A DNA stretch of 64,000 nucleotides from an uncultured Algibacter sp. (GTDB taxonomy: Bacteria; Bacteroidota; Bacteroidia; Flavobacteriales; Flavobacteriaceae): assembly GCF_947490405.1 (NCBI RefSeq), contig NZ_CANLGU010000001.1, forward strand, positions 806,001 to 870,000, given 5' to 3'. The notes under the pieces were generated by a model. It did not search any database. It worked only from the letters and a program-made list of their open reading frames with translations, and was not told where the DNA came from. The position numbers were made by a program, and so were the translations under genes. Positions 1 through 64,000 of this stretch are shown in pieces (positions within the stretch are counted from its first letter, which is position 1; every line of letters begins with the position of its first letter).

Positions 1-54
1 ACTTTTTTTAACGAAACTGTTTTAAGTTAAACCTAAAAGTTCATTATATTTCAT

Positions 55-1635
55 ATGAAAAATATTTTTAAAGCCCTTAAATTTCCCTTTGTTTCACTTC
101 TTATTTTGTTATCTTTTATTGCTTGCGATAAGGATTTTAATGTTATAGAAAGTGAAGTCCTTGGAGAAGAGAACGCTAACTTTTTTACAGATTCCATGAT
201 ATTACCCATAGTTGCTCATAATAAGAAAGTTGAAGCTGTCCAAATAAATAATTTAGCGTCAAATCTTTTAGGTGTTTTTAATGATCCTGCATATGGTAGA
301 ACTACAGCAAGTATAATTTCTCAATTAACTCCAACTACTTTTGGCCCAAGTATTTTTGGAACAAATCCAGTACTTGACTCTGTAGCTTATAGCATTCCTT
401 ATTTTAGTAGATTAACTGAGGTTGATGTAACTACTGAAACATCTAAATATGCGATAGATTCTGTATATGGAAATCCAAGTAAACCTTTTAAATTAACTAT
501 TTATCAAAACAACTATTACTTAAGAGATTTCGACCCCAATGGAGACGTTAATAATACTCAAAACTATTTCTCAAAATCAACAGATATTACTAATCCAAAT
601 CATAATTTTGCTTTGGACGGAACTCAAACAATCGACTTTGACAACCATTTAGGAGAAAAATTAATTGAGACAACATTAACCCCAGGCTCTGAACAAGTAA
701 CATTGCTTCCACCCGGATTCAGATTGTTAGTAAAAGATGATTTAGAAAGTATTGCATTTTGGAAAAGTACTATTTTAGATAAAAGAGAAGACGCTGTTCT
801 GGCTAATGCAAATAGCTTCAGGAATTATTTTAGAGGTTTATATCTTAAAGCAGAAGCCATTGGTGATGATGGTAATATGATTTTATTAGATTTAGAATCT
901 GCAAATATTACTTTGTATTTTACCAAAGGTGCTAGTGATGCCAGAATACAAGGTGAATATGTTCTAAATTTTAGCGGAAATATCCTCAACTCTTTCATAA
1001 ACGATTACAATATAACATTAGAAGACGGTGATCAAAATTTAGGAGATCAAAAACTATATCTCAAAGGCACCGAAGGATCAATGGCTGTGGTTAATTTATT
1101 TCCAACTCCCGAGGATTTACAAAACTTTAAAGATCAGTTTCTTGATGCGGACGGAAATCAAGTAAGGCTTATCAATGAAGCATTACTAATTATTCGTGAA
1201 GATGAATCGGTTGAAACCAACGGAAATCCTGATTTTCATAATTCAGATCGAATTTTCGCTTATGATATAAAAAATAATACAACCACAATTGATTATGATA
1301 TTGACCCTATTGAAAGCAATGAAGCATTAAACTCTAAAACCCTTAGTTTAGGAAACAGAGATACGTCTGGAAGGTATAAAATTAGACTTACAGAACATCT
1401 TAATAGTATCTTACAACAAGATTCTACTAATTTCAAGATTGGATTAGTATTATCTACAAATGTTAACTACACTTCAATATCTGAAACTTTGAACTCAGGA
1501 AATTCTGATATTAATGGTGTGCCAGCAGCAGCAGTTATATCTCCTAGAGGAACTGTTTTATATGGTAGTAATGATAATGTTCCAGAGAGTAATAGACTAC
1601 AGCTAAAAATATTTTTTACAGAAACTAGAAAATAG
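55..1635 (+). CDS. DUF4270 family lipoprotein
   Basis: The product has 526 residues and begins with a lipoprotein signal (hydrophobic stretch ending LLSFIAC, Cys about residue 24), so it should be lipidated and exported. The body is rich in Asn, Thr and Asp, with a DSVAYSIPY motif and beta-rich character typical of the DUF4270 family. That family is nearly confined to Bacteroidota and often lies directly upstream of glmS, as here. Its molecular function is unknown; an envelope role is inferred. The ATG at 55 is followed directly by the signal peptide, which supports this start. Confidence 0.8.
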   Translation: MKNIFKALKFPFVSLLILLSFIACDKDFNVIESEVLGEENANFFTDSMILPIVAHNKKVEAVQINNLASNLLGVFNDPAYGRTTASIISQLTPTTFGPSIFGTNPVLDSVAYSIPYFSRLTEVDVTTETSKYAIDSVYGNPSKPFKLTIYQNNYYLRDFDPNGDVNNTQNYFSKSTDITNPNHNFALDGTQTIDFDNHLGEKLIETTLTPGSEQVTLLPPGFRLLVKDDLESIAFWKSTILDKREDAVLANANSFRNYFRGLYLKAEAIGDDGNMILLDLESANITLYFTKGASDARIQGEYVLNFSGNILNSFINDYNITLEDGDQNLGDQKLYLKGTEGSMAVVNLFPTPEDLQNFKDQFLDADGNQVRLINEALLIIREDESVETNGNPDFHNSDRIFAYDIKNNTTTIDYDIDPIESNEALNSKTLSLGNRDTSGRYKIRLTEHLNSILQQDSTNFKIGLVLSTNVNYTSISETLNSGNSDINGVPAAAVISPRGTVLYGSNDNVPESNRLQLKIFFTETRK

Positions 1636-1794
1636 CACTTGTCTTGTACCGATTTAATAAACAAAATTACTATAAACCTATGATAAAGTGAGTTTTATCG
1701 TGTAAATCATTTAATTCGTATAATAATTAACTATCATAAGTAATTATTTTACATATTTGCTACGAATTTTAAAATAACCCCAAAATTAAGAATT

Positions 1795-3648
1795 ATGTGT
1801 GGAATTGTTGGATATATAGGACCAAGAGAAGCCTACCCAATTATAATAGAAGGTCTTAAACGTCTAGAATATAGAGGATATGATAGTGCTGGAATTGCAT
1901 TATTTGATGGCTCTGATCTTAAGGTATCAAAAACTAAGGGTAAAGTAGCTGACTTAGAGGAACGCTCTGAAAAAGAAATTTCAAAAAATGGAAATGTTGG
2001 TATCGGGCACACGCGTTGGGCAACTCATGGAGTCCCAAATGATATTAATTCACACCCACATCTTTCTAACTCAGGAGAGTTAGTTATTATTCATAATGGA
2101 ATAATAGAAAATTATGAAACTCTTAAACAAGAACTGATTTCTAGAGGATATACTTTTAAATCGGATACTGATACAGAAGTATTGATTAACTTAATAGAAG
2201 ACGTTAAAAAACAAGAAAATGTAAAACTTGGCAAAGCTGTTCAAATAGCTTTAAATCAAGTTATTGGTGCATATGCTATTGCTGTATTTGACAAAAACAA
2301 ACCTGAGGAAGTTGTAGTTGCACGCTTAGGAAGTCCGTTAGCCATAGGTATTGGTGAGAATGAAGATGAATTTTTTATAGCAAGTGACGCTTCGCCTTTC
2401 TTAGAATATACTAAAAACGCAGTATATCTTGAAGACGAAGAAATGGCTGTGATAAGATTTCACAAAGGCATAAAAATTAGAAAAATTCATGATGACTCTT
2501 TAGTAGACACATATGTTCAAGAACTACAAATTAACTTAGAACAAATTGAAAAAGGAGGTTACGACCATTTCATGTTAAAAGAAATTCATGAGCAGCCTAA
2601 AGCTATTACAGATACTTACAGAGGAAGATTATTAAGGAATGAAGCTATTATTAAGATGGCAGGTGTTGAGGACAATATGAAGAAATTCCTTAATGCAAAC
2701 CGTATTATAATTGTAGCCTGTGGCACTTCGTGGCATGCAGGATTAGTTGCTGAATATATTTTTGAAGATTTAGCAAGAATACCTGTTGAAGTTGAGTATG
2801 CTTCTGAATTTAGATATCGTAATCCCGTTATCAGAGAGGATGATATACTTATAGCTATTTCTCAGTCAGGAGAAACAGCAGATACATTAGCCGCTATTAA
2901 ATTGGCCAAATCCAAGGGCGCATTTGTATTTGGTGTATGTAACGTAGTAGGATCATCTATCGCTAGAGAATCTGATGCAGGAGCTTATACCCATGCGGGT
3001 CCAGAAATTGGAGTAGCCTCAACCAAAGCATTTACAACACAAATTACTGTTTTAACACTAATGGCTTTGAGACTTGCAAGGGCTAAAGGAACTATTAGTA
3101 GTTCTGATTTCCGTCAGCATCTCCTAGAATTAGAAATGATACCTAAAAAGGTTGAAAAAGCTTTAGAATCAGATGAAAACATAAAAGTTATATCTGACGT
3201 TTATAAAGATGTTAGTAATTTCTTATACTTAGGAAGGGGTTATAATTTTCCTGTAGCACTTGAAGGGGCTCTTAAGCTTAAAGAAATTTCATATATACAT
3301 GCTGAAGGCTATCCTGCTGCAGAAATGAAACATGGACCAATAGCACTTATTGATGAAAATATGCCCATAGTAGTTATTGCTACAAAAAAAGGACACTACG
3401 AAAAAGTAGTCAGTAATATTCAAGAGATTAAATCTAGAAAAGGCAAAATTATTGGAATCGTTACTGAAGGTGATGAGCAAGTTAAAGCACTAGCAGATCA
3501 CGTAATAGAAGTACCTGAAACACTAGAATCACTTTCTCCACTTCTAACAACAATCCCCCTACAGCTATTATCATATCATATTGCAGTCATGTTAGACAAA
3601 AACGTTGACCAACCAAGAAATTTAGCTAAATCTGTTACTGTAGAATAG
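1795..3648 (+). CDS. glmS: Glutamine--fructose-6-phosphate aminotransferase (isomerizing)
   Basis: GlmS makes glucosamine-6-phosphate from fructose-6-phosphate and glutamine, the entry step to UDP-GlcNAc for peptidoglycan and LPS. The N-terminus MCGIVGYIG exposes the catalytic Cys2 of a class II glutamine amidotransferase once Met1 is removed. HTRWATHG and HNGIIENY are the expected glutaminase motifs. Two SIS sugar-isomerase domains follow (ACGTSWHAG about residue 310, SQSGETADT about 360), and the C-terminus LAKSVTVE is the family signature. The length of 617 is normal. A hairpin terminator follows at 3670. Confidence 0.98.
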   Translation: MCGIVGYIGPREAYPIIIEGLKRLEYRGYDSAGIALFDGSDLKVSKTKGKVADLEERSEKEISKNGNVGIGHTRWATHGVPNDINSHPHLSNSGELVIIHNGIIENYETLKQELISRGYTFKSDTDTEVLINLIEDVKKQENVKLGKAVQIALNQVIGAYAIAVFDKNKPEEVVVARLGSPLAIGIGENEDEFFIASDASPFLEYTKNAVYLEDEEMAVIRFHKGIKIRKIHDDSLVDTYVQELQINLEQIEKGGYDHFMLKEIHEQPKAITDTYRGRLLRNEAIIKMAGVEDNMKKFLNANRIIIVACGTSWHAGLVAEYIFEDLARIPVEVEYASEFRYRNPVIREDDILIAISQSGETADTLAAIKLAKSKGAFVFGVCNVVGSSIARESDAGAYTHAGPEIGVASTKAFTTQITVLTLMALRLARAKGTISSSDFRQHLLELEMIPKKVEKALESDENIKVISDVYKDVSNFLYLGRGYNFPVALEGALKLKEISYIHAEGYPAAEMKHGPIALIDENMPIVVIATKKGHYEKVVSNIQEIKSRKGKIIGIVTEGDEQVKALADHVIEVPETLESLSPLLTTIPLQLLSYHIAVMLDKNVDQPRNLAKSVTVE

Positions 3649-3669
3649 TTAACATATCTTATCAATAAG

Positions 3670-3710
3670 AGAATTGCCAAGTTTAAAAAAAACTCGGCAA
3701 TTCTTATTTT
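3670..3710 (+). terminator. Rho-independent terminator after glmS
   Basis: A 15-base arm (AGAATTGCC-type) pairs with its inverse across an A-rich loop, with one A-C mismatch, and is followed by TATTTTT. It lies 22 bases past the glmS stop. Confidence 0.8.
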
Positions 3711-3765
3711 TAACCCCTATTTATTTTTTATTTCACAATAAATTAGCATGTTTTTTGTTAAAAAA

Positions 3766-3827
3766 ATACTATGCATGCATAATTTTTTATATTTTTAGCG
3801 ACTAGCATAGTATTATTTTTTATGCTA
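3766..3827 (+). promoter_or_regulatory. Nested inverted repeats upstream of the TonB receptor gene
   Basis: ATACTATGC at 3766-3774 is the inverse complement of GCATAGTAT at 3805-3813, and TAGCATA at 3803-3809 pairs with TATGCTA at 3821-3827. The block lies 34-95 bases before the receptor start and could be an operator or a leader hairpin. No clear TAnnTTTG box was found here. Function is inferred from position only. Confidence 0.4.
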
Positions 3828-3860
3828 TCTTGTTATAAAACTTAAACTAAAAATTATTAA

Positions 3861-6614
3861 ATGAAGACAATTCTCCCCTATTTAGTGCTTTTCCTTTGTG
3901 GGATTTCTTTCTCACAAACGACAATTACAGGTTCAGTCGTCGATAATAACAGCCAACCCATACCTGGGGCGAATGTTATAATTTTAGGAACTTCTACCGG
4001 AACCGTTACCGATTTTGATGGTAACTTTACACTAACAACTAATCTAAGCCCTCCTTTTACGCTTCAAGCTAGTAGCATTGCTTTTGAAACAATTACTGAG
4101 GAAGTTACATCTAATAATCAAAAAATTATTTTTGTTTTAAAAGAAGGTACCTCTCTGGATGAAGTAGTTATTTCTGCCTCCAGAACTCCAGAACGTATTT
4201 TTGAATCTCCAGTAACTGTGGAGCGATTTGGTTTAAAACAAATAAAAAATACCGCATCAGCTGATTTCTATGACGGATTAGAAAACCTCAAAGGTGTTGA
4301 TGTAAACACTAATAGTTTAACCTTTAAATCGGTTAATACAAGGGGGTTTGCTACTTTTGCCAACAACAGGTTTATGCAGTTAGTAGATGGTATGGATAAT
4401 TCTACGCCAGCACTAAACTTCCCTATTGGAAATTTGGTAGGTATGACTGAAACCGATGTATTAAGCGTTGAGTTACTCCCAGGTGCATCTTCAGCACTTT
4501 ACGGAGCTAATGCCTTTAATGGTATCCTATTCATGCGAAGTAAAAATCCTTTTGACCATCAAGGTATCAGTGCGTCTTTTAAAAGAGGGATAACTTCTCA
4601 AGAATCAGCTGGAGACAATCCTTACACAGATGTAAGTTTCAGAGCTGCATATAAATTTAGTGAAAAAGTTGCTGCTAAAATTAATTTTGGTTATTTGAAA
4701 GGTACGGATTGGGCTGCAACAAGCGAAATTGATAAAATAAATCCAAATAGAACAAGAGCTGACCTTGATTATGATGGTATTAATGTATATGGCGATGAAG
4801 TTGCTGCAAACATAAGAGCACTTGCTCCAAATAGTATCAAAGGAATAATTCCTGATGTTACAATTAGTAGAACAGGTTATAATGAAAGATATTTGACTAA
4901 TTACAATGCTGAAAGTATAAAAACTGACTGGGGTGTCTATTATCGCCCATGGGAAAATGACTTTGAAATTCAATATGTTGGAAAAGTAGGAACAGGTTCA
5001 ACTATTTATCAAGGAACCAATCGCTATAATATTGCAAACTTCTTTCAACAACAGCATAAATTAGAATTTAAAAACGATAATTTCTTTTTAAGAGGTTATG
5101 TTGTTTCTGATAAAGCTGGCGACTCATACGATATGGTTTTTACTGGTATAAATATCAATAGAGCATGGAAGAGCGATGAAGATTGGTTTGGACAATACAT
5201 TGAAACTTATGCAGGAGCTACTCTTACAGGAGCTACTGAGGCGCAAGCCCATGCAGCAGCAAGAGCACAAGCTGAATCAGGACGTTTTTTACCAGGAACT
5301 CCACAATTTCAGGCTGCTTTTGATAGAAGCATTAATGATCCTGATTTAAGTACGGGTTCGAAATTTCAAGATGCATCAAAATACTACCATTCTGATGCTA
5401 ATTATAATTTTAGCCACCTCATAGATTGGGCTGAAATTCAAGTAGGTGGTTCCTACAGGCAATATAGTCTTAATTCTTCTGGTACAATATACACAGATCT
5501 AGATGGCCCCATAGATTATTCTGAATTTGGTATTTACACTCAAGTTCAGAAAAATTTAGAGTTAAATGAAAATCTTGAATTAAAGCTAACTGGTTCTATT
5601 CGTTACGATAAGTCTGAATTTTTCGACGGTTTTTATTCTCCAAGAATTTCTGCAGGTTTAACGGTTAATGAAAATCATAATATTAGAGCTTCAGTACAAA
5701 CTGGCTTTAGAAATCCAACAACACAAGATTTATTTATTGGTCTTGACGCCGGTAGAGCCATACTAGTTGGTTCAGCTCCTGATAATTTAGATAGATATGT
5801 TAGAACATTTCCTGTAAGTAACGAAGGGCAGGCTTCAGGCCAAGGAGCATCAGTTACTCAAACAGGACGTGTAGCTTATGAGAACTCTTATACTTTCAGT
5901 TCTGTTGAGAGATACCTAAGATCTAATAATGCAGACGACCTAGTCGTTTCAAATCCAGACATAATAAAGCCAGAACAAGTATCATCAGCTGAAGTGGGAT
6001 ATCGTGGTAAATTCAAAAATTTAATTGTTGATTTTAGCGCCTATTACAACAAGTACAAAGATTTTATCTCACAAGAGGTAGTTAGATCACCTTTCTATGG
6101 TATTGCTGGTGATGGCACATTATCGGTAGATGCTATTGATAATGATGATTATCAAGAATACAGTACATATACTAACTCACAAGCTGATGTTAATTCTTAT
6201 GGTGCTTCCATTGGTATATCTACAAAGGTTTTTGGGAATTTTGATTTAAATGGAAGTTACACCTATGCAAAGCTAGATTTTGATAGAGTTAAATTTCCAG
6301 ATTTTACAACTAACTTCAATACCCCTGAGCACAAGTTTAAAGCGTCGTTTGGAAACACTGAATTATTTAAAAACTTTGGTTTTAATATAGCTTATAGATT
6401 TAGCGATGACTATTTTTGGGAAGCAACATTTGGTAATGGTTTAGTACCAGAATATCATGTAGTTGATGCTCAAATAAACTTAAGAGTCCCAAGTTTCAAA
6501 TCTACATTTAAAGCAGGAGCTACAAATCTTTTAGGAGATGAATACTTTACCGCTTTTGGTACTGGGTTTATTGGCTCAATGTATTATGTATCATGGACAA
6601 TCAATAATCTATAA
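3861..6614 (+). CDS. TonB-dependent outer-membrane receptor
   Basis: The 917-residue protein has a signal peptide ending FSQ (residue 19), a carboxypeptidase-regulatory-like domain (about 20-100, GSVVDNNSQPIPGANV), a plug domain opening with DEVVISASRTPERI, and a long beta-barrel region. This is the usual build of Bacteroidota TonB receptors. It moves a ligand across the outer membrane using TonB/ExbBD energy. No SusD partner is adjacent; instead an SGNH-hydrolase lipoprotein starts 11 bases after the stop, which suggests a substrate that is an ester or lipid. The substrate itself is not known. Confidence 0.9.
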   Translation: MKTILPYLVLFLCGISFSQTTITGSVVDNNSQPIPGANVIILGTSTGTVTDFDGNFTLTTNLSPPFTLQASSIAFETITEEVTSNNQKIIFVLKEGTSLDEVVISASRTPERIFESPVTVERFGLKQIKNTASADFYDGLENLKGVDVNTNSLTFKSVNTRGFATFANNRFMQLVDGMDNSTPALNFPIGNLVGMTETDVLSVELLPGASSALYGANAFNGILFMRSKNPFDHQGISASFKRGITSQESAGDNPYTDVSFRAAYKFSEKVAAKINFGYLKGTDWAATSEIDKINPNRTRADLDYDGINVYGDEVAANIRALAPNSIKGIIPDVTISRTGYNERYLTNYNAESIKTDWGVYYRPWENDFEIQYVGKVGTGSTIYQGTNRYNIANFFQQQHKLEFKNDNFFLRGYVVSDKAGDSYDMVFTGININRAWKSDEDWFGQYIETYAGATLTGATEAQAHAAARAQAESGRFLPGTPQFQAAFDRSINDPDLSTGSKFQDASKYYHSDANYNFSHLIDWAEIQVGGSYRQYSLNSSGTIYTDLDGPIDYSEFGIYTQVQKNLELNENLELKLTGSIRYDKSEFFDGFYSPRISAGLTVNENHNIRASVQTGFRNPTTQDLFIGLDAGRAILVGSAPDNLDRYVRTFPVSNEGQASGQGASVTQTGRVAYENSYTFSSVERYLRSNNADDLVVSNPDIIKPEQVSSAEVGYRGKFKNLIVDFSAYYNKYKDFISQEVVRSPFYGIAGDGTLSVDAIDNDDYQEYSTYTNSQADVNSYGASIGISTKVFGNFDLNGSYTYAKLDFDRVKFPDFTTNFNTPEHKFKASFGNTELFKNFGFNIAYRFSDDYFWEATFGNGLVPEYHVVDAQINLRVPSFKSTFKAGATNLLGDEYFTAFGTGFIGSMYYVSWTINNL

Positions 6615-6625
6615 AAGAAATTAAA

Positions 6626-8296
6626 ATGAAAAATATAAAATATATATTACTATTATTTGGTCTCATTGCTTTTATAGCATGTAATGAACCTGAAGATGTA
6701 TTAAAAGACACGAATATAGAACCTGAACCTGAAATCATATTACCGCAATTGGTAACTGGATCAGTCGATTTCTCAACATACGTTGCAGTAGGAAACTCAT
6801 TAACTGCTGGATTTTCAGACAATGCTTTATTTAAAGCTACGCAAGAGAATTCTATGCCTAATATATTATCTCAGAAGTTTGCACTTCTAGGCGGTGGTAG
6901 TTTTACGCAGCCATTAATGAATGATAATATTGGTGGACTTATTCTCGGAGGTAATATTATAGTCAATCCTTTAACAGGGAATCAACTATTCAAACCTAGG
7001 CTAGTAACCACTGGTGGTGCTCCTCAAGATTTATCTGATGTTATTGGGCCAGTAACACCTACTACTGACTTTGCATTAAATAATCCAACCGGACCATTCA
7101 ATAACATAGGGGTTCCGGGGGCAAGAAGCTTTCATATGATTGCTCCTGGCTATGGGAATATAGCAAACTTCCCAGCTGCAGCAAACCCTTATTTTATAAG
7201 AATGACAGGTAATACTCCAAATGCAAGTATGTTAGAATTAGCAATGGCTCAATCACCTACTTTCTTCTCTCTTTGGGCTGGCTACAATGATGTTTTAGGT
7301 TACGCGACTTCTGGTGGTGATGGATCTAGCCCTATTACAGATAAACCAACTTTTGATTTTTCTATTTCTACTTTAATAACAACTTTAACTTCTGGTGGAG
7401 CTAAAGGTGTTGTAGCTAACATCCCTTATGTAACTGATATAGCACATTTCACAACTGTACCTTATAACCCTTTGGACCCTACAAACCCAGATTTCGGCTC
7501 ACAAATTCCAACTTTAAATGGTATTTTTAGTCAACTCAATCAAGTTTTTGCTTTTTTAGAAAGTCAAGGAGTTCCAAATGCTACAGATAGAAGTATTGTA
7601 TTTTCTCAAACTGCTGCAAGCGCAGTAATTATTAAAGACGAAACTTTAATAGATTTATCTGCACAAATAGCAGGTGTTTTCAATGCTAGCCCAACATTCC
7701 CTGCTTTTGTTGAATCTTTTGGATTGCCAGCACAAGCAGCTCCTATTGTAGCAAATCTTTTAGGCGCAGTGTATGGACAAGCTAGACAAGCTACACCTAA
7801 TGATCTATTCGTATTACCTAGTCTATCAACAATTGGTAACGTAAATGAAGGGCAATCTGCTTTTTTACAATCTCAAGGTCTAACTAGAGCTTTAGCTGAA
7901 CAATTTTCAGTTGAAGGCATATCTCTACCATTAGAAGATAAATGGGTTTTACTACCTAGTGAACAAGCAGAAATTAAAGCAGCAACAGATGAGTTTAATG
8001 ATACAATTGAAACCGCAGCTAATAGTACTGGACTAGCCTTTGTAGACGCCAATGCTTTATTAACAAGATTGGCAACTACTGGTATTGCTTCTGATAATTT
8101 TATTTTAACTTCTAATTTAGTAACTGGTGGAACCTTTTCATTAGATGGTGTTCATTTAACTTCTAGAGGTTATGCCCTAGCTGCAAATGAATTCATGAAA
8201 GCAATTGATGCTGCATACGGCACCAATTTTGAAGCTTCAGGGAATTTGGTAGATATAGGAACGTATCCTACAAACTATTCACCTTTACTACCATAA
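6626..8296 (+). CDS. SGNH/GDSL-type hydrolase lipoprotein
   Basis: A 556-residue lipoprotein (lipobox ending FIAC, Cys19). SGNH blocks are present: GNSLTAG at about 56-62 carries the candidate nucleophile Ser58 (Asn in place of the Asp of GDSL), a Gly in NIGVPGARS, GYND near residue 220, and the C-terminal DGVHLTSRGY with the Asp/His pair. The fold hydrolyses esters such as lipids or acetylated sugars. It is co-oriented with the TonB receptor gene, 11 bases apart, so the two are probably co-transcribed. The long insertions between blocks are unusual against classical GDSL lipases of about 200-350 residues. Confidence 0.85.
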   Translation: MKNIKYILLLFGLIAFIACNEPEDVLKDTNIEPEPEIILPQLVTGSVDFSTYVAVGNSLTAGFSDNALFKATQENSMPNILSQKFALLGGGSFTQPLMNDNIGGLILGGNIIVNPLTGNQLFKPRLVTTGGAPQDLSDVIGPVTPTTDFALNNPTGPFNNIGVPGARSFHMIAPGYGNIANFPAAANPYFIRMTGNTPNASMLELAMAQSPTFFSLWAGYNDVLGYATSGGDGSSPITDKPTFDFSISTLITTLTSGGAKGVVANIPYVTDIAHFTTVPYNPLDPTNPDFGSQIPTLNGIFSQLNQVFAFLESQGVPNATDRSIVFSQTAASAVIIKDETLIDLSAQIAGVFNASPTFPAFVESFGLPAQAAPIVANLLGAVYGQARQATPNDLFVLPSLSTIGNVNEGQSAFLQSQGLTRALAEQFSVEGISLPLEDKWVLLPSEQAEIKAATDEFNDTIETAANSTGLAFVDANALLTRLATTGIASDNFILTSNLVTGGTFSLDGVHLTSRGYALAANEFMKAIDAAYGTNFEASGNLVDIGTYPTNYSPLLP

Positions 8297-8318
8297 AAAG
8301 ATTTAAATAATCACTCCA

Positions 8319-8348
8319 AAAACACCTTCAATATGAAGGTGTTTTTTT
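8319..8348 (+). terminator. Terminator after the SGNH hydrolase gene
   Basis: AACACCTTCA and its inverse TGAAGGTGTT form a compact hairpin followed by a run of T, just past the stop at 8296. Confidence 0.85.
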
Positions 8349-8396
8349 ATTAAAAAAAAGCTTAGCAAAACGACTTTCATTTTAAATTAAAAAATA

Positions 8397-8404
8397 TATC
8401 TTTG
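8397..8404 (+). promoter_or_regulatory. -7 box of the atpD promoter
   Basis: TATCTTTG matches the Bacteroidota TAnnTTTG element and lies 61 bases upstream of the atpD start, leaving a leader of roughly 55 bases. No convincing -33 TTTG was found. Confidence 0.55.
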
Positions 8405-8461
8405 CAGCGCGAAATCAAAACGTATTTCGCTCAATTAAGTCGCATAATATTAAACAAATAA

Positions 8462-9973
<1,512 letters not shown>

Positions 9974-9974
9974 A

Positions 9975-10043
9975 TTGGTTACTAGTTATTAGTTTAGGGT
10001 TATCAAAAAAACACCAATAACAAATAACTAACAACAAACAACT
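9975..10043. repeat. Imperfect inverted repeat between atpD and atpC
   Basis: The left half (TAGTTATTAGTT...) and the inverse complement of the right half (TTAGTTATTTGTT...) align over about 24 bases with a few mismatches. The elements are built from TTAGTTA-like heptamers, resembling the heptamer arrays around the S23 gene at 50.9 kb. It could form a hairpin in the atpDC transcript. Confidence 0.5.
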
Positions 10044-10050
10044 AAAGAAT

Positions 10051-10329
10051 ATGTATTTAGAAATTGTATCACCTGAAGCAACATTATTTAGCGGCGAAGT
10101 AACTAGTGTTTCTGTTCCTGGTGTTAACGGTGAATTTCAAATGTTAAACAACCATGCACCCATTGTATCGATTCTAAAAGATGGATTTGTAAAGATTTCT
10201 GGAACTATAGAATTGGATGAAGAGGTACAGGATAAATTCACAAAAGGTGACAACGGCGACACCTTATTAAAGATAAATTCTGGAACTCTTGAAATGAAAG
10301 ACAATAAAGCTATTGTTTTAGCTGATTAA
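10051..10329 (+). CDS. atpC: F1Fo ATP synthase epsilon subunit (short form)
   Basis: Epsilon belongs to the central stalk of F1. The 92-residue product matches the N-terminal beta-sandwich (LEIVSPEATLFSGEV, GVNGEFQMLNNHAPIVS) but lacks the two-helix C-terminal domain that inhibits ATP hydrolysis in enzymes of 130-140 residues. Short epsilon subunits are usual in flavobacteria. It is separated from atpD by 77 bases and ends at a strong terminator. Confidence 0.93.
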   Translation: MYLEIVSPEATLFSGEVTSVSVPGVNGEFQMLNNHAPIVSILKDGFVKISGTIELDEEVQDKFTKGDNGDTLLKINSGTLEMKDNKAIVLAD

Positions 10330-10344
10330 TATTATATTGAAATA

Positions 10345-10380
10345 AAAAAAGCCTGTGAAATTAATTTCACAGGCTTTTTT
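10345..10380. terminator. Bidirectional terminator after atpC
   Basis: GCCTGTGAAA at 10351-10360 pairs perfectly with TTTCACAGGC at 10365-10374 across a 4-base loop, with A-run and T-run flanks. It can serve atpC and also the convergent minus-strand gene ending at 10490. Confidence 0.9.
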
Positions 10381-10489
10381 TTACTCTAATGTTTTATGCT
10401 GCACTAATTGTAATTAATAAAAATAGTAGTTACTCACTTTAGCTAATTATATTTTTTAATTGTTTCTATTAGTATTTTCAATAAAACTA

Positions 10490-11038
10490 TTAATAGGAAT
10501 CTTTTATGTCCCATTTTAAAATTTCCCAATCTTGATTATTAGAATGGTACGAGATGAGCACTTTAAATCCAATTGCATAATGCGCATTAAGTGATCGTAG
10601 ATTAGTTTCATCTACCTCTGTTATAATAGCATTATACTCTTGTTTTATCTCATCCCTCATTTTGCTATACATCCCTCTAAAAATTCCTTTTTTTCTAAAT
10701 GCTTTATCAATACATATTTGACCCATTACAATGTATTTTAAAGTACTTGGTATGTTTGCCTCAATTTTTGTAAACATAGGTTTTAAAACATCTATATCTT
10801 CTTTAAAATCTTTTACCATTGATAATGCATAACCTACTACATTATTATTGCTGGTAGCAATAATATGGGGACATTTGCTATTCATGCTTTTAAGTAACTC
10901 AAAACTATGGTGTACGGTAACAAATCCTTCTTTTTGTTTTTCTTCTTCTGAAATTGAAGTTGGAATGTTTTTTTGTTGGAGCTCTAGAATTTGATGTAAT
11001 TCTTGATCTGTAACCGCTGTTTTATAACTAATACTCAC
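10490..11038 (-). CDS. GNAT family N-acetyltransferase
   Basis: The 182-residue product has the GNAT acetyl-CoA-binding signature: MGQICIDKAFRKKGIFRGMY resembles the Q/RxxGxG/A loop (here RKKGIF), followed by ITEVDETNLRSLNAHYAIGF, the usual C-terminal N..A...Y segment. The substrate is unknown. The start is GTG. It lies nine bases downstream of umuD on the same strand, so it may be co-transcribed with the SOS genes, though a functional link is only suggested by position. Confidence 0.8.
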   Translation of the reverse strand: MSISYKTAVTDQELHQILELQQKNIPTSISEEEKQKEGFVTVHHSFELLKSMNSKCPHIIATSNNNVVGYALSMVKDFKEDIDVLKPMFTKIEANIPSTLKYIVMGQICIDKAFRKKGIFRGMYSKMRDEIKQEYNAIITEVDETNLRSLNAHYAIGFKVLISYHSNNQDWEILKWDIKDSY

Positions 11039-11047
11039 GGTTAATAT

Positions 11048-11488
11048 TTATACCTTTTTTATGACATTTGTTACTATACCCCAAATAACAAAATCATTAT
11101 CATCAGTTATTTTTATAATTGGGTAATGCGGGTTTTCTGGTTGTAACCAAACACCTTCTTTATTTACTTTTAGGCGTTTTACGGTAAACTCGCCATCTAA
11201 AAAACAAACGGCTATTTTATTGTGCGTAGGCTCTAAACTTCTATCTATTACTAGTAAATCGTTATCGTCTAATCCTGCGCCTATCATAGATTGTCCGCTA
11301 ACACGTGCAAAGAATGTAGCTTCTTTGTTTTTTATAAGCTCCTTATCTAAGGAAAGACGTTGCTCTTTAAAATCCTCAGCTGGTGATGGGAATCCTGCTG
11401 AAATTCCTGTATCAAAAAAAGGAGCTCCTAAGCCATTTATTTGGTTTGGAGTGAAAAAGGTTAGGTTGTTAGATTTATGCAATATCAT
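11048..11488 (-). CDS. umuD: UmuD-like S24 autoprotease of DNA polymerase V
   Basis: UmuD becomes active for translesion synthesis after RecA-stimulated self-cleavage. Visible here are the cleavage region ISAGFPSPAED (Ala-Gly bond), the serine in VSGQSMIGAGL and the general-base lysine in FTVKRLKV. I start at the ATG giving MILHKSNN, because an upstream in-frame extension reads through an interspersed repeat at 11518-11602. That gives 146 residues, close to the usual 140-150. Unusually, umuC lies upstream of umuD here, with the repeat between them. Confidence 0.88.
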   Translation of the reverse strand: MILHKSNNLTFFTPNQINGLGAPFFDTGISAGFPSPAEDFKEQRLSLDKELIKNKEATFFARVSGQSMIGAGLDDNDLLVIDRSLEPTHNKIAVCFLDGEFTVKRLKVNKEGVWLQPENPHYPIIKITDDNDFVIWGIVTNVIKKV

Positions 11489-11517
11489 TGGGTATAGAAT
11501 TTTGTTGGCAGTTAAGT

Positions 11518-11602
11518 GCGTTAGGGATTGCAGCGGCATCCTTTTTTGCTTTTTCTGCAAAAAAGATATAGCGGAAAGCCCGACCCCTTGTGGGTAACGC
11601 CC
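11518..11602 (+). repeat. GCGTTA-type interspersed repeat, copy A
   Basis: It begins GCGTTAGGGATTGCAG and ends AAAGCCCGACCCCTTGTGG then GTAACGCCC. The middle holds a hairpin, CTTTTTTGC paired with GCAAAAAAG. Four more copies are at 18391, 21006, 43638 and 60287. It separates umuC from umuD. Confidence 0.85.
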
Positions 11603-11654
11603 ATATACTTATTTTATGTTCTTAAAATTAGTTTAATTTTTTGAGATTCTTAGT

Positions 11655-12911
11655 TTATTTAACAACTATAATATCATTAATATTGGTTGTGTAACGTGGC
11701 GATAAGCGTTCTTGACGCATTTTCCAGGTGCGTTTTAGATCTTGGCTAGCTAGTTTTACTTTGTTATTGGCGTATTTGGAGTTTAAACCGTCTATGGCGT
11801 GCATTAAAGGTTTGTGCTTAGGGTTTTCGGTATCGAACATTTGTAACTGGTGGTTATTGGTTGGCACCAAGCCCATAACAATGACGCCCGCGCGCTTGTA
11901 CTTTATGCCGGCTTTGAAAATGCTTTTTACGGCGTTAACAGCTTGCTGGCTAATAATTAGGTTGGAATCTGTGGGATAGGGTAAACTGACTACCCGACTT
12001 GCACGATGCTGCTCTAAATCTTTTTTATGTCTGTCGCTTTGCAACGTTACATATATCATGTGGCAACTAGAACCCTGTTTGCGTAATTTTTCGGCACAAC
12101 TTGTAGCAAAGGTGGAAATGCGTTCTTTTATATTATCGATATCAGAATAGGTGTACTCGAAGCTTCTTGTGGTAGCTATGGCACGTTTTGCTTCTACTTC
12201 GTCTAATTTTATTTTTGAAATGCCTTCCAAATCTTTTTTGAGTTTCCAGCCTGTGATTGTAAAGTTTTTGCGTACCCAATGATCTGGAAGTTGTGTAAAA
12301 TCATAAGCTTTTTTACAACCTTTGGCTTTTAATCGTTTTTGTAAGCCACGGCCAATACCCCAAACATCTTCAATATCAATCCATTTTAAGGCTTTAATAC
12401 GTTTTTCTTCTGAGTCAATTACATACACGCCTTTTGTTGCTTCTGGAAATTTTCGAGCTACCTTGTTAGCGACTTTACTTAATGCTTTTGTTGGCGCAAT
12501 ACCTACGCTAGTTGGAATACCTGTCCATTTTAAAATGCGCTGCCGCATTTGGTTGCCATAGTCTTCAAAATCATGCTTTTCAAAACCTTTAAATTCTAGA
12601 AAAGCTTCGTCTATACTATATACCTCAACATCTGGCGTGTATTGCTCTAGAATCGTCATAACCCGATGACTCATATCACCATACAATGGGTAGTTTGAAG
12701 ATAATACTTCTATTCCATTTAGTTTACAAAAGCTGTCCCACTTAAAAATAGGTGCGCCCATAGGTAAACCAATGGCTTTAGCTTCGTCACTTCTAGAAAT
12801 AACGCAACCATCGTTATTACTTAAAATAGCAACGGGTTTGTTGCGTAAATTAGGATTAAAAGCGCGTTCACAAGACGCATAAAAATTGTTACAATCTACT
12901 AGGGCGTACAT
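11655..12911 (-). CDS. umuC: UmuC-like Y-family DNA polymerase
   Basis: The catalytic subunit of polymerase V-type translesion synthesis. The N-terminus MYALVDCNNFYASCERAF, the palm motif VYSIDEAFLEF (catalytic Asp-Glu) and PTKALSKVANKVAR with the helix-hairpin-helix IEDVWGIGRGL are typical. A C-terminal little-finger and DUF4113-like tail ends the protein at 418 residues, normal for the family. umuC precedes umuD on this strand, the reverse of the common umuDC order. Confidence 0.95.
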   Translation of the reverse strand: MYALVDCNNFYASCERAFNPNLRNKPVAILSNNDGCVISRSDEAKAIGLPMGAPIFKWDSFCKLNGIEVLSSNYPLYGDMSHRVMTILEQYTPDVEVYSIDEAFLEFKGFEKHDFEDYGNQMRQRILKWTGIPTSVGIAPTKALSKVANKVARKFPEATKGVYVIDSEEKRIKALKWIDIEDVWGIGRGLQKRLKAKGCKKAYDFTQLPDHWVRKNFTITGWKLKKDLEGISKIKLDEVEAKRAIATTRSFEYTYSDIDNIKERISTFATSCAEKLRKQGSSCHMIYVTLQSDRHKKDLEQHRASRVVSLPYPTDSNLIISQQAVNAVKSIFKAGIKYKRAGVIVMGLVPTNNHQLQMFDTENPKHKPLMHAIDGLNSKYANNKVKLASQDLKRTWKMRQERLSPRYTTNINDIIVVK

Positions 12912-12961
12912 GCGTATAAAAGTAATATGATTTCTTCAATTTTTGAACTAAAGCTCTTTAT

Positions 12962-12969
12962 TATATTTG
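12962..12969 (+). promoter_or_regulatory. -7 box just before the gene at 12974
   Basis: TATATTTG ends only four bases before the ATG at 12974, and TTTTG lies at 12941-12945. If used, the transcript would start at or very near the start codon and be leaderless. Confidence 0.45.
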
Positions 12970-12973
12970 TTAA

Positions 12974-13508
12974 ATGTTTAAAAGTGACCTTATAATTAGC
13001 GAACCCAATAAGCCTCTTATTAATAAAATTATAGTAGCATTATTGTACGCTGGTTTATTTAGTTATGTTATGTATTTATATCGATATAAAGACCTTTTAA
13101 ATCATCCAGAAAAATGGACAATCATAATATATTTAGTTATTTTATTCCTAATATTATTTTTTTCTTCGTTCATGTCAATAGCATCCCATAGTATACATTT
13201 AAATTTCAAGAACAATAAAATACAACATCAATTTAGAGTTGGTCTTTTTAATTATAAAGAAGTGTGGCAAGATTTAGTAGATCTCAGTTTTTAAAACTGG
13301 CAGCTATTTCCAAATAAATATGTGGTATCAAAAGAATAAAATTTTAAACTTAATGACTTTGGATGATTCAGAAAAAGCAATGGAAAATGGCTTTCTAATT
13401 TCTGAAAAATTAGATATAGATTTACTTGATGCAAGAAAAGCTGGGTACCACAAATGGGTTAACAAGCAGGTTTATAAAGAAACTAAGAAAGTTATCTACT
13501 CTGATTAA
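12974..13508 (+). pseudogene. Membrane protein gene split by a frameshift
   Basis: The first frame (12974-13294, 106 residues) has two membrane segments (IIVALLYAGLFSYVMYL and IIIYLVILFLILFFSSF) and ends EVWQDLVDLSF. The +1 frame carries on with ISVFKTGSYFQIN from 13281 and then MWYQKNKILNL to the stop at 13508. The two halves join into one protein of about 178 residues if one or two bases are restored near 13280-13292. The function is unknown. It is either a recent frameshift or a sequencing error. Confidence 0.7.
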
Positions 13509-13957
13509 AAAAGCTTTTCTTTTTTTATAATTGTTGTACCAATACGTTTGTAAGTAGCTTCTTTTCCGTTAACACAGAACGTATACGTACCCTTTGCTTT
13601 TTGTTCTGAAATGGATAAAAGCACAACATCTTCAACATCACAATTATATGCCTTAGCAACTTTCTTTTTTACATGATTTATAGTAGCACGCCCTTTCTTT
13701 AATTGCCCTTGTATTTTTGTGTTTAGTTTAGGTTCTATATAATCTTGTGGTAGATTACAGTTAGGACCTTCTTCTTTTGATTTTGATACGGTTGTAGCTA
13801 CTGAATCTGTCTTTGGCACTTCAGCATCTATATACTCCCAAGTGAAATCTGCTTTTAGTAATACACGCCTGCCATCATCGGTTTTTACAATATGGTTATC
13901 TTGAGCAAAACCAATAGAAGAAACAAGTAGCAGAAAAAAAAAGATAAATGATTTCAT
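13505..13957 (-). CDS. Secreted DUF3157-like protein
   Basis: A 150-residue product with a signal peptide (MKSFIFFFLLLVSSIGFAQ) followed by VKTDDGRRVLLKADFTWEYI, the segment that recalls DUF3157 proteins. The rest is basic and carries no known catalytic motif. I use the ATG at 13957, since the longer reading adds residues ahead of an otherwise perfect signal peptide. Its stop overlaps by four bases the end of the convergent frameshifted gene. The function is unknown. Confidence 0.65.
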   Translation of the reverse strand: MKSFIFFFLLLVSSIGFAQDNHIVKTDDGRRVLLKADFTWEYIDAEVPKTDSVATTVSKSKEEGPNCNLPQDYIEPKLNTKIQGQLKKGRATINHVKKKVAKAYNCDVEDVVLLSISEQKAKGTYTFCVNGKEATYKRIGTTIIKKEKLF

Positions 13958-13999
13958 AGCAATAAATGTAAAGTTAAAAACGGTTCTCAAAAATACAAT

Positions 14000-14206
14000 T
14001 TAATCTTCAACATACTCTAAAATATCTGCAGGTTGGCAATCTAAAGCTTTACATATAGCCTCTAATGTAGAAAACCTAACTGCTTTGGCTTTTCCTGATT
14101 TTAAAATAGACATATTTGCTGTGGTTATACCAATAATTTCAGCTAGCTCTTTGCTTTTCATTTGCCGCTTAGCAAGCATAACATCAAGATTTACGATTAT
14201 AGACAT
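14000..14206 (-). CDS. Small XRE-family helix-turn-helix regulator
   Basis: The 68-residue protein is a lone HTH: MKSKELAEIIGITTANMSILKSGKAKAVR spans the two helices, followed by FSTLEAICKALDCQPADILEYV. It belongs to the YozG/Cro-C1 type that pairs with DUF2975 membrane proteins. It lies five bases after the DUF2975 gene in the same operon and probably represses that operon. Confidence 0.88.
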   Translation of the reverse strand: MSIIVNLDVMLAKRQMKSKELAEIIGITTANMSILKSGKAKAVRFSTLEAICKALDCQPADILEYVED

Positions 14207-14211
14207 GCTTA

Positions 14212-14739
14212 TTATATAGTTAAATCATTCTCTTCTTGAACATACCTTCCTTTTTTCAAAACATCTAAGTAGAGATATATTAAAAATGCAATTACTAAAT
14301 GTGCTAACACAATAAAATAATCATCTTCCAGACGAATACTCACACCTCGTAATAAAAATGAAGCTGTAAATACTATAATATAAATTAAAGGCACCAAATT
14401 TAATATCATGAAGAAGCGTAATCGTTTTAATGGTTTCGTTTCAAACACCTTTTTTTCAATAAATACTTTTAGAAAATTTTTAAATGCATAAAAATAAATG
14501 ATGTAGTACGACATAGCTGTCCACATGATAAGAACGGCATAATTGAATGGAACATTTATGCGTAAACCTAATAAGGGAACATGCACTTTCGCACGATTCT
14601 CAATAACCTCAACAAAAGGAATTTGTATTCCATATTTATATTCCAAATAGGATAGCATTGAAAAAATCATTACAAAAAGCAGAAGAAATGCAACGCAGTA
14701 GAATAATATTAACGATGTAAAATAAGCTAGTTTTTTCAT
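14212..14739 (-). CDS. DUF2975 family membrane protein
   Basis: About 175 residues with four predicted membrane helices (LAYFTSLILFYCVAFLLLF; YAVLIMWTAMSYYIIYFYAF; FFMILNLVPLIYIIVFTASFLL; YFIVLAHLVIAFLIYLYLDVL). DUF2975 proteins occur next to a small XRE regulator, as here; the biochemical role is unknown. The start used is the ATG of MKKLAYF. An upstream TTG is part of the -7 promoter box at 14761-14768, so it cannot be the start. Confidence 0.85.
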   Translation of the reverse strand: MKKLAYFTSLILFYCVAFLLLFVMIFSMLSYLEYKYGIQIPFVEVIENRAKVHVPLLGLRINVPFNYAVLIMWTAMSYYIIYFYAFKNFLKVFIEKKVFETKPLKRLRFFMILNLVPLIYIIVFTASFLLRGVSIRLEDDYFIVLAHLVIAFLIYLYLDVLKKGRYVQEENDLTI

Positions 14740-14760
14740 TTTATTATTGTTTAACGATAA

Positions 14761-14768
14761 CAAATATA
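14761..14768 (-). promoter_or_regulatory. -7 box of the DUF2975/XRE operon
   Basis: On the minus strand this reads TATATTTG. Transcription from here leaves a leader of about 15 bases before the ATG at 14739. Confidence 0.6.
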
Positions 14769-14822
14769 TAATAAATTATCGAAAAACAATAATTTATGCG
14801 TTGAAAATTTATTTTCGCAATT

Positions 14823-14855
14823 AGACCTATCAGGTTTTGAAAACCTGACAGGTCT
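14823..14855. repeat. 33-base palindrome upstream of bioF
   Basis: AGACCTATCAGGTTTT and AAAACCTGACAGGTCT are inverse complements with one mismatch, around a single central G. Palindromes of this sort recur in flavobacterial intergenic regions (recalled, not searched). Confidence 0.75.
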
Positions 14856-14867
14856 TAACTATCTTTG
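14835..14867 (+). promoter_or_regulatory. Candidate bioF promoter using the palindrome centre
   Basis: TTTTG at 14835-14839, the centre of the palindrome, is 20 bases from TATCTTTG at 14860-14867, the normal -33/-7 spacing in Bacteroidota. The -7 box ends four bases before the bioF ATG, so the transcript would be close to leaderless. Confidence 0.5.
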
Positions 14868-14871
14868 ATTT

Positions 14872-16020
14872 ATGCTACCTAAAAAACTACAAGACAAATT
14901 AGAAGCACGCAAAGCGAATAATGCCTTACGCCAACTTGGAATACAAAGTAGTTTGGTAGATTTTTCATCAAATGATTACTTAGGTTTTTCAAAATCTAAA
15001 ACTATTTTTAATAATACACACAAATTTTTAAAAGGCCATGATATTACTAATAATGGCGCAACAGGTTCTCGGTTGCTTTCTGGAAACCATGCTTTATATC
15101 ATCTTGTAGAACAGCAATTATGCAAATTTCATAATAGCGAAAGTGCATTAATATTCAATTCGGGTTACGATGCCAACATTGGTTTTTTCTCTAGTGTACC
15201 TCAACGTGGAGATGTCATCTTGTATGACGAATATATTCATGCTTCCATTCGCGATGGCATTTCAATGAGTAATGCCAAAGCTTATAAGTTTAAGCATAAT
15301 GATTTAGATGATTTAGAAAAAAAATGTCAGACTGAGCGCAGTCGAAGTCCAAAAGAAACAATCATCTACATTGTAACAGAATCTGTTTTCTCTATGGACG
15401 GCGATTCTCCCGATTTAAAAAAACTATCGCAGATAAACAATAAACATAAGGCACATTTAGTGGTAGATGAAGCACATGCCATTGGTGTTTTTGGAGAACG
15501 GGGCACAGGTATAATTCAAGATTTAAAACTTGAAAAAGAAGTTTTTGCACGCATCATCACTTTCGGAAAAGCTATGGGATGCCACGGTGCTGCTATTTTA
15601 GGAAGCAAAAAACTAAAACAATATCTCGTTAATTTTTCACGTAGTTTTATTTATACTACAGCATTACCTCCACATAGTTTAGCAACCATAAACACAGCTT
15701 ATAATACATTACAAGACACTAAGAATATTACTAAACTACGCAACAACATTAACCACTTTAAAGCTGAAATAAAAAGAAATAAGCTTGAAACTATTTTTAT
15801 TGCATCAAATTCTGCCATTCATTGTTGTATTATTTCTGGGAATGATAAAGTGAAATCTATTTCAGAAAAACTTCAGAATAGTGGTTTTGATGTTAAACCT
15901 ATACTTTCTCCTACAGTTCCTGAAGGACAAGAGCGTTTACGTTTTTGTTTACATAGTTTTAATTCAGAAAATAATATATCTAATGTATTACAACAACTGG
16001 CCACTTTAATAAATATATGA
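14872..16020 (+). CDS. bioF: 8-amino-7-oxononanoate synthase
   Basis: BioF is a PLP enzyme that condenses pimeloyl-ACP (or -CoA) with alanine in biotin synthesis. The 382-residue protein shows NDYLGFS, GATGSRLLSGNH, the cofactor Asp in VVDEAHAIGVFG and the PLP lysine in ITFGKAMGCHGAAI. It is the first gene of the bio locus and overlaps the next by ATGA. A dispersed palindromic repeat at 15325-15349 is inserted in frame and encodes CQTERSRS just before the conserved IVTESVFSMDGD, apparently without breaking the enzyme. Confidence 0.93.
   Translation: MLPKKLQDKLEARKANNALRQLGIQSSLVDFSSNDYLGFSKSKTIFNNTHKFLKGHDITNNGATGSRLLSGNHALYHLVEQQLCKFHNSESALIFNSGYDANIGFFSSVPQRGDVILYDEYIHASIRDGISMSNAKAYKFKHNDLDDLEKKCQTERSRSPKETIIYIVTESVFSMDGDSPDLKKLSQINNKHKAHLVVDEAHAIGVFGERGTGIIQDLKLEKEVFARIITFGKAMGCHGAAILGSKKLKQYLVNFSRSFIYTTALPPHSLATINTAYNTLQDTKNITKLRNNINHFKAEIKRNKLETIFIASNSAIHCCIISGNDKVKSISEKLQNSGFDVKPILSPTVPEGQERLRFCLHSFNSENNISNVLQQLATLINI
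15325..15349 (+). repeat. Palindromic repeat inside bioF
   Basis: TGTCAGACTGAGCGCAGTC followed by GAAGTC contains the stem GACTG-AGCG-CAGTC. This sequence is a familiar intergenic dispersed repeat in flavobacteria (recalled, not searched). Here it is translated as TERSRS. Confidence 0.7.
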
Positions 16021-16430
16021 GCAACACATTTAAAACCATTGCTAGATTTCAATACTCCACAGAAGCGCAAATTATAAAAGGACGTTTAGAGGCTGAAGGT
16101 ATTCAAGTGTTTCTAAGTGATAATTTAACTATAGATACAGATCCACTGGTAAGCAACGCTATTGGTGGTGTAAAACTTAAGGTACTATCAGCTGATGCTT
16201 TAAAGGCGCAACATATTTTAGATTCTATAAATAAATATTCAATAGACGATGACGGAAATACCATAAATTGTCCTAATTGTCAAGGACAACATATCGAGTT
16301 ATTTTCAACAATAAAAGATGCTAAATCATTATTCTGGTTTATTTTTGGCGTATTATTTTCTGCACTTCCATTTTATACAAGACATAAATACAGGTGTGAA
16401 GATTGTAAAACCGAATTCGATTTAAAATGA
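16017..16430 (+). CDS. DUF2007 domain protein with a membrane segment and two Cys pairs
   Basis: The 137-residue protein starts with a DUF2007-type domain (TIARFQYSTEAQIIKGRLEAEGI, residues about 6-75). A four-cysteine zinc-ribbon-like tail follows: CPNC near residue 84 and CEDC near 130, with a hydrophobic segment (FWFIFGVLFSALPFY) between them. It overlaps bioF and bioD by ATGA at both ends, so it is translated in the middle of the biotin operon. No role in biotin synthesis is known. Confidence 0.75.
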   Translation: MSNTFKTIARFQYSTEAQIIKGRLEAEGIQVFLSDNLTIDTDPLVSNAIGGVKLKVLSADALKAQHILDSINKYSIDDDGNTINCPNCQGQHIELFSTIKDAKSLFWFIFGVLFSALPFYTRHKYRCEDCKTEFDLK

Positions 16431-17035
16431 CAACATATTTCATCACAGGAATCTCAACCGATGTAGGCAAAACAGTAGCATCTGCCATTATAACCGAAGC
16501 TTTAGAAGCCGATTATTGGAAACCTGTACAAGCTGGAGATCTAGACAACTGCGATACTAAAAAAGTAGAGCGCTTAGTATCAAATACTAAATCTAAATTT
16601 CATCCTAATGCTTATGCGTTAAACACGCCTATGAGCCCCCATGGTGCAGCAGATATAGACGGTATCGAGATTGACATTAAAGCCATTAAAGCACCAATAA
16701 CCAAAAACCATTTGGTTATTGAAGGCGCTGGTGGTTTACTTGTTCCTTTAAATAACAAAAACACCATTCTAGATTTAATACAGCCAGATTATAAAGTAAT
16801 TGTAGTATCTCGACATTATTTAGGCAGTATCAACCACACCCTCTTAACTGTAAATACTTTAAAAGAAAAAGGGTTTAATGTGTCTATTCTTTTTGGCGGA
16901 AACGAACACAAATCAACGGAAGACATCATAAAAAAAATGACACAAGTTCCAGTAATTGGAAGAATTAATGAAGAGCCTTATTTTGATAAAAATGTGGTTA
17001 AAGAGTATGCAAAAAAATTCTATGATAAGCTTTGA
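16427..17035 (+). CDS. bioD: Dethiobiotin synthase
   Basis: BioD uses ATP and CO2 to close the ureido ring of dethiobiotin from diaminopelargonic acid. The P-loop GISTDVGKTVAS is at residues 6-17, KPVQAGD binds substrate, and IEGAGGLLVPL is the family motif. The length of 202 is typical. Between its stop and bioA lies a dispersed repeat (17043-17116) that may weaken read-through. Confidence 0.95.
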   Translation: MTTYFITGISTDVGKTVASAIITEALEADYWKPVQAGDLDNCDTKKVERLVSNTKSKFHPNAYALNTPMSPHGAADIDGIEIDIKAIKAPITKNHLVIEGAGGLLVPLNNKNTILDLIQPDYKVIVVSRHYLGSINHTLLTVNTLKEKGFNVSILFGGNEHKSTEDIIKKMTQVPVIGRINEEPYFDKNVVKEYAKKFYDKL

Positions 17036-17042
17036 TGAAGCC

Positions 17043-17116
17043 TGTCATTCCTGTAAAAACAGGAATCCAGAAAAAAGATAATAAAATAATAGATTCCTGC
17101 CTCCGTAGGAATAACA
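17043..17116. repeat. TGTCATTC-type repeat between bioD and bioA
   Basis: The ends are TGTCATTCCT and AGGAATAACA, near inverse complements. An inner hairpin TTCCTG/CAGGAA follows the left end. Related sequences are at 53582-53702 and around 55000. Confidence 0.65.
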
Positions 17117-17123
17117 AAAATAT

Positions 17124-18389
17124 ATGAGTTTACAAGAACGCGATAAAAAACACCTGTGGCATCCACTAAAACAACATCAATTAAACCCAGATAGTTTAGC
17201 TATAATAAAAGCTAAAGGTTGCATTTTAACAGATGAAGATGGTAACGAATATATTGATGCAATAGCATCATGGTACACCTGTATGTATGGGCATTGTAAT
17301 GATTATATTATTGAAGCTACCCATAAACAGATGCAGCAACTAGACCACGTAATGTTTAGCGATTTCACACATGAGCCAGCTATAAAATTATCCGAAAAAC
17401 TCATTAAGATACTTCCTAAAAATCAAAGTAAAATTTACTTTAACGATAACGGTTCTACAGCCGTAGAAGCTGCTATTAAAATGGCATTACAATACTATTT
17501 TAATAAAGGTGAAAAACGCTCTACATTTATAGCTTTTGAAAACGGGTTTCATGGAGACACTTTTGGTGCTATGAGTGTTTCTGGGCTTTCTGTATATAAT
17601 GGCCCTTTTGAAGACTTTTTAATTAATGTACTCCGTATTCCCACACCAAACGGTGCAAATCATCAAGATATAATTTCACTTTTAGAGCAATATATTTCAG
17701 ATTTCAAAATAGCAGGTTTTATCTACGAACCCTTAATTCAAGGTGCTGCAGGCATGAAGATTCATAACAGCAACGGTTTACATACCATTTTAAAATACTG
17801 TAAATCTAAAAACGTGCTTACTATTGCAGATGAAGTCATGACAGGCTTTGGAAAAACAGGCAAAAACTTTGCTTCAGATTATATTGACACTAAACCAGAT
17901 ATCATTTGTTTAAGTAAAGCGCTTACGGCAGGTTTACTGCCTATGGCTATTACATCTTGCACCCAAGACATATATCAAGGTTTTTTAAGTAACGAGATGT
18001 CCAAAGGCTTTTTTCACTGCCACACCTATTCTGCTAATCCTGTGGCCTGTGCTACTGCCATTGCAGGTATTGAGCTTTTAACCTCAAAAGAAATACAAAC
18101 CAATATAGAAAGAATAATACAAGCCCATAAAAAGTTCGAAAAACATATCAAAAACCATCCAAAGGTTAATAGCACAAGGCATTTAGGTGTTATTTTTGCC
18201 TTAGATATAGATACAAAAATGGAACGTTATGGCGATTTACGCGATAAACTTCTAAAATTCTTTATGGATAGAGGCGTGTTTTTAAGACCCCTCGGTAATA
18301 CCATTTATATACAAGTACCATACGTGATTTCAGATACCGAATTACAAAAAGTTTATCAAGTTATTGAGCATGCTTTAGATATTATCTAG
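17124..18389 (+). CDS. bioA: Adenosylmethionine--8-amino-7-oxononanoate transaminase
   Basis: BioA transfers an amino group from SAM to the BioF product (KAPA) to give diaminopelargonate. The 421-residue PLP enzyme has HLWHPLKQH at the N-terminus, DGNEYIDAIASWYTCMYGH, YFNDNGSTAVEAAIKMA, the cofactor Asp in IADEVMTGFGKTG and the PLP lysine in CLSKALTAGLLP. A GCGTTA-type repeat starts immediately after its stop at 18391. Confidence 0.95.
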   Translation: MSLQERDKKHLWHPLKQHQLNPDSLAIIKAKGCILTDEDGNEYIDAIASWYTCMYGHCNDYIIEATHKQMQQLDHVMFSDFTHEPAIKLSEKLIKILPKNQSKIYFNDNGSTAVEAAIKMALQYYFNKGEKRSTFIAFENGFHGDTFGAMSVSGLSVYNGPFEDFLINVLRIPTPNGANHQDIISLLEQYISDFKIAGFIYEPLIQGAAGMKIHNSNGLHTILKYCKSKNVLTIADEVMTGFGKTGKNFASDYIDTKPDIICLSKALTAGLLPMAITSCTQDIYQGFLSNEMSKGFFHCHTYSANPVACATAIAGIELLTSKEIQTNIERIIQAHKKFEKHIKNHPKVNSTRHLGVIFALDIDTKMERYGDLRDKLLKFFMDRGVFLRPLGNTIYIQVPYVISDTELQKVYQVIEHALDII

Positions 18390-18390
18390 A

Positions 18391-18467
18391 GCGTTACCCA
18401 CAAGGGGTCGGGCTTTCACTAGTCGCTCTCTGCGAGGAGCTCCAACATACCGTTCAATCCCTAACGC
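18391..18467 (-). repeat. GCGTTA-type interspersed repeat, copy B
   Basis: Read on the minus strand it begins GCGTTAGGGATTG and ends AAAGCCCGACCCCTTGTGG then GTAACGC. The middle is unlike the other copies and contains GGAGCTCC. It separates bioA from the ketosynthase gene. Confidence 0.85.
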
Positions 18468-18554
18468 ACCTTCCTGCTATAGCCAGTGCTAAAATAAACT
18501 ATAACACATCTGTAAAAGTATTTGTAAATACAACAGCAATTTAAATCAATACAC

Positions 18555-18653
18555 TAAATTTGCACACTTAATGTAAATTGAATTTATTTTTCAGATTATA
18601 ACGCTATACGATGAGATGCTGAAAACAATCCTGATAGTAATCCGGACAGCATC
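18555..18653 (+). promoter_or_regulatory. Promoter and structured leader of the ketosynthase gene
   Basis: TAAATTTG at 18555-18562 matches the -7 consensus and leaves a leader of about 90 bases. In it GATGCTG (18615-18621) pairs with CAGCATC (18647-18653), and TCC (18629-18631) pairs with GGA (18644-18646), giving a stacked hairpin with an A-rich bulge ending nine bases before the ATG. It could be a translation control element; it does not match a riboswitch class I know. Confidence 0.45.
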
Positions 18654-18662
18654 ATAACAACC

Positions 18663-19820
18663 ATGAATAAACCAATCTCCATTACAGCCATTTCATCTAT
18701 ATCCTCACTTGGTACAACCCATGAAGATATATGGAATAGTTACCAAAACGGCAAACACCATATTTCAGAAAAAGAGGTGTTAGGTAAACCTGTACTTGTA
18801 TCTCAAATTTCTAATGGAACAAAACAAGAGATAGAAGCATTACGACATTCAGATAGTAAATACAAATCTCTAGATGACACCGTATTGTACGCCATATACG
18901 CCTCAAGGCGAGCGGTAAAACAAGCCCATTGGAATGCTTCAGACAATTTTGGTATAAACATCGGTTCGTCACGTGGTGCCACAGGCTTGTTTGAAACCTA
19001 TCATCAATCTTTTATAGAGAATCATAAAGCAGAAACCCTAAGTTCTCCAACCACTACTTTAGGGAATATTTCCTCTTGGGTAGCACACGATTTGCAAACC
19101 CAAGGTCCAGAAATTAGCCATTCTATAACCTGTTCTACAGCATTACATTCTGTATTAAACGGTATCGCATGGATTAACTCAGGCATGTGTGATAAATTTT
19201 TAGTGGGCGGTAGCGAAGCGCCTTTAACACCCTTTACCATTGCACAAATGCAAGCCTTAAAAATCTATTCAAAAGAAAAAGGCGACTTTCCATGTCGCGC
19301 TCTAGATTTAAACAAAACCAAAAATACCATGATTTTGGGAGAAGGTGCAAGCATGATTTGCTTAGAAAAAGGAGCAACCAAAAACGCATTAGCTACTATA
19401 AAAGGATTTGGATATGCAACTGAAATTTTAAAACACAATATATCCATTTCAAGTGATGCCAAATGTTTTCAAAAATCAATGAAAATGGCTTTGGGCAATT
19501 TAAATCCAGATGCTGTTGATGTTATAGTAATGCATGCCCCAGGAACAGTAAAAGGCGATGTTTCAGAATATAAAGCAATACAAAAACTCTTTAAAGATAA
19601 AATGCCAATTTTAACATCTAACAAATGGAAAATTGGCCACACATTTGGAGCTTCTGGTGCTTTAAGCTTAGAACTTGCAACCTTAATAATACAAAATCAA
19701 AAATGTATTAACATCCCTTATTTAAAACCTCAAAAAGCATCAAAACCCATAAAAAATGTCATGGTAAATGCTGTGGGTTTTGGAGGTAATGCGGTTTCTA
19801 TATTATTAAATAAAAACTAA
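18663..19820 (+). CDS. Beta-ketoacyl synthase in the biotin locus
   Basis: A 385-residue FabF-like condensing enzyme with the full triad: Cys157 in SITCSTALHS, His291 in VMHAPGTVKGD and His326 in KIGHTFGASGA. It is shorter than FabF (about 410) and diverged around the second histidine (HAPGT in place of HGTGT). Lying between bioA and bioB, in a locus without bioC, bioH, bioG, bioW, bioI or bioZ, it probably contributes to the pimeloyl precursor. That role is inferred from context. It has its own promoter and leader. Confidence 0.85.
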   Translation: MNKPISITAISSISSLGTTHEDIWNSYQNGKHHISEKEVLGKPVLVSQISNGTKQEIEALRHSDSKYKSLDDTVLYAIYASRRAVKQAHWNASDNFGINIGSSRGATGLFETYHQSFIENHKAETLSSPTTTLGNISSWVAHDLQTQGPEISHSITCSTALHSVLNGIAWINSGMCDKFLVGGSEAPLTPFTIAQMQALKIYSKEKGDFPCRALDLNKTKNTMILGEGASMICLEKGATKNALATIKGFGYATEILKHNISISSDAKCFQKSMKMALGNLNPDAVDVIVMHAPGTVKGDVSEYKAIQKLFKDKMPILTSNKWKIGHTFGASGALSLELATLIIQNQKCINIPYLKPQKASKPIKNVMVNAVGFGGNAVSILLNKN

Positions 19821-19870
19821 ACATTTCATCTTTTAATTACTATTTTTGATATTAACTAACTGATAGATTT

Positions 19871-20965
19871 ATGAGCGCGACCAAACATAACTGGACCAAA
19901 CAAGAAATTCTAGATATTTACAACAAACCGTTTATGGAACTGCTTTATGAAGCAGCAACGGTTCATAGAATAAATCATGACCCAAATACAGTACAAGTAT
20001 CTACACTGTTATCTATAAAAACAGGAGGTTGCTCTGAAGATTGTGGCTATTGTCCGCAAGCAGCACGTTACCATACTGATATTGAAGGGAACGATTTAAT
20101 GTCTGTTCAGCAAGTTAAGGCTCAAGCATTACGTGCAAAATCTACAGGAAGCTCTCGTGTATGTATGGGTGCCGCATGGCGTAATGTAAAAGATGGCGAG
20201 GAATTTGACCAAGTGTTAGAAATGGTAAGAACCATTAATAAACTTGACATGGAAGTGTGTTGTACACTAGGTATGGTAACCGAAAATCAAGCAAAACGTT
20301 TAGCTGAAGCAGGGTTATATGCATACAATCATAATTTAGATTCTTCTGAAGAATATTATAAAGAAGTGATTTCAACAAGAGGGTATCAAGATAGATTAGA
20401 CACTATTGATAATGTGCGTAAAACCAACGTAACTGTGTGTAGCGGTGGTATTATTGGTATGGGAGAAAATATTGAAGATAGAGCTGGAATGTTAGTGGCA
20501 TTATCCACACTTAATCCACAACCAGAATCTACCCCTATAAATGCATTAGTAGCTGTTGAAGGCACCCCCTTAGAAGACCAAAAACCCGTTTCTATTTGGG
20601 ATATGGTGCGTATGGTAGCAACTACAAGAATAGTAATGCCCGAAACACAAGTGCGCTTGAGTGCGGGTAGAACACAAATGAGTAGAGAAGGGCAAGCCAT
20701 GTGCTTTTTTGCTGGAGCTAATTCTATTTTTGCTGGCGATAAACTACTAACTACGCCAAATCCTGATGTGAATGAGGATATGGAAATGTTTAAAATGCTT
20801 GGACTCAATCCACAAAAACCATTTACTAAAAAGGTACAACCGCAAACTGTAGAAGCTAAAGACTCTGAGTTTGAAGCCTTAGGAGAAAAACCAAAATGGA
20901 CAAGACCAGAGCATACTATCGAACGTAATGAAGTTGCTAAAGCAAAGGCCAAGGCGATTAAGTAA
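19871..20965 (+). CDS. bioB: Biotin synthase
   Basis: BioB is a radical-SAM enzyme that inserts sulfur into dethiobiotin. The CxxxCxxC cluster motif is GGCSEDCGYC (Cys54, Cys58, Cys61). AYNHNLDSSEEYY and GGIIGMGENIEDR are conserved, and the RLSAGRTQMS segment holds the Arg ligand of the second cluster. At 364 residues it carries a basic C-terminal tail (AKAKAKAIK) beyond the core. It lies 50 bases after the ketosynthase gene. Confidence 0.97.
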   Translation: MSATKHNWTKQEILDIYNKPFMELLYEAATVHRINHDPNTVQVSTLLSIKTGGCSEDCGYCPQAARYHTDIEGNDLMSVQQVKAQALRAKSTGSSRVCMGAAWRNVKDGEEFDQVLEMVRTINKLDMEVCCTLGMVTENQAKRLAEAGLYAYNHNLDSSEEYYKEVISTRGYQDRLDTIDNVRKTNVTVCSGGIIGMGENIEDRAGMLVALSTLNPQPESTPINALVAVEGTPLEDQKPVSIWDMVRMVATTRIVMPETQVRLSAGRTQMSREGQAMCFFAGANSIFAGDKLLTTPNPDVNEDMEMFKMLGLNPQKPFTKKVQPQTVEAKDSEFEALGEKPKWTRPEHTIERNEVAKAKAKAIK

Positions 20966-21005
20966 ATTTATTTAATTTTTATGCATTGCCTTATGGGTAA
21001 GGTAT

Positions 21006-21094
21006 GCGTTAGGGATTGCAGAGGAAAGCCCACAGCGAAGTGCAACGCAGCGAGGACTTGGAACGTAAAGCCCGACCCCTTGTGGGTAACGCCC
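21006..21094 (+). repeat. GCGTTA-type interspersed repeat, copy C
   Basis: It begins GCGTTAGGGATTGCAG and ends AAAGCCCGACCCCTTGTGG then GTAACGCCC. The middle lacks the simple T-run/A-run hairpin seen in copies A, D and E. It fills most of the bioB-cupin gap. Confidence 0.85.
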
Positions 21095-21160
21095 AAAATA
21101 CTATTTCTAGATTTGTTACGTTTTTTTAACTTTACAACATCAAACTAAACACATTTTTCG

Positions 21161-22015
21161 TTGAACCTTCAAGATATTCCACGGGTAAAAAGCATTACCA
21201 AAACGGATTTTTTAAAACACTATTTTAAACCACAAAAGCCTGTGGTTATAGAACGCTTTATTGAAGATTGGCCTGCTTACACTAAATGGAATCTAGACTA
21301 TATGAAAGCGGTTGGTGGCGATTTAACTGTACCGCTTTACGACGATAGACCCGTTGACTATAAAGATGGTTTTAATGAACCGCACGCTGAAATGAAACTT
21401 AGTGATTATGTAGATTTGTTAAAGCGTGAGCCTACTAAATACAGAATTTTTCTTTGGAATGCTTTAAAAGAAATCCCTCAATTACAAAACGATTTTACAT
21501 TTCCTGATTTTGGTTTGCGCCTCATGAAAGGGATACCCATGCTGTTTTTTGGCGGACAGGATTCACACACGTTTATGCACTATGATATTGATTTGGCGAA
21601 TATTTTTCATTTTCATTTTGAAGGTAAAAAAGAGTGTATTTTATTTGACCAAAAACAGAATAACTACCTTTATAAAATTCCGCATTCACTAATTACAAGA
21701 GAAGATATAGATTTTAAAAATCCAGATTTTAAAACATGGCCTATGCTTAAAAAAGCTAAAGGTTATAAAACAGAATTAAATCATGGCGAGGTATTGTATA
21801 TGCCAGAAGGTTACTGGCATTATATGCGTTATGTAACACCTGGTTTTTCTATGAGTTTACGTGCAATGGCTAGAAATCCAAAAAACTTTAGCAAGGCACT
21901 TTATAATATATTTATTATGCGAAATTTTGATAATGTAATGCGCCATATCAAAGGACAAAAATGGATCGATTGGAAAAACGAACAAGCTATAATTAAAACC
22001 CACAAACATCTATAA
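21161..22015 (+). CDS. JmjC/cupin-like 2-oxoglutarate oxygenase family protein
   Basis: The 284-residue product is a cupin_8/JmjC-like protein. The metal-binding residues are visible: HxD in TFMHYDIDLANIFHFHFEG (about residues 139-157) and the distal His in YMPEGYWHYMRY (about 222). Such proteins are Fe(II)/2-oxoglutarate hydroxylases acting on proteins or RNA; the target is not known. The start is TTG at 21161, supported by the family-like MNLQDIPRV opening and no nearby ATG. Confidence 0.82.
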   Translation: MNLQDIPRVKSITKTDFLKHYFKPQKPVVIERFIEDWPAYTKWNLDYMKAVGGDLTVPLYDDRPVDYKDGFNEPHAEMKLSDYVDLLKREPTKYRIFLWNALKEIPQLQNDFTFPDFGLRLMKGIPMLFFGGQDSHTFMHYDIDLANIFHFHFEGKKECILFDQKQNNYLYKIPHSLITREDIDFKNPDFKTWPMLKKAKGYKTELNHGEVLYMPEGYWHYMRYVTPGFSMSLRAMARNPKNFSKALYNIFIMRNFDNVMRHIKGQKWIDWKNEQAIIKTHKHL

Positions 22016-22022
22016 AGGAATC

Positions 22023-22052
22023 TTTGATTTTAAAAAACTTGTGATATATTTG
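22023..22052 (+). promoter_or_regulatory. Promoter of the barrel protein gene
   Basis: TTTG at 22023-22026 and TATATTTG at 22045-22052 are 18 bases apart, a good match to the Bacteroidota -33/-7 consensus, 26 bases before the start codon. Confidence 0.7.
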
Positions 22053-22077
22053 CCCACTTAAATTTAAAACTCAAATC

Positions 22078-22593
22078 ATGAAGAATTTACTTTTTTTATT
22101 AACCATACTAAGCGTTTCATTAGTTAATGCACAGGCTTTTATTGGAAAGAACGATAACAAATTTCAAGTTGGTGCTAATTTTCAAGATAATGCCTCAGGA
22201 ATTAATGTTAGCTATGATTATGGTATTGGTGAAAATATTTCTATAGGATTATCTTCTACCTACCTTTTAGGTGTTGATGATGCCTTGAAAGACAATGACA
22301 ATGATGATTTAAATGCAGGTTTTGATAGCCGTTTTGATATTAGAGCTCGTTTTAACGCTAATTTAGGAAATGTTATTAATGTTAGTGACAATTTTGATCT
22401 TTATCCAGGTTTAAGTCTTGGACTTAAAAACTTTGGTGGACATTTAGGAGCACGCTACTTTTTTACTGATGGTTTTGGTATATATACAGAATTGAATGTA
22501 CCATTTGCCAAATATAAGAGTGATAAATTAACTGCTGCTGAAACATTGCACAACCAATTTACTATAAATTTAGGAGCAAGTTTCAATCTGTAA
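22078..22593 (+). CDS. Small outer-membrane beta-barrel protein (DUF6646-like)
   Basis: The 171-residue product has a signal peptide (ending VNAQ, residue 19) and alternating hydrophobic strands that fit a small eight-strand barrel, ending in NLGASFNL. It resembles DUF6646 proteins of flavobacteria. Its ligand or function is unknown. A dedicated promoter lies just upstream, and a convergent terminator shared with recX lies downstream. Confidence 0.7.
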   Translation: MKNLLFLLTILSVSLVNAQAFIGKNDNKFQVGANFQDNASGINVSYDYGIGENISIGLSSTYLLGVDDALKDNDNDDLNAGFDSRFDIRARFNANLGNVINVSDNFDLYPGLSLGLKNFGGHLGARYFFTDGFGIYTELNVPFAKYKSDKLTAAETLHNQFTINLGASFNL

Positions 22594-22614
22594 ACTTTAC
22601 AACCAATATTTATT

Positions 22615-22651
22615 AAAAAAGCGGATTGTGTATACACTTAATCCGCTTTTT
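22615..22651. terminator. Bidirectional terminator between barrel gene and recX
   Basis: AAAAGCGGATT and AATCCGCTTTT pair across a 12-base loop with A and T runs outside, serving both convergent genes. Confidence 0.85.
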
Positions 22652-22657
22652 ATGGTT

Positions 22658-23137
22658 TTACCCGAAAAGTTCCTTTGCTTTTTCGTACACCAGATGCGTT
22701 TCCCAGCCTCTATACAACAGATAATCGATTAATTTTCTCTTTTTTTTATAGATATTAGTTTCTGTAATCAAATTCGACTTTTTTTCGGCTAAATCGTTGA
22801 AAACCTCGATGTACTCCGTATTATCTATTTCTGCAAGTGCTTGATTTATATTAACTTTGCTGATGTCTTTTTTCTTTAATTCATAAGTTAATCGACGTCG
22901 GCCCCAAGCCTTAATTTTAAACTTACCGCTTACAAATGTTTTGGCAAAACGTTCTTCATTAAGAAAGTTATGTTCCAAAAGATGGACTATTATTACATCG
23001 ATAGCATCAGGTATCATGTGTAATGACTCTAACTTTTTTCGAACTTCTTGATGGCAACGTTCTTGATACGCACAATAATGCTCTAGTTTTCTAGTAGCTT
23101 CTTGTACTGTATATGTTTTTTTTGAGTGCATAAGCAT
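22658..23137 (-). CDS. recX: Regulatory protein RecX
   Basis: RecX binds RecA filaments and limits recombination. The 159-residue, all-helical protein shows the three-helix repeats of the family: YCAYQERCHQEVRKKL, NEERFAKTFVSGKFKIKAWGRRRL and the C-terminal KRKLIDYLLYRGWE. The ATG for MLMHSKK was chosen; a longer reading would need a TTG four codons upstream. It stands alone, back to back with the T9SS cargo gene. Confidence 0.9.
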   Translation of the reverse strand: MLMHSKKTYTVQEATRKLEHYCAYQERCHQEVRKKLESLHMIPDAIDVIIVHLLEHNFLNEERFAKTFVSGKFKIKAWGRRRLTYELKKKDISKVNINQALAEIDNTEYIEVFNDLAEKKSNLITETNIYKKKRKLIDYLLYRGWETHLVYEKAKELFG

Positions 23138-23216
23138 CAAAAATAGCAATGTTAATTTAACATTTTGAATAAAAATTTATAAAAACCAAATCTTAGATTT
23201 TTTAAACTTAACGATT

Positions 23217-25598
23217 ATGAAAAAGATTACTTTAATATTAATACTGCTTTTGGCTTTTGGCTTTAGTTATGGGCAGACAACTTTATCGGAAGGAGATATC
23301 GCCATAACCGGTGTTAATTCTGATAATCCTGATGAATTTTCTTTTGTGCTTTTAGCAGATATCCTAAATGGTACACAAATAAATTTTACTGATCATGGTT
23401 GGCAATCTGCTGGAGTTTTTAACACACCGGGTAATGGTGGAAACAATGAGGGTGTTATTACTTGGTCTGCCACAGCTGATTTAAGTTGTGGAACTGAAAT
23501 TATTATTACAGATTTAGGATCTAATATTTATTCTGCAACAACTGGATTAGCGTCTGAAACAGATGCTGGTTTTGCTTTGTCGGAATCTGGGGATCAATTA
23601 TTTGCATACCAGGGATCTTTAGCTACTCCAACCCTTATATATGGCATGAATTATGGTCATAATTTTGGCTGGTCTGAAGCAACCAATACAAACACAACTG
23701 CTTTACCTCCAAGTTTAATCGATGGAGTAACAGCAATTTACCCAGGTAATAATGACAACTATAGTTATAATTGTTCAGTAGTTTTATACGAGCCGAATAT
23801 ACTTGCTGCTATTGGTGATTTAAGTAACTGGATTGGTACAAACGCAATAAATAGACCAGCTTTATCAACCTGCGGTGGTTTTACTTGTTCTAAATGTATA
23901 TCAACTACTACTTGGAATGGAACGTGGTCTAACGGTTTACCTAATGATTTAACTAAAAGTGTAATTATAAATACCAATTATAACACAAGCGCTGGAGATA
24001 TTACTGCTTGCAGTTTAACTGTTGATACTGGTGCAACACTCACGATAGGTAATGGCTCATTTGCCGAAGTAGAACACGATGTAACTATTAATGGAACCAT
24101 TACTGTTGAAACCCAAGGTAATTTTGTACAAAATGATGACGCAGGAATATTCACAAATAATGGTACTTCTAGAGTAAATAAACAAACTGCGCCTAAAGCG
24201 GATTGGTTTTTTTACACTTATTGGAGTTCACCAGTTACTAGCGAAACAATTGGTAGTGTTTTCCCTGATGTCGATGGAGATAGACGCTTTAAATTCATAG
24301 CTGCTAATTTTTTAGACAATGATGGTGATGATCTTGATGACAATGATAACGCGTGGCAAGCTGCCTTAACTGGTGAGACAATGGCTCCTGGAGTTGGTTA
24401 TGCTGTAACAGAATCTCGATTTTTCCCAGGAGGTGTAGGCACCGCATCGTTTGAAGGCGCCTTTAATACTGGTGACGTATCTGTTGGAATATCAAATGTA
24501 CCTGGTAATGCAATTGCAAGCTGGAACTTTATAGGCAACCCTTACCCATCAGCTTTAGATTTCGATGCCTTTCATGCAGCGAATAATACAGTTGTTGCTG
24601 GAGCTGCTTACTTTTGGTCTCAAGCAACTCCTCCAGCTGAATCTAATCCTGGTAATCAACAAAGTAACTTCAGTAAAAATGATTATGCCATTTATACCGT
24701 AGGCTCTGGTGGAACAGCGGGTAGCGGTACCCCTGGAGGATCTGGAGTTATTCCCAATCAATACATACCTTCTGCTCAAGGTTTCTTCATTGCAGGTTTA
24801 GATAATAACTCTGTTACGTTTACAAATGACATGCGAATGGCAGACGGCACTAGCAACACACAATTTTTTAAAGGCTCTAAGAAATCAAAAGCTAATAATA
24901 TAGCTAACAGATTATGGATTGACTTAACTACAAATAACGGAGTGTTTAGTCAAATATTGGTTGCTTATGTTGATGGTGCTACTAATGGTAACGATGGTTT
25001 ATCTTACGATGCTCCTAAAATTGTTAATCAAGATTATGCTGCGATTTTATATTCTTCAATGGATTCTGATGATAAAAAATATGTAATTCAAGGAAAGAGT
25101 ACAAATAGTATTAACGAAAACGAAATTATTAATCTTGGATTCAGTTCCACAATAAACACAAATACAGAATATAAAATTTCTATTGCCCAAATTGAGGGCG
25201 ACTTCTTAACAAATAATTCTGTCTTCTTGAAAGACAATTTACTTAGCACGTTACATAATCTATCTGATTCAGATTATGTATTTACTTCTGAAGATGGTGA
25301 ATTTAATGATCGTTTTGAAATTGTATTCAATGCTAGTATATTATCTACTGAAGATATCATTAAAGACTCAGAAGCATTAAAGATTATTGAATTAGAAGGT
25401 GACCGAGTTAAATTCACTACATCTAACACAATAAAAACAGTTACGATATATGATTTATTAGGAAGAGAACTTTACAATTTAAAAGGAAACAGTAACTCTG
25501 AAACTTATAACTTATCGAGATTGAGCAGTTCTATTTACATTGCAAAAGTTGAACTAATAAATGGATTAACCATAACTAAAAAAGCATTCAAAAAATAA
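23217..25598 (+). CDS. Secreted protein with type A T9SS sorting domain
   Basis: A 793-residue surface or secreted protein. It has a signal peptide (ending SYGQ, residue 20) and a Thr/Asn/Gly-rich body that opens LSEGDIAITGVNSDNPDEF. The C-terminal type A sorting domain reads VKFTTSNTIKTVTIYDLLGRELYN...SSIYIAKVEL...TKKAFKK. The sorting domain directs secretion through the type IX system and attachment at the surface. No catalytic domain was recognised; adhesion or a structural role is possible. Confidence 0.85.
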   Translation: MKKITLILILLLAFGFSYGQTTLSEGDIAITGVNSDNPDEFSFVLLADILNGTQINFTDHGWQSAGVFNTPGNGGNNEGVITWSATADLSCGTEIIITDLGSNIYSATTGLASETDAGFALSESGDQLFAYQGSLATPTLIYGMNYGHNFGWSEATNTNTTALPPSLIDGVTAIYPGNNDNYSYNCSVVLYEPNILAAIGDLSNWIGTNAINRPALSTCGGFTCSKCISTTTWNGTWSNGLPNDLTKSVIINTNYNTSAGDITACSLTVDTGATLTIGNGSFAEVEHDVTINGTITVETQGNFVQNDDAGIFTNNGTSRVNKQTAPKADWFFYTYWSSPVTSETIGSVFPDVDGDRRFKFIAANFLDNDGDDLDDNDNAWQAALTGETMAPGVGYAVTESRFFPGGVGTASFEGAFNTGDVSVGISNVPGNAIASWNFIGNPYPSALDFDAFHAANNTVVAGAAYFWSQATPPAESNPGNQQSNFSKNDYAIYTVGSGGTAGSGTPGGSGVIPNQYIPSAQGFFIAGLDNNSVTFTNDMRMADGTSNTQFFKGSKKSKANNIANRLWIDLTTNNGVFSQILVAYVDGATNGNDGLSYDAPKIVNQDYAAILYSSMDSDDKKYVIQGKSTNSINENEIINLGFSSTINTNTEYKISIAQIEGDFLTNNSVFLKDNLLSTLHNLSDSDYVFTSEDGEFNDRFEIVFNASILSTEDIIKDSEALKIIELEGDRVKFTTSNTIKTVTIYDLLGRELYNLKGNSNSETYNLSRLSSSIYIAKVELINGLTITKKAFKK

Positions 25599-25611
25599 TT
25601 TGAAACGAAAT

Positions 25612-25646
25612 TTAAAAAAAGCTCTAATTATTTTAGGGCTTTTTTT
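25612..25646. terminator. Bidirectional terminator between the T9SS cargo and TonB receptor genes
   Basis: AAAAAAAGCTCT and AGGGCTTTTTTT pair around a short AT loop, flanked by A and T runs; both convergent genes end here. Confidence 0.8.
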
Positions 25647-28056
25647 ATAAACTATACTTTAACGATAAGATAAGATTCCTCCCTGGCGCAGCAATACCTG
25701 ACGAATACGTTTTATAACGTTGGTTTGTAATATTCTCAAGACTTGCAGTAACTGTAGTAGAGTTATCGATTTGATATTGAGTTCTAAAATTTAGAGTATA
25801 CCACGATGGACTAAACGGATCTCCATTTGCATCTAAAGCGTATATAAAATCCTTTTCAACTTCAGATGGGGCTAATTGATTATGAGATAACTCCCCATTA
25901 TAATTAGCAAATAAATCTAATTTTAAATGCTTAGAATTCCAAATTAGGTGCGTGTTTCCAAAATTTGGTGCTACATGTCTAATTGGTACTTCTATATCTC
26001 CAGCTTCTTCAGTACCTCCTATTACAGAATATTGAGAAGTGAAATCAAGTTGATTTGTAATAGCCAGTTTCAATCCAACTTCAAATCCATAAATCCAAGC
26101 TTTAGAAGCATTTTGTATAGCTTGTACATTACTTAACTCATTGTCATAAATTATTTCCCTTTCACCATTCAAATTGTAATCTCTTCTAACTAGGGCATTA
26201 TCTAAATAGGTGTAATAAGTGTTCATATCTAACACCAATTTATCATCAAAATTTAGTTTTAAACCTATTTCTCCTCCATAAGCATACTCTGGTCTTAAAT
26301 CTTCATTTGGAACAACTACGGAGCCAGGTTCAGAATCAAACACCTTTCCAATATCATCAATATTAGGAGCTCTGAAAGCAGATGAAGCATTCAGTTTCCA
26401 TTGTATAATTGGATTAGGAGACCAACTAATGCCTGCAGTACCTGTTAATGCCTCAGATTCGTTTTTCGTATATTCAAAAGGCAAATTTAAATACGTATTG
26501 TTTTCAGTAAAATTAGCTTCCGAAGCTACATAATTAAATCTTAAACCAGATTGAAATACAAACTTTGGGTTAGGCTTATATTTAATACTTGAATAGGCTG
26601 CAATAGATTGCCAATTTGAACCATCTGGATACCTAGAAACAGTTTGAGTTCTAGTACTATTAGATATATTTTCTTCTATTCCTGAAGAGCTAACTTTATT
26701 GTAAACATATTCTGCACCATAATAAAACTGTGTTTTAGCTGATAACCGCTTTTCTAAATCTAAATTAAAAGAGAATGCATCGACTGTTTCTTCCCGAATA
26801 TTTCTTGTAGTTGATTGAAAATCTCTATCATTTCTACTTTCCTTAAAGTTTTGATAAGCTAATGTCGCTTTTATCTTATTATATAAATTTGATTTACTAC
26901 TTAGCTTAGTTATTTGTAAGTTAGACATAAACCATTGCTGTGGTCCGTAATTCCATTCAGCAGAACGTAATTCACCACCTCGATAACGAATTAGTCTGTC
27001 ATATCTTGGAATATCAGAAGTTGTTGTATAAAATAATCCTAAATCAAAACTTAAATCTTCATAATGTTCATAATGCACTTTCTGCATTACATTTAATTGA
27101 TTATAACCAGAATATCTTTGTACTAGAGGATTACTATTTTCCACTATCACATCACCACTAGTTGTTGTTAAAACAAATTCAGGTCTTAAATAATCTTCTG
27201 GACCATGCTTTCCCATTCTTAAATCATCAAAATCTGTATAACTTGCACTTGTTATGAAAGCCCATTTTTTATATCCTAAATTAAAATTAAAATGCGCTGT
27301 TTTTTCGTTACTAGCCGAAGCATATCTTACTAAAGCATTTGAACTAAACATCAAAGAATCAGTATACGACAATTTAGGTTTATGGGTATAAAAACTCATT
27401 ACGCCTCCAATAGCATCACTACCATATATTACAGACCCTGAGCCTAAGGTTACTTCTGTATTTTGAATAGAAAAAGGATCAATAGATATAACGTTTTGAA
27501 GATTTCCTCCTCTGAAGATGGCATTATTCATTCTAACTCCATCAACAGTTATTAACAATCTATTTGTTGAAAATCCTCTTATCATAGGGCTTCCCCCTCC
27601 TAATTGGCTTTTTTGGACATAAACTTGCCCAGTATTTTCTAATAAATCCGCACTAGTTTGAGGGTTTGAAAATAGAATTGTTTTAGCATCAGTACTTACA
27701 ATTTTTTGTGGGATATCTTTTCTGTTCTGCTGAAATTTTGAAGCAGAAATTACAATCTCACCTAAACCTTGAGTATTTGATACCAAATAGACTTTTTTTG
27801 ATGTTCTTATTTCTGCTTTTTTTAGAAATTTTAAAACATGAGACAAATGTTTGAAATAAATTATTTCTGTTTCTTTAAATTCACTTAAATCAGCCTCTCC
27901 TCTAAAATTGGTTACTACACTTCTAGATTTATCTACATTGTATATTGCCACTCCAAAAATAGGTTCTTTTGTTGCCTTATTAAGAACTTTTATGTTTTGA
28001 GCCCTCATAAAAATAGCCACAAGTATAAAGAAGAAAGTAAGATAAGGCGACTTCAT
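25645..28056 (-). CDS. TonB-dependent receptor
   Basis: About 803 residues. A signal sequence (MKSPYLTFFFILVAIFMRAQ) precedes a short carboxypeptidase-like domain, then the plug begins GEIVISASKFQQNRKDIPQKI with SQLGGGSPMIRGFSTNRLL and VDGVRMNNAIFRGGNLQNV, and a barrel ends in LILSLKYSL. The plug motifs resemble siderophore, haem or hemin receptors (FRGG...NV). The ATG at 28056 was chosen, since the longer frame runs into recO. It is four bases after recO, so probably in the porZ-recO operon. Confidence 0.88.
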   Translation of the reverse strand: MKSPYLTFFFILVAIFMRAQNIKVLNKATKEPIFGVAIYNVDKSRSVVTNFRGEADLSEFKETEIIYFKHLSHVLKFLKKAEIRTSKKVYLVSNTQGLGEIVISASKFQQNRKDIPQKIVSTDAKTILFSNPQTSADLLENTGQVYVQKSQLGGGSPMIRGFSTNRLLITVDGVRMNNAIFRGGNLQNVISIDPFSIQNTEVTLGSGSVIYGSDAIGGVMSFYTHKPKLSYTDSLMFSSNALVRYASASNEKTAHFNFNLGYKKWAFITSASYTDFDDLRMGKHGPEDYLRPEFVLTTTSGDVIVENSNPLVQRYSGYNQLNVMQKVHYEHYEDLSFDLGLFYTTTSDIPRYDRLIRYRGGELRSAEWNYGPQQWFMSNLQITKLSSKSNLYNKIKATLAYQNFKESRNDRDFQSTTRNIREETVDAFSFNLDLEKRLSAKTQFYYGAEYVYNKVSSSGIEENISNSTRTQTVSRYPDGSNWQSIAAYSSIKYKPNPKFVFQSGLRFNYVASEANFTENNTYLNLPFEYTKNESEALTGTAGISWSPNPIIQWKLNASSAFRAPNIDDIGKVFDSEPGSVVVPNEDLRPEYAYGGEIGLKLNFDDKLVLDMNTYYTYLDNALVRRDYNLNGEREIIYDNELSNVQAIQNASKAWIYGFEVGLKLAITNQLDFTSQYSVIGGTEEAGDIEVPIRHVAPNFGNTHLIWNSKHLKLDLFANYNGELSHNQLAPSEVEKDFIYALDANGDPFSPSWYTLNFRTQYQIDNSTTVTASLENITNQRYKTYSSGIAAPGRNLILSLKYSL

Positions 28057-28060
28057 TGTT

Positions 28061-28780
28061 TTAACTAAAAACTTGATTAAGTACTTGTAATGATTTAGGG
28101 GTTTTAAAACTTCCCAAATGTAGTTCAAAATAAAGCAAAATCATACTTAAAAAAGATTGTCTTTGCCTAACATTTATTTTTATATTAGGTAAAGCATCAA
28201 ATGTTGTGCCTAATAAGGTTTTTAAAAGCGTTAAATTTTCACCAGTAATAGCGTACTTATTGGTTGAATTATACTCAAATCTCCCTTCATACAGATTGAA
28301 AAACGGAAACTCAATATTATTTATATCTGGATAAAAACCCAAATACTTAGTAAGTTTTAGAAGAAATAATAAGTGAAAATTGGCACATTCAGACTCTGAA
28401 TCAAGCCATAAAAATGTACTTTCTAAATAGGCATAAAGGGTTTGATTCTGTTCTTCTTCTTGAAGTACATTAGTTAACACTTCTGATAAAAACATTGTTA
28501 TAGCTCCTTTTAAAATATTTGAATGTACCGAGGTATACAAATAATTAAGCTTGGTGTCTTTTATGCTTTGTAGAGACCTATTGTTCTTGTATGTATACTC
28601 AAGTTGTAATTGTGAAAGTAATTGAAAATAAACAGCTTTGGAATTACCTTTTTTACTTTTAAAGATTCCTCTAAGTAAAAAACTAACGATACCCATTTCT
28701 TGGGTATAACATTTTACAATTAAATCGTTGTCTTTATATTTTAATTTAGAGAGAACAATGACTTTTGTAGTAATAAGCAT
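28061..28780 (-). CDS. recO: DNA repair protein RecO
   Basis: RecO loads RecA on SSB-coated single strands with RecR. The 239-residue protein has the OB-fold N-terminus (TKVIVLSKLKYKDNDLIVKCYTQ, then GIVSFLLRGIF) and a helical C-terminal domain (LLFLLKLTKYLGFYPDINN). It lacks the four-cysteine zinc site found in some RecO. Its start codon shares one base with the porZ stop (TAATG), which points to translational coupling. Confidence 0.93.
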   Translation of the reverse strand: MLITTKVIVLSKLKYKDNDLIVKCYTQEMGIVSFLLRGIFKSKKGNSKAVYFQLLSQLQLEYTYKNNRSLQSIKDTKLNYLYTSVHSNILKGAITMFLSEVLTNVLQEEEQNQTLYAYLESTFLWLDSESECANFHLLFLLKLTKYLGFYPDINNIEFPFFNLYEGRFEYNSTNKYAITGENLTLLKTLLGTTFDALPNIKINVRQRQSFLSMILLYFELHLGSFKTPKSLQVLNQVFS

Positions 28781-31110
28781 TATCTAACCACCATTAATTT
28801 TAAAACTTTGGTCTCGAAAGTATCTAAGTCTGAAAGCATGACTAAGTATACTCCAGATGAAACGACATTATTTGCTAAATTCTTACCATTCCAATAGGCA
28901 GTACCTCCGTCTATTTCTAAATTATAACCCCGGTATCTTTGATTTATTCTAGACTGCGCCTCTGCTACTAGATTCCCTTCAATATCAGTGATTTTAATAT
29001 TTACGTTTTCTGAAATATCTTTAATTTTTACTTTATCATCTACTATATTAAAACCTGGTCTTACAGGGTTTGGATAAGCAAAGGCAGCACTTAAATCTTC
29101 TAGAACACTAGAGCCTCCTGAATTAAAAGAGAGTAGACCTTTACTAGTACCTATATAGACCACCCCATTAACATTATCTAAAGACACATCTGTTATACTG
29201 TTTGAAGGCAAAGGCGAATTATCTTTTGTAAAGTGAAATATTGTATTTTGCCCATTTGGAGATAGATAAAATAATCCAGAATCTGAAGTTCCAATCCATT
29301 TATTATTAGACCCATCAATTTCAATATCAGTTATATACTGCTCAAAAAGCAACTCCTTAGCAATGCCATCCTCTTCAATTATTATTTCATCTACAGCTAC
29401 ATTATCTTCCGAAAAAAAACTAGATGTATTAAATAATACACGTAATCCTCTAAAAGTTCCAATCCATAATTGATTTCTGTTATCTAATGCAAGTGCTGTT
29501 ACGAAACCAGTTGGCATATTCTCTTCTGGTGTTCCAATACTCTTCATTACAGGACTTCCATTATTTTCATCAAAGCCAACAATACCCTTTGTATAGGTCC
29601 CTATAAATTTTACTCCTGAATTTCTATCTATAACTATATTACTATATCCCAATTCTTCAGGAAAATTTATTGCTTGAGCTAAATCGAAAGAAGTCCAAGA
29701 TTCATTTTGGAATTTATTCAAAGGTTTTTCGACACGTCCGTTCATTAACCATAATGTGCCATCTGAATCAAAAATACTTGTTGCTGTAAGGTTTAAATCT
29801 GCTGCAAATGGTGTAATTGTGCTATTATCTTCATCAAATAAATTAACAATCTCATCATTATTAAACTCAATTAGTCCCTTAAAATACGAACTAACAAAAA
29901 CCTGATCAGAATTTGTTGGGTTTATCGCAATATGAGCCAAATAAAATGGGTTTTCTATTTGACCAGCTATAGAATCATAAGGAATGTTTACCCATTCATT
30001 ATCAATCATCCTACTTATTCCTGTTCTTACTCTATCTCCTCCTATAAAGTTGTAAAACAAGTTATATCCTCCAGAAACACCCCACAATTTATTATCAAAA
30101 TATTCTATTGAAAACAAATCATTTCGTAATGGTCCTCCTGGACGAATTTCTTCAAACATATCTGGAGTATTTATTGTTGATTTTAATACACCAAAATTTC
30201 TAGAGCCAGCATAAATAGCTTCAGCATCAATGTAGGCAGAGTTAAATTGCGTATCTAATGAATTAGTCGCTTGTACTGATAAATTAAAGCTTTCATCATA
30301 AATAAAAATATCATTACTAGTTGTTACAACTAAATTGTTTTCAACCGATTTTATTTCTACAGGTAAATTATCATAGGTAAATAACGGAATTAAAGCATCA
30401 TTTACAACATCATAAATTACTCTATTAGTTCTAGTTGCGTATAACCTATTACTATTAGCTTCTATTCCAATAAAATCACCAAGTGTTATAGGTTGCCAAT
30501 TGTTAAAATCGATTAAATTAGGATTATTTACCTCTGCCTTTCTTATTCCATTTCCTTCAAAACAAGCAGCATATATAAAACCATTAAAAATGGTTGTTTG
30601 ATTAACAGGAATTTGTGTACCTCCATTACCTATAAAATAAGTGTCATTAAACTCTAAACGTTCCAAATCAAAAACTGATATACCAAAGTTAGTAGAGAGA
30701 TAGATTGTATTTTCATTTGGATAAATATGATTGATTTTTTTATTTGAAGACTGAATTGTTGGTTTATCAATAATATCAACAATGGTTAAGATGTCTTCAT
30801 CATTATCAAAAACAATCTCTAGTAGCCCATTTTCATAACCTATTACTAATAATTCATATATTTCACTATAGAATATTGTGGATATTGTTTCTCCTGATAA
30901 ACCCTGAATAGTAGTAATTGTCTCAATAGCATTTGTCTGAGTATCTATTGTAAAAATAGCATTTTCTGCTGCTGCATATATCTTGTTATTACCTTTAACT
31001 ACTTGCTTAACGTTGTAGTACGAAAAATGCCCCTCCCAAAATTGTGAGAAGTCCTGTGAAAACAGTGTTAAAGAACATAAAAAAAAAAGAGTGACTATTA
31101 ATTTTTTCAA
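28780..31110 (-). CDS. porZ: PorZ-like T9SS beta-propeller protein
   Basis: The 776-residue protein has a signal peptide (MKKLIVTLFFLCSLTLFSQ), two propeller-like repeat regions (LWIGTFRGLRVLF, KWIGTSDSGLFYL, VYIGTSKGLLSF) and a C-terminal sorting-type domain (FAYPNPVRPGFNI...ITDIEGNLVAEA). Length and layout match PorZ, the type IX secretion surface component. The position next to recO also fits what I recall of flavobacteria. The start is taken as TTG at 31110, because the TTG at 31131 lies in the -7 promoter box. Confidence 0.75.
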   Translation of the reverse strand: MKKLIVTLFFLCSLTLFSQDFSQFWEGHFSYYNVKQVVKGNNKIYAAAENAIFTIDTQTNAIETITTIQGLSGETISTIFYSEIYELLVIGYENGLLEIVFDNDEDILTIVDIIDKPTIQSSNKKINHIYPNENTIYLSTNFGISVFDLERLEFNDTYFIGNGGTQIPVNQTTIFNGFIYAACFEGNGIRKAEVNNPNLIDFNNWQPITLGDFIGIEANSNRLYATRTNRVIYDVVNDALIPLFTYDNLPVEIKSVENNLVVTTSNDIFIYDESFNLSVQATNSLDTQFNSAYIDAEAIYAGSRNFGVLKSTINTPDMFEEIRPGGPLRNDLFSIEYFDNKLWGVSGGYNLFYNFIGGDRVRTGISRMIDNEWVNIPYDSIAGQIENPFYLAHIAINPTNSDQVFVSSYFKGLIEFNNDEIVNLFDEDNSTITPFAADLNLTATSIFDSDGTLWLMNGRVEKPLNKFQNESWTSFDLAQAINFPEELGYSNIVIDRNSGVKFIGTYTKGIVGFDENNGSPVMKSIGTPEENMPTGFVTALALDNRNQLWIGTFRGLRVLFNTSSFFSEDNVAVDEIIIEEDGIAKELLFEQYITDIEIDGSNNKWIGTSDSGLFYLSPNGQNTIFHFTKDNSPLPSNSITDVSLDNVNGVVYIGTSKGLLSFNSGGSSVLEDLSAAFAYPNPVRPGFNIVDDKVKIKDISENVNIKITDIEGNLVAEAQSRINQRYRGYNLEIDGGTAYWNGKNLANNVVSSGVYLVMLSDLDTFETKVLKLMVVR

Positions 31111-31128
31111 AACAACCTTATTATGATT

Positions 31129-31136
31129 CAAATATA
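31129..31136 (-). promoter_or_regulatory. -7 box of the porZ-recO-TonB operon
   Basis: On the minus strand this reads TATATTTG, about 19 bases before the chosen TTG start. Confidence 0.6.
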
Positions 31137-31198
31137 TTTATATATAATGAATTAATTTTTAAAATATTATAGAAAGGTATATTTAATTTATAATAAAA

Positions 31199-32239
31199 CT
31201 AGCCCGATAATAATTGTCTTTGCCTTTCCTTTCTACTCTCAGATAAAAATCTTAATTCCAGATAATGCCATGAAAATACTGCTAATAATACCACCAACAA
31301 CAATAATACTGCGCTAATCATATAAGGATTATAATTATTAAATAGATTGAAGTAAACAAATACTTGAACTACAGGAAAATGATAAATATATACCCCATAA
31401 GTAATGTCTCCATATTTACAAACATTATTTAACCATCTAAAATTATAGGCTAAATAAAAAACCATAAACCCATAAGCCATTGGCTTGAAAACATGTAAGC
31501 TAAATATATATTGTTCAAAATAAAAAACTAACAAGCATGGAATAATTAAATAATGTTTCCATTTTATAAAAAAATTAAAATTCTTATACAGAACTATACC
31601 TACAGTAAAAAAAGCTAGCGCACCAGGTAACTGTTTAGCAATTCTATACATATCCACTGAAACGAAATAGTTAAAATAAATAATTGAAGACAAATATATT
31701 AGGACATACAAAATATTGATATTTACTTTTTTTGATTTAATCAAAAAATAAAACAAAGGCAGCAATAAATAGAAACCCTCCTCTACCTTAATAGTCCATA
31801 ATGCACCATTAACGGCACAAATTAAATTGTTTTCAAATACCCCTGGTAAACAGGGCTCAAGATAATTCTGAAATGTCAAATTAGCTAATAAGTACTTCCA
31901 AAACTGGATATTAAAAAAATAATCACTGAATGAATTTGTGGATATAACATAAAAAAACAAAGCACAAAAAACAACCACTACTGTGTAGGCTGGGACGATT
32001 CTTTTAACTCGCTTTAAAATGTAGCTTTTTAACGACTTACTATTTTCATAACTCTTAGCTATTAAAAACCCGCTAATAACAAAAAAACCATCTATTGCTA
32101 AGCGTGTGTTAAAGAATTTGATATATGATTCAAAAGTTTTTACTTGACTCAATTCTATCAAATGCGCTATAGCTACCGTAAATGCAAAAAGCACTCTTAA
32201 AACATCAAAATTATTTATATTTATTCTACTGTAGCTCAT
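31199..32239 (-). CDS. Acyltransferase 3 (OafA/YrhL-like) membrane protein
   Basis: The 346-residue protein has about ten membrane helices and the acyltransferase-3 opening (FDVLRVLFAFTVAIAHLIEL, with the catalytic-region His), then GFFVISGFLIAKSY and a conserved Arg. These enzymes O-acylate surface sugars such as LPS or polysaccharide. No glycosyltransferase genes are adjacent, so the target is unknown. A -7 box TATATTTG lies just upstream, so it is a separate transcript. Confidence 0.88.
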   Translation of the reverse strand: MSYSRININNFDVLRVLFAFTVAIAHLIELSQVKTFESYIKFFNTRLAIDGFFVISGFLIAKSYENSKSLKSYILKRVKRIVPAYTVVVVFCALFFYVISTNSFSDYFFNIQFWKYLLANLTFQNYLEPCLPGVFENNLICAVNGALWTIKVEEGFYLLLPLFYFLIKSKKVNINILYVLIYLSSIIYFNYFVSVDMYRIAKQLPGALAFFTVGIVLYKNFNFFIKWKHYLIIPCLLVFYFEQYIFSLHVFKPMAYGFMVFYLAYNFRWLNNVCKYGDITYGVYIYHFPVVQVFVYFNLFNNYNPYMISAVLLLLVVLLAVFSWHYLELRFLSESRKERQRQLLSG

Positions 32240-32249
32240 GAATTGTTTT

Positions 32250-32257
32250 CAAATATA
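32250..32257 (-). promoter_or_regulatory. -7 box of the acyltransferase gene
   Basis: Minus-strand TATATTTG ending 10 bases before the ATG at 32239. Confidence 0.55.
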
Positions 32258-32290
32258 TCTATATATTTTATTTATAATAAGGTTACAACG

Positions 32291-32321
32291 AAAAAGCTTC
32301 CTATTTCTAGGAAGCTTTTTT
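32291..32321 (-). terminator. Terminator of gdhA
   Basis: AAAAAGCTTCCTA and TAGGAAGCTTTTT pair around a 4-base loop with a T run on the minus strand, just past the gdhA stop. Confidence 0.85.
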
Positions 32322-32341
32322 ATTATTAGAGCTTTTTACTT

Positions 32342-33685
32342 TTATACTATTCCTTGAGCCAACATAGCATCTGCCACTTTAACAAAACCTGCAATATTAG
32401 CGCCCTTTACATAATCAATATACCCATCTTCTTCTGTACCATATTCAATACAAGACTTATGAATATCTGCCATGATATCTTTTAATTTATTATCAACTTC
32501 TTCTCTTGTCCATTTATATCTCAGTGAGTTTTGAGTCATTTCTAAACCAGATGTTGCCACACCTCCAGCATTAGAAGCTTTTCCTGGTGCAAATAATATT
32601 TTAGCTTTGTGAAACGCTGTAATTGCTTCTTTGGTTGATGGCATATTAGCACCTTCACTAACACAAATACAACCGTTACTAAGTAGCGCATTAGCGTCAT
32701 CCTCGTGAAGTTCATTTTGAGTTGCACAAGGCAATGCTATATCGCATATCTCATGCCATGGCGTTTTACCCTTAGTAAATTTAGCATTGGGATATTCTTT
32801 AACGTATTCACTAATCCTACCCCTTTTTTCGTTTTTAAGTTGCATAACAAACTTTAATTTTTCTTCATCAATACCATCCTCATCGAAAATATAACCTGAA
32901 GAATCTGAAAGCGTTACTACCTTAGCACCTAACTGAAGAGACTTTTCTGCAGCATATTGAGCCACATTTCCAGAACCAGAAATAACAACTGTTTTACCTT
33001 TAAAATTATCATTTTTAGTTTTAAGCATATTTTCTGCAAAATAAACCGTGCCGTAACCTGTAGCTTCTGGTCTTATTAAAGAGCCTCCCCATGTCATACC
33101 TTTACCTGTTAAAACACCAGTAAATTCATTTCTCATTTTTCTATACATACCAAAAAGAAACCCTATTTCTCTTTGCCCAACCCCAATATCGCCTGCTGGA
33201 ATATCAGTATTTGGACCAATATGTCTAAATAATTCACTCATAAAGGCATGACAGAATCGCATAATCTCATTATCCGATTTTCCTTTTGGATCAAAGTCAC
33301 TACCTCCTTTTCCTCCACCCATAGGTAATGTGGTTAAAGAATTTTTAAACACTTGCTCGAAAGCCAAAAACTTTAAAATACTGGCATTAACAGTTGGGTG
33401 GAAACGCAAACCCCCTTTATAAGGTCCTATCGCAGAATTCATTTGAATTCTATACCCTCTGTTTACTTGAATTTCTCCGCTATCATCAACCCAACATACT
33501 CTAAATGAAATTAACCGTTCTGGCTCAACCATTCGTAAAAGAATGTTTTTTCCATAATAGATATCATGTTGAACGATATAAGGAATTACAGTTTCTGCAA
33601 CTTCCTCTACGGCTTGTAAAAACTCTGGTTCATGGCCATTTCTCTCTTTTACAAGGTCTAAAAATCCTTTAATAGTGTCTTTCAT
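32342..33685 (-). CDS. gdhA: NADP-type glutamate dehydrogenase
   Basis: It interconverts 2-oxoglutarate plus ammonia and glutamate. The 447-residue protein has KGGLRFHPTVN, the catalytic-lysine segment LPMGGGKGGSDFDPKGKSD and the Rossmann motif SGSGNVAQYAAEK. The length of about 447 matches the hexameric, usually NADPH-specific class. It has its own promoter (33734-33741) and terminator. Confidence 0.96.
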   Translation of the reverse strand: MKDTIKGFLDLVKERNGHEPEFLQAVEEVAETVIPYIVQHDIYYGKNILLRMVEPERLISFRVCWVDDSGEIQVNRGYRIQMNSAIGPYKGGLRFHPTVNASILKFLAFEQVFKNSLTTLPMGGGKGGSDFDPKGKSDNEIMRFCHAFMSELFRHIGPNTDIPAGDIGVGQREIGFLFGMYRKMRNEFTGVLTGKGMTWGGSLIRPEATGYGTVYFAENMLKTKNDNFKGKTVVISGSGNVAQYAAEKSLQLGAKVVTLSDSSGYIFDEDGIDEEKLKFVMQLKNEKRGRISEYVKEYPNAKFTKGKTPWHEICDIALPCATQNELHEDDANALLSNGCICVSEGANMPSTKEAITAFHKAKILFAPGKASNAGGVATSGLEMTQNSLRYKWTREEVDNKLKDIMADIHKSCIEYGTEEDGYIDYVKGANIAGFVKVADAMLAQGIV

Positions 33686-33733
33686 GTATACAATTATTGC
33701 ATTATTGTTTGTTAAATATGTAATTTATTGATA

Positions 33734-33741
33734 CAAATATA
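33734..33741 (-). promoter_or_regulatory. -7 box of gdhA
   Basis: Minus-strand TATATTTG about 49 bases before the gdhA start. Confidence 0.55.
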
Positions 33742-33822
33742 CGTTATCTTCAAAAAAATATATGTTTCTTTTTGAATTTCGCAATAATTTTTTTTTATGT
33801 ATTACAGCTAGATTCATTAATA

Positions 33823-33853
33823 TTTGTTAGTGTTCCTAGTTTTTATATATTTG
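33823..33853 (+). promoter_or_regulatory. Promoter of the envelope protein gene at 33888
   Basis: TTTG at 33823-33826 and TATATTTG at 33846-33853 are 19 bases apart, a textbook Bacteroidota -33/-7 pair. Confidence 0.75.
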
Positions 33854-33887
33854 CTCATGATAATGCCCTCAATAAAACAAACCTTTT

Positions 33888-34691
33888 ATGCTTAACTTGA
33901 AACATTTAGCTTCCGCTTTTTGCTTGTTTCTTATAGTTCAAACTACAAACGCTCAACTGGGCTTTTCACATGAAATAGGTGCTATTGCTGGTCCTGTTCA
34001 ATTCAGGTCTGACTTTGGTAGTCGTGATGATTCTGAAACTAATTTCGGGAATTCTGGATACGGCATTGGAATTGTACATTACTTAAACTTTTCTTATCGA
34101 GCAGATTGTAATTGTTATACTACGGATACTTATTTTAATGATCACTTTAAGTTACGAAATGAGATATCATATAACAAAACTAATCTTGAGCATCTTGGTA
34201 AATGGGTAGATCCAGATAGAACAACTATTGAGGCTAATCAACTTAGAGGTCACAAAGGTGTCGCCAAAAATTTAGACATAGGAACACAACTTGAATTTTT
34301 CCCTCTTAGTATTCGTGATTTTCAGGGATTTGCCTATAGCTTTGCTCCTTTTATAAGTTTTGGTGTGCATTACACATCTTTTACTCCAGAAGTAAGTACT
34401 ACATACGCTAACCCTGATCCAACTGCAGTTGGTGATGTAACTGACCCAAGTAATTTTTATTCTTTTTGGGAGCTAGGTTCTGTTGATGCATCTCCGGGAA
34501 GCACTTGGTCTGTTGTTTCTAGTGTTGGTGTTAGATACAAACTTACTAAAATATCAGATCTAATGTTAGATTTGAGATTTCAATACTATTTTGATGATAA
34601 CATAGATGGTTTAGACCATCAATTAAGCTACAATAAGAATAACGATTGGTTAGTTTGGTTAAACTTTGGTTACATCTACTATTTAGATTAG
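33888..34691 (+). CDS. Outer-membrane barrel-like protein (THC0290_0291-like)
   Basis: The 267-residue product has a signal peptide (ending TNAQ, about residue 22). The mature part starts LGFSHEIGAIAGPVQFRSDFG and resembles a flavobacterial family named THC0290_0291. Alternating strands and the C-terminal WLVWLNFGYIYYLD suggest an outer-membrane barrel. Function is unknown. It is divergent from gdhA and converges on the next gene with a gap of four bases and no visible terminator. Confidence 0.65.
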   Translation: MLNLKHLASAFCLFLIVQTTNAQLGFSHEIGAIAGPVQFRSDFGSRDDSETNFGNSGYGIGIVHYLNFSYRADCNCYTTDTYFNDHFKLRNEISYNKTNLEHLGKWVDPDRTTIEANQLRGHKGVAKNLDIGTQLEFFPLSIRDFQGFAYSFAPFISFGVHYTSFTPEVSTTYANPDPTAVGDVTDPSNFYSFWELGSVDASPGSTWSVVSSVGVRYKLTKISDLMLDLRFQYYFDDNIDGLDHQLSYNKNNDWLVWLNFGYIYYLD

Positions 34692-34695
34692 CAAA

Positions 34696-35835
34696 TTATT
34701 CTATTGCCTGTTTTAAATCAGCAATTAAATCATCAATATCCTCAATACCTACACTTAATCTTACTAGCGAGTCTACAACACCTGTTTTTTCGCGTTCCTC
34801 CTTTGGTATACTTGCGTGTGTCATACTTGCAGGATGACCAGAAAGTGATTCTACACCACCTAGAGATTCAGCGAGTGTAAACACTTTTAGTTTCTCAACA
34901 ATTTTAATAGCTTCTTCGTAGTTATTTCCTTTAGTAGTAAACGAAATCATTCCTCCAAAATCTTTCATTTGACTTTTTGCTATATCATGGTTTGGGTGAT
35001 TTTCAAACCCAGGCCAGTACACGTTTTCTATTTTAGAGTGATTTGCTAAAAATTCAGCCACAGCCCTACCGTTTTCAGAATGACGCTGCATTCTAACATG
35101 TAATGTTTTTATACCTCTTAACACCAAAAAACTATCTTGAGGACCACAAATAGCTCCACTAGCGTTTTGAATAAAATATAACCTATCTGCTAAATCCTTA
35201 TCGTTAACTACCAATGCACCCATTACAACGTCACTATGTCCTCCAAGGTATTTAGTTGCCGAATGCATCACAATGTCTGCTCCTAGATCCATAGGTTGCT
35301 GTAAATATGGTGTAGCAAATGTATTATCAACAGCCAATAGAATATTATTGTTTTTTGCAATTTTTGATACTGCTTTAATATCAATAATATTCATCATAGG
35401 ATTAGTTGGTGTTTCAACCCAAATAAGCTTCGTGTTTTTATTTATATGGGCTTCAATATTTGTAGCTTTATCCATGCCTACAAAATGAAATTTAATTCCA
35501 AAATCTTGAAAAATTTTAGTGAACAACCTAAACGAACCACCATATAAATCATTGGTTGAAACCACTTCATCACCAGGTTTCAATAATTTAATAACTGCAT
35601 CTATAGCTGCCAGTCCAGAGCCAAATGCAAGTCCAAATTTACCGTTTTCAATACTTGCAAAGGCATTTTCTAACGCATTTCTAGTAGGGTTATGCGTTCT
35701 AGAATATTCGTAACCTTTATGTCCTCCAGGAGTCGTTTGGGCATAGGTAGATGTTTGATAAATTGGTGGCATAACTGCACCATAGGCTGCATCATGCTCT
35801 TGACCTCCATGAATAACTTTAGTATTAAACTTCAT
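34696..35835 (-). CDS. metB: Cystathionine gamma-synthase (Cys/Met PLP-dependent family)
   Basis: A 379-residue PLP enzyme. YEYSRTHNPTRNALENAFASIE, FGSGLAAIDAVI, VVSTNDLYGGSFRLF and the PLP lysine in VMHSATKYLGGHSDVVMG are the family signatures, and the C-terminus contains ESLGGVESLSGHPASMTHA. The family includes synthases (MetB) and gamma-lyases (MetC/CTH). Sequence alone by eye does not separate them, so the symbol is tentative. A -7 box TACATTTG lies upstream. Confidence 0.88.
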   Translation of the reverse strand: MKFNTKVIHGGQEHDAAYGAVMPPIYQTSTYAQTTPGGHKGYEYSRTHNPTRNALENAFASIENGKFGLAFGSGLAAIDAVIKLLKPGDEVVSTNDLYGGSFRLFTKIFQDFGIKFHFVGMDKATNIEAHINKNTKLIWVETPTNPMMNIIDIKAVSKIAKNNNILLAVDNTFATPYLQQPMDLGADIVMHSATKYLGGHSDVVMGALVVNDKDLADRLYFIQNASGAICGPQDSFLVLRGIKTLHVRMQRHSENGRAVAEFLANHSKIENVYWPGFENHPNHDIAKSQMKDFGGMISFTTKGNNYEEAIKIVEKLKVFTLAESLGGVESLSGHPASMTHASIPKEEREKTGVVDSLVRLSVGIEDIDDLIADLKQAIE

Positions 35836-35851
35836 ATTTAAATGTTTTTCA

Positions 35852-35859
35852 CAAATGTA
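35852..35859 (-). promoter_or_regulatory. -7 box of the metB-like gene
   Basis: Minus-strand TACATTTG, 16 bases before the start at 35835. Confidence 0.5.
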
Positions 35860-35919
35860 AGTTTTAATTCGGTCTATTCAAATGCAATAATTATCTTTAA
35901 ACTAGGTTAACATTATCAT

Positions 35920-36639
35920 ATGTATCAGTATAAATATCTTATTATAATATGTTGTTTTTTTGTGTTTCTTAATTGTACAAAAGAACAGAAAACCATCTAT
36001 TCAGAAGTGAATATCACTACTAATGATAACAATTTAGTAGAAGTAAATATCCCAAAAGCCGAAGGAAATAAATCCATTTCAAACCAAATAAATTCTGAAA
36101 TACAAAAAAAGGTCATTTCTGCATTACATATAGGAAATTTAAATGATATCCATTCGCCTTCAATAGAAGAAAGTATAGCATCTTTTAATTACGAATACAA
36201 GGTTTTCAATAAAGATTTCCCTGAATCACCGCAACTCTGGGAAGCTCAAATTGACGGAGAAGTTATTTATCAGTCAGATGAGTTAACAACCATTGCTATT
36301 ACAAGCTACAAAAATACTGGTGGAGCTCATGGAAATTTGAATATTTCTTTTTTAAATTTTGATTCAAAAACAGGACAAAAATTAGACAATAGTCAGTTAT
36401 TCACTGATATTAAATCTTTTAAAGCTATAGCTAAAACTTACTTTGAAGAGGAAATTAAAGAAAAAAACTTACTTACAGATTATAAAACTTTTGAATTACC
36501 TGAAAACATTGGCTACAGTGAAAATGGCATTGTTTTGCTTTATAACACTTACGAAGTTGCACCCCATGCAACTGGCATCATAGAGTTTGCAATTCCTTTT
36601 CGCAAAGCTGCATCATCTTTAGCCTTTAATAGCCTTTAA
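35920..36639 (+). CDS. DUF3298/DUF4163-type lipoprotein
   Basis: A 239-residue lipoprotein (FFVFLNC, Cys about residue 19). The first half matches the DUF4163 pattern (VNIPKAEGNKSISNQINSEI); the second, with YKNTGGAHGNLNISFLNFDSKTG and YEVAPHATGIIEFAIPF, matches DUF3298 as found in RsiV-like proteins. No sigma factor is adjacent. Its last 21 bases overlap the 3' end of the convergent DinB gene inside a tandem 10-base duplication. Confidence 0.8.
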   Translation: MYQYKYLIIICCFFVFLNCTKEQKTIYSEVNITTNDNNLVEVNIPKAEGNKSISNQINSEIQKKVISALHIGNLNDIHSPSIEESIASFNYEYKVFNKDFPESPQLWEAQIDGEVIYQSDELTTIAITSYKNTGGAHGNLNISFLNFDSKTGQKLDNSQLFTDIKSFKAIAKTYFEEEIKEKNLLTDYKTFELPENIGYSENGIVLLYNTYEVAPHATGIIEFAIPFRKAASSLAFNSL

Positions 36640-37083
36640 AATTGCCAGCACATAACCATAATGTAATCCTTCATGGATGGCTATAAATTGTAAAGCTTCA
36701 TCAATATTGTTTAATGTATTTCCTGTTGTTGATACGGTATAAGCATTATATTTTTTAAAAACACCATTAGCATAATCAGATTCTGTTTTTTCAAGAGTAG
36801 TTAATAATAATGCTTTGATTTCATTAACTTCTTCTTGTGTTAAATCTCCCTGTGGCTTTGAATCTTTTCTGTATTTATTAATTATTTCGTCTGAAAGCAT
36901 TGATTCTAAACCCGACAATTTATAAGCCAATAACTGCTCAGAAACTACAACATGCCCTATGTTCCAAATAATATTATTATTAAAACCTTTAGGAATCTTA
37001 TTCAAATCATCCAAATCATTATTTTCAATGATTTTAGTAAAAATGTTTCTTGTGTTTTTTAAAACCTGAAATGTAAAATCCAT
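36619..37083 (-). CDS. DinB-family four-helix protein
   Basis: About 154 residues, all helical. The three metal-ligand histidines of the DinB/YfiT fold are visible: NIGHVVVSEQLLA (His about 44), and IHEGLHYGYVLAILKAI with two histidines near the C-terminus. These proteins are thiol-dependent transferases or of unknown role. The ATG at 37083 is chosen over a TTG three codons upstream. It overlaps the neighbouring gene tail to tail. Confidence 0.82.
   Translation of the reverse strand: MDFTFQVLKNTRNIFTKIIENNDLDDLNKIPKGFNNNIIWNIGHVVVSEQLLAYKLSGLESMLSDEIINKYRKDSKPQGDLTQEEVNEIKALLLTTLEKTESDYANGVFKKYNAYTVSTTGNTLNNIDEALQFIAIHEGLHYGYVLAILKAIKG
36620..36639. repeat. Tandem 10-base duplication in shared gene ends
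   Basis: TAGCCTTTAA occurs twice in direct succession, 36620-36629 and 36630-36639. It supplies the C-terminal codons and stop of the DUF3298 gene and, on the other strand, the end of the DinB gene. Confidence 0.9.
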
Positions 37084-37140
37084 TTTATTCAATTTTTCGA
37101 TAAATATAGTTTTAATTTGTTTTTTGAAACAACAAATACC

Positions 37141-37494
37141 ATGAAAAAAGTATACTATTTAAAAACTTGTAATACCTGTACTAGAATTTTAAAAGAATTG
37201 AATTTACCTCCTGAATTTATTTTACAAGATATTAAGTCTGAACCTATAACTGTAAAGCAAGTTGAAGCTATGGAAAAACTTTCTGGAAGCTATGAAGCGC
37301 TCTTTAGCAAACGCGCAAAATTATACAAGGAAATGGATTTGAAAAATCAAAACCTTACTGAACGCGATTATAAACATTATATCTTAGAACACTATACCTT
37401 TTTAAGTAGACCTGTTATTATTGCTGATGATCAGATTTTTATTGGAAACTCTAAAAAGACTATTGAAACTATTAAAGTAGCTATAAAATCTTAA
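37141..37494 (+). CDS. ArsC/Spx-family thioredoxin-fold protein
   Basis: The 117-residue protein begins MKKVYYLKTCNTCTRILKEL, with the CxxC of the ArsC/Spx family at the end of the first strand, and closes with RPVIIADDQIFIGNSKKTIE, the usual cis-Pro region. The lack of an adjacent ars operon argues against an arsenate reductase; YffB- or Spx-like function is as likely. The ATG at 37141 was chosen since the preceding eight residues are not family-like. Confidence 0.82.
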   Translation: MKKVYYLKTCNTCTRILKELNLPPEFILQDIKSEPITVKQVEAMEKLSGSYEALFSKRAKLYKEMDLKNQNLTERDYKHYILEHYTFLSRPVIIADDQIFIGNSKKTIETIKVAIKS

Positions 37495-37561
37495 TGCTTA
37501 AAACTAATTTTAAACAAAAAAGTCTAAATATGACATTGATAATATTGGTGAAGAAAGCAAC

Positions 37562-37579
37562 TAACTTTTAACTTTTAAC
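37562..37579. repeat. Short TAACTTT heptamer array
   Basis: TAACTTT occurs twice, followed by TAAC. It is similar in period to the heptamer arrays around the S23 gene. The rest of the 37495-37684 gap holds only the terminator of the next gene. Confidence 0.5.
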
Positions 37580-37621
37580 AGACCTCTTTAATTTTGATAA
37601 AAAAAGTTGACAAGTTGACTT

Positions 37622-37655
37622 AATAAAAAAACCCACTCTCATAAAGAATGGGTTT
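37622..37655 (-). terminator. Terminator of the lipoprotein gene at 37685
   Basis: On the minus strand AAACCCATTC...GAGTGGGTTT is followed by a T run. It is almost the same hairpin as at 38417-38446. Confidence 0.8.
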
Positions 37656-37684
37656 CCATTATTTAAAATTTTTAAAAATTTAAA

Positions 37685-38287
37685 TTAGAATGCTGGGGGT
37701 GGTGTTTCTCCATCACAATCAGTCAAATCAGCTTCAAAATACATTGCCCAACTATTACCTCCAAAATCTTCACCCTCTGCCCAAGCTGTTTCTTCTGATG
37801 GACCATCAACTTCTGCATGTACTGCAAAACATAACTCTCCTGTAATTTCTCCTATATCAACTGTATAAGTAACTTGAGTTGTCCCATCTTCATGCTCACT
37901 TGCATAATCAAAATGTCCAATTTTTGGATTATATGCTTCTGTAGTTGGGAAACCATCTTCTTCACAATTAGTAATATGTAAATGTGTGACACCTATAACC
38001 CAATCACCATTTGTTGTATAAGTTACTGTTAAAATATCTCCTTCAACATCTACAGTTACTGTTCCAATTTCATGATGCTGTCCTGCAATTAAATTAACTG
38101 TAAGACAATGCTCACCTGAAGTATCATCAGTTAAATTATCACTTTCTACAACGTCAAAGCTTTTTCCTTTTTTAGAAGATTTTTTCTCAACTAAATTTTG
38201 ACTATCAGCTTGTTCTATGCTTTCTAGATTACACCCAAAAAATAACAATCCTAAGCTCAAAAGAGCCATTTGTACTATACTTTTCAT
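37685..38287 (-). CDS. Lipoprotein of unknown function
   Basis: A 200-residue lipoprotein (LGLLFFGC, Cys19). The mature part is acidic, rich in Asp, Glu, Thr and Gly, with a histidine-containing WVIGVTHLHITNCEEDGFP and GELCFAVHAEVDGPSEETAWAEGEDF; the four later cysteines could form disulfides. The DFGGNSWAMYFEADLTDC ending resembles secreted proteins of Bacteroidota with no assigned role. It is the first of four short envelope genes beside the dead integrase. Confidence 0.65.
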   Translation of the reverse strand: MKSIVQMALLSLGLLFFGCNLESIEQADSQNLVEKKSSKKGKSFDVVESDNLTDDTSGEHCLTVNLIAGQHHEIGTVTVDVEGDILTVTYTTNGDWVIGVTHLHITNCEEDGFPTTEAYNPKIGHFDYASEHEDGTTQVTYTVDIGEITGELCFAVHAEVDGPSEETAWAEGEDFGGNSWAMYFEADLTDCDGETPPPAF

Positions 38288-38416
38288 AACATTTCATTAA
38301 GTAGGTTAACAAATCAAATATAGTTTAAATTAGATTATCGGTAAAATATTTTCGTTGTATGACACAAAATCAAACTAAAAGAAGGTTTATTATTACGATA
38401 ATTTAAAATACTCAAC

Positions 38417-38446
38417 TAAAAAACCCACTCTAAAATTAGAATGGGT
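38417..38446 (-). terminator. Terminator of the DUF4382 gene
   Basis: ACCCACTCTAA and TTAGAATGGGT pair with one mismatch, with T run on the minus strand. Confidence 0.8.
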
Positions 38447-38484
38447 CTTGGTTAATTATTATAATTAGGTTCTCTAATTTAATT

Positions 38485-39324
38485 TTATTCTAATTCCAGC
38501 GTTATAGTTCCTACTGACTCAATATTTCCTACTTCAACAGTTACTTCAGAAGATTCATATGATATATATGTCTCTTTACTAATTTTTAAAATATAATTTC
38601 CAGCTTCTAGACCTTGTAATACAAAATCTCCATTCTCATCTGTTAATGTATCTTTAACCAATGTATCATCAGTAGTATATACTTCAACAATCTGATTTCC
38701 AATTGGCGTTTCAATTGTTTCTTCAATAATTTCAACTACTTTTCCACTTATAGAACCAGAACTAACTTCTGCATTAACTTTAATAACCGGTTTTAAAATA
38801 TATTTTCCTGAATTACCAGCCTTAACAATAGACTTCTGAACATTCCAATCTAAAATGAATGAATACACAAATCCAGCTTCTAACTCTTCATCTAAATTAA
38901 GTTTTAAACCTGATTGTTGTGCACTTGGAGTATCTAATGGAATTAATCCTTCTTCTCCTTCTATTTTAAGTGTATTATTATCACTTAATACAAGTCTTAC
39001 TTGTTTTAACACACCAACTGGCAATACTTCATCTGTTAACAACAAACTATTTCCAGCTATAAGCTCAGTAATATCAACATTTATTGGATACCCTACTTCA
39101 GGAGTAAAACTTTCCCAACTTTCTTCTTCATCAGAAGATTTGTACTGTATGTCTATAATTTCAATATTAACTTCTAAATAATCTCCTGGTTCGTCTACTA
39201 ATTTTAATTGAACTCTAGCTGTTTCATTTTTATTACTGTTATCACTATCACAATTAACCATTAATAATAGTACCATAATAGTTACTACAGTTCCTAAAAC
39301 GCTTTTTATATACTTCATACTCAT
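38485..39324 (-). CDS. DUF4382 lipoprotein with carboxypeptidase-regulatory-like domain
   Basis: A 279-residue lipoprotein (LLLMVNC, about residue 25). Residues 35-180 match the DUF4382 pattern (ARVQLKLVDEPGDYLEVNIEIIDIQYKS, VLPVGVLKQVRLVL). The C-terminal 90 residues form a carboxypeptidase-regulatory-like beta-sandwich (TLTDENGDFVLQGLEAGNYILKISK). Such proteins sit on the outside of the cell; function is unknown. It has its own terminator and stands between two unrelated envelope genes. Confidence 0.82.
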   Translation of the reverse strand: MSMKYIKSVLGTVVTIMVLLLMVNCDSDNSNKNETARVQLKLVDEPGDYLEVNIEIIDIQYKSSDEEESWESFTPEVGYPINVDITELIAGNSLLLTDEVLPVGVLKQVRLVLSDNNTLKIEGEEGLIPLDTPSAQQSGLKLNLDEELEAGFVYSFILDWNVQKSIVKAGNSGKYILKPVIKVNAEVSSGSISGKVVEIIEETIETPIGNQIVEVYTTDDTLVKDTLTDENGDFVLQGLEAGNYILKISKETYISYESSEVTVEVGNIESVGTITLELE

Positions 39325-39426
39325 AACTTCCTTTTTTATGGATATTTACAAAAATAAGACCTACTTTAAAAAAAGTCTAATTCTTTACAATCTTTTCGTT
39401 GAAATGCACTGTTTTTAAGCAAAGAA

Positions 39427-39456
39427 AAAGGCTAACCCTTAAATAGGATAAACCTT
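39427..39456 (-). terminator. Weak terminator after the Lys/Glu-rich gene
   Basis: Imperfect hairpin AGGTTTATCC/GGGTTAGCCT with a T-rich tail on the minus strand, downstream of 39480. Confidence 0.5.
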
Positions 39457-39479
39457 TAAAAAATCTAGCTTTAGAACTA

Positions 39480-40037
39480 TTAGTTGGCTTTAGACTTTTT
39501 TAACCTTTTACCTTTTTCAACTTTCTTTTCTAATATATCAGCTTCTTTTTCAATAGCTTCTAACTTTTCTATTTTTTCACCATAGTCTTCATCTGTTATT
39601 TTGCCTTGCTTCTTTTTAGCTTTAAGCTTCTCCTTAACAACTTTAACCCTTTCCTTTGCATCATTAGCTTTGGACTCACCTTTTTTAACGGTATTTTCTA
39701 ATTGTTTTGTTTTCTCTTCTTTCTGTAACTTAGCTTGCCTTGCACGTTCCTGTCCATAAGCTTTTCCTTCTAACCCATATTTGTCTTTTCCATAAGCATT
39801 ACTTTTTTCATCAACCTCCTCAATCTTTTCTTTTTTATCCTTTTTTATTTTTTTCTCTACCTTATTTTTCTTTTGCTTTGAATCCTCAACTACTTCTTCT
39901 ACATTTTTTTTCTCTTTCTTAATTTTCTTTTCAGTTTTTTCCTTTTTACCAGCATGCTCAGGTTTTTGAGCAAATCCAACAACTACAAACCCAACTAGTA
40001 ATATAACTGTCAATATAGTTTTAAGTGATTTTTTCAT
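39480..40037 (-). CDS. Secreted Lys/Glu-rich coiled-coil protein
   Basis: A 185-residue protein with a signal peptide (MKKSLKTILTVILLVGFVVVGFAQ), then long runs of alternating Lys and Glu predicted as coiled coil, interrupted by NAYGKDKYGLEGKAYGQERAR. No enzyme motif is present. It overlaps nothing and follows the 75-residue lipoprotein gene by 11 bases. The low complexity makes homology searches hard; function unknown. Confidence 0.65.
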   Translation of the reverse strand: MKKSLKTILTVILLVGFVVVGFAQKPEHAGKKEKTEKKIKKEKKNVEEVVEDSKQKKNKVEKKIKKDKKEKIEEVDEKSNAYGKDKYGLEGKAYGQERARQAKLQKEEKTKQLENTVKKGESKANDAKERVKVVKEKLKAKKKQGKITDEDYGEKIEKLEAIEKEADILEKKVEKGKRLKKSKAN

Positions 40038-40048
40038 AATATTAGTTT

Positions 40049-40276
40049 TTATATTTCGTTTAACATATCATCCAGTTTTTTTATGGATGCCTCTATACTT
40101 TTTTCTGTATTTTTAAGCTCTTCATTAAGAGCTTCTATAGATTCTATTTCTTGCTTTAGTTCGGTGCTTACTTCTTCTATATTAGCCTCACTATCTACAT
40201 TCTTTTTTTCTTTTTTATTACCACAACTTAATATTGTTAATGATAAGAATAAAATTAAAATGTTAAGATTTTTCAT
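40049..40276 (-). CDS. Small coiled-coil lipoprotein
   Basis: A 75-residue lipoprotein (LTILSCGN, Cys18) with an acidic helix of heptad character (ELKQEIESIEALNEELKNTEK). It is the upstream gene of a two-gene unit with the Lys/Glu-rich protein. Their opposite charges suggest they could bind each other; this is inference. Confidence 0.65.
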   Translation of the reverse strand: MKNLNILILFLSLTILSCGNKKEKKNVDSEANIEEVSTELKQEIESIEALNEELKNTEKSIEASIKKLDDMLNEI

Positions 40277-40395
40277 AATACATATATTTTTATATTGAAA
40301 TTAGACCCAATATATTAAATTAAGTCACATAGTTAAATAATTAAAGGGAAGTTAACCACTTCTCTTAATTTCTCCATCTCCAAACTAATCTCCCT

Positions 40396-41115
40396 CTACA
40401 CCGCCTTGCCATGACTATCCTGGGTTATTTTCATCCTACTATGTCCTAACAATTCACTAACTATTTCCTTAGGCATATCATTATAAAGTAAATCAGTGCT
40501 TGCAAAAGTCCTTCTAGCCATGGGTGTTATTAATCTTTTATAAATACCTACTAATATCGCTATTTCTTTTAAATAAGAATTATAACATTGATTACTAATC
40601 CTAGATAACACAAAACCTTCATCATTGTACTATTCTAGTATTTCTATAGTTTTAGGCAACAATATGGTACCGAAAGCTCCTTAGATGTCTTTTCCCGCTT
40701 CATCTTAATCCACAAATTACCATCAAAACCCTTAATTATATTAGCTTTACTTAAATTCATAGTTCTCTATAAAGCAGTCCTGTATAGCAAGAAAACACAA
40801 ATAAATCTTTAATAAACTGTAAATATCATCTACAGAAAAACTTTCTTCTTTAACTTGAAGCATTAAAAATTTTAGTTTTAATAGAGCTTAACTGATTGTT
40901 GATATATTCTGAATCTGGTTCATCTGGTTTTACAAATTGTTGCTTGGAATTCCAGTGATCTGGATTTATAAATTGTCTTGTGCTAAAGGTTTTTCTAATT
41001 TTATTATAAGTTAGTCTACACATAAGAACATATAGTCCTTTAGCTTTCTTTTTATGCTTATTTATATTAAATAATATATTGATTTTTATTTGTTTTAAGT
41101 TTTATAATTATGGGG
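40396..41115 (-). pseudogene. Decayed tyrosine recombinase (integrase)
   Basis: Three frames hold pieces of one integrase, read on the minus strand. The arm-binding domain (KGLYVLMCRLTYNKIRKTF, then INPDHWNSKQQFVKP) spans about 41050-40870 and ends in a stop. Next comes a short LQVKEESFSVDDIYSLLK piece, then the start of the catalytic domain (KGFDGNLWIKMKREKTSKEL), and last a 71-residue piece ending at 40396. Most of the core-binding domain is missing. In the last piece the HxxR motif reads PMARR (His lost) and the nucleophile region reads ITQDSHGKAV with His where Tyr is expected. It lies beside tRNA-Asn. Confidence 0.85.
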
Positions 41116-41247
41116 TCTTTTTAAAATTGATGGGGGTCTTGATATGTGTCTTTTTTTACCAAATAAGTTAGCAAGTTGCCATTTAGAAGGAAGTGGAACA
41201 AATGCATACAATGCAATGATAATAGACTGTTAAGTTTAATGCATAAA

Positions 41248-41276
41248 AAAAGACCTTACATTTCTGTAAAGTCTTT
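41248..41276 (-). terminator. Terminator after tRNA-Asn
   Basis: AAAGACTTTACA and TGTAAGGTCTTT pair around a short loop with a T run on the minus strand, 12 bases past the tRNA 3' end. Confidence 0.75.
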
Positions 41277-41287
41277 CTCTTATTAAG

Positions 41288-41361
41288 CTCCTTCTCTAGG
41301 GCTCGAACCTAGGACCCTCTGATTAACAGTCAGATGCTCTAACCAACTGAGCTAAGAAGGA
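41288..41361 (-). tRNA. tRNA-Asn (GTT)
   Basis: A 74-base cloverleaf on the minus strand. The acceptor arms are TCCTTCT and AGAAGGA with discriminator G, the D arm is AGCTCAGTTGGTTAGAGC, the anticodon loop is CTGTTAA (anticodon GTT), and the T arm contains GGTTCGAGCC. CCA is not encoded. Its 3' side faces the dead integrase at 40396-41115, the usual layout for an element integrated at a tRNA gene. Confidence 0.95.
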
Positions 41362-41432
41362 ATGTGCTTTTTTACTTAGCGAGTGCAAATATATGTTGTT
41401 TTTTAATTACAACAAATATTTTTTAAAAATTT

Positions 41433-42764
41433 TTACCCGAAAATTGCTTTATAAATATCATTCCCGTTTGCGAATAAAACTAAAGCTATTAAAATAAAGA
41501 AACCAACCATTTGCGCGTACTCCATAAATTTGTCTCCAGGTTTTCTTCCTGAAACCATTTCATAAAGTAAAAACATAACATGACCACCATCTAATGCTGG
41601 TATTGGCAGTAAGTTTAGTACTCCTAACATAATGGACAAAAATGCTGTTAAGTACCAAAAAGCTTCCCAATTCCATGTTGGAGGAAACATTTGACCTATA
41701 GCAGCAAAACCTCCAATTTGTGATGCTCCTTTTTTAGTAAATATATATTTAAATTGTGCTAAATAATCTTTAACTTCCCAATAGGCTTGACTAAAACCTC
41801 CTGTTATACTTTCAGCAAAAGTATATTCTCTGGTGTTATATGTTAAATAATCTTCATCTGTTGGAATTCTAAAGAAGCCCATTTTATTGTCTTCATCGGG
41901 CGTAATTACTAAATCTATTTTTTGATTGTCTCTAGATATCTGCAAAGCAATCTCTTTTTCAGAGCTATTTTTAATACCATAAACATAGTCAGAAAAATAT
42001 TCAACTTTTTTACCGTTAATTGATACAATCTTATCTCCTGGAAGTATACCAGCCTTATCTGCTTGAGATTCAGCATCAATTGAATCTACCTCAAAGGGAT
42101 ATCTTGCTTCCAATGCAGGCAAATCTCCCGCCTCAAACAATTGTGTGCCTATATCTTCAGGTAATTTAATGTTTTCTATACTTCCGTTGATGTGCTGCAC
42201 TTTTACATTGCTAACATCACGAAACATTAAATATTTATTGATAGGAATATTAATATCTTCAATTAGCTCTCCATTAATCGAAATTATCTTATCACCTTGC
42301 TTAAATCCGTAATTCTCAAGCGTCTTAGTTACGCCATAGCCATATTTAGCACTATCTTTTGATACATAATTCGTTCCCCAGGTAGCCAACATTACTATAA
42401 ACAGGAATATGGCTAACAAAAAATTTACTGTAACGCCTCCTAACATTATAATTAAGCGTTGCCATGCAGGTTTAGATCTAAATTCCCATGGTTGTGGTTC
42501 TTTAGCCATTTGTTCAGTATCCATACTTTCATCAATCATACCGGCTATTTTAACATAGCCCCCCAATGGTAACCAACCTATACCATAAACGGTTTCCCCT
42601 ATTTTCTTTTTAAATAAAGAAAACTTTACATCAAAAAATAAGTAAAATTTTTCCACTCTAGTCTTAAAAATTTTGGCAGGGATAAAGTGCCCTAACTCAT
42701 GTAAAACAACTAATATGGAAAGACTCAAAAGCAATTGAGCCCCTTTAATGAAAAATACCGACAT
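41433..42764 (-). CDS. rseP: RIP metalloprotease RseP
   Basis: A site-2 protease of the inner membrane that cuts membrane-spanning substrates such as anti-sigma factors. HELGH (residues 22-26) is the zinc motif in the first helix, a PDZ pair lies in the middle (GDKIISINGELI and GDKIVSINGKKV), and LLPIPALDGGH is the third zinc-ligand region. The length of 443 is normal. A -7 box TACTTTTG (42787-42794) precedes it. Confidence 0.95.
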   Translation of the reverse strand: MSVFFIKGAQLLLSLSILVVLHELGHFIPAKIFKTRVEKFYLFFDVKFSLFKKKIGETVYGIGWLPLGGYVKIAGMIDESMDTEQMAKEPQPWEFRSKPAWQRLIIMLGGVTVNFLLAIFLFIVMLATWGTNYVSKDSAKYGYGVTKTLENYGFKQGDKIISINGELIEDINIPINKYLMFRDVSNVKVQHINGSIENIKLPEDIGTQLFEAGDLPALEARYPFEVDSIDAESQADKAGILPGDKIVSINGKKVEYFSDYVYGIKNSSEKEIALQISRDNQKIDLVITPDEDNKMGFFRIPTDEDYLTYNTREYTFAESITGGFSQAYWEVKDYLAQFKYIFTKKGASQIGGFAAIGQMFPPTWNWEAFWYLTAFLSIMLGVLNLLPIPALDGGHVMFLLYEMVSGRKPGDKFMEYAQMVGFFILIALVLFANGNDIYKAIFG

Positions 42765-42786
42765 CTACATTTTTTTTATAATCGCA

Positions 42787-42794
42787 CAAAAGTA
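42787..42794 (-). promoter_or_regulatory. -7 box of rseP
   Basis: Minus-strand TACTTTTG, 22 bases before the rseP start. Confidence 0.5.
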
Positions 42795-42891
42795 AGCTTT
42801 TAAACCAAGTATAAAAAGTCATTCGTCTATTGGGCTATGTTTTAACAATAATTTAAGCTCTGACTAAAGGTTCTAGAACTTAAAATCATTG

Positions 42892-42899
42892 TATTTTTG
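42892..42899 (+). promoter_or_regulatory. -7 box of the SCO gene
   Basis: TATTTTTG matches TAnnTTTG, 26 bases before the ATG at 42926. Confidence 0.5.
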
Positions 42900-42925
42900 T
42901 AGAAATTTTAATCTTCAAGTATTAG

Positions 42926-43600
42926 ATGCTTTCCTTTTTTAAAGATTACAAGTATTTCGCCATTGTTTTTGGGTTTATCTCTGTTGTAATAATTGCTCTT
43001 ATTTACAATACTTTAAATACGTACCAACCACTACCCATTTACCAACCTACTATGGTGAGTACAGAGTTGGTTGATAGTACTATTCAACACCAAAAAAAGT
43101 ATCATAAAATCGCGAATTTTAGTTTAATCAATCAAAACGGCAAAAGGGTTACCCAAGATGATTATAAGGGCAAAATCTATGTTGCAGACTTCTTTTTTAC
43201 AACTTGTAGAACAATTTGCCCAGTAATGACAGGACATATGGTTGAAATACAAAAAAAAATTATGGATGATACTCATGTAATGCTACTCTCTCATTCTGTT
43301 ACTCCTGAAATTGACACTGTAGCTCAATTAAAACGATACGCTCTTGAAAAAGGGGTTAACGATAAAAAGTGGAATTTAGTTACTGGCGATAAAAAAGAAA
43401 TTTATAGGCTTGCTAGAAAAAGTTATTTAGCGGTTAAAGACCATGGAGATGGTGGTCCTTTTGATATGGTGCATACCGAAAACTTTATGCTAATTGATAA
43501 AAAAAGACAAATTAGAGGGTTTTACGATGGTACTAATGCTGAAGATATTGATAGACTCTTGAATGACATTGAAATTTTAAAGCAGGAAGAAATAGACTAA
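42926..43600 (+). CDS. SCO1/SenC-family copper chaperone-like protein
   Basis: A 224-residue protein with one N-terminal membrane helix (YFAIVFGFISVVIIALIY) and a periplasmic thioredoxin fold. The copper-binding CxxxC is in FFFTTCRTICPVM and the third ligand His is in DMVHTENFML. SCO proteins deliver copper to the CuA site of cytochrome oxidase or act as thiol redox partners. Oxidase genes are not adjacent. A GCGTTA-type repeat follows. Confidence 0.9.
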   Translation: MLSFFKDYKYFAIVFGFISVVIIALIYNTLNTYQPLPIYQPTMVSTELVDSTIQHQKKYHKIANFSLINQNGKRVTQDDYKGKIYVADFFFTTCRTICPVMTGHMVEIQKKIMDDTHVMLLSHSVTPEIDTVAQLKRYALEKGVNDKKWNLVTGDKKEIYRLARKSYLAVKDHGDGGPFDMVHTENFMLIDKKRQIRGFYDGTNAEDIDRLLNDIEILKQEEID

Positions 43601-43637
43601 CAATTTGTACATATAATTACATTGGCAAATACGCCCC

Positions 43638-43726
43638 GCGTTAGGGATTGCAGTGGCAGCTTTTGGCGAGGCGCGCATCGAGCCAAAACTATTAACGTAA
43701 AGCCCGACCTGATTAAGGTAACGCTC
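43638..43726 (+). repeat. GCGTTA-type interspersed repeat, copy D
   Basis: It begins GCGTTAGGGATTGCAG and ends AAAGCCCGACC...GGTAACGCTC. The middle hairpin is TTTTGGC paired with GCCAAAA, different in sequence from copies A and E but in the same place. Confidence 0.85.
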
Positions 43727-43779
43727 AAATAAAATAAAACTTTAACCACTATAACTTTTATACTTCTAAACAATTGTGT

Positions 43780-43787
43780 TATTTTTG
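43780..43787 (+). promoter_or_regulatory. -7 box of the feoAB operon
   Basis: TATTTTTG, 26 bases before the feoA start. No obvious Fur box was seen. Confidence 0.5.
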
Positions 43788-43813
43788 CTTCTTTAAAATC
43801 AATCTAAATAAGC

Positions 43814-44050
43814 TTGAAGCAAACTTTAGCACATTTAAAACGTGGAGAACATGCTGTAATTACAGATGTTTCTTCAGTTCACATCCCTTTAAAACTTTTA
43901 GAAATGGGCTGTTTGCCTGGGAATTCTGTAGAATTGGTTCAGCTTGCACCTTTTCAAGACCCTATGTATTTGAACGTAAATGGCTCGCACCTAGCTATTA
44001 GAAAAGAAACTGCTGCTCATATTTTAATAGAAAAAGTAACACATGAGTAA
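43814..44050 (+). CDS. feoA: Ferrous iron transport protein A
   Basis: A 78-residue SH3-like protein that supports FeoB. Features are LKRGEHAVITDV, LLEMGCLPGNSVELV and the C-terminal LAIRKETAAHILIEKV. It starts at TTG 43814: no in-frame ATG exists before residue 30, and an in-frame stop is nine bases upstream. Its stop overlaps the feoB start by eight bases (ATGAGTAA), so the two are translationally coupled. Confidence 0.93.
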   Translation: MKQTLAHLKRGEHAVITDVSSVHIPLKLLEMGCLPGNSVELVQLAPFQDPMYLNVNGSHLAIRKETAAHILIEKVTHE

Positions 44051-46142
44051 ACAGATAAATGTGGCGCTGATTGGTAACCCTAATACGGGAAAAACCTCTG
44101 TTTTTAATGCCTTAACAGGTTTAAACCAAAAGGTGGGTAATTATCCTGGGATTACCGTTGAAAAAAAACAAGGTGTTTGTAAACTGCCACGTGGCGTTAA
44201 GGCGCATATTATTGATTTACCAGGTACGTATAGCTTAAATGCGTCGTCTCTGGATGAAAACGTGGTGATTGAACTTTTACTGAATAAAAACGATAAAGAC
44301 TTCCCAGATATTGCGGTGGTGGTTACCGACGTTGAAAATCTAAAACGCAACCTTTTACTATTTACTCAAATTAAGGATTTAGAAATCCCAACCGTATTGG
44401 TTATCAATATGGCAGACCGCATGAGTTACAAAGGAATTTCTTTGGATATTGAGTATTTAGAAGAAAAACTAAACACTAAAATAGCACTAATAAGCACGCG
44501 TAAAAACCAAGGTATAGATGCATTAAGAACATTAATTGCTAATTATAAAGAAGTTTCAGTTAAACCGTGTTTAGATACTACGAGTATTGATCCTACATAT
44601 TTTGGGAACTTAAAAAAGGCATTCCCAAACCAGTTATTATATAAGCTTTGGTTGGTAATTACGCAAGATGTTAACTTTGGAAAAACCGATAGAAAAGGTT
44701 TTGATGCCGTTGCAGATTTTAAAACCAAAAGCAAAGGCGATTTAAAACGTTTACAGCAAAAGGAAACTATAAAACGCTACCAATATATTAATGATGCTTT
44801 AGCGAAGGGACAAAGCATAGATTTGAGCCAAGCGAAAGATTTACGTATAAAATTAGATAGAATTTTAACCCATAAAGTTTGGGGTTATCTCATTTTTGCA
44901 GTTATTCTTCTAACCATTTTTCAAGCTATTTATGATTGGGCCGAAGTGCCCATGGACTTTATTGATGGTACGTTTGCAAGCCTAAGTGAATGGGTGAAAA
45001 ACAGTTTGCCACAAGGTGCTTTTACCAATTTAATTGCCGAAGGCATTATTCCTGGATTAGGTGGTATTGTAATTTTTATTCCGCAAATAGCCTTTTTGTT
45101 TTTATTTATCGCAGTGCTAGAAGAAAGTGGTTATATGAGTCGTGTGGTGTTTTTAATGGATCGTATTATGCGGCGTTTTGGGTTGAGTGGTAAAAGTGTT
45201 GTACCCTTAATTTCTGGTACTGCCTGTGCGATTCCTGCTATTATGGCAACACGTAATATTGAGAGTTGGAAAGAACGTTTAATTACCATTTTGGTAACGC
45301 CTTTTACAACCTGCGCAGCACGATTACCTGTGTACCTTATCATTATTGCTTTGGTGATTCCAGAAGGACGCTTTTTCGGGTTAAGCTACCAAGCTTTAAC
45401 CTTAATGCTATTATATTTAATTGGTTTTGGTACTGCTATTTTTTCGGCCTATATTTTAAATAAAGTACTTAAAATTAAAAGTAAAACGTTTTTTGTTATA
45501 GAAATGCCTAATTATAAACTACCGCTTTTTAAAAATGTAGCTATTACGGTTATTGAAAAAACAAAAGCATTTGTGTTTGGTGCTGGAAAAATAATTCTTG
45601 CCATATCTATTGTACTATGGTTTTTAGCTTCTTATGGCCCAGGAAAACAGTTTAATGATGCTGAAACTATTGTAAAAACTAAATATGCTTCGCAAGATTT
45701 AAATGAAGCGGATTTACAACAAAAAATAGCATCTCATAAATTAGAACATTCCTTTATTGGCATTGCGGGTCATGCTATTGAGCCTGTGATTAGACCTTTG
45801 GGTTACGACTGGAAAATTGGTGTTGCCATTGTAAGCTCTTTTGCAGCTAGAGAGGTATTTGTTGGGACGCTAGCTACTATTTACAGCGTTGGTAGTGATG
45901 ATGAAGCCACTATTAAAAACAGGATGGCTGCGGAAACCAACCCCATTCTTGGTGGGCCGTTATTTAATTTTGCATCAGGAATTTCATTGTTACTATTTTA
46001 TGCTTTTGCCATGCAATGTATGAGTACGCTAGCCATAGTTAAAAAGGAAACCAACAGTTGGAAATGGCCAACGCTACAACTCGTTATAATGACGGCTTTT
46101 GCTTATATTGTAGCATTAATTGCATTTCAATTTTTGAAATAA
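44043..46142 (+). CDS. feoB: Ferrous iron transporter B
   Basis: The Fe(II) permease with an N-terminal G domain (G1 GNPNTGKTSVF about residues 11-21, G3 DLPGTY, G4 NMAD) and membrane Gate motifs (SGTACAIPAIMATRN, and the second core near SSFAAREVFVGTLATIY). The length of 699 is typical of Bacteroidota. It is coupled to feoA upstream and followed by a 44-residue FeoB-associated protein. Confidence 0.97.
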   Translation: MSKQINVALIGNPNTGKTSVFNALTGLNQKVGNYPGITVEKKQGVCKLPRGVKAHIIDLPGTYSLNASSLDENVVIELLLNKNDKDFPDIAVVVTDVENLKRNLLLFTQIKDLEIPTVLVINMADRMSYKGISLDIEYLEEKLNTKIALISTRKNQGIDALRTLIANYKEVSVKPCLDTTSIDPTYFGNLKKAFPNQLLYKLWLVITQDVNFGKTDRKGFDAVADFKTKSKGDLKRLQQKETIKRYQYINDALAKGQSIDLSQAKDLRIKLDRILTHKVWGYLIFAVILLTIFQAIYDWAEVPMDFIDGTFASLSEWVKNSLPQGAFTNLIAEGIIPGLGGIVIFIPQIAFLFLFIAVLEESGYMSRVVFLMDRIMRRFGLSGKSVVPLISGTACAIPAIMATRNIESWKERLITILVTPFTTCAARLPVYLIIIALVIPEGRFFGLSYQALTLMLLYLIGFGTAIFSAYILNKVLKIKSKTFFVIEMPNYKLPLFKNVAITVIEKTKAFVFGAGKIILAISIVLWFLASYGPGKQFNDAETIVKTKYASQDLNEADLQQKIASHKLEHSFIGIAGHAIEPVIRPLGYDWKIGVAIVSSFAAREVFVGTLATIYSVGSDDEATIKNRMAAETNPILGGPLFNFASGISLLLFYAFAMQCMSTLAIVKKETNSWKWPTLQLVIMTAFAYIVALIAFQFLK

Positions 46143-46169
46143 ACTAATACTAATTTCGACAAACGCATC

Positions 46170-46304
46170 ATGAACGACATTATCCAAAATACATTTGTAT
46201 TTACTGCTGTTGCTTTAGCGGTATTATTTTTAGTTAAAAAATTCTTCTGGAAAAAACCGAAACCTAAAAAGGCTTGCGGAAATGATGGTTGTGGTTGCCA
46301 CTAA
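46170..46304 (+). CDS. FeoB-associated Cys-rich membrane protein
   Basis: A 44-residue protein beginning MNDIIQNTFVFTAVALAV. It has one hydrophobic helix followed by KKPKPKKACGNDGCGCH, three cysteines and a terminal His at the C-terminus. This size, layout and position right after feoB match the FeoB-associated Cys-rich family (a FeoC-like role is proposed for some). It is 27 bases after feoB in the same orientation. Confidence 0.85.
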   Translation: MNDIIQNTFVFTAVALAVLFLVKKFFWKKPKPKKACGNDGCGCH

Positions 46305-46343
46305 AATAATTTACTTTTATCATCCACATTATACATTAAAATT

Positions 46344-47228
46344 ATGAAACTAACGTTCATCACACTACTCTTTGCACTGTTATTTACATGTTGTATGTTT
46401 TCGCAAAAGGACAAAACCATAAAACTATTAGACGCCAACTTAACACACTTCAACACACATATTGGTGTACCTCACAGTACTGTGGTTGGCTTGCCGGAAG
46501 GCACATTTCAGTCAGATAATGTTAGAAAAGGCACACCTCTAGGTATTAATAATGATATTAAAAATGTGTTTACCACTACCAATATAAACGGTGAAACTAC
46601 TTTAAATATTAGTGGCGAAATCTACGGTTGTATTACCACTAAAGCCAATTATAGTAATTACCATTTTAGCACCATGTTTAGATGGGGCAACAAAAAATGG
46701 GAGCCTAGACTAGATAGACGTAAAGATTCTGGTATTTTATACCACAGTTATGGAGATTATGGTAGGTTTTGGAACACGTGGAAAACCTGTTTAGAATTTC
46801 AAGTACAGGAAACAGACTTGGGTGATTTTATTTCGCTTAATGGTAATACTACTTCTCCAAAAGTGGCTGGACCATCAGTAGTTATTAGAGGTAACGATAA
46901 AGATGGCACCAAACAATATAACCCAAATTCTGATACTTATTTTGAGGGTAAAGGCTATATTCACGCCTATCTAGAACCGCAAAATCCGCATGGTAGTTGG
47001 AATCTTTTAGAACTATATGTTATTGAAAATAATGCAGTACATGTGGTAAATGGTAAGATTGTGATGGTTGTGGAAAATGCAATTGATCCCGAAACCAATA
47101 CCCCTTTAACCGAAGGACAAATACAAATACAATCAGAAGCTGCAGAATGTTATTATAAAAACATGACCATAACACCAATTACAGAATTTCCAGAATTTAT
47201 TCGCAAACAGGTAAAATTCAAATCGTAA
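46344..47228 (+). CDS. DUF1080 (3-keto-disaccharide hydrolase-like) protein
   Basis: The 294-residue protein has a signal sequence (FALLFTCCMFSQ; a lipobox reading is possible) and a concanavalin-like DUF1080 domain: NYHFSTMFRWGNKKWEP, DSGILYHSYGDYGRFW, PHGSWNLLELYVIENNAVHVVNGKIV and GQIQIQSEAAECYYKNMTI. Members of the family hydrolyse 3-keto-glycosides or bind carbohydrate. It is unrelated in function to the feo genes upstream and ends at a strong terminator. Confidence 0.85.
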   Translation: MKLTFITLLFALLFTCCMFSQKDKTIKLLDANLTHFNTHIGVPHSTVVGLPEGTFQSDNVRKGTPLGINNDIKNVFTTTNINGETTLNISGEIYGCITTKANYSNYHFSTMFRWGNKKWEPRLDRRKDSGILYHSYGDYGRFWNTWKTCLEFQVQETDLGDFISLNGNTTSPKVAGPSVVIRGNDKDGTKQYNPNSDTYFEGKGYIHAYLEPQNPHGSWNLLELYVIENNAVHVVNGKIVMVVENAIDPETNTPLTEGQIQIQSEAAECYYKNMTITPITEFPEFIRKQVKFKS

Positions 47229-47268
47229 ACTGAATATGATGTAATTATACATACGCTCTACATTTTCT

Positions 47269-47318
47269 ATATAAGTTCTCCTTTTTTCTGTTGTAAAAGG
47301 AGAACTTATATTTTTTTT
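47269..47318 (+). terminator. Strong terminator before the metal-uptake operon
   Basis: A perfect 17-base stem (arms 47269-47285 and 47295-47311, with TATAAGTTCTCCTTTT in the left arm), 9-base loop, then eight T. Confidence 0.93.
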
Positions 47319-47321
47319 AGC

Positions 47322-47354
47322 TACATTTGAAAAATTTTTAAGCTTACTTAAAAA
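47322..47354 (+). promoter_or_regulatory. Promoter and candidate metalloregulator operator
   Basis: TACATTTG at 47322-47329 is a -7 box. Directly after it TTTTTAAG (47335-47342), CTTA, CTTAAAAA (47347-47354) form a 20-base inverted repeat covering the expected transcription start, the classical place for autorepression by the DtxR-family protein encoded 18 bases downstream. The shape resembles AT-rich SloR-type boxes. Confidence 0.6.
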
Positions 47355-47372
47355 TAGTTTAAAGCACTACCT

Positions 47373-48032
47373 ATGTCTGTAGCTATAGAAAACTTTGTAA
47401 AAGCCATTTATAAAAATGGAAAACGAGACCATAACGATACCAAACCTGGTAATATCGCTAAGGAATTGGGCATTTCAAACGCTGCAGCCACAGATATGGC
47501 TAAAAAACTAGCTACTAAAGATTTACTGCACTACGAAAAATATCAAGAGCTAAAACTTACGGATAAAGGCACAAAAATGGCACTTAATGTAGTGCGTAAA
47601 CACCGTCTTTGGGAAGCACTTTTATTTAAACTTTTTGATATGTCGTTACACGATATTCATCGTGAAGCCGAATTGTTAGAACATCAAACCTCCGATTTAT
47701 TAGCCAATAAAATAAGTGAGTATTTAGGGAATCCAAAATTCGATCCTCATGGCGATCCCATCCCAAATGCAAATGGAGAAATTACCACTGTTGATACTTC
47801 CATACCACTTTCAAATACCGAAGAAGGCAAAACGTATACCATTTCTAGACTGATGAGCGACGATAAAGAATTTTTTGATTTCTGTGCTCAAAACGGATTA
47901 AAATATGGCAATTCAGTCTTAATATCAAAACAGTTCAGCAATAATAAAATGACTCAAATTTTAATACACAATAACACCATTCTTTTAAATCAAGATTTCA
48001 CATCAATTATTTACGTAAATGAAACTAACTAA
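47373..48032 (+). CDS. DtxR/MntR-family metal-dependent regulator
   Basis: A 219-residue repressor-type protein: winged helix (GNIAKELGISNAAATDMAKKLATKDLLHY), metal-binding and dimer domain (VRKHRLWEALLF, LHDIHREAELLEHQTSD, FDPHGDPIP) and a C-terminal FeoA-like SH3 domain. It senses Mn(II) or Fe(II). It heads the operon for the outer-membrane protein and ABC transporter and overlaps the next gene by 14 bases. A 20-base inverted repeat at its promoter is a likely operator. Confidence 0.92.
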   Translation: MSVAIENFVKAIYKNGKRDHNDTKPGNIAKELGISNAAATDMAKKLATKDLLHYEKYQELKLTDKGTKMALNVVRKHRLWEALLFKLFDMSLHDIHREAELLEHQTSDLLANKISEYLGNPKFDPHGDPIPNANGEITTVDTSIPLSNTEEGKTYTISRLMSDDKEFFDFCAQNGLKYGNSVLISKQFSNNKMTQILIHNNTILLNQDFTSIIYVNETN

Positions 48033-48810
48033 CTTTTTAATGGCCCTTACATGTTTTGGGTTTTCGGTCTCAGTGTTTGCTCAAGACACTAATTTAGGCG
48101 CATTAGTCACAGACAGACCTGATGCTACCGAGGCTTCATCAACCGTTGGCAAAGGTATTCTTCAATTTGAAACTGGAGGATTATACGAGTCTTTTGAAGC
48201 TAACAGTGTAAAAACAGAGGCCTATACATTTAACACCATGCTTGTACGCTACGGTATTCTAGATAATGTAGAATTACGCTTAGGCTGGGATTTTGTTGAA
48301 GGCATTACCACCGTAAACGGCACTAAGCTTGATAATATTACAAGCGGTTTATCACCTTTATTATTGGGTATGAAAATAGATATTGCCGAAGAAAACGGCG
48401 CTATGCCAGAAATAGCATTAATCGGTCACGTATTTCCAGTATTTAGTGCATCTGCAGATTACAGACCAGAATACACAGGTATAGATTTTAGGCTATCACT
48501 ATCACACACTTTAAGTGAAAAATCTAGTTTAGGTTATAATATTGGCGCACAATGGGGCGAGGATTCTCCCGAAGCTGCGGCCATATACACCCTTGCTTAT
48601 GGCTATAGTTTTACCGAAAAACTTGGCGCGTATGTAGAGCTTTATGGCGATTTGCCAGAAGACAGTGCAGCAAACCATTTTTGGGATGCAGGTTTCACCT
48701 ATTTAGTAAATAACGATTTACAGTTAGATACTTATTTTGGTACAAGCATTACTCAAGGCCAAGATCTATTAGTAGGCTTAGGATTTAGTTATAGAGTAAG
48801 AAAAAAATAA
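48019..48810 (+). CDS. Outer-membrane 'transporter' family barrel protein
   Basis: The 263-residue protein has a signal peptide (ending SVFAQ, residue 22) and a barrel region beginning LVTDRPDATEASSTVGKGILQFETG, the hallmark of the MetA-pathway-of-phenol-degradation-type outer-membrane family. The C-terminus is GLGFSYRVRKK. It lies between the metal regulator and the metal-binding lipoprotein, overlapping the former. I infer a channel for metal ions across the outer membrane; no experimental precedent is claimed. Confidence 0.75.
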   Translation: MKLTNFLMALTCFGFSVSVFAQDTNLGALVTDRPDATEASSTVGKGILQFETGGLYESFEANSVKTEAYTFNTMLVRYGILDNVELRLGWDFVEGITTVNGTKLDNITSGLSPLLLGMKIDIAEENGAMPEIALIGHVFPVFSASADYRPEYTGIDFRLSLSHTLSEKSSLGYNIGAQWGEDSPEAAAIYTLAYGYSFTEKLGAYVELYGDLPEDSAANHFWDAGFTYLVNNDLQLDTYFGTSITQGQDLLVGLGFSYRVRKK

Positions 48811-48819
48811 TTTTTTAAA

Positions 48820-49725
48820 ATGAAAAAACAACTCGCAGTACTTGTAATCATAACCCTGTTTTTTAGTTGTAAAAACGAAAAACAAAACAACGGAAAACTA
48901 AACATAGTCACCACTACCACTATGATAACCGATTTGGTAAAAAACATTGGTGGCCAACACATTAACCTACAAGGCTTAATGGGTAGCGGTGTAGATCCGC
49001 ATTTATATAAAGCCAGCGAAGGCGATGTTACCAAGCTATCGCAAGCCGATATTATTTTCTACAACGGTTTGCATTTAGAAGGTAAACTTGTAGAAGTTTT
49101 CGAAAAAATGAATACCAAAAAAACCGTTGCAATTTCTAGCGTTTTAGACAAAAACACGCTTATCGGTTCAGAATATTTTGCATCAAATTACGATCCTCAT
49201 ATTTGGTTTAATATCGAGTATTGGAAACAAGCCACACAGTTTGTAGTAAGCACATTATCAGAAGCAATTCCAGAGCAAAATTCAACATTCCAAGCCAATG
49301 GCAACGCCTATATTGCGCAATTAAACGCATTAAAAAATAAGCTAGAAAACACCATTTCACAGCTCCCAAAAGAAGAGCGAATTTTGGTTACAGCACACGA
49401 TGCCTTTAACTATTTTGGTAAAGCATTTAATTTTCAAGTAGTTGGTTTACAAGGGCTTTCCACAGCCACCGAAGCTGGGGTGCAAGACGTTCAAAAACTA
49501 TCAAATTTTATTATAGAAAACAAAGTAAAAGCTATTTTTGTAGAAAGTTCGGTACCAAAACGTACTATCCAAGCACTTCAGGCAGCTGTAAAATCTAAAG
49601 GTCACAACGTCACTATTGGCGGCACTTTATATTCCGATGCGCTTGGAAATGCAGGAACCGTAGAAGGTACTTATATTGGTATGTTCGAGTATAATGTAAA
49701 CACAATAGTAGAAGCATTAAAATAG
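48820..49725 (+). CDS. Metal ABC transporter substrate-binding lipoprotein
   Basis: A 301-residue cluster A-I binding protein (TroA/PsaA/ZnuA type) with a lipobox (LFFSC). The four metal ligands are His in GVDPHLYKA, His in YDPHIWFN, His in LVTAHDAFNYFG and Asp in GTLYSDALG. It lacks the His-rich loop of ZnuA, which favours Mn or Fe over Zn; this is suggestive only. It is followed by a 397-base gap with repeats before the ATPase gene. Confidence 0.92.
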   Translation: MKKQLAVLVIITLFFSCKNEKQNNGKLNIVTTTTMITDLVKNIGGQHINLQGLMGSGVDPHLYKASEGDVTKLSQADIIFYNGLHLEGKLVEVFEKMNTKKTVAISSVLDKNTLIGSEYFASNYDPHIWFNIEYWKQATQFVVSTLSEAIPEQNSTFQANGNAYIAQLNALKNKLENTISQLPKEERILVTAHDAFNYFGKAFNFQVVGLQGLSTATEAGVQDVQKLSNFIIENKVKAIFVESSVPKRTIQALQAAVKSKGHNVTIGGTLYSDALGNAGTVEGTYIGMFEYNVNTIVEALK

Positions 49726-49731
49726 TTTTTT

Positions 49732-49806
49732 CAGGAGCTATTTCCTGCTATCCGCTATATCTTTTTTGAAGAAAAATCAAAAAAGGATGCCGCTACTATC
49801 AGGGCT
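49732..49806 (-). repeat. Repeat sharing its core with copy A
   Basis: On the minus strand it reads AGCCCTGATAGTAGCGGCATCC, a hairpin TTTTTTGA/TCAAAAAA, then GATATAGCGG and GCAGGAAATAGCTCCTG in short pieces. The AGCGGCATCC-hairpin-GATATAGCGG core is the same as inside the repeat at 11518-11602, but the ends differ. Confidence 0.7.
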
Positions 49807-49934
49807 AAATTATCAGTCTAAGTCAGCACAAAACCCTAATTTAGTGGCATGTTTGCAAAAGTTTAGAGGTTAGAAAGCTGAAAAATAAACTTAAATATTA
49901 AAAATTAATTTGGCAAAAAAGCCAACACCCAAAT

Positions 49935-50105
49935 CAATTCGAAGAATTGAACGTCAAGGCGCAGAATAGATGTAGAAAAGCTCCGAGAACAGGAGAACAA
50001 TAGTTCGACGCGGAGTTTTCAAATCGGTTTCCAGTTTTAAAAACTGGAAAATTCCTCGTCTTGACCGTGATTTTTTGGTTCGTTTTGCATCAAGGCAAAA
50101 TGAAC
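49935..50105 (+). other. Multi-hairpin block before the ABC ATPase gene
   Basis: Several inverted repeats are stacked in 170 bases: CAATTC/GAATTG (49935-49949); an outer GTCAAG (49953) with CTTGAC (50060); GAAAAGCTCCG (49975) with CGGAGTTTTC (50011), one bulge; TTTCCAGTTTT with AAACTGGAAA (50028-50050); and GTTCGTTTTGC (50078) with GCAAAATGAAC (50095). It ends 17 bases before the ATPase start and may be a structured leader, a small RNA or a mobile repeat. Confidence 0.6.
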
Positions 50106-50122
50106 ATACAAACACGAAACAA

Positions 50123-50860
50123 ATGAAAAATAAAATAGCCGTAAAAGTAGACGACCTCACCGTAGCCTATAACTACAAACCAGTACTTTGGGATATCGAT
50201 TTAGAAATCCCCGAAGGCGTGCTCATGGCAATAGTAGGGCCTAACGGCGCAGGAAAATCAACCCTTATAAAATCTATTTTAGGTATTTTAAAACCCATAG
50301 CAGGAAGCGTAACTATCTACGATAAACCTTATGAAAAACAACGCCAACTGGTGGCCTACGTGCCACAAAAAGGCAGTGTAGATTGGGATTTTCCAACCAC
50401 AGCTTTGGATGTTGTAAAAATGGGCACTTACGGTAGTTTAGGCTGGATAAAACGCCCCGGGCAAAAAGAAAAGAAAGCAGCCTTAGAAGCTTTAGAAAAA
50501 GTAGGCATGTTGCCATTTAAAAACCGACAAATAAGTCAGCTTTCAGGAGGGCAACAACAACGTATATTTTTGGCGAGAGCACTAGTACAAAATGCCGCTA
50601 TTTATTTTATGGACGAACCCTTTCAAGGTGTAGACGCCACCACAGAGATAGCCATCATCAACATTTTAAAAGAATTACGAAAAGCAGGTAAAACGGTAAT
50701 AGTTGTGCATCACGATTTACAAACCGTACCAGAGTATTTCGATTGGGTAACCTTTCTTAACGTAAAAAAAATAGCCACAGGGCCAGTTAAAGATATTTTT
50801 AATGATGATAACCTTACTAAAACTTATGGAATTAATTATAAGGTTAGTATACAAGAATAG
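50123..50860 (+). CDS. Metal ABC transporter ATP-binding protein
   Basis: A 245-residue ATPase with Walker [10 protein letters not shown] (about residues 38-46), Q-loop VPQKG, signature LSGGQQQR, Walker B IYFMDEPF and the switch His in VVHHD. It powers the metal importer with the lipoprotein upstream and the permeases downstream. The ATG at 50123 was chosen; an in-frame extension to 50075 reads into the hairpin block. Its stop runs into the heptamer array at 50861. Confidence 0.94.
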
Positions 50861-50895
50861 TGGTTAGTGGTTAGTGGTTAGTGGTTAGTGGTTAG
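50861..50895 (+). repeat. TGGTTAG heptamer array (5 copies)
   Basis: Five exact tandem copies of TGGTTAG, directly after the ATPase stop and 18 bases before the S23 gene. An inverted partner array lies at 51278-51295. Confidence 0.95.
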
Positions 50896-50913
50896 TAATA
50901 ATAGGGAGAAAAA

Positions 50914-51288
50914 ATGGGAACTATAAAGTTTAAGTTTGAAGATTTAAAAGTCTATGAAAAAGCACTAGATTTTGTGGATTTAGCATACGAAATATCCAAA
51001 AGTTTCCCAAGTACAGAAAAATTTGGTTTAACATCTCAATTTACTAGAGCCGCTGTCTCTATTGCCTTAAACATTGCTGAAGGCTCATCAGATTCGGATA
51101 AGCAGTTTAATAGATTTTTACAAATGGCTCTAGATTCAGTCAACGAATGTGTTGTTTGTGCTACAATCTCTAAAAGACAAAAATTTATTTCAAATCAAAC
51201 AAATGATACAATAAGAGAAAAACTAGTAGAATTATCTAAAATGATAACAAGTCTACAAAAATACTTAAGAAACAAAACTAACCTCTAA
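50914..51288 (+). CDS. Four-helix bundle protein (S23 / intervening-sequence family)
   Basis: A 124-residue all-helical protein: FEDLKVYEKALDFVDLAYEI, FPSTEKFGLTSQFTRAAVSIALNIAEGSS, DKQFNRFLQMALDSVNE and SKMITSLQKYLRN are the family's four helices. Relatives are encoded in 23S rRNA intervening sequences and, as Avd, in diversity-generating retroelements; free copies are common in Bacteroidota. It interrupts the metal ABC operon between ATPase and permease, flanked by inverted heptamer arrays, and its stop lies in the right-hand array. Confidence 0.88.
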   Translation: MGTIKFKFEDLKVYEKALDFVDLAYEISKSFPSTEKFGLTSQFTRAAVSIALNIAEGSSDSDKQFNRFLQMALDSVNECVVCATISKRQKFISNQTNDTIREKLVELSKMITSLQKYLRNKTNL

Positions 51289-51295
51289 CCTCTAA
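51278..51295 (-). repeat. Inverted heptamer array (2.5 copies)
   Basis: On the minus strand the unit is TTAGAGG, twice, plus TTAG. It is inverted and near-identical to the TTAGTGG (TGGTTAG) units on the other side of the S23 gene. Confidence 0.85.
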
Positions 51296-51300
51296 TTACT

Positions 51301-52428
51301 ATAGAACTGCTGGAATACATAAAACTCGTCTTTACAGACTACACGCTTAGAACCATAACCCTTGGTACTGCCATACTAGGCGCAGTAACTGGTATGTTAG
51401 GAAGTTTTGCCGTATTACGTAAACAAAGCCTTTTAGGCGATGCAATCTCACATGCTGCATTACCAGGTATAGCTATTGCGTTTTTATTAACAGGCGCAAA
51501 AGATAGTAATACGCTATTATTGGGCGCATTAGTTAGCGGACTTTTAGGTACATTCTGGATAAGAGGTATCATCAAAAAAACACACTTAAAATCAGATACC
51601 GCTTTAGGCTTAATTCTATCCTTATTTTTTGGCTTTGGCATGTTGCTACTTACCTTTATTCAAAAACAACCCAATGCCAACCAAGCAGGATTAGATAAGT
51701 ATTTATTTGGACAAGCCGCAACATTACTAGAAAGTGATGTTTGGATGATGGCCATTGTAACGGGCATATGCTTATTTGTATTATTGCTTTTCTGGAAAGA
51801 ATTCAAAATATTACTATTTGATGCAGATTACACCAAAACCTTAGGCTTTAACACCAAAATTATAGATATTTTAATCACCTCATTTATCGTTTTAGCCATT
51901 GTTTTAGGGTTACAAACGGTAGGTGTAGTATTAATGAGTGCTATGTTGTTAGCACCAGCTGCTGCAGCCAGACAATGGACCAACAGCTTAAGCATAATGG
52001 TATTTCTAGCAGCACTTTTTGGAGCATTTTCTGGTGTTTTTGGAACCGCAATAAGCGCCAGCCAAAACAACTTATCTACAGGGCCTGTTATCGTAATTGT
52101 CGCCAGTGTTTTTGTGCTGTTTTCCTTTGTATTTTCACCAAGTAGAGGCTTGTTGTTTAAACAAATACGATTCATAAAAAATCGCCGCGATTTACAATTG
52201 CACAAAACCTTGGCATTTATGTATAATATTGTTGAAAGTCATGAAAATATTTCACACCCGCATGCCATAAAAATTTTGAATAATTTTCAAGGCTATACCA
52301 AAGGCACACTTCAAAAATTAGTAAGTAAAAATTATGTGGTTTTACAAGGCAATATGTGGAGTTTAACCGAAGATGGTTTTAAAACTGCTGCCAATTTATA
52401 CAGCCAACAAACAGATAACAATGAGTAA
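51301..52428 (+). CDS. Metal ABC transporter permease with winged-helix tail, non-canonical start
   Basis: An ABC-3 permease (DAISHAALPGIAIAFLLTG, GVVLMSAMLLAPAAAARQW) of about 375 residues with some eight membrane helices. Beyond residue 285 it has a DtxR-like winged-helix extension (YTKGTLQKLVSKNYVVLQ, then LTEDGFKTA). The reading frame continues upstream of the first ATG (51394) through ELLEYIKLVFTDYTLRTIT, which includes the first helix, but no ATG, GTG or TTG occurs before the S23 stop at 51288. The likely start is ATA at 51301 (or ATT 51295, CTG 51307). Confidence 0.85.
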   Translation: MELLEYIKLVFTDYTLRTITLGTAILGAVTGMLGSFAVLRKQSLLGDAISHAALPGIAIAFLLTGAKDSNTLLLGALVSGLLGTFWIRGIIKKTHLKSDTALGLILSLFFGFGMLLLTFIQKQPNANQAGLDKYLFGQAATLLESDVWMMAIVTGICLFVLLLFWKEFKILLFDADYTKTLGFNTKIIDILITSFIVLAIVLGLQTVGVVLMSAMLLAPAAAARQWTNSLSIMVFLAALFGAFSGVFGTAISASQNNLSTGPVIVIVASVFVLFSFVFSPSRGLLFKQIRFIKNRRDLQLHKTLAFMYNIVESHENISHPHAIKILNNFQGYTKGTLQKLVSKNYVVLQGNMWSLTEDGFKTAANLYSQQTDNNE

Positions 52429-53581
52429 CGCGCAAATTGAAATACAATTAATTGCTAGCTTAGTAGCCATTGCCTGTGCCATTCCAGGTACTTTTTTGGT
52501 GCTTAGAAAAATGGCAATGATTAGCGATGCTATTAGTCATTCTATCTTACCAGGTATTGTACTTGGTTTTTTTATTACACACGATTTAAACTCGCCTTTG
52601 CTTATTTTTCTAGCAGCACTCACAGGTATTTTAACTGTGGTATTAGTTGAATATATTCAAAAAACTGGCTTGGTAAAAGAAGATACTGCCATTGGTTTAG
52701 TGTTTCCTGCATTATTTAGTATTGGTGTGATTATGATTGCCAAAAACGCCAACGATGTACACCTAGATGTTGATGCAGTATTATTGGGCGAATTAGCATT
52801 TGCTCCTTTTGATAGATTGCTCATTTCTGGGGTTGATGTTGGCCCAAAATCGTTATGGATTATAGGTAGCATTCTAGTCATTACTGTAGGCCTTTTGTTT
52901 GCATTCTTTAAGGAATTAAAAGTAAGCACCTTTGATGCTGGTTTAGCTGCATCACTTGGCTTTTCTCCTGCCGTAATTCATTATGGATTAATGACGGTAT
53001 CGTCAGTAACTACAGTAGGCGCTTTTGATGCTGTAGGGGCTATTCTGGTTGTAGCGTTAATGATTGCGCCCGCAGCTACTGCTTACTTATTAACTAACGA
53101 ATTAAAGCGCATGCTTATCTATGCGATATGTTTTGGAGTATGTAGTGCAATTTCTGGGTATTGGTTAGCGCATTGGCTGGATGCTTCAATATCAGGATCT
53201 ATAACCACCATGTTAGGCTTGTTGTTTTTAGCGGTATACTTATTTGCACCAAACAAGGGCGTAATAGCGGTAATGTATCGCGAAAAACAACAACGTACAG
53301 AAGTGTCGTTATTAACCTTCTTACTGCACTTAAAAAATCATACAGAAGAACGAGAACGCCATGTAAATCACCTTAACGAGCACATCAATTGGCAAAAAGT
53401 ACGCTCTAAAACTGTTCTAGAACTCGCATTAAAAAACAATATGATTCAATTAGAAAAAAACATTGTTTCTTTAACCGAAAAAGGCGAAGATTTTACATCT
53501 CAAGCTATTGACTACATCATCACTAACGAAGATGCTCAAATAGAAGATATGAAGGATGATTTCTTTTTGTTTAGGGGTTGA
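52421..53581 (+). CDS. Second metal ABC transporter permease with winged-helix-like tail
   Basis: A 386-residue ABC-3 permease: DAISHSILPGIVLGFFITHD and GAILVVALMIAPAATAYLL are the family motifs, with about eight membrane helices. The C-terminal 95 residues (LTFLLHLKNHTEERERH to SLTEKGEDFTSQAIDYI) resemble the winged-helix region of DtxR proteins. The ATG at 52421 overlaps the stop of the first permease by eight bases. Two permeases imply a heterodimeric channel. Confidence 0.92.
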   Translation: MSNAQIEIQLIASLVAIACAIPGTFLVLRKMAMISDAISHSILPGIVLGFFITHDLNSPLLIFLAALTGILTVVLVEYIQKTGLVKEDTAIGLVFPALFSIGVIMIAKNANDVHLDVDAVLLGELAFAPFDRLLISGVDVGPKSLWIIGSILVITVGLLFAFFKELKVSTFDAGLAASLGFSPAVIHYGLMTVSSVTTVGAFDAVGAILVVALMIAPAATAYLLTNELKRMLIYAICFGVCSAISGYWLAHWLDASISGSITTMLGLLFLAVYLFAPNKGVIAVMYREKQQRTEVSLLTFLLHLKNHTEERERHVNHLNEHINWQKVRSKTVLELALKNNMIQLEKNIVSLTEKGEDFTSQAIDYIITNEDAQIEDMKDDFFLFRG

Positions 53582-53702
53582 TGTCATTCAGAGCATAGCG
53601 ACTATTATCGGAGTGGAAAAATCTAACTAATAATTTTGTTTCTTCTTATTTTTTAAATGATGAAATTTAAGGTTCTTCAGTTGTCCCTCCTTCTTAATGA
53701 CA
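53582..53702. repeat. TGTCATT...AATGACA element
   Basis: The 121-base block begins TGTCATTCAGAGCATAGCG and ends TTAATGACA, giving short inverted ends, right after the last permease gene. Inner pieces (GAGTGGAAAAATCT, CAGTTGTCCCTCCTTCTT) recall dispersed flavobacterial repeats. Confidence 0.55.
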
Positions 53703-53771
53703 AAACAATTCTTTTTGTTTAGAGGATAACTTTGATATCTTTATTGGGGCTGTAATACTAAATTAGCCATT

Positions 53772-54983
53772 ATGAAAAAAACCTTTCTTTTTTTAATAGT
53801 GATTATCTGTCTTGGCTCTTGTAATCGTAAAGAGAAATATGAAGGCAAATGGGTATCAGAAATATCCAAATCAGAAAACGACGGATCAGAAACTCCAATG
53901 TTTTTCCATATTGAAAATGATTCAATTAAATTCAGTTATTGGAGCTTTAATTATTCACATAAATATGCTTTAAAAATTGAAAAAAATAAATTTTTGTTCA
54001 ATAATTGGTCTATTAAAGCTGATATGATTGAGGACACCATATTATTACAAAATTCATTCTACATTAAAGATAACAATGACAGTATTATAAGTTGGTTGTG
54101 GGATAAGCCTATCACCAAAATTGAGTTACCAAAAACAAATTCAGAATACTTCAATTCTGAGAGTATAAATTATGATGCATACAAGTATTATATGTTATTT
54201 GGAAAACGCTTAGATAATAATAAATTCAGTTTACAACTTAACGATAAACATGCAAAAATAGAAGATTTACCCGCATTTATATGTATTGAAAGAGCTTCTG
54301 AGAGACACGAATTAATTCCCTTTTATTCCACCTATTTATTAGCAGAAAAAACAACTCCAATGAAATATCTTGAAGACATATTTTTTGAACACAAAAAGGT
54401 TAATCAACTAAAAATATGTTTTATTAATGATATTCAATTAAAATATAGTGATTCACTTGGCTTGTATTACAAGTATGAAAAATTAACCAAAAAACTTCCT
54501 CCATTTAGAGAACATGACGATTACCACATTAATACTTTAGAAAACAGATATCAGTCCCCTCCACCTCCGCCGTTATATTATTCAGAATCAGACGATAAAA
54601 AACCGAACACAAAATTAATCCTATTGAAAAATAATAGAATTTATTATAAAGATAGTATCATTGAAACGAATCATTTGAAAAACCTTATTAAACCTTGGAT
54701 AGAGAAAAATAACACTATTTTAAATCTTTACGATTTGGAATCTAATTATCATAACTTCTTAGAAATGAACGCTATAATTAATTCAGTATATCAAAACGTA
54801 AGACAAGAAAAATCAAAAATAAAATTCAATAAAACGTTAAATGAACTGAATCGTGAGGAACTTACTGAAATTAAGATTGAAACACCTATGAGACATATCT
54901 GGGATTATTCTATTCAGCATTTCAACCGTATCGTTAAAAAAGAAAACTCTTTTTATGGATTAGCAGTAACCCCTATCGAATAA
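53772..54983 (+). CDS. Lipoprotein of unknown function
   Basis: A 403-residue lipoprotein (LGSCNRKE, Cys17). The N-terminal part (YEGKWVSEISKSENDG, FHIENDSIKFSYWSFNY) has the look of a lipocalin-like barrel, and the rest is rich in Asn, Lys, Tyr and Leu with a proline stretch (SPPPPPLYY) near residue 265. No enzyme motif was recognised. The AT-rich codon use is stronger than in its neighbours, which may point to recent acquisition. Standing alone between two repeats. Confidence 0.7.
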   Translation: MKKTFLFLIVIICLGSCNRKEKYEGKWVSEISKSENDGSETPMFFHIENDSIKFSYWSFNYSHKYALKIEKNKFLFNNWSIKADMIEDTILLQNSFYIKDNNDSIISWLWDKPITKIELPKTNSEYFNSESINYDAYKYYMLFGKRLDNNKFSLQLNDKHAKIEDLPAFICIERASERHELIPFYSTYLLAEKTTPMKYLEDIFFEHKKVNQLKICFINDIQLKYSDSLGLYYKYEKLTKKLPPFREHDDYHINTLENRYQSPPPPPLYYSESDDKKPNTKLILLKNNRIYYKDSIIETNHLKNLIKPWIEKNNTILNLYDLESNYHNFLEMNAIINSVYQNVRQEKSKIKFNKTLNELNREELTEIKIETPMRHIWDYSIQHFNRIVKKENSFYGLAVTPIE

Positions 54984-54993
54984 CGTTAATACA

Positions 54994-55024
54994 TTGTGGA
55001 TTCCGCATCAAGTGCGGAATGACA
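54994..55024. repeat. Hairpin repeat before yraN
   Basis: ATTCCGCA (55000-55007) pairs with TGCGGAAT (55013-55020), followed by GACA. This is a compact member of the TGTCATTC/GAATGACA group. Confidence 0.65.
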
Positions 55025-55054
55025 AAAAACTAAAAATAGTTCTATTTTAGCTTT

Positions 55055-55414
55055 ATGGCACAACACAACGAACTCGGTAAAAAAGGTGAACAACTTGCTG
55101 TAGATTTTCTTTTGAAGCACAGCTACGCTATAGTAGAACGCAATTACCGTTTTGAAAAAGCTGAAGTAGATATTATAGCTCAAAAAGACGATATTCTTGC
55201 CATTGTAGAAGTAAAAACGCGTTCTACAGTCGATTTTGGAGATCCTCAAGATTTTGTAAAACCTAAACAAATAAAAAACTTGGTAAAAGCTGTTGATGAA
55301 TATGTTACCGTAAACGATTTAGATGTAGAAGTTCGCTTTGATATTGTTGCAATTGTAAAAGAAGGCAAAGGTTTTAATATTGAGCATTTAGAAAATGCTT
55401 TTTATCATTTTTAA
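55055..55414 (+). CDS. YraN family (UPF0102) nuclease-like protein
   Basis: A 119-residue protein with a PD-(D/E)xK-type fold: GKKGEQLAVDFLLKHSY, the catalytic core KAEVDIIAQKDDILAIVEVKTRS (Asp and ExK) and FVKPKQIKNLVKAV. It resembles Holliday-junction-resolvase-fold proteins; the true substrate is unsettled. It is monocistronic, convergent with the TlpA-type gene. Confidence 0.93.
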   Translation: MAQHNELGKKGEQLAVDFLLKHSYAIVERNYRFEKAEVDIIAQKDDILAIVEVKTRSTVDFGDPQDFVKPKQIKNLVKAVDEYVTVNDLDVEVRFDIVAIVKEGKGFNIEHLENAFYHF

Positions 55415-55447
55415 GACACTGTAAACTGTTTCATAGTAAACCCTAAC

Positions 55448-56779
55448 TTATTCATCAGTTTCAAAAAACGCTTTTAGAGCTTTAAAGTCAATAGGTTTTT
55501 CAGCTATCTTTTTATCTTTATCTAAAATAAAATAAGCAGGTGTGGATGTTACTCCATAAGCATCACCAATTTCATTATCCCATTTACCTTCCCCATAAAC
55601 ATGAATAAATTCTGGGAAATCGTAGGTTAAATTTTTCCAACCATAAGGTTCATCTTCTAAACCTACTGCAACTACTTTTACTTTTCCTTCTGGAAACGCT
55701 TTTATAAAAGTATGCAATTGAGGAATTTCATCTAAACAATGCGAGCAGGTGCTGCTCCAAAACGTAATAATATAATTTTCGGCACCTTCCAACTCTGTAA
55801 GTTTCTTTGTAATCAGCTCTTCTTTCTCTTTAATTTCAATATCAAAATCTGGAGCCACTTGTCCTTTAGAAATATTCTTGTACAAAATTAAAGCATGCAA
55901 AAGCTCCTGATCATTCAAAGCAACAGCCACATCCATCAAATAATTTTCTGATATATAGTTTGAAACCGACTCAAAACCTAAATCAGACATTTGTTGCCAC
56001 AAATCAAATAATAAAATCCGTTGCACTTTATGGGGAGCCACTTTTAAATGACTATAAACCACATCTATATTCTTCTTGTATTTTGATATTTCATCCTCAG
56101 ATTTAGAAGATGTTCCGAAAACATAATTAAGTATTTTTTCTTCTAAAAAATTAGAACTTTGCAGTGTTGGCTTGCTAAAATCTACATAATCAAAATAGTG
56201 TTTTTCTAAATTTTGAATATAGGTGTTTACATCTTCAATCTTTTCTGGTATGTAGGGTTTATTTGCCTTTATAAAATCTAAAGCCATTGTGCCTTTAGCA
56301 GCCTCCTCAAAACTGGTTTGTGTTTCTCTTTGAGTTTTAAAAATAGCATGTAAAGCAATCGAATCATTACTCTGTTGGCTATAATAATTACCTATACTTT
56401 GGGTAACCATAGACATACTATTGGTATAAGATGTTAATAGCTTATTATCGGTAGATTTTAAAAAATCCACGCCTGTTTCAGCAATAAATGTTAATTCGAT
56501 GTCTTCTTCACCATTATACATGATGTCGAAATTATAATCTTCTTGAGGCACAGCATAAACCAATCGATACATGCCTTTAGTAGCTGTAGAATCTAAGGTA
56601 AACTCAAAACTTCCATCTTCACCAATCTCCGCATTCGTTACATAATCAGATATTGTTGGGCCAACTTTATAAAGCAATGCGAAATTGTAATCTTTAGCCG
56701 GATAAAAAACACCTTTTATTTTATGTTGAGCAAGTATTATACTCGGGATTAAAAGTGTTAGAAAAAGAATGCGTTTCAT
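55448..56779 (-). CDS. TlpA-like thiol-disulfide oxidoreductase
   Basis: A 443-residue exported protein (signal peptide ending IILAQ, residue 18). The first 300 residues are a non-catalytic helical and beta region. The C-terminal 140 residues form a thioredoxin fold with the active site WSSTCSHCLDEIP and a cis-Pro in VTSTPAYFILDKDK. Bacteroidota proteins of this build work in the periplasm as disulfide reductases. The partner is unknown. Confidence 0.88.
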   Translation of the reverse strand: MKRILFLTLLIPSIILAQHKIKGVFYPAKDYNFALLYKVGPTISDYVTNAEIGEDGSFEFTLDSTATKGMYRLVYAVPQEDYNFDIMYNGEEDIELTFIAETGVDFLKSTDNKLLTSYTNSMSMVTQSIGNYYSQQSNDSIALHAIFKTQRETQTSFEEAAKGTMALDFIKANKPYIPEKIEDVNTYIQNLEKHYFDYVDFSKPTLQSSNFLEEKILNYVFGTSSKSEDEISKYKKNIDVVYSHLKVAPHKVQRILLFDLWQQMSDLGFESVSNYISENYLMDVAVALNDQELLHALILYKNISKGQVAPDFDIEIKEKEELITKKLTELEGAENYIITFWSSTCSHCLDEIPQLHTFIKAFPEGKVKVVAVGLEDEPYGWKNLTYDFPEFIHVYGEGKWDNEIGDAYGVTSTPAYFILDKDKKIAEKPIDFKALKAFFETDE

Positions 56780-56812
56780 CTGTTAAAGTTTTTATTTTTT
56801 AGATTTCAAAAA

Positions 56813-59800
56813 TCAAGCCACAATAGGTTGCAATGCCTCTAAAGCTTGTTTTACTGATGTTATTTTTTCGAACGTTAGTAATAAACGTAGTCCGTTTCGG
56901 GTTTGCTTCTCTTTCATTTTACAAACTTGCGGATGCGTTTGTACAAACTGTAATACTTTTGTAAAGTTAGGGCTTTGGTAGAAACTACTTTGCTGATCTT
57001 GAATAAAATAACCAATCAATTTATTTTGTTTCATAATTACTTTTTCAAAGCCTATTTTAGTAGCTAACCACTTTATTTGGACACTGTTTAATAAATCGGT
57101 CACTTGCTTTGGTAATTCTCCAAAACGGTCTATTAACGCTGTTTTAAATTTTTCTAAATCTGCTTCAGTTTTCAAATTATTAAGCTGCGTGTACAAATTT
57201 AAACGTTCTGCAATATTATTCACGTAACTATCAGGAAATAAAAGCTCAAAATCGGTATCGATAGTTACATCTTTTACAAAAATCTTTTCTTCGCCATCGT
57301 CTTGATATAAGTCCTTAAACTCATTTTCTTTCAGTTCTTCAATAGCTTCATTTAGAATTTTTTGGTAGGTATCAAATCCTATCTCATTAATAAATCCACT
57401 TTGTTCGCCTCCCAATAAATCGCCAGCGCCACGAATTTCTAAATCCTTCATCGCGATATTAAAACCGCTACCTAACTCTGTAAATTGCTCTAATGCAGTG
57501 ATACGTTTTCTGGCATCATCGGTCATTGCAGAATATTCCGGTGTAATGAAATAGCAAAATGCTTTTTTATTGCTTCGCCCCACACGACCTCGCATTTGGT
57601 GTAAATCGCTCAATCCAAAATTATTGGCATTATTAATAAAAATAGTATTGGCATTTGGTACATCTAAACCACTTTCTACAATCGTGGTACTTACTAAAAC
57701 ATCAAATCCACCGTCCATAAACTGTAGCATTAACGCTTCTAACTTCTTGCCTTCCATTTGCCCATGGCCAATACCAATTTTAGCATCGGGTACCAAACGT
57801 TGTAACATGCCTGCAACTTCTTTAATATTTTCTATACGATTATGAATAAAAAATACTTGTCCGCCACGCTGAATTTCATAGCTTACTGCATCACGAATGG
57901 TTTCTTCGTTAAAACGAATTACATGACTCTCAATAGGATATCGGTTTGGCGGTGGTGTTGTAATTACCGATAAATCTCTTGCCGCCATTAAGCTAAACTG
58001 TAAAGTTCTTGGTATTGGTGTTGCAGTTAACGTTAACACATCTACATTATCCTTTAAGGTTTTTAGTTTTTCTTTTACGGCTACACCAAATTTTTGCTCT
58101 TCATCAACTATTAATAATCCTAAATCTTTAAATTTTACATTTTTATTGACAAGTTGATGTGTGCCGATAATAATATCAACCTTACCTTCAGCTAAAGCCT
58201 CTAAAGTTTCACGTTTTTGTTTGGCTGTTCTAAATCTATTTACATAATCTACAACTACGGGGAAATCTTTTAATCGTTGCTTAAATGTTCTGGAATGTTG
58301 ATATGCTAAAATGGTAGTTGGCACTAAAACGGCAACCTGTTTGCCGTTATCTACGGCTTTAAAAGCGGCACGTATTGCTACTTCGGTTTTACCAAAACCA
58401 ACATCGCCACAAACAAGCCTGTCCATAGGGCGTTCGCTTTCCATATCAGCTTTAATATCTGCAGTTGCTGTACTTTGGTCGGGTGTGTCTTCGTAAATAA
58501 ACGAGGCCTCTAACTCATGCTGCATGTAGCTATCAGGATTGTACTGAAAGCCTTTTTCGGTTTTACGTTTTGCGTAGAGTTTTATCAAATTAAACGCAAC
58601 ATGTTTTACACGTGCTTTTGTTTTTTGTTTAAGGGTTTTCCAAGCAGTACTACCAAGTTTGTAAATTTTAGGTGGTTTGCCATCTTTACCATTAAACTTG
58701 GTGATTTTATGAAGCGAATGAATGCTTAAATACAACACATCGCGCTCGCCATAAATTAATTTTATGGCTTCTTGTTTTTTGCCTTCTACATCTATTTTTT
58801 GAAGTCCGCCAAAACGCCCAATACCATGATCGATATGGGTAACATAATCGCCAATATCTAGGTTAGTAAGTTCTTTTAGAGTAATGGCTTGCTTTTTTGC
58901 ATACCCATTTTTAAGCTGAAATTTGTGGTATCGCTCAAAAATTTGATGGTCTGTATAGCAAACAATTTTGTTATCGTGGTCTACAAAGCCTTGGTGTAGC
59001 GATAAAATTACGGTATGATACTCTTTTACATCTAATTTGGCATCATCAAAAATATCGTGAAATCGTTTGGCTTGTTGCTCGCTTACACAAGCGATGTAAT
59101 TGGTATAGCCTTTGTCTTGGTTAGCGTTTAAATCTTCGATTAAAAGATTAAATTGCTTGTTAAAAGCAGGTTGTGGGGTGGTGTTAAAAACGATTTCGTT
59201 ATTACGAGGAGCTTGCGACGTTTCACTCACAATGACGTTCGTATTAAAAATAGAAGTACTCCCAAATTCAATAATTGAAAAATCGAGCAATTGTTTTTTC
59301 AATAATGCTGAATTACAAAATAATTCGTGTGGTTTAGCATGTTTTATATCTTCTGAAAGTGCCTTAAAAGCGTCTTCTGCTTTGGTATAAAAATCGTCTA
59401 TTCTAGAGAATAATATATCTGCATTTTTTATACCAATTACCGTTTTTTGAGCGATATATTTTAGGAAACTTTGTCGTTTTTCTTCCGTCAACTTATTCGC
59501 TACATTGGGAATAATATTGATTTTTTTGATTTGCTCAACAGACAATTGTGTTTCTACATCAAAGGTTCTAATAGAATCTACCTCATCACCAAAAAATTCA
59601 ATACGATAGGGTTCATCGTGCGAAAACGAAAACACGTCTACAATACCACCACGTACTGAAAACTCTCCAGGCTCTGTAACAAAATCTACGCGTTTAAACT
59701 TGTATTCAAACAATACTTCGTTTACAAAATCTATAGATATTTTATCGTTAACACCTATTTTAAGTGTATTGCGTTCTAGCTCTTTACGGGTTACTACCTG

Positions 59801-60190
59801 TTCAAAAAGGGCATCAGGATACGTAACAATTATTGCTGGTTTTTTTTGAGAATTAATGCGGTTTAGCACTTCTGCCCTAAGCAATACATTGGCATTATCG
59901 GTTTCCTCGATATCGTAAGGCCTTCGGTAACTGCCTGGATAGAACAACACATCTTTTTCAGATAAGAGCTGTTCTAAATCGTTAAGGTAGTGTGCCGCTT
60001 CTTCCTTATCGTTAAAAATTAAAAGAAATGGTTTTTCTGCCGTTTTAAAAGTGCTCACCACTACAAAAGATAATGCTGACCCTATAAGTCCTTTTACGTG
60101 TGTTTTACTTTGAGTTTGGGCAATAGCATTTTGCAGATTTTGCATTTGCAAAGTCTGTAAATAGGTTTGAGAGATTGTAGATTTACTCAC
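56813..60190 (-). CDS. mfd: Transcription-repair coupling factor
   Basis: Mfd removes stalled RNA polymerase and recruits UvrA. The 1125-residue protein has UvrB-like N-terminal modules, the RNA-polymerase-interaction domain (LDIGDYVTHIDHGIGRFGG), a RecG-like helicase core (Walker A CGDVGFGKTEVA, Walker B VDEEQKFGV, LTATPIPRTLQ, MRGRVGRS) and the C-terminal TRCF domain. The start is GTG. A -7 box TATATTTG lies 20 bases upstream. Confidence 0.97.
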   Translation of the reverse strand: MSKSTISQTYLQTLQMQNLQNAIAQTQSKTHVKGLIGSALSFVVVSTFKTAEKPFLLIFNDKEEAAHYLNDLEQLLSEKDVLFYPGSYRRPYDIEETDNANVLLRAEVLNRINSQKKPAIIVTYPDALFEQVVTRKELERNTLKIGVNDKISIDFVNEVLFEYKFKRVDFVTEPGEFSVRGGIVDVFSFSHDEPYRIEFFGDEVDSIRTFDVETQLSVEQIKKINIIPNVANKLTEEKRQSFLKYIAQKTVIGIKNADILFSRIDDFYTKAEDAFKALSEDIKHAKPHELFCNSALLKKQLLDFSIIEFGSTSIFNTNVIVSETSQAPRNNEIVFNTTPQPAFNKQFNLLIEDLNANQDKGYTNYIACVSEQQAKRFHDIFDDAKLDVKEYHTVILSLHQGFVDHDNKIVCYTDHQIFERYHKFQLKNGYAKKQAITLKELTNLDIGDYVTHIDHGIGRFGGLQKIDVEGKKQEAIKLIYGERDVLYLSIHSLHKITKFNGKDGKPPKIYKLGSTAWKTLKQKTKARVKHVAFNLIKLYAKRKTEKGFQYNPDSYMQHELEASFIYEDTPDQSTATADIKADMESERPMDRLVCGDVGFGKTEVAIRAAFKAVDNGKQVAVLVPTTILAYQHSRTFKQRLKDFPVVVDYVNRFRTAKQKRETLEALAEGKVDIIIGTHQLVNKNVKFKDLGLLIVDEEQKFGVAVKEKLKTLKDNVDVLTLTATPIPRTLQFSLMAARDLSVITTPPPNRYPIESHVIRFNEETIRDAVSYEIQRGGQVFFIHNRIENIKEVAGMLQRLVPDAKIGIGHGQMEGKKLEALMLQFMDGGFDVLVSTTIVESGLDVPNANTIFINNANNFGLSDLHQMRGRVGRSNKKAFCYFITPEYSAMTDDARKRITALEQFTELGSGFNIAMKDLEIRGAGDLLGGEQSGFINEIGFDTYQKILNEAIEELKENEFKDLYQDDGEEKIFVKDVTIDTDFELLFPDSYVNNIAERLNLYTQLNNLKTEADLEKFKTALIDRFGELPKQVTDLLNSVQIKWLATKIGFEKVIMKQNKLIGYFIQDQQSSFYQSPNFTKVLQFVQTHPQVCKMKEKQTRNGLRLLLTFEKITSVKQALEALQPIVA

Positions 60191-60209
60191 CTAATTTTTG
60201 TTTGAAGTG

Positions 60210-60217
60210 CAAATATA
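60210..60217 (-). promoter_or_regulatory. -7 box of mfd
   Basis: Minus-strand TATATTTG, 20 bases before the mfd start. Confidence 0.55.
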
Positions 60218-60286
60218 AGGGTTAGATACATTTTATTAAGTACCTATTTGGCAAATATTTTCTGAGTTTATTAGAAGTTTTACATT

Positions 60287-60371
60287 GCGTTAGGGATTGT
60301 AATGGAAATCCTTTTTGTGAGGCACGAGCAAAAAGATTGTAATGGAAAGCCCGACCCTTGCGGTAACGCCC
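60287..60371 (+). repeat. GCGTTA-type interspersed repeat, copy E
   Basis: It begins GCGTTAGGGATTGTAATGG and ends AAAGCCCGACCCTTGCG then GTAACGCCC. The middle hairpin is CTTTTTG paired with CAAAAAG. It lies between mfd and the TerB-like gene. Confidence 0.85.
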
Positions 60372-60443
60372 AAAAAATTAAAATTTCAATTTAAAATCTT
60401 AAAAAAAATATGTAGGTTTGCAGCACTAAAAAAAGATGTATAT

Positions 60444-60875
60444 ATGTCGTTTTCAAATTTATTTGACGGAGGTTTTAAAAAGCGTAATAAAAGCCATTTT
60501 GCTGCAATTGTGCGTGTAGCTATGGCTGATGGTGTAATCACTGATGATGAAAAGGCTTTTTTGGATCGATTAGCACAGCGTTTAGAGATTGGTGAAAACG
60601 ACTACAAAGCTATTTTAAAAGATTACAATTCACATCCAATTAATCCACCTGTATCATATGATTTACGTTTAGAGCGTTTATACGATTTAGTTCGAATGAT
60701 ACATGTAGATACCATTACTGGTGATGATGAAATGTCGCTTTTGAAAAAGATTGCAGTGGGACTTGGGTTTCATGCAGTGAACGTAAAATACATTATCGAT
60801 AAAGCATTAACGCTAGTAAGTAACGGTGCTGATTTGGATGATTTTGTGGACCAAATAAAGAATATGAATAGATAA
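60444..60875 (+). CDS. TerB-like helical protein
   Basis: The 143-residue protein is a compact helical bundle of the TerB/DjlA-N type: HFAAIVRVAMADGVITDDEKAFLDRLAQRL with the acidic metal-binding ADG..D motif, and VDTITGDDEMSLLKKIAVGLG repeating it. Function unknown; a tellurite role should not be assumed. The ATG at 60444 was chosen because a longer frame reads through the repeat at 60287. A -7 box TAGGTTTG lies at 60413-60420. Confidence 0.85.
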   Translation: MSFSNLFDGGFKKRNKSHFAAIVRVAMADGVITDDEKAFLDRLAQRLEIGENDYKAILKDYNSHPINPPVSYDLRLERLYDLVRMIHVDTITGDDEMSLLKKIAVGLGFHAVNVKYIIDKALTLVSNGADLDDFVDQIKNMNR

Positions 60876-60899
60876 GTAATTATAAATTCTATACTATTT

Positions 60900-60931
60900 A
60901 AAAGCGTCCAATATGTTGGGCGCTTTTTTTT
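60900..60931. terminator. Bidirectional terminator between TerB-like and WYL-PhyH genes
   Basis: AAAAGCGTCCAA and TTGGGCGCTTTT pair around a short loop with A and T runs, serving both convergent genes. Confidence 0.85.
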
Positions 60932-60940
60932 GGATACGAT

Positions 60941-62674
60941 TTATTTTGGATTGAAAAGCACTTCCTTTTCTTTGTATTCTAGCCTATTTGGTAATGCAAT
61001 AGATGAAAATTCTAAATGTAATACACGACGCCTTTTTTGAACTTTCGATGCTGATGACGCATGCAACAACAAAGGCTTTATAAGCTGTACACCTCCTGAA
61101 GCTACTTCGCTTGCAAAAGGTATAGAATTGGTAGTTATTAATTTAATTTCATCATCATTTAAACGTTTGTTGTGCGATCCTGGAATAACTTTTAGCGCTC
61201 CATTTTTTTCGGTGGTATCATCTAAATGAATACGCATGGAAAATGTATTTTTTGAAATTTCTTCTGGCGGACAAACACTTATCACACCTTTTTTGTTAGT
61301 CCATGAACTAAAACCTACAGTTTCTATTTTTTCTAAAACATTTATTGGCACATCTTGATGCCATGTTACGTACCAATTATCTTGCGGGGACTTATCAAAA
61401 TAAATAGCCTTGGTTAAAAAAGCGTTTTTATCTATTGATTTTACGAGTTTTTTGAAGTTTTTGTTGAATAGAATATCTTTTATTTCAGGTAATTTCTGGA
61501 GGACTTCCCGCATGCCGAATGCTTGCTCATTATTTTGTTTGATATAAGTATCAAATTTGGCTTTAAGTTTTCTGATGTCGCGTTTGGTATAGACATGGTT
61601 TAGAATTCCGAACCCTTTATACTCAAGTCTTTTTGCAATGGTACGGAGGTTTTTATCATTAATTTCGGTTTCATAAACATCTACAGCATCATACAAACGT
61701 TCTTTTATGTTGCGTTTTAAACGTTCTGGAGCAATAACTTTTATACCTTCACCCAAACTCAGTATTTCTTTTTCTAATTCGAAATTATGCTGAACTTCTA
61801 AAGAAATGGTTACGCCATAATGGTCTCTACTCACTTCTTTTTGCGTGTGATGAAAAGGCTTAGTTAATACATAAGGTGCTTGTTTATGGTTGATGTACAG
61901 CAACATATTTTCGGGTTTTAAATTTGGACTAACAGAGACACCAATGGCATTTTTATAAAAGTTTTCAGAATTAAAATTTGAATCTAACAGAAATGATTTT
62001 AAACTTTTTTCAATTGAAATCATTCTATCTAAAGCCAAATTCATAATACCTTCATGTTTTTGTCGCTTACCAATAACAAACCATCTATTTCTAAATTCTT
62101 TTAATAAATAAGGATGAAACGTAAATGTGCTTTCTTGTCGGGCTTTAAACGATTGATACGTAATTTCAATAGCTTGCTTTTTTAAAATGAACTGGTAAAG
62201 TGGATCTAGAAATTTTAGTCCTTTTAAGTTTTCATTTTTTTCAAAATCAATTAATGATTTTTCTTGTGTTTTTTGGGTGTACACATGGTCTTCTAATTTC
62301 TGCACCATACTGCCTAGTTCCTCAAAATGAGAAAATCCTTGAAATTGTTTTAAAAATGAAACCGCCTCCGATAATTTTGTTAAATCTTGGTTGGAAATTG
62401 GGCTATTTGTAATGCTATAACTAGCGTCTTCATATTTATAAAATTTTCGCTCATAAACCACTATTGGTGCGTTATACCCTAACTTATCGCTTCGCATCAT
62501 TTGAATGTCTAGTTGCACCGTTCTTTTACTAACATCTATAGCTTTTCCTTCGTATTCGTAAAGTGCATCCGAAACTGCTTCAATTAAATCATTAAGCGTC
62601 CATTGTCTGAAATTATTTTGCAAACATTTATCAATGGTTTTATACCGGATTAATGCGTTTTTGTTTACTGCCAT
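60941..62674 (-). CDS. WYL-domain regulator fused to a phytanoyl-CoA-dioxygenase-like domain
   Basis: The 577-residue product joins two families. Residues 1-335 form a WYL transcriptional regulator: N-terminal winged helix (WTLNDLIEAVSDAL, then KRTVQLDIQMMRSDK), WYL domain (about 165-225, ITYQSFKARQESTF and RNRWFVIGKRQ) and WCX tail. From about 342 a PhyH-type Fe(II)/2-oxoglutarate oxygenase follows, with HxD at His439-Asp441 (WHQD), distal His538 (PLLLHASS) and RRR at 548-550. No stop or shift lies between. Two palindromes upstream may be its operator. Confidence 0.85.
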   Translation of the reverse strand: MAVNKNALIRYKTIDKCLQNNFRQWTLNDLIEAVSDALYEYEGKAIDVSKRTVQLDIQMMRSDKLGYNAPIVVYERKFYKYEDASYSITNSPISNQDLTKLSEAVSFLKQFQGFSHFEELGSMVQKLEDHVYTQKTQEKSLIDFEKNENLKGLKFLDPLYQFILKKQAIEITYQSFKARQESTFTFHPYLLKEFRNRWFVIGKRQKHEGIMNLALDRMISIEKSLKSFLLDSNFNSENFYKNAIGVSVSPNLKPENMLLYINHKQAPYVLTKPFHHTQKEVSRDHYGVTISLEVQHNFELEKEILSLGEGIKVIAPERLKRNIKERLYDAVDVYETEINDKNLRTIAKRLEYKGFGILNHVYTKRDIRKLKAKFDTYIKQNNEQAFGMREVLQKLPEIKDILFNKNFKKLVKSIDKNAFLTKAIYFDKSPQDNWYVTWHQDVPINVLEKIETVGFSSWTNKKGVISVCPPEEISKNTFSMRIHLDDTTEKNGALKVIPGSHNKRLNDDEIKLITTNSIPFASEVASGGVQLIKPLLLHASSASKVQKRRRVLHLEFSSIALPNRLEYKEKEVLFNPK

Positions 62675-62680
62675 TTTCTG

Positions 62681-62734
62681 AAATATTTCTTCTAAATTAG
62701 AAGAAAATATTTATTACGCAAAAAGGTTGCGTAA
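62681..62734 (-). promoter_or_regulatory. Two palindromes upstream of the WYL-PhyH gene
   Basis: 62681-62712 is a 32-base near-palindrome (AAATATTTCTTCTAA with its inverse, one base of asymmetry) starting seven bases upstream of the start codon. 62714-62734 is a perfect TTACGCAA-N5-TTGCGTAA. Both lie in the divergent gap before the TPR gene. Likely operators for the WYL protein; not tested. Confidence 0.65.
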
Positions 62735-62812
62735 CTTCATATGACTTTTGAAAAATATAATAAAAAGTAAAATAATAATAATTAGAAAATGCTTTTGTAA
62801 TAACTTTATGTC

Positions 62813-64000
62813 ATGGCAAACAAAGAAGATAAAGAATATCAAAAAATTAATACTGAAGCATGGGGGTTTTATGATAAAGATAATCTTGATAAGGCTTTTG
62901 ACACAAGCAAGAAGATAATTGAATTATATCCAAAAAAAATTGGAGGTTATTATCTTTCAGGAATCATAGAATATGACAAAAGAAATTTTGTAAAGTCAGT
63001 TGAGTATTTCAAAAATGCCTTAGAAGTTGATTCTGAGAATAAAGCAGGTGGTTTTATTCATTATTGGTTAGGAAAAAATTACAATGAAAAAAGTAAAGAG
63101 TGGTTTAATGATTTTGTAGATAACCCTGTTTACAGTTTTGATATGGCTAGATTTTCATTTGAAAAATCAACTGAATATGAAGAATATCCTAGAGGCACAG
63201 TCGTTGAGTTAATTCGAATATTTAGAAAAGACAACTACAAGTTAATCACAGTTTTAAAAAATGCTTTAAAAAACTTCTCTAGTGATATTGATTTTTTAAT
63301 AAGGTATTCTCGTGCTTTAACACAAATTAATAAAAATGAAGATGCTTATAATATTGTTTCTACTAAAGCAAATGAATTAAACTCTCCTAGCCTTTATTAT
63401 GAGGGAGGTATGATACTTTATAAAAGTAAGGATTACAAGTCGGCAATATTAAATTTTGAAAAAGCTGTAACAGTTTCTAGTGGAAAACCTGAAAATGTTG
63501 CAGGTATATATTGTCAAATTGCAGATGCATATTATAAAGAAAAGAATTTTGAAAATGCATCTAAAAACTTTAATTATGCTTTTGAATTAATTATAAGCTA
63601 TAACTTAAAAAATACAGATTATCCTAATAATGCGTTTTGGCTTGCATTATTTGGAATAATAATTACCGTGGTAGAAGTAAAACAAATTGATGAACTTAAT
63701 AGTTCTATTTTAAAAATTCCATTTACAGAAGAAACTATAGACTATATTGAATCATTTCATGAATTTACCATTGAAACTGGTTCAGGAGTAGTATTTAGTT
63801 ATGAAAATGATTTTAGCATCAGAAAGTGTATTACAGAATTAAATAAATTTAAAAAAAAGTCAAATGATCCAATCACATTAAGTAAATTAAATTGGCTAAA
63901 AGCTATTCTATACTATCAAGACAATAAACATGAATATAGTCTCAACGCCTTAAGAGAAGTTTTAAAAAATGATAATAATAGTGACAGTTATATATACAAA
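62813..64000 (+). CDS. TPR-repeat protein (truncated by the window end)
   Basis: An open frame of 396 codons from ATG 62813 that runs off the window. The protein consists of tetratricopeptide repeats (YYLSGIIEYDKRNFVKSVEYFKNAL style units, and YKSKDYKSAILNFEKAV, YYKEKNFENASKNFNYAFEL), so it is an adaptor-type helical solenoid. There is no signal peptide, so it is cytoplasmic. It diverges from the WYL-PhyH gene and may share its control region. The domain beyond the edge is not visible. Confidence 0.82.
   Translation, partial: MANKEDKEYQKINTEAWGFYDKDNLDKAFDTSKKIIELYPKKIGGYYLSGIIEYDKRNFVKSVEYFKNALEVDSENKAGGFIHYWLGKNYNEKSKEWFNDFVDNPVYSFDMARFSFEKSTEYEEYPRGTVVELIRIFRKDNYKLITVLKNALKNFSSDIDFLIRYSRALTQINKNEDAYNIVSTKANELNSPSLYYEGGMILYKSKDYKSAILNFEKAVTVSSGKPENVAGIYCQIADAYYKEKNFENASKNFNYAFELIISYNLKNTDYPNNAFWLALFGIIITVVEVKQIDELNSSILKIPFTEETIDYIESFHEFTIETGSGVVFSYENDFSIRKCITELNKFKKKSNDPITLSKLNWLKAILYYQDNKHEYSLNALREVLKNDNNSDSYIYK

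Follow-up and report, generated by a model that had tools for sequence, protein, structure and literature searches.

We identified a gene in which a WYL-type transcription regulator is fused in frame to a PhyH-type oxygenase domain. It probably encodes the transcription factor of an RNA-repair and tRNA-replacement regulon in Bacteroidota, working by the mechanism proposed below. The gene lies in the window, the 64,000-nucleotide stretch of DNA from an uncultured Algibacter sp. that was analyzed, and has the following parts.

60941–62674, minus strand: HTH-WYL-WCX-PhyH fusion gene, 577 codons in one frame
62405–62674, minus strand: predicted winged-HTH DNA-binding region, residues 1–90 (helices 5–19, 27–42 and 50–61), from the AlphaFold2 model and its Foldseek alignment to the full-length DriD-DNA complexes 8tp8 and 8tpk
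62009–62212, minus strand: WYL domain, residues 155–222 (PF13280, E 3e-12)
61694–61888, minus strand: WCX domain, residues 263–327 (PF25583, E 1.7e-6)
60944–61675, minus strand: PhyH-fold domain, about residues 334–577 (PF05721, E 1.7e-11; VIA-align to SnoK over 334–574)
61022–61432, minus strand: Pfam PhyH match (PF05721), residues 415–551
61352–61360, minus strand: H439-Q-D441 metal-binding motif, invariant in 41 intact fusions
61061–61063, minus strand: H538, distal metal ligand, invariant in the same 41 fusions
61028–61030, minus strand: R549, predicted 2-oxoglutarate-binding arginine 11 residues past H538, likewise invariant in the 41

The first-pass annotation of this DNA had read a single 577-residue frame as a WYL regulator followed by a PhyH domain, without giving its strand. 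The frame is intact on the minus strand and the order of domains is borne out by a Pfam search of the 577-amino acid protein, in which WYL, WCX and PhyH alone scored above the curated cut-offs and no HTH model matched. An AlphaFold2 model made with 63 aligned sequences has a mean pLDDT of 86 over the full chain and a pTM of 0.64. The top Foldseek matches to the regulator half are DriD (8tp8, E 3.8e-14) and PafBC (9fnd, E 4.9e-12), and the identity of this half as a ligand-sensing WYL regulator, also claimed earlier, is well supported. The N-terminus is helical in the model and aligns with DNA-bound DriD over 353 columns, but with an rmsd of 19 and TM scores of 0.30–0.50. DriD and PafBC share the HTH-WYL-WCX architecture, are activators according to the titles of their PDB entries, and respond to single-stranded DNA or DNA damage. 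We know of no oxygenase domain in either protein.

The C-terminal domain combines the PF05721 match with a double-stranded beta-helix fold, and its assignment to PhyH holds in profile and fold searches alike. Its best match by VIA-align is SnoK (Z 22.4, rmsd 2.5, 215 residues). The fold and the HxD...H...R set are shared with the PhyH oxygenases SnoK, AviO1, EvdMO1, proline hydroxylase H11, EctD and human PHYHD1. However, these are mostly stand-alone enzymes acting on small molecules, and identity to them is 11–21% over the aligned parts. In the window's genome the fusion protein is the sole PhyH-family match at E 0.001. The only sequence relative that phmmer found in the PDB is 4xaa (E 0.031), and a full-length profile retrieved from the PDB WYL proteins only (7 sequences), giving no substrate hint for the PhyH domain. 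The fold matches also include RESC14 (E 6e-10, rank 26), described in passages of PMC12936278 as a PhyH pseudoenzyme of the trypanosome RNA-editing complex. Because RESC14 ranks amid many ordinary oxygenases, we regard it as a parallel and claim no kinship.

Across Bacteroidota we found 48 distinct fusion proteins in a single frame, the window's included (56 fused loci minus 8 identical copies; L083 is truncated at its 5' end by the contig), and a misassembly or missed stop was therefore rejected. The fusion occurs in the Flavobacteriaceae, Cryomorphaceae, Crocinitomicaceae, Saprospiraceae, Roseivirgaceae, Fulvivirgaceae and other Bacteroidota. Homologues are thus not always two genes parted by a stop near codon 340, the arrangement that the first-pass annotation had set against its own reading, although the same homologue set does contain 54 WYL-only loci ending near that codon. 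These are a related form and give no sign of a misread stop in the window gene. The public-genome scan kept 80 loci out of 93 relatives.

A search for the same fusion in 299 genomes of the family Flavobacteriaceae identified it in full in 13 (11 intact, 2 with a decayed metal site), with one partial example at a contig end (G079) and a WYL-only orthologue in 24. A WYL orthologue was defined by at least 47% identity to the WYL half, the cut lying in a gap between 47% and 39%. The resulting 38 regulator genomes count the partial example in and leave out paralogues (39% or less) and N-terminal-only matches in G047, G010, G134 and G208 (32–48% identity over about 100–120 residues).

On the WYL tree, from which L001, L015, L111 and identical rows were left out, the fused and WYL-only states require 5 changes, at least 2 of them on starred branches; a single origin of the fusion is not shown by this tree. 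In Winogradskyella a single syntenic place is occupied by the fusion or by a distant WYL-only protein, depending on the species, which looks like a swap of the regulator (L096, L097, L099, L103 and L106 versus L036 and L044). Since the syntenic WYL-only proteins form a distant clade, recent loss of the domain was rejected and replacement of the regulator is likelier.

As the first-pass annotation had claimed, the PhyH domain keeps its HxD motif, distal histidine and arginine. The window protein and 40 other intact fusions (alignment A1) agree at H439-x-D441, H538 and R549, and we take R549, from its place in the PhyH family, to bind 2-oxoglutarate. All four residues are kept in 41 of the 48 fusions. 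The other seven have lost D441 together with at least one of H439, H538 and R549. These degenerate fusions require 6 changes on the WYL tree, at least 2 on starred branches, so the metal site has probably decayed more than once. A model of one of them, L067, in which H538 and R549 are kept, has the PhyH fold (EvdMO1, Z 20.7, 185 residues, rmsd 2.6), the alignment behind it having also contained intact fusions. Because these seven have lost metal-site residues and five of the six tested retain the palindrome described below, oxygenase catalysis is probably not required everywhere.

Standalone homologues of the PhyH domain (L114–L128) occur in 7 of the 24 WYL-only genomes, in 8 of 275 others and in none of the 13 fusion genomes. 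This count of 15 excludes C-terminal matches that were short or weak (G072, G172, G212, G011, G184, G222 and G018), and the alignment took in 13 of the 15. Many pocket positions are common to the fusions and these 13 proteins (34–42% identity), which together with the conserved active site of 41 fusions suggests chemistry, judged from sequence. The neighborhoods of the 15 genes offer no clue to a substrate, as no other family is common to three or more of them.

The setting of the gene is RNA repair. The first-pass annotation, right about the architecture and the active-site motifs, missed this setting, most of which lies outside the window. Two short elements and one gene face the regulator within the window.

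62715–62733, no strand: candidate operator TRCGCA-N7-TGCGYA, one of two exact matches in the genome
62747–62750, plus strand: TTTG of a predicted promoter in the divergent direction, at an offset of 31 bases counted from where the operator's 17-base core starts
62813–64000, plus strand: divergent TPR gene (ORF, 835 amino acids), running past the window to 65320 in window numbering

Genes for tRNA-Pro, tRNA-Tyr and RtcB follow beyond the window edge, 3.7–3.9 kb after the start of the TPR gene. The rtcB gene is the only RtcB match in the genome (PF01139, E 2.8e-39) and is divergent, its start lying 4.0 kb from the fusion gene. An RtcB gene with a dedicated adjacent regulator is the mark of rtc RNA-repair systems; here the only RtcB gene is divergent from the fusion gene and has a palindrome in common with it, an arrangement that would place rtcB under its control.

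Clustering of neighboring genes showed that the regulators usually stand opposite a divergent RNA-repair operon encoding RtcB, slipin, PrfH (RF-1), TROVE/Ro60 and RlaP. RtcB was found beside the fusion in 28 of 43 loci and beside the WYL-only gene in 16 of 38, and slipin in 24 of 43 and 12 of 38 (flanks of up to 6 kb, shorter at contig ends). Among the 299 genomes of the family, RtcB is present in all 38 with a WYL orthologue versus 26 of the 261 others; G047 and G010, whose N-terminal-only matches reach 47–48%, are without RtcB, and counting both would give 38 of 40. In 11 of 13 fusion genomes, and in 21 of 24 with a WYL-only orthologue, RtcB is encoded divergently no more than about 7 kb from the regulator. 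The two Aureivirga fusions are not linked to rtcB. As such operons also occur with WYL-only relatives, the system can do without the PhyH domain. We also observed a family of about 200 amino acids (L044:5262–5864 and relatives), with no Pfam match above the cut-off, whose members stand first among the genes facing the regulator in several loci and adjoin 9 of 90 operator sites.

Palindromes upstream of the gene had been pointed out earlier, and two are indeed real, but only one is conserved in the manner of an operator. The other, a second perfect palindrome (TTTCTTCTAA-A-TTAGAAGAAA, 62686–62706) between the operator and the start codon, is not found at the same place in relatives and ranks among the three best inverted repeats in this genome only. 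The motif TRCGCA-N7-TGCGYA has exactly two matches in the 3.69 Mb of the window's genome, where a reversed-pattern control has no match. The first site lies between the fusion gene and the divergent TPR gene, and the second 3.6 kb further on, before tRNA-Pro(UGG), tRNA-Tyr(GUA) and rtcB.

In relatives the palindrome lies upstream of the regulator genes, typically near -60. We found its core, RCGCA-N7-TGCGY, in the 300 bp upstream of the gene for 32 of the 41 intact fusions (9 lack it there), for 5 of 6 degenerate ones and for 29 of 53 WYL-only proteins, compared with 6 of 20,200 in resampled sequence. These counts place L013, which has the same protein as L069, with the degenerate fusions and set aside L015, partial at a contig end; the unadjusted counts are 33/42, 4/5 and 30/54. 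At least one exact site is present in 36 of the 38 regulator genomes (84 sites) and in 40 of the 261 genomes without a regulator (44 sites), while G028 and G033 have a regulator and no exact site anywhere in the genome. The reversed pattern occurs in 24 of the 299 genomes, so the sites in regulator-less genomes are partly background. In G259 and G176 the regulator is on another contig and rtcB still carries the operator. The fetched loci, themselves picked by their regulator gene, contain 90 exact sites, of which 21 have no ORF facing them within 450 bp and 5 have only other genes there; tRNA genes were left out of this tally, so some of the 21 may face tRNAs. Near the WYL-only regulator of G127, five operator copies precede neighboring genes (L135:3155–10427), possibly an enlarged regulon, and RtcB is 173 kb away.

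The operator keeps a fixed distance from a promoter-like element. On the divergent side TTTG is found at offset 31 in 45 of 61 loci and at offsets 24–40 in 49 of 61, the latter against 3.9 on average and 9 at most after shuffling. The spacing is the same at the two sites of the window's genome (62747–62750, and 6393–6396 of L112). Bacteroidota promoters consist of a -33 element and a -7 box, TAnnTTTG. With TTTG at this fixed spacing the site would overlie the region of the -33 element, which fits either an activator standing in for the -33 contact or a repressor blocking it. The strict box TAnnTTTG shows no clear enrichment near the operator (4/61 on the regulator side and 3/61 on the other; means of 2.9 and 1.3 after shuffling). 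TTTG by itself is no commoner than background on the regulator side (7/61 vs 6.1), where TTTTAT/TTTTTA is somewhat raised (15/61 vs 6.8, maximum 13). Because no TTTG box is enriched on the regulator's own side, autoregulation rests on the position of the site.

The tRNA genes are a recurrent part of these loci. We surveyed the 67 of 80 public-scan loci with at least 3 kb of upstream sequence (34 intact fusions, 30 WYL-only and 3 degenerate). Divergent tRNA genes, up to 12 in a row, are present in 16 of the 34 fusion loci versus 2 of the 30 WYL-only loci and in none of the three degenerate loci; the window's genome is a further case. The association with PhyH has a Fisher p of 6e-4, but because it comes down to 2–4 independent contrasts it is suggestive only and not significant given the tree. 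A tRNA-Tyr(GUA) is present in 16 of the 18 loci with divergent tRNAs. In L053 (9373–11493) and L057 (8202–10259) arrays of 10 and 12 tRNAs lie downstream of the fusion gene, not opposite it, with one four-base anticodon call each.

In the window's genome no other copy of the operon tRNA-Tyr was found at the DNA level, and it differs from two tRNA-Tyr genes elsewhere. The operon tRNA-Pro(UGG) (L112:6482–6555) reads TGGA at the anticodon versus TGGG in two other tRNA-Pro(UGG) genes, having A instead of G after the anticodon; its score with the tRNA model is only 32 bits. The housekeeping tRNAs were read from 20 fetched stretches out of 37 tRNA matches. By analogy with the Anabaena TrcR regulon, variant spare tRNAs beside an RtcB ligase suggest replacement as well as repair, and their difference from the housekeeping copies examined would tie the switch to tRNA replacement, beyond ligation.

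By comparison with known systems, the fusion regulator most likely does the job of RtcR in enterobacteria and of TrcR in Anabaena by means of a different protein family. Passages of PMC7790460 describe RtcR, the sigma-54 activator of rtcBA in E. coli and Salmonella, as divergent beside the rtcB operon that it controls, and as sensing RNA damage through a CARF domain that binds 5' tRNA halves with a 2',3'-cyclic phosphate. However, RtcR has a CARF-AAA+-HTH architecture and acts with sigma-54, whereas Pfam finds no CARF, AAA+ or sigma-54 contact domain in the fusion. TrcR of Anabaena sp. PCC 7120, according to passages of PMC10272220, is autoregulated and controls a spare-tRNA (trn) operon, rtcB and a slipin gene, a set of targets like that proposed here. 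However, TrcR is a ribbon-helix-helix repressor with a different DNA site, and WYL is not mentioned in the text of that paper. Passages of PMC4012209 describe WYL proteins fused to a nuclease, helicase or nucleotidyltransferase domain; they resemble the window protein in kind, and no oxygenase is named in that text.

In the mechanism that we propose, the HTH would bind TRCGCA-N7-TGCGYA beside its own gene and before tRNA-Pro, tRNA-Tyr and rtcB, and the WYL-WCX part would sense a product of RNA damage. The ligand-bound factor, placed at a fixed distance upstream of the promoter-like TTTG, would then activate the operon as DriD and PafBC do with single-stranded DNA; activation is favored over repression by this analogy. 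The operon would supply spare tRNAs and RtcB ligase, joined in relatives by PrfH, slipin, Ro60 and RlaP. For the PhyH domain the likeliest role is one in cis on the signal: intact versions may oxidize either the ligand itself or a metabolite linked to it, thereby setting or ending the response, or may make the response dependent on O2, Fe and 2-oxoglutarate. In a more specific version, which is speculative and to which we give little weight, the putative oxygenase would act on an RNA-damage signal (a tRNA fragment end or derived nucleotide) held by the WYL domain of the same chain, so that the factor both reads and clears its own inducer and the decayed lineages have become pure sensors.

The contribution of the oxygenase domain can also be read in other ways. 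It may be a sensor: binding of 2-oxoglutarate, Fe, O2 or part of an RNA would be relayed to the WYL dimer as a conformational change, and catalysis would be incidental and losable. We consider this possible, if doubtful: the seven fusions of 48 without D441 and at least one further metal-site or arginine residue, the PhyH fold kept in the model of degenerate L067 (again, from an alignment that also had intact fusions), the 6 changes of the degenerate state on the tree (at least 2 starred) with the operator core kept in 5 of 6, and the precedent of RESC14 as a pseudoenzyme in passages of PMC12936278 all agree with it, but the four residues are intact in 41 of the 48, and the standalone PhyH homologues have many of the same pocket positions. 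That same invariance of the active site, in 41 intact fusions from many families of Bacteroidota, also argues against the domain being a decayed or neutral passenger whose fold is kept for dimer stability and which has no part in the response. Loss of the metal site in 7 of 48 and the WYL-only relatives opposite the same kind of operon, 29 of 53 with the same operator core, would suit such a passenger, which we nevertheless think distinctly unlikely.

The domain might instead be an effector, an oxygenase that modifies tRNA or other RNA, or processes RNA ends, on the same polypeptide as its own regulator. The linked genes are those of RNA repair and tRNA, divergent tRNAs being present at 16 of the 34 fusion loci surveyed and at 2 of the 30 WYL-only ones, and the distribution of standalone PhyH genes (7/24 WYL-only genomes, 8/275 others, 0/13 fusion genomes) points the same way. 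However, the tRNA association amounts to 2–4 independent contrasts and is not significant on the tree, the 15 standalone neighborhoods have no other family common to at least three, and the closest solved folds are small-molecule oxygenases; an effector seems unlikely. That PhyH relatives of known structure are mostly metabolite enzymes could also mean that the regulator controls a catabolic or metabolite pathway and is near RNA-repair genes incidentally. This is highly improbable and already largely refuted by the presence of RtcB in 38/38 regulator genomes, by the divergent arrangement, and by the operator that precedes rtcB also where the two genes are not linked.

A literature search, including the passages at hand of PMC4012209, PMC9503650, PMC7790460 and PMC7824862, found WYL not joined to RNA repair in Bacteroidota, and those of PMC1586002 on PrfH contain nothing on regulators. 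No paper in the search, which did not cover the survey of Burroughs and Aravind from 2016, joins WYL to a PhyH domain or phytanoyl-CoA dioxygenase. We do not claim priority for the fusion, because that survey may already record a WYL gene or this fusion; it reportedly shows operons in which RtcB is accompanied by SPFH genes, TROVE genes and a tRNA-like RNA. To our knowledge, RNA-damage sensing in bacteria without RtcR is poorly understood, and a fusion switch that appears to govern an RNA-repair and tRNA kit suggests a new way for a cell to sense such damage. The analysis yields a specific candidate regulator, an exact operator and a two-site regulon in Bacteroidota, as well as an example of an oxygenase domain built into a putative RNA-repair switch. 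The intact, metal-site-lost and WYL-only forms provide a natural series for asking what the oxygenase adds.

In an Rfam search of 11 loci at gathering cut-offs, no Y RNA or other RNA was found besides tRNAs, rRNAs and Flavo-1. The Flavo-1 sRNA (RF01705, 56 bits) lies within the window at 60278–60360 on the plus strand, about 0.6 kb past the 3' end of the fusion gene, and overlaps the start of a 177-amino acid ORF at 60342–60875.
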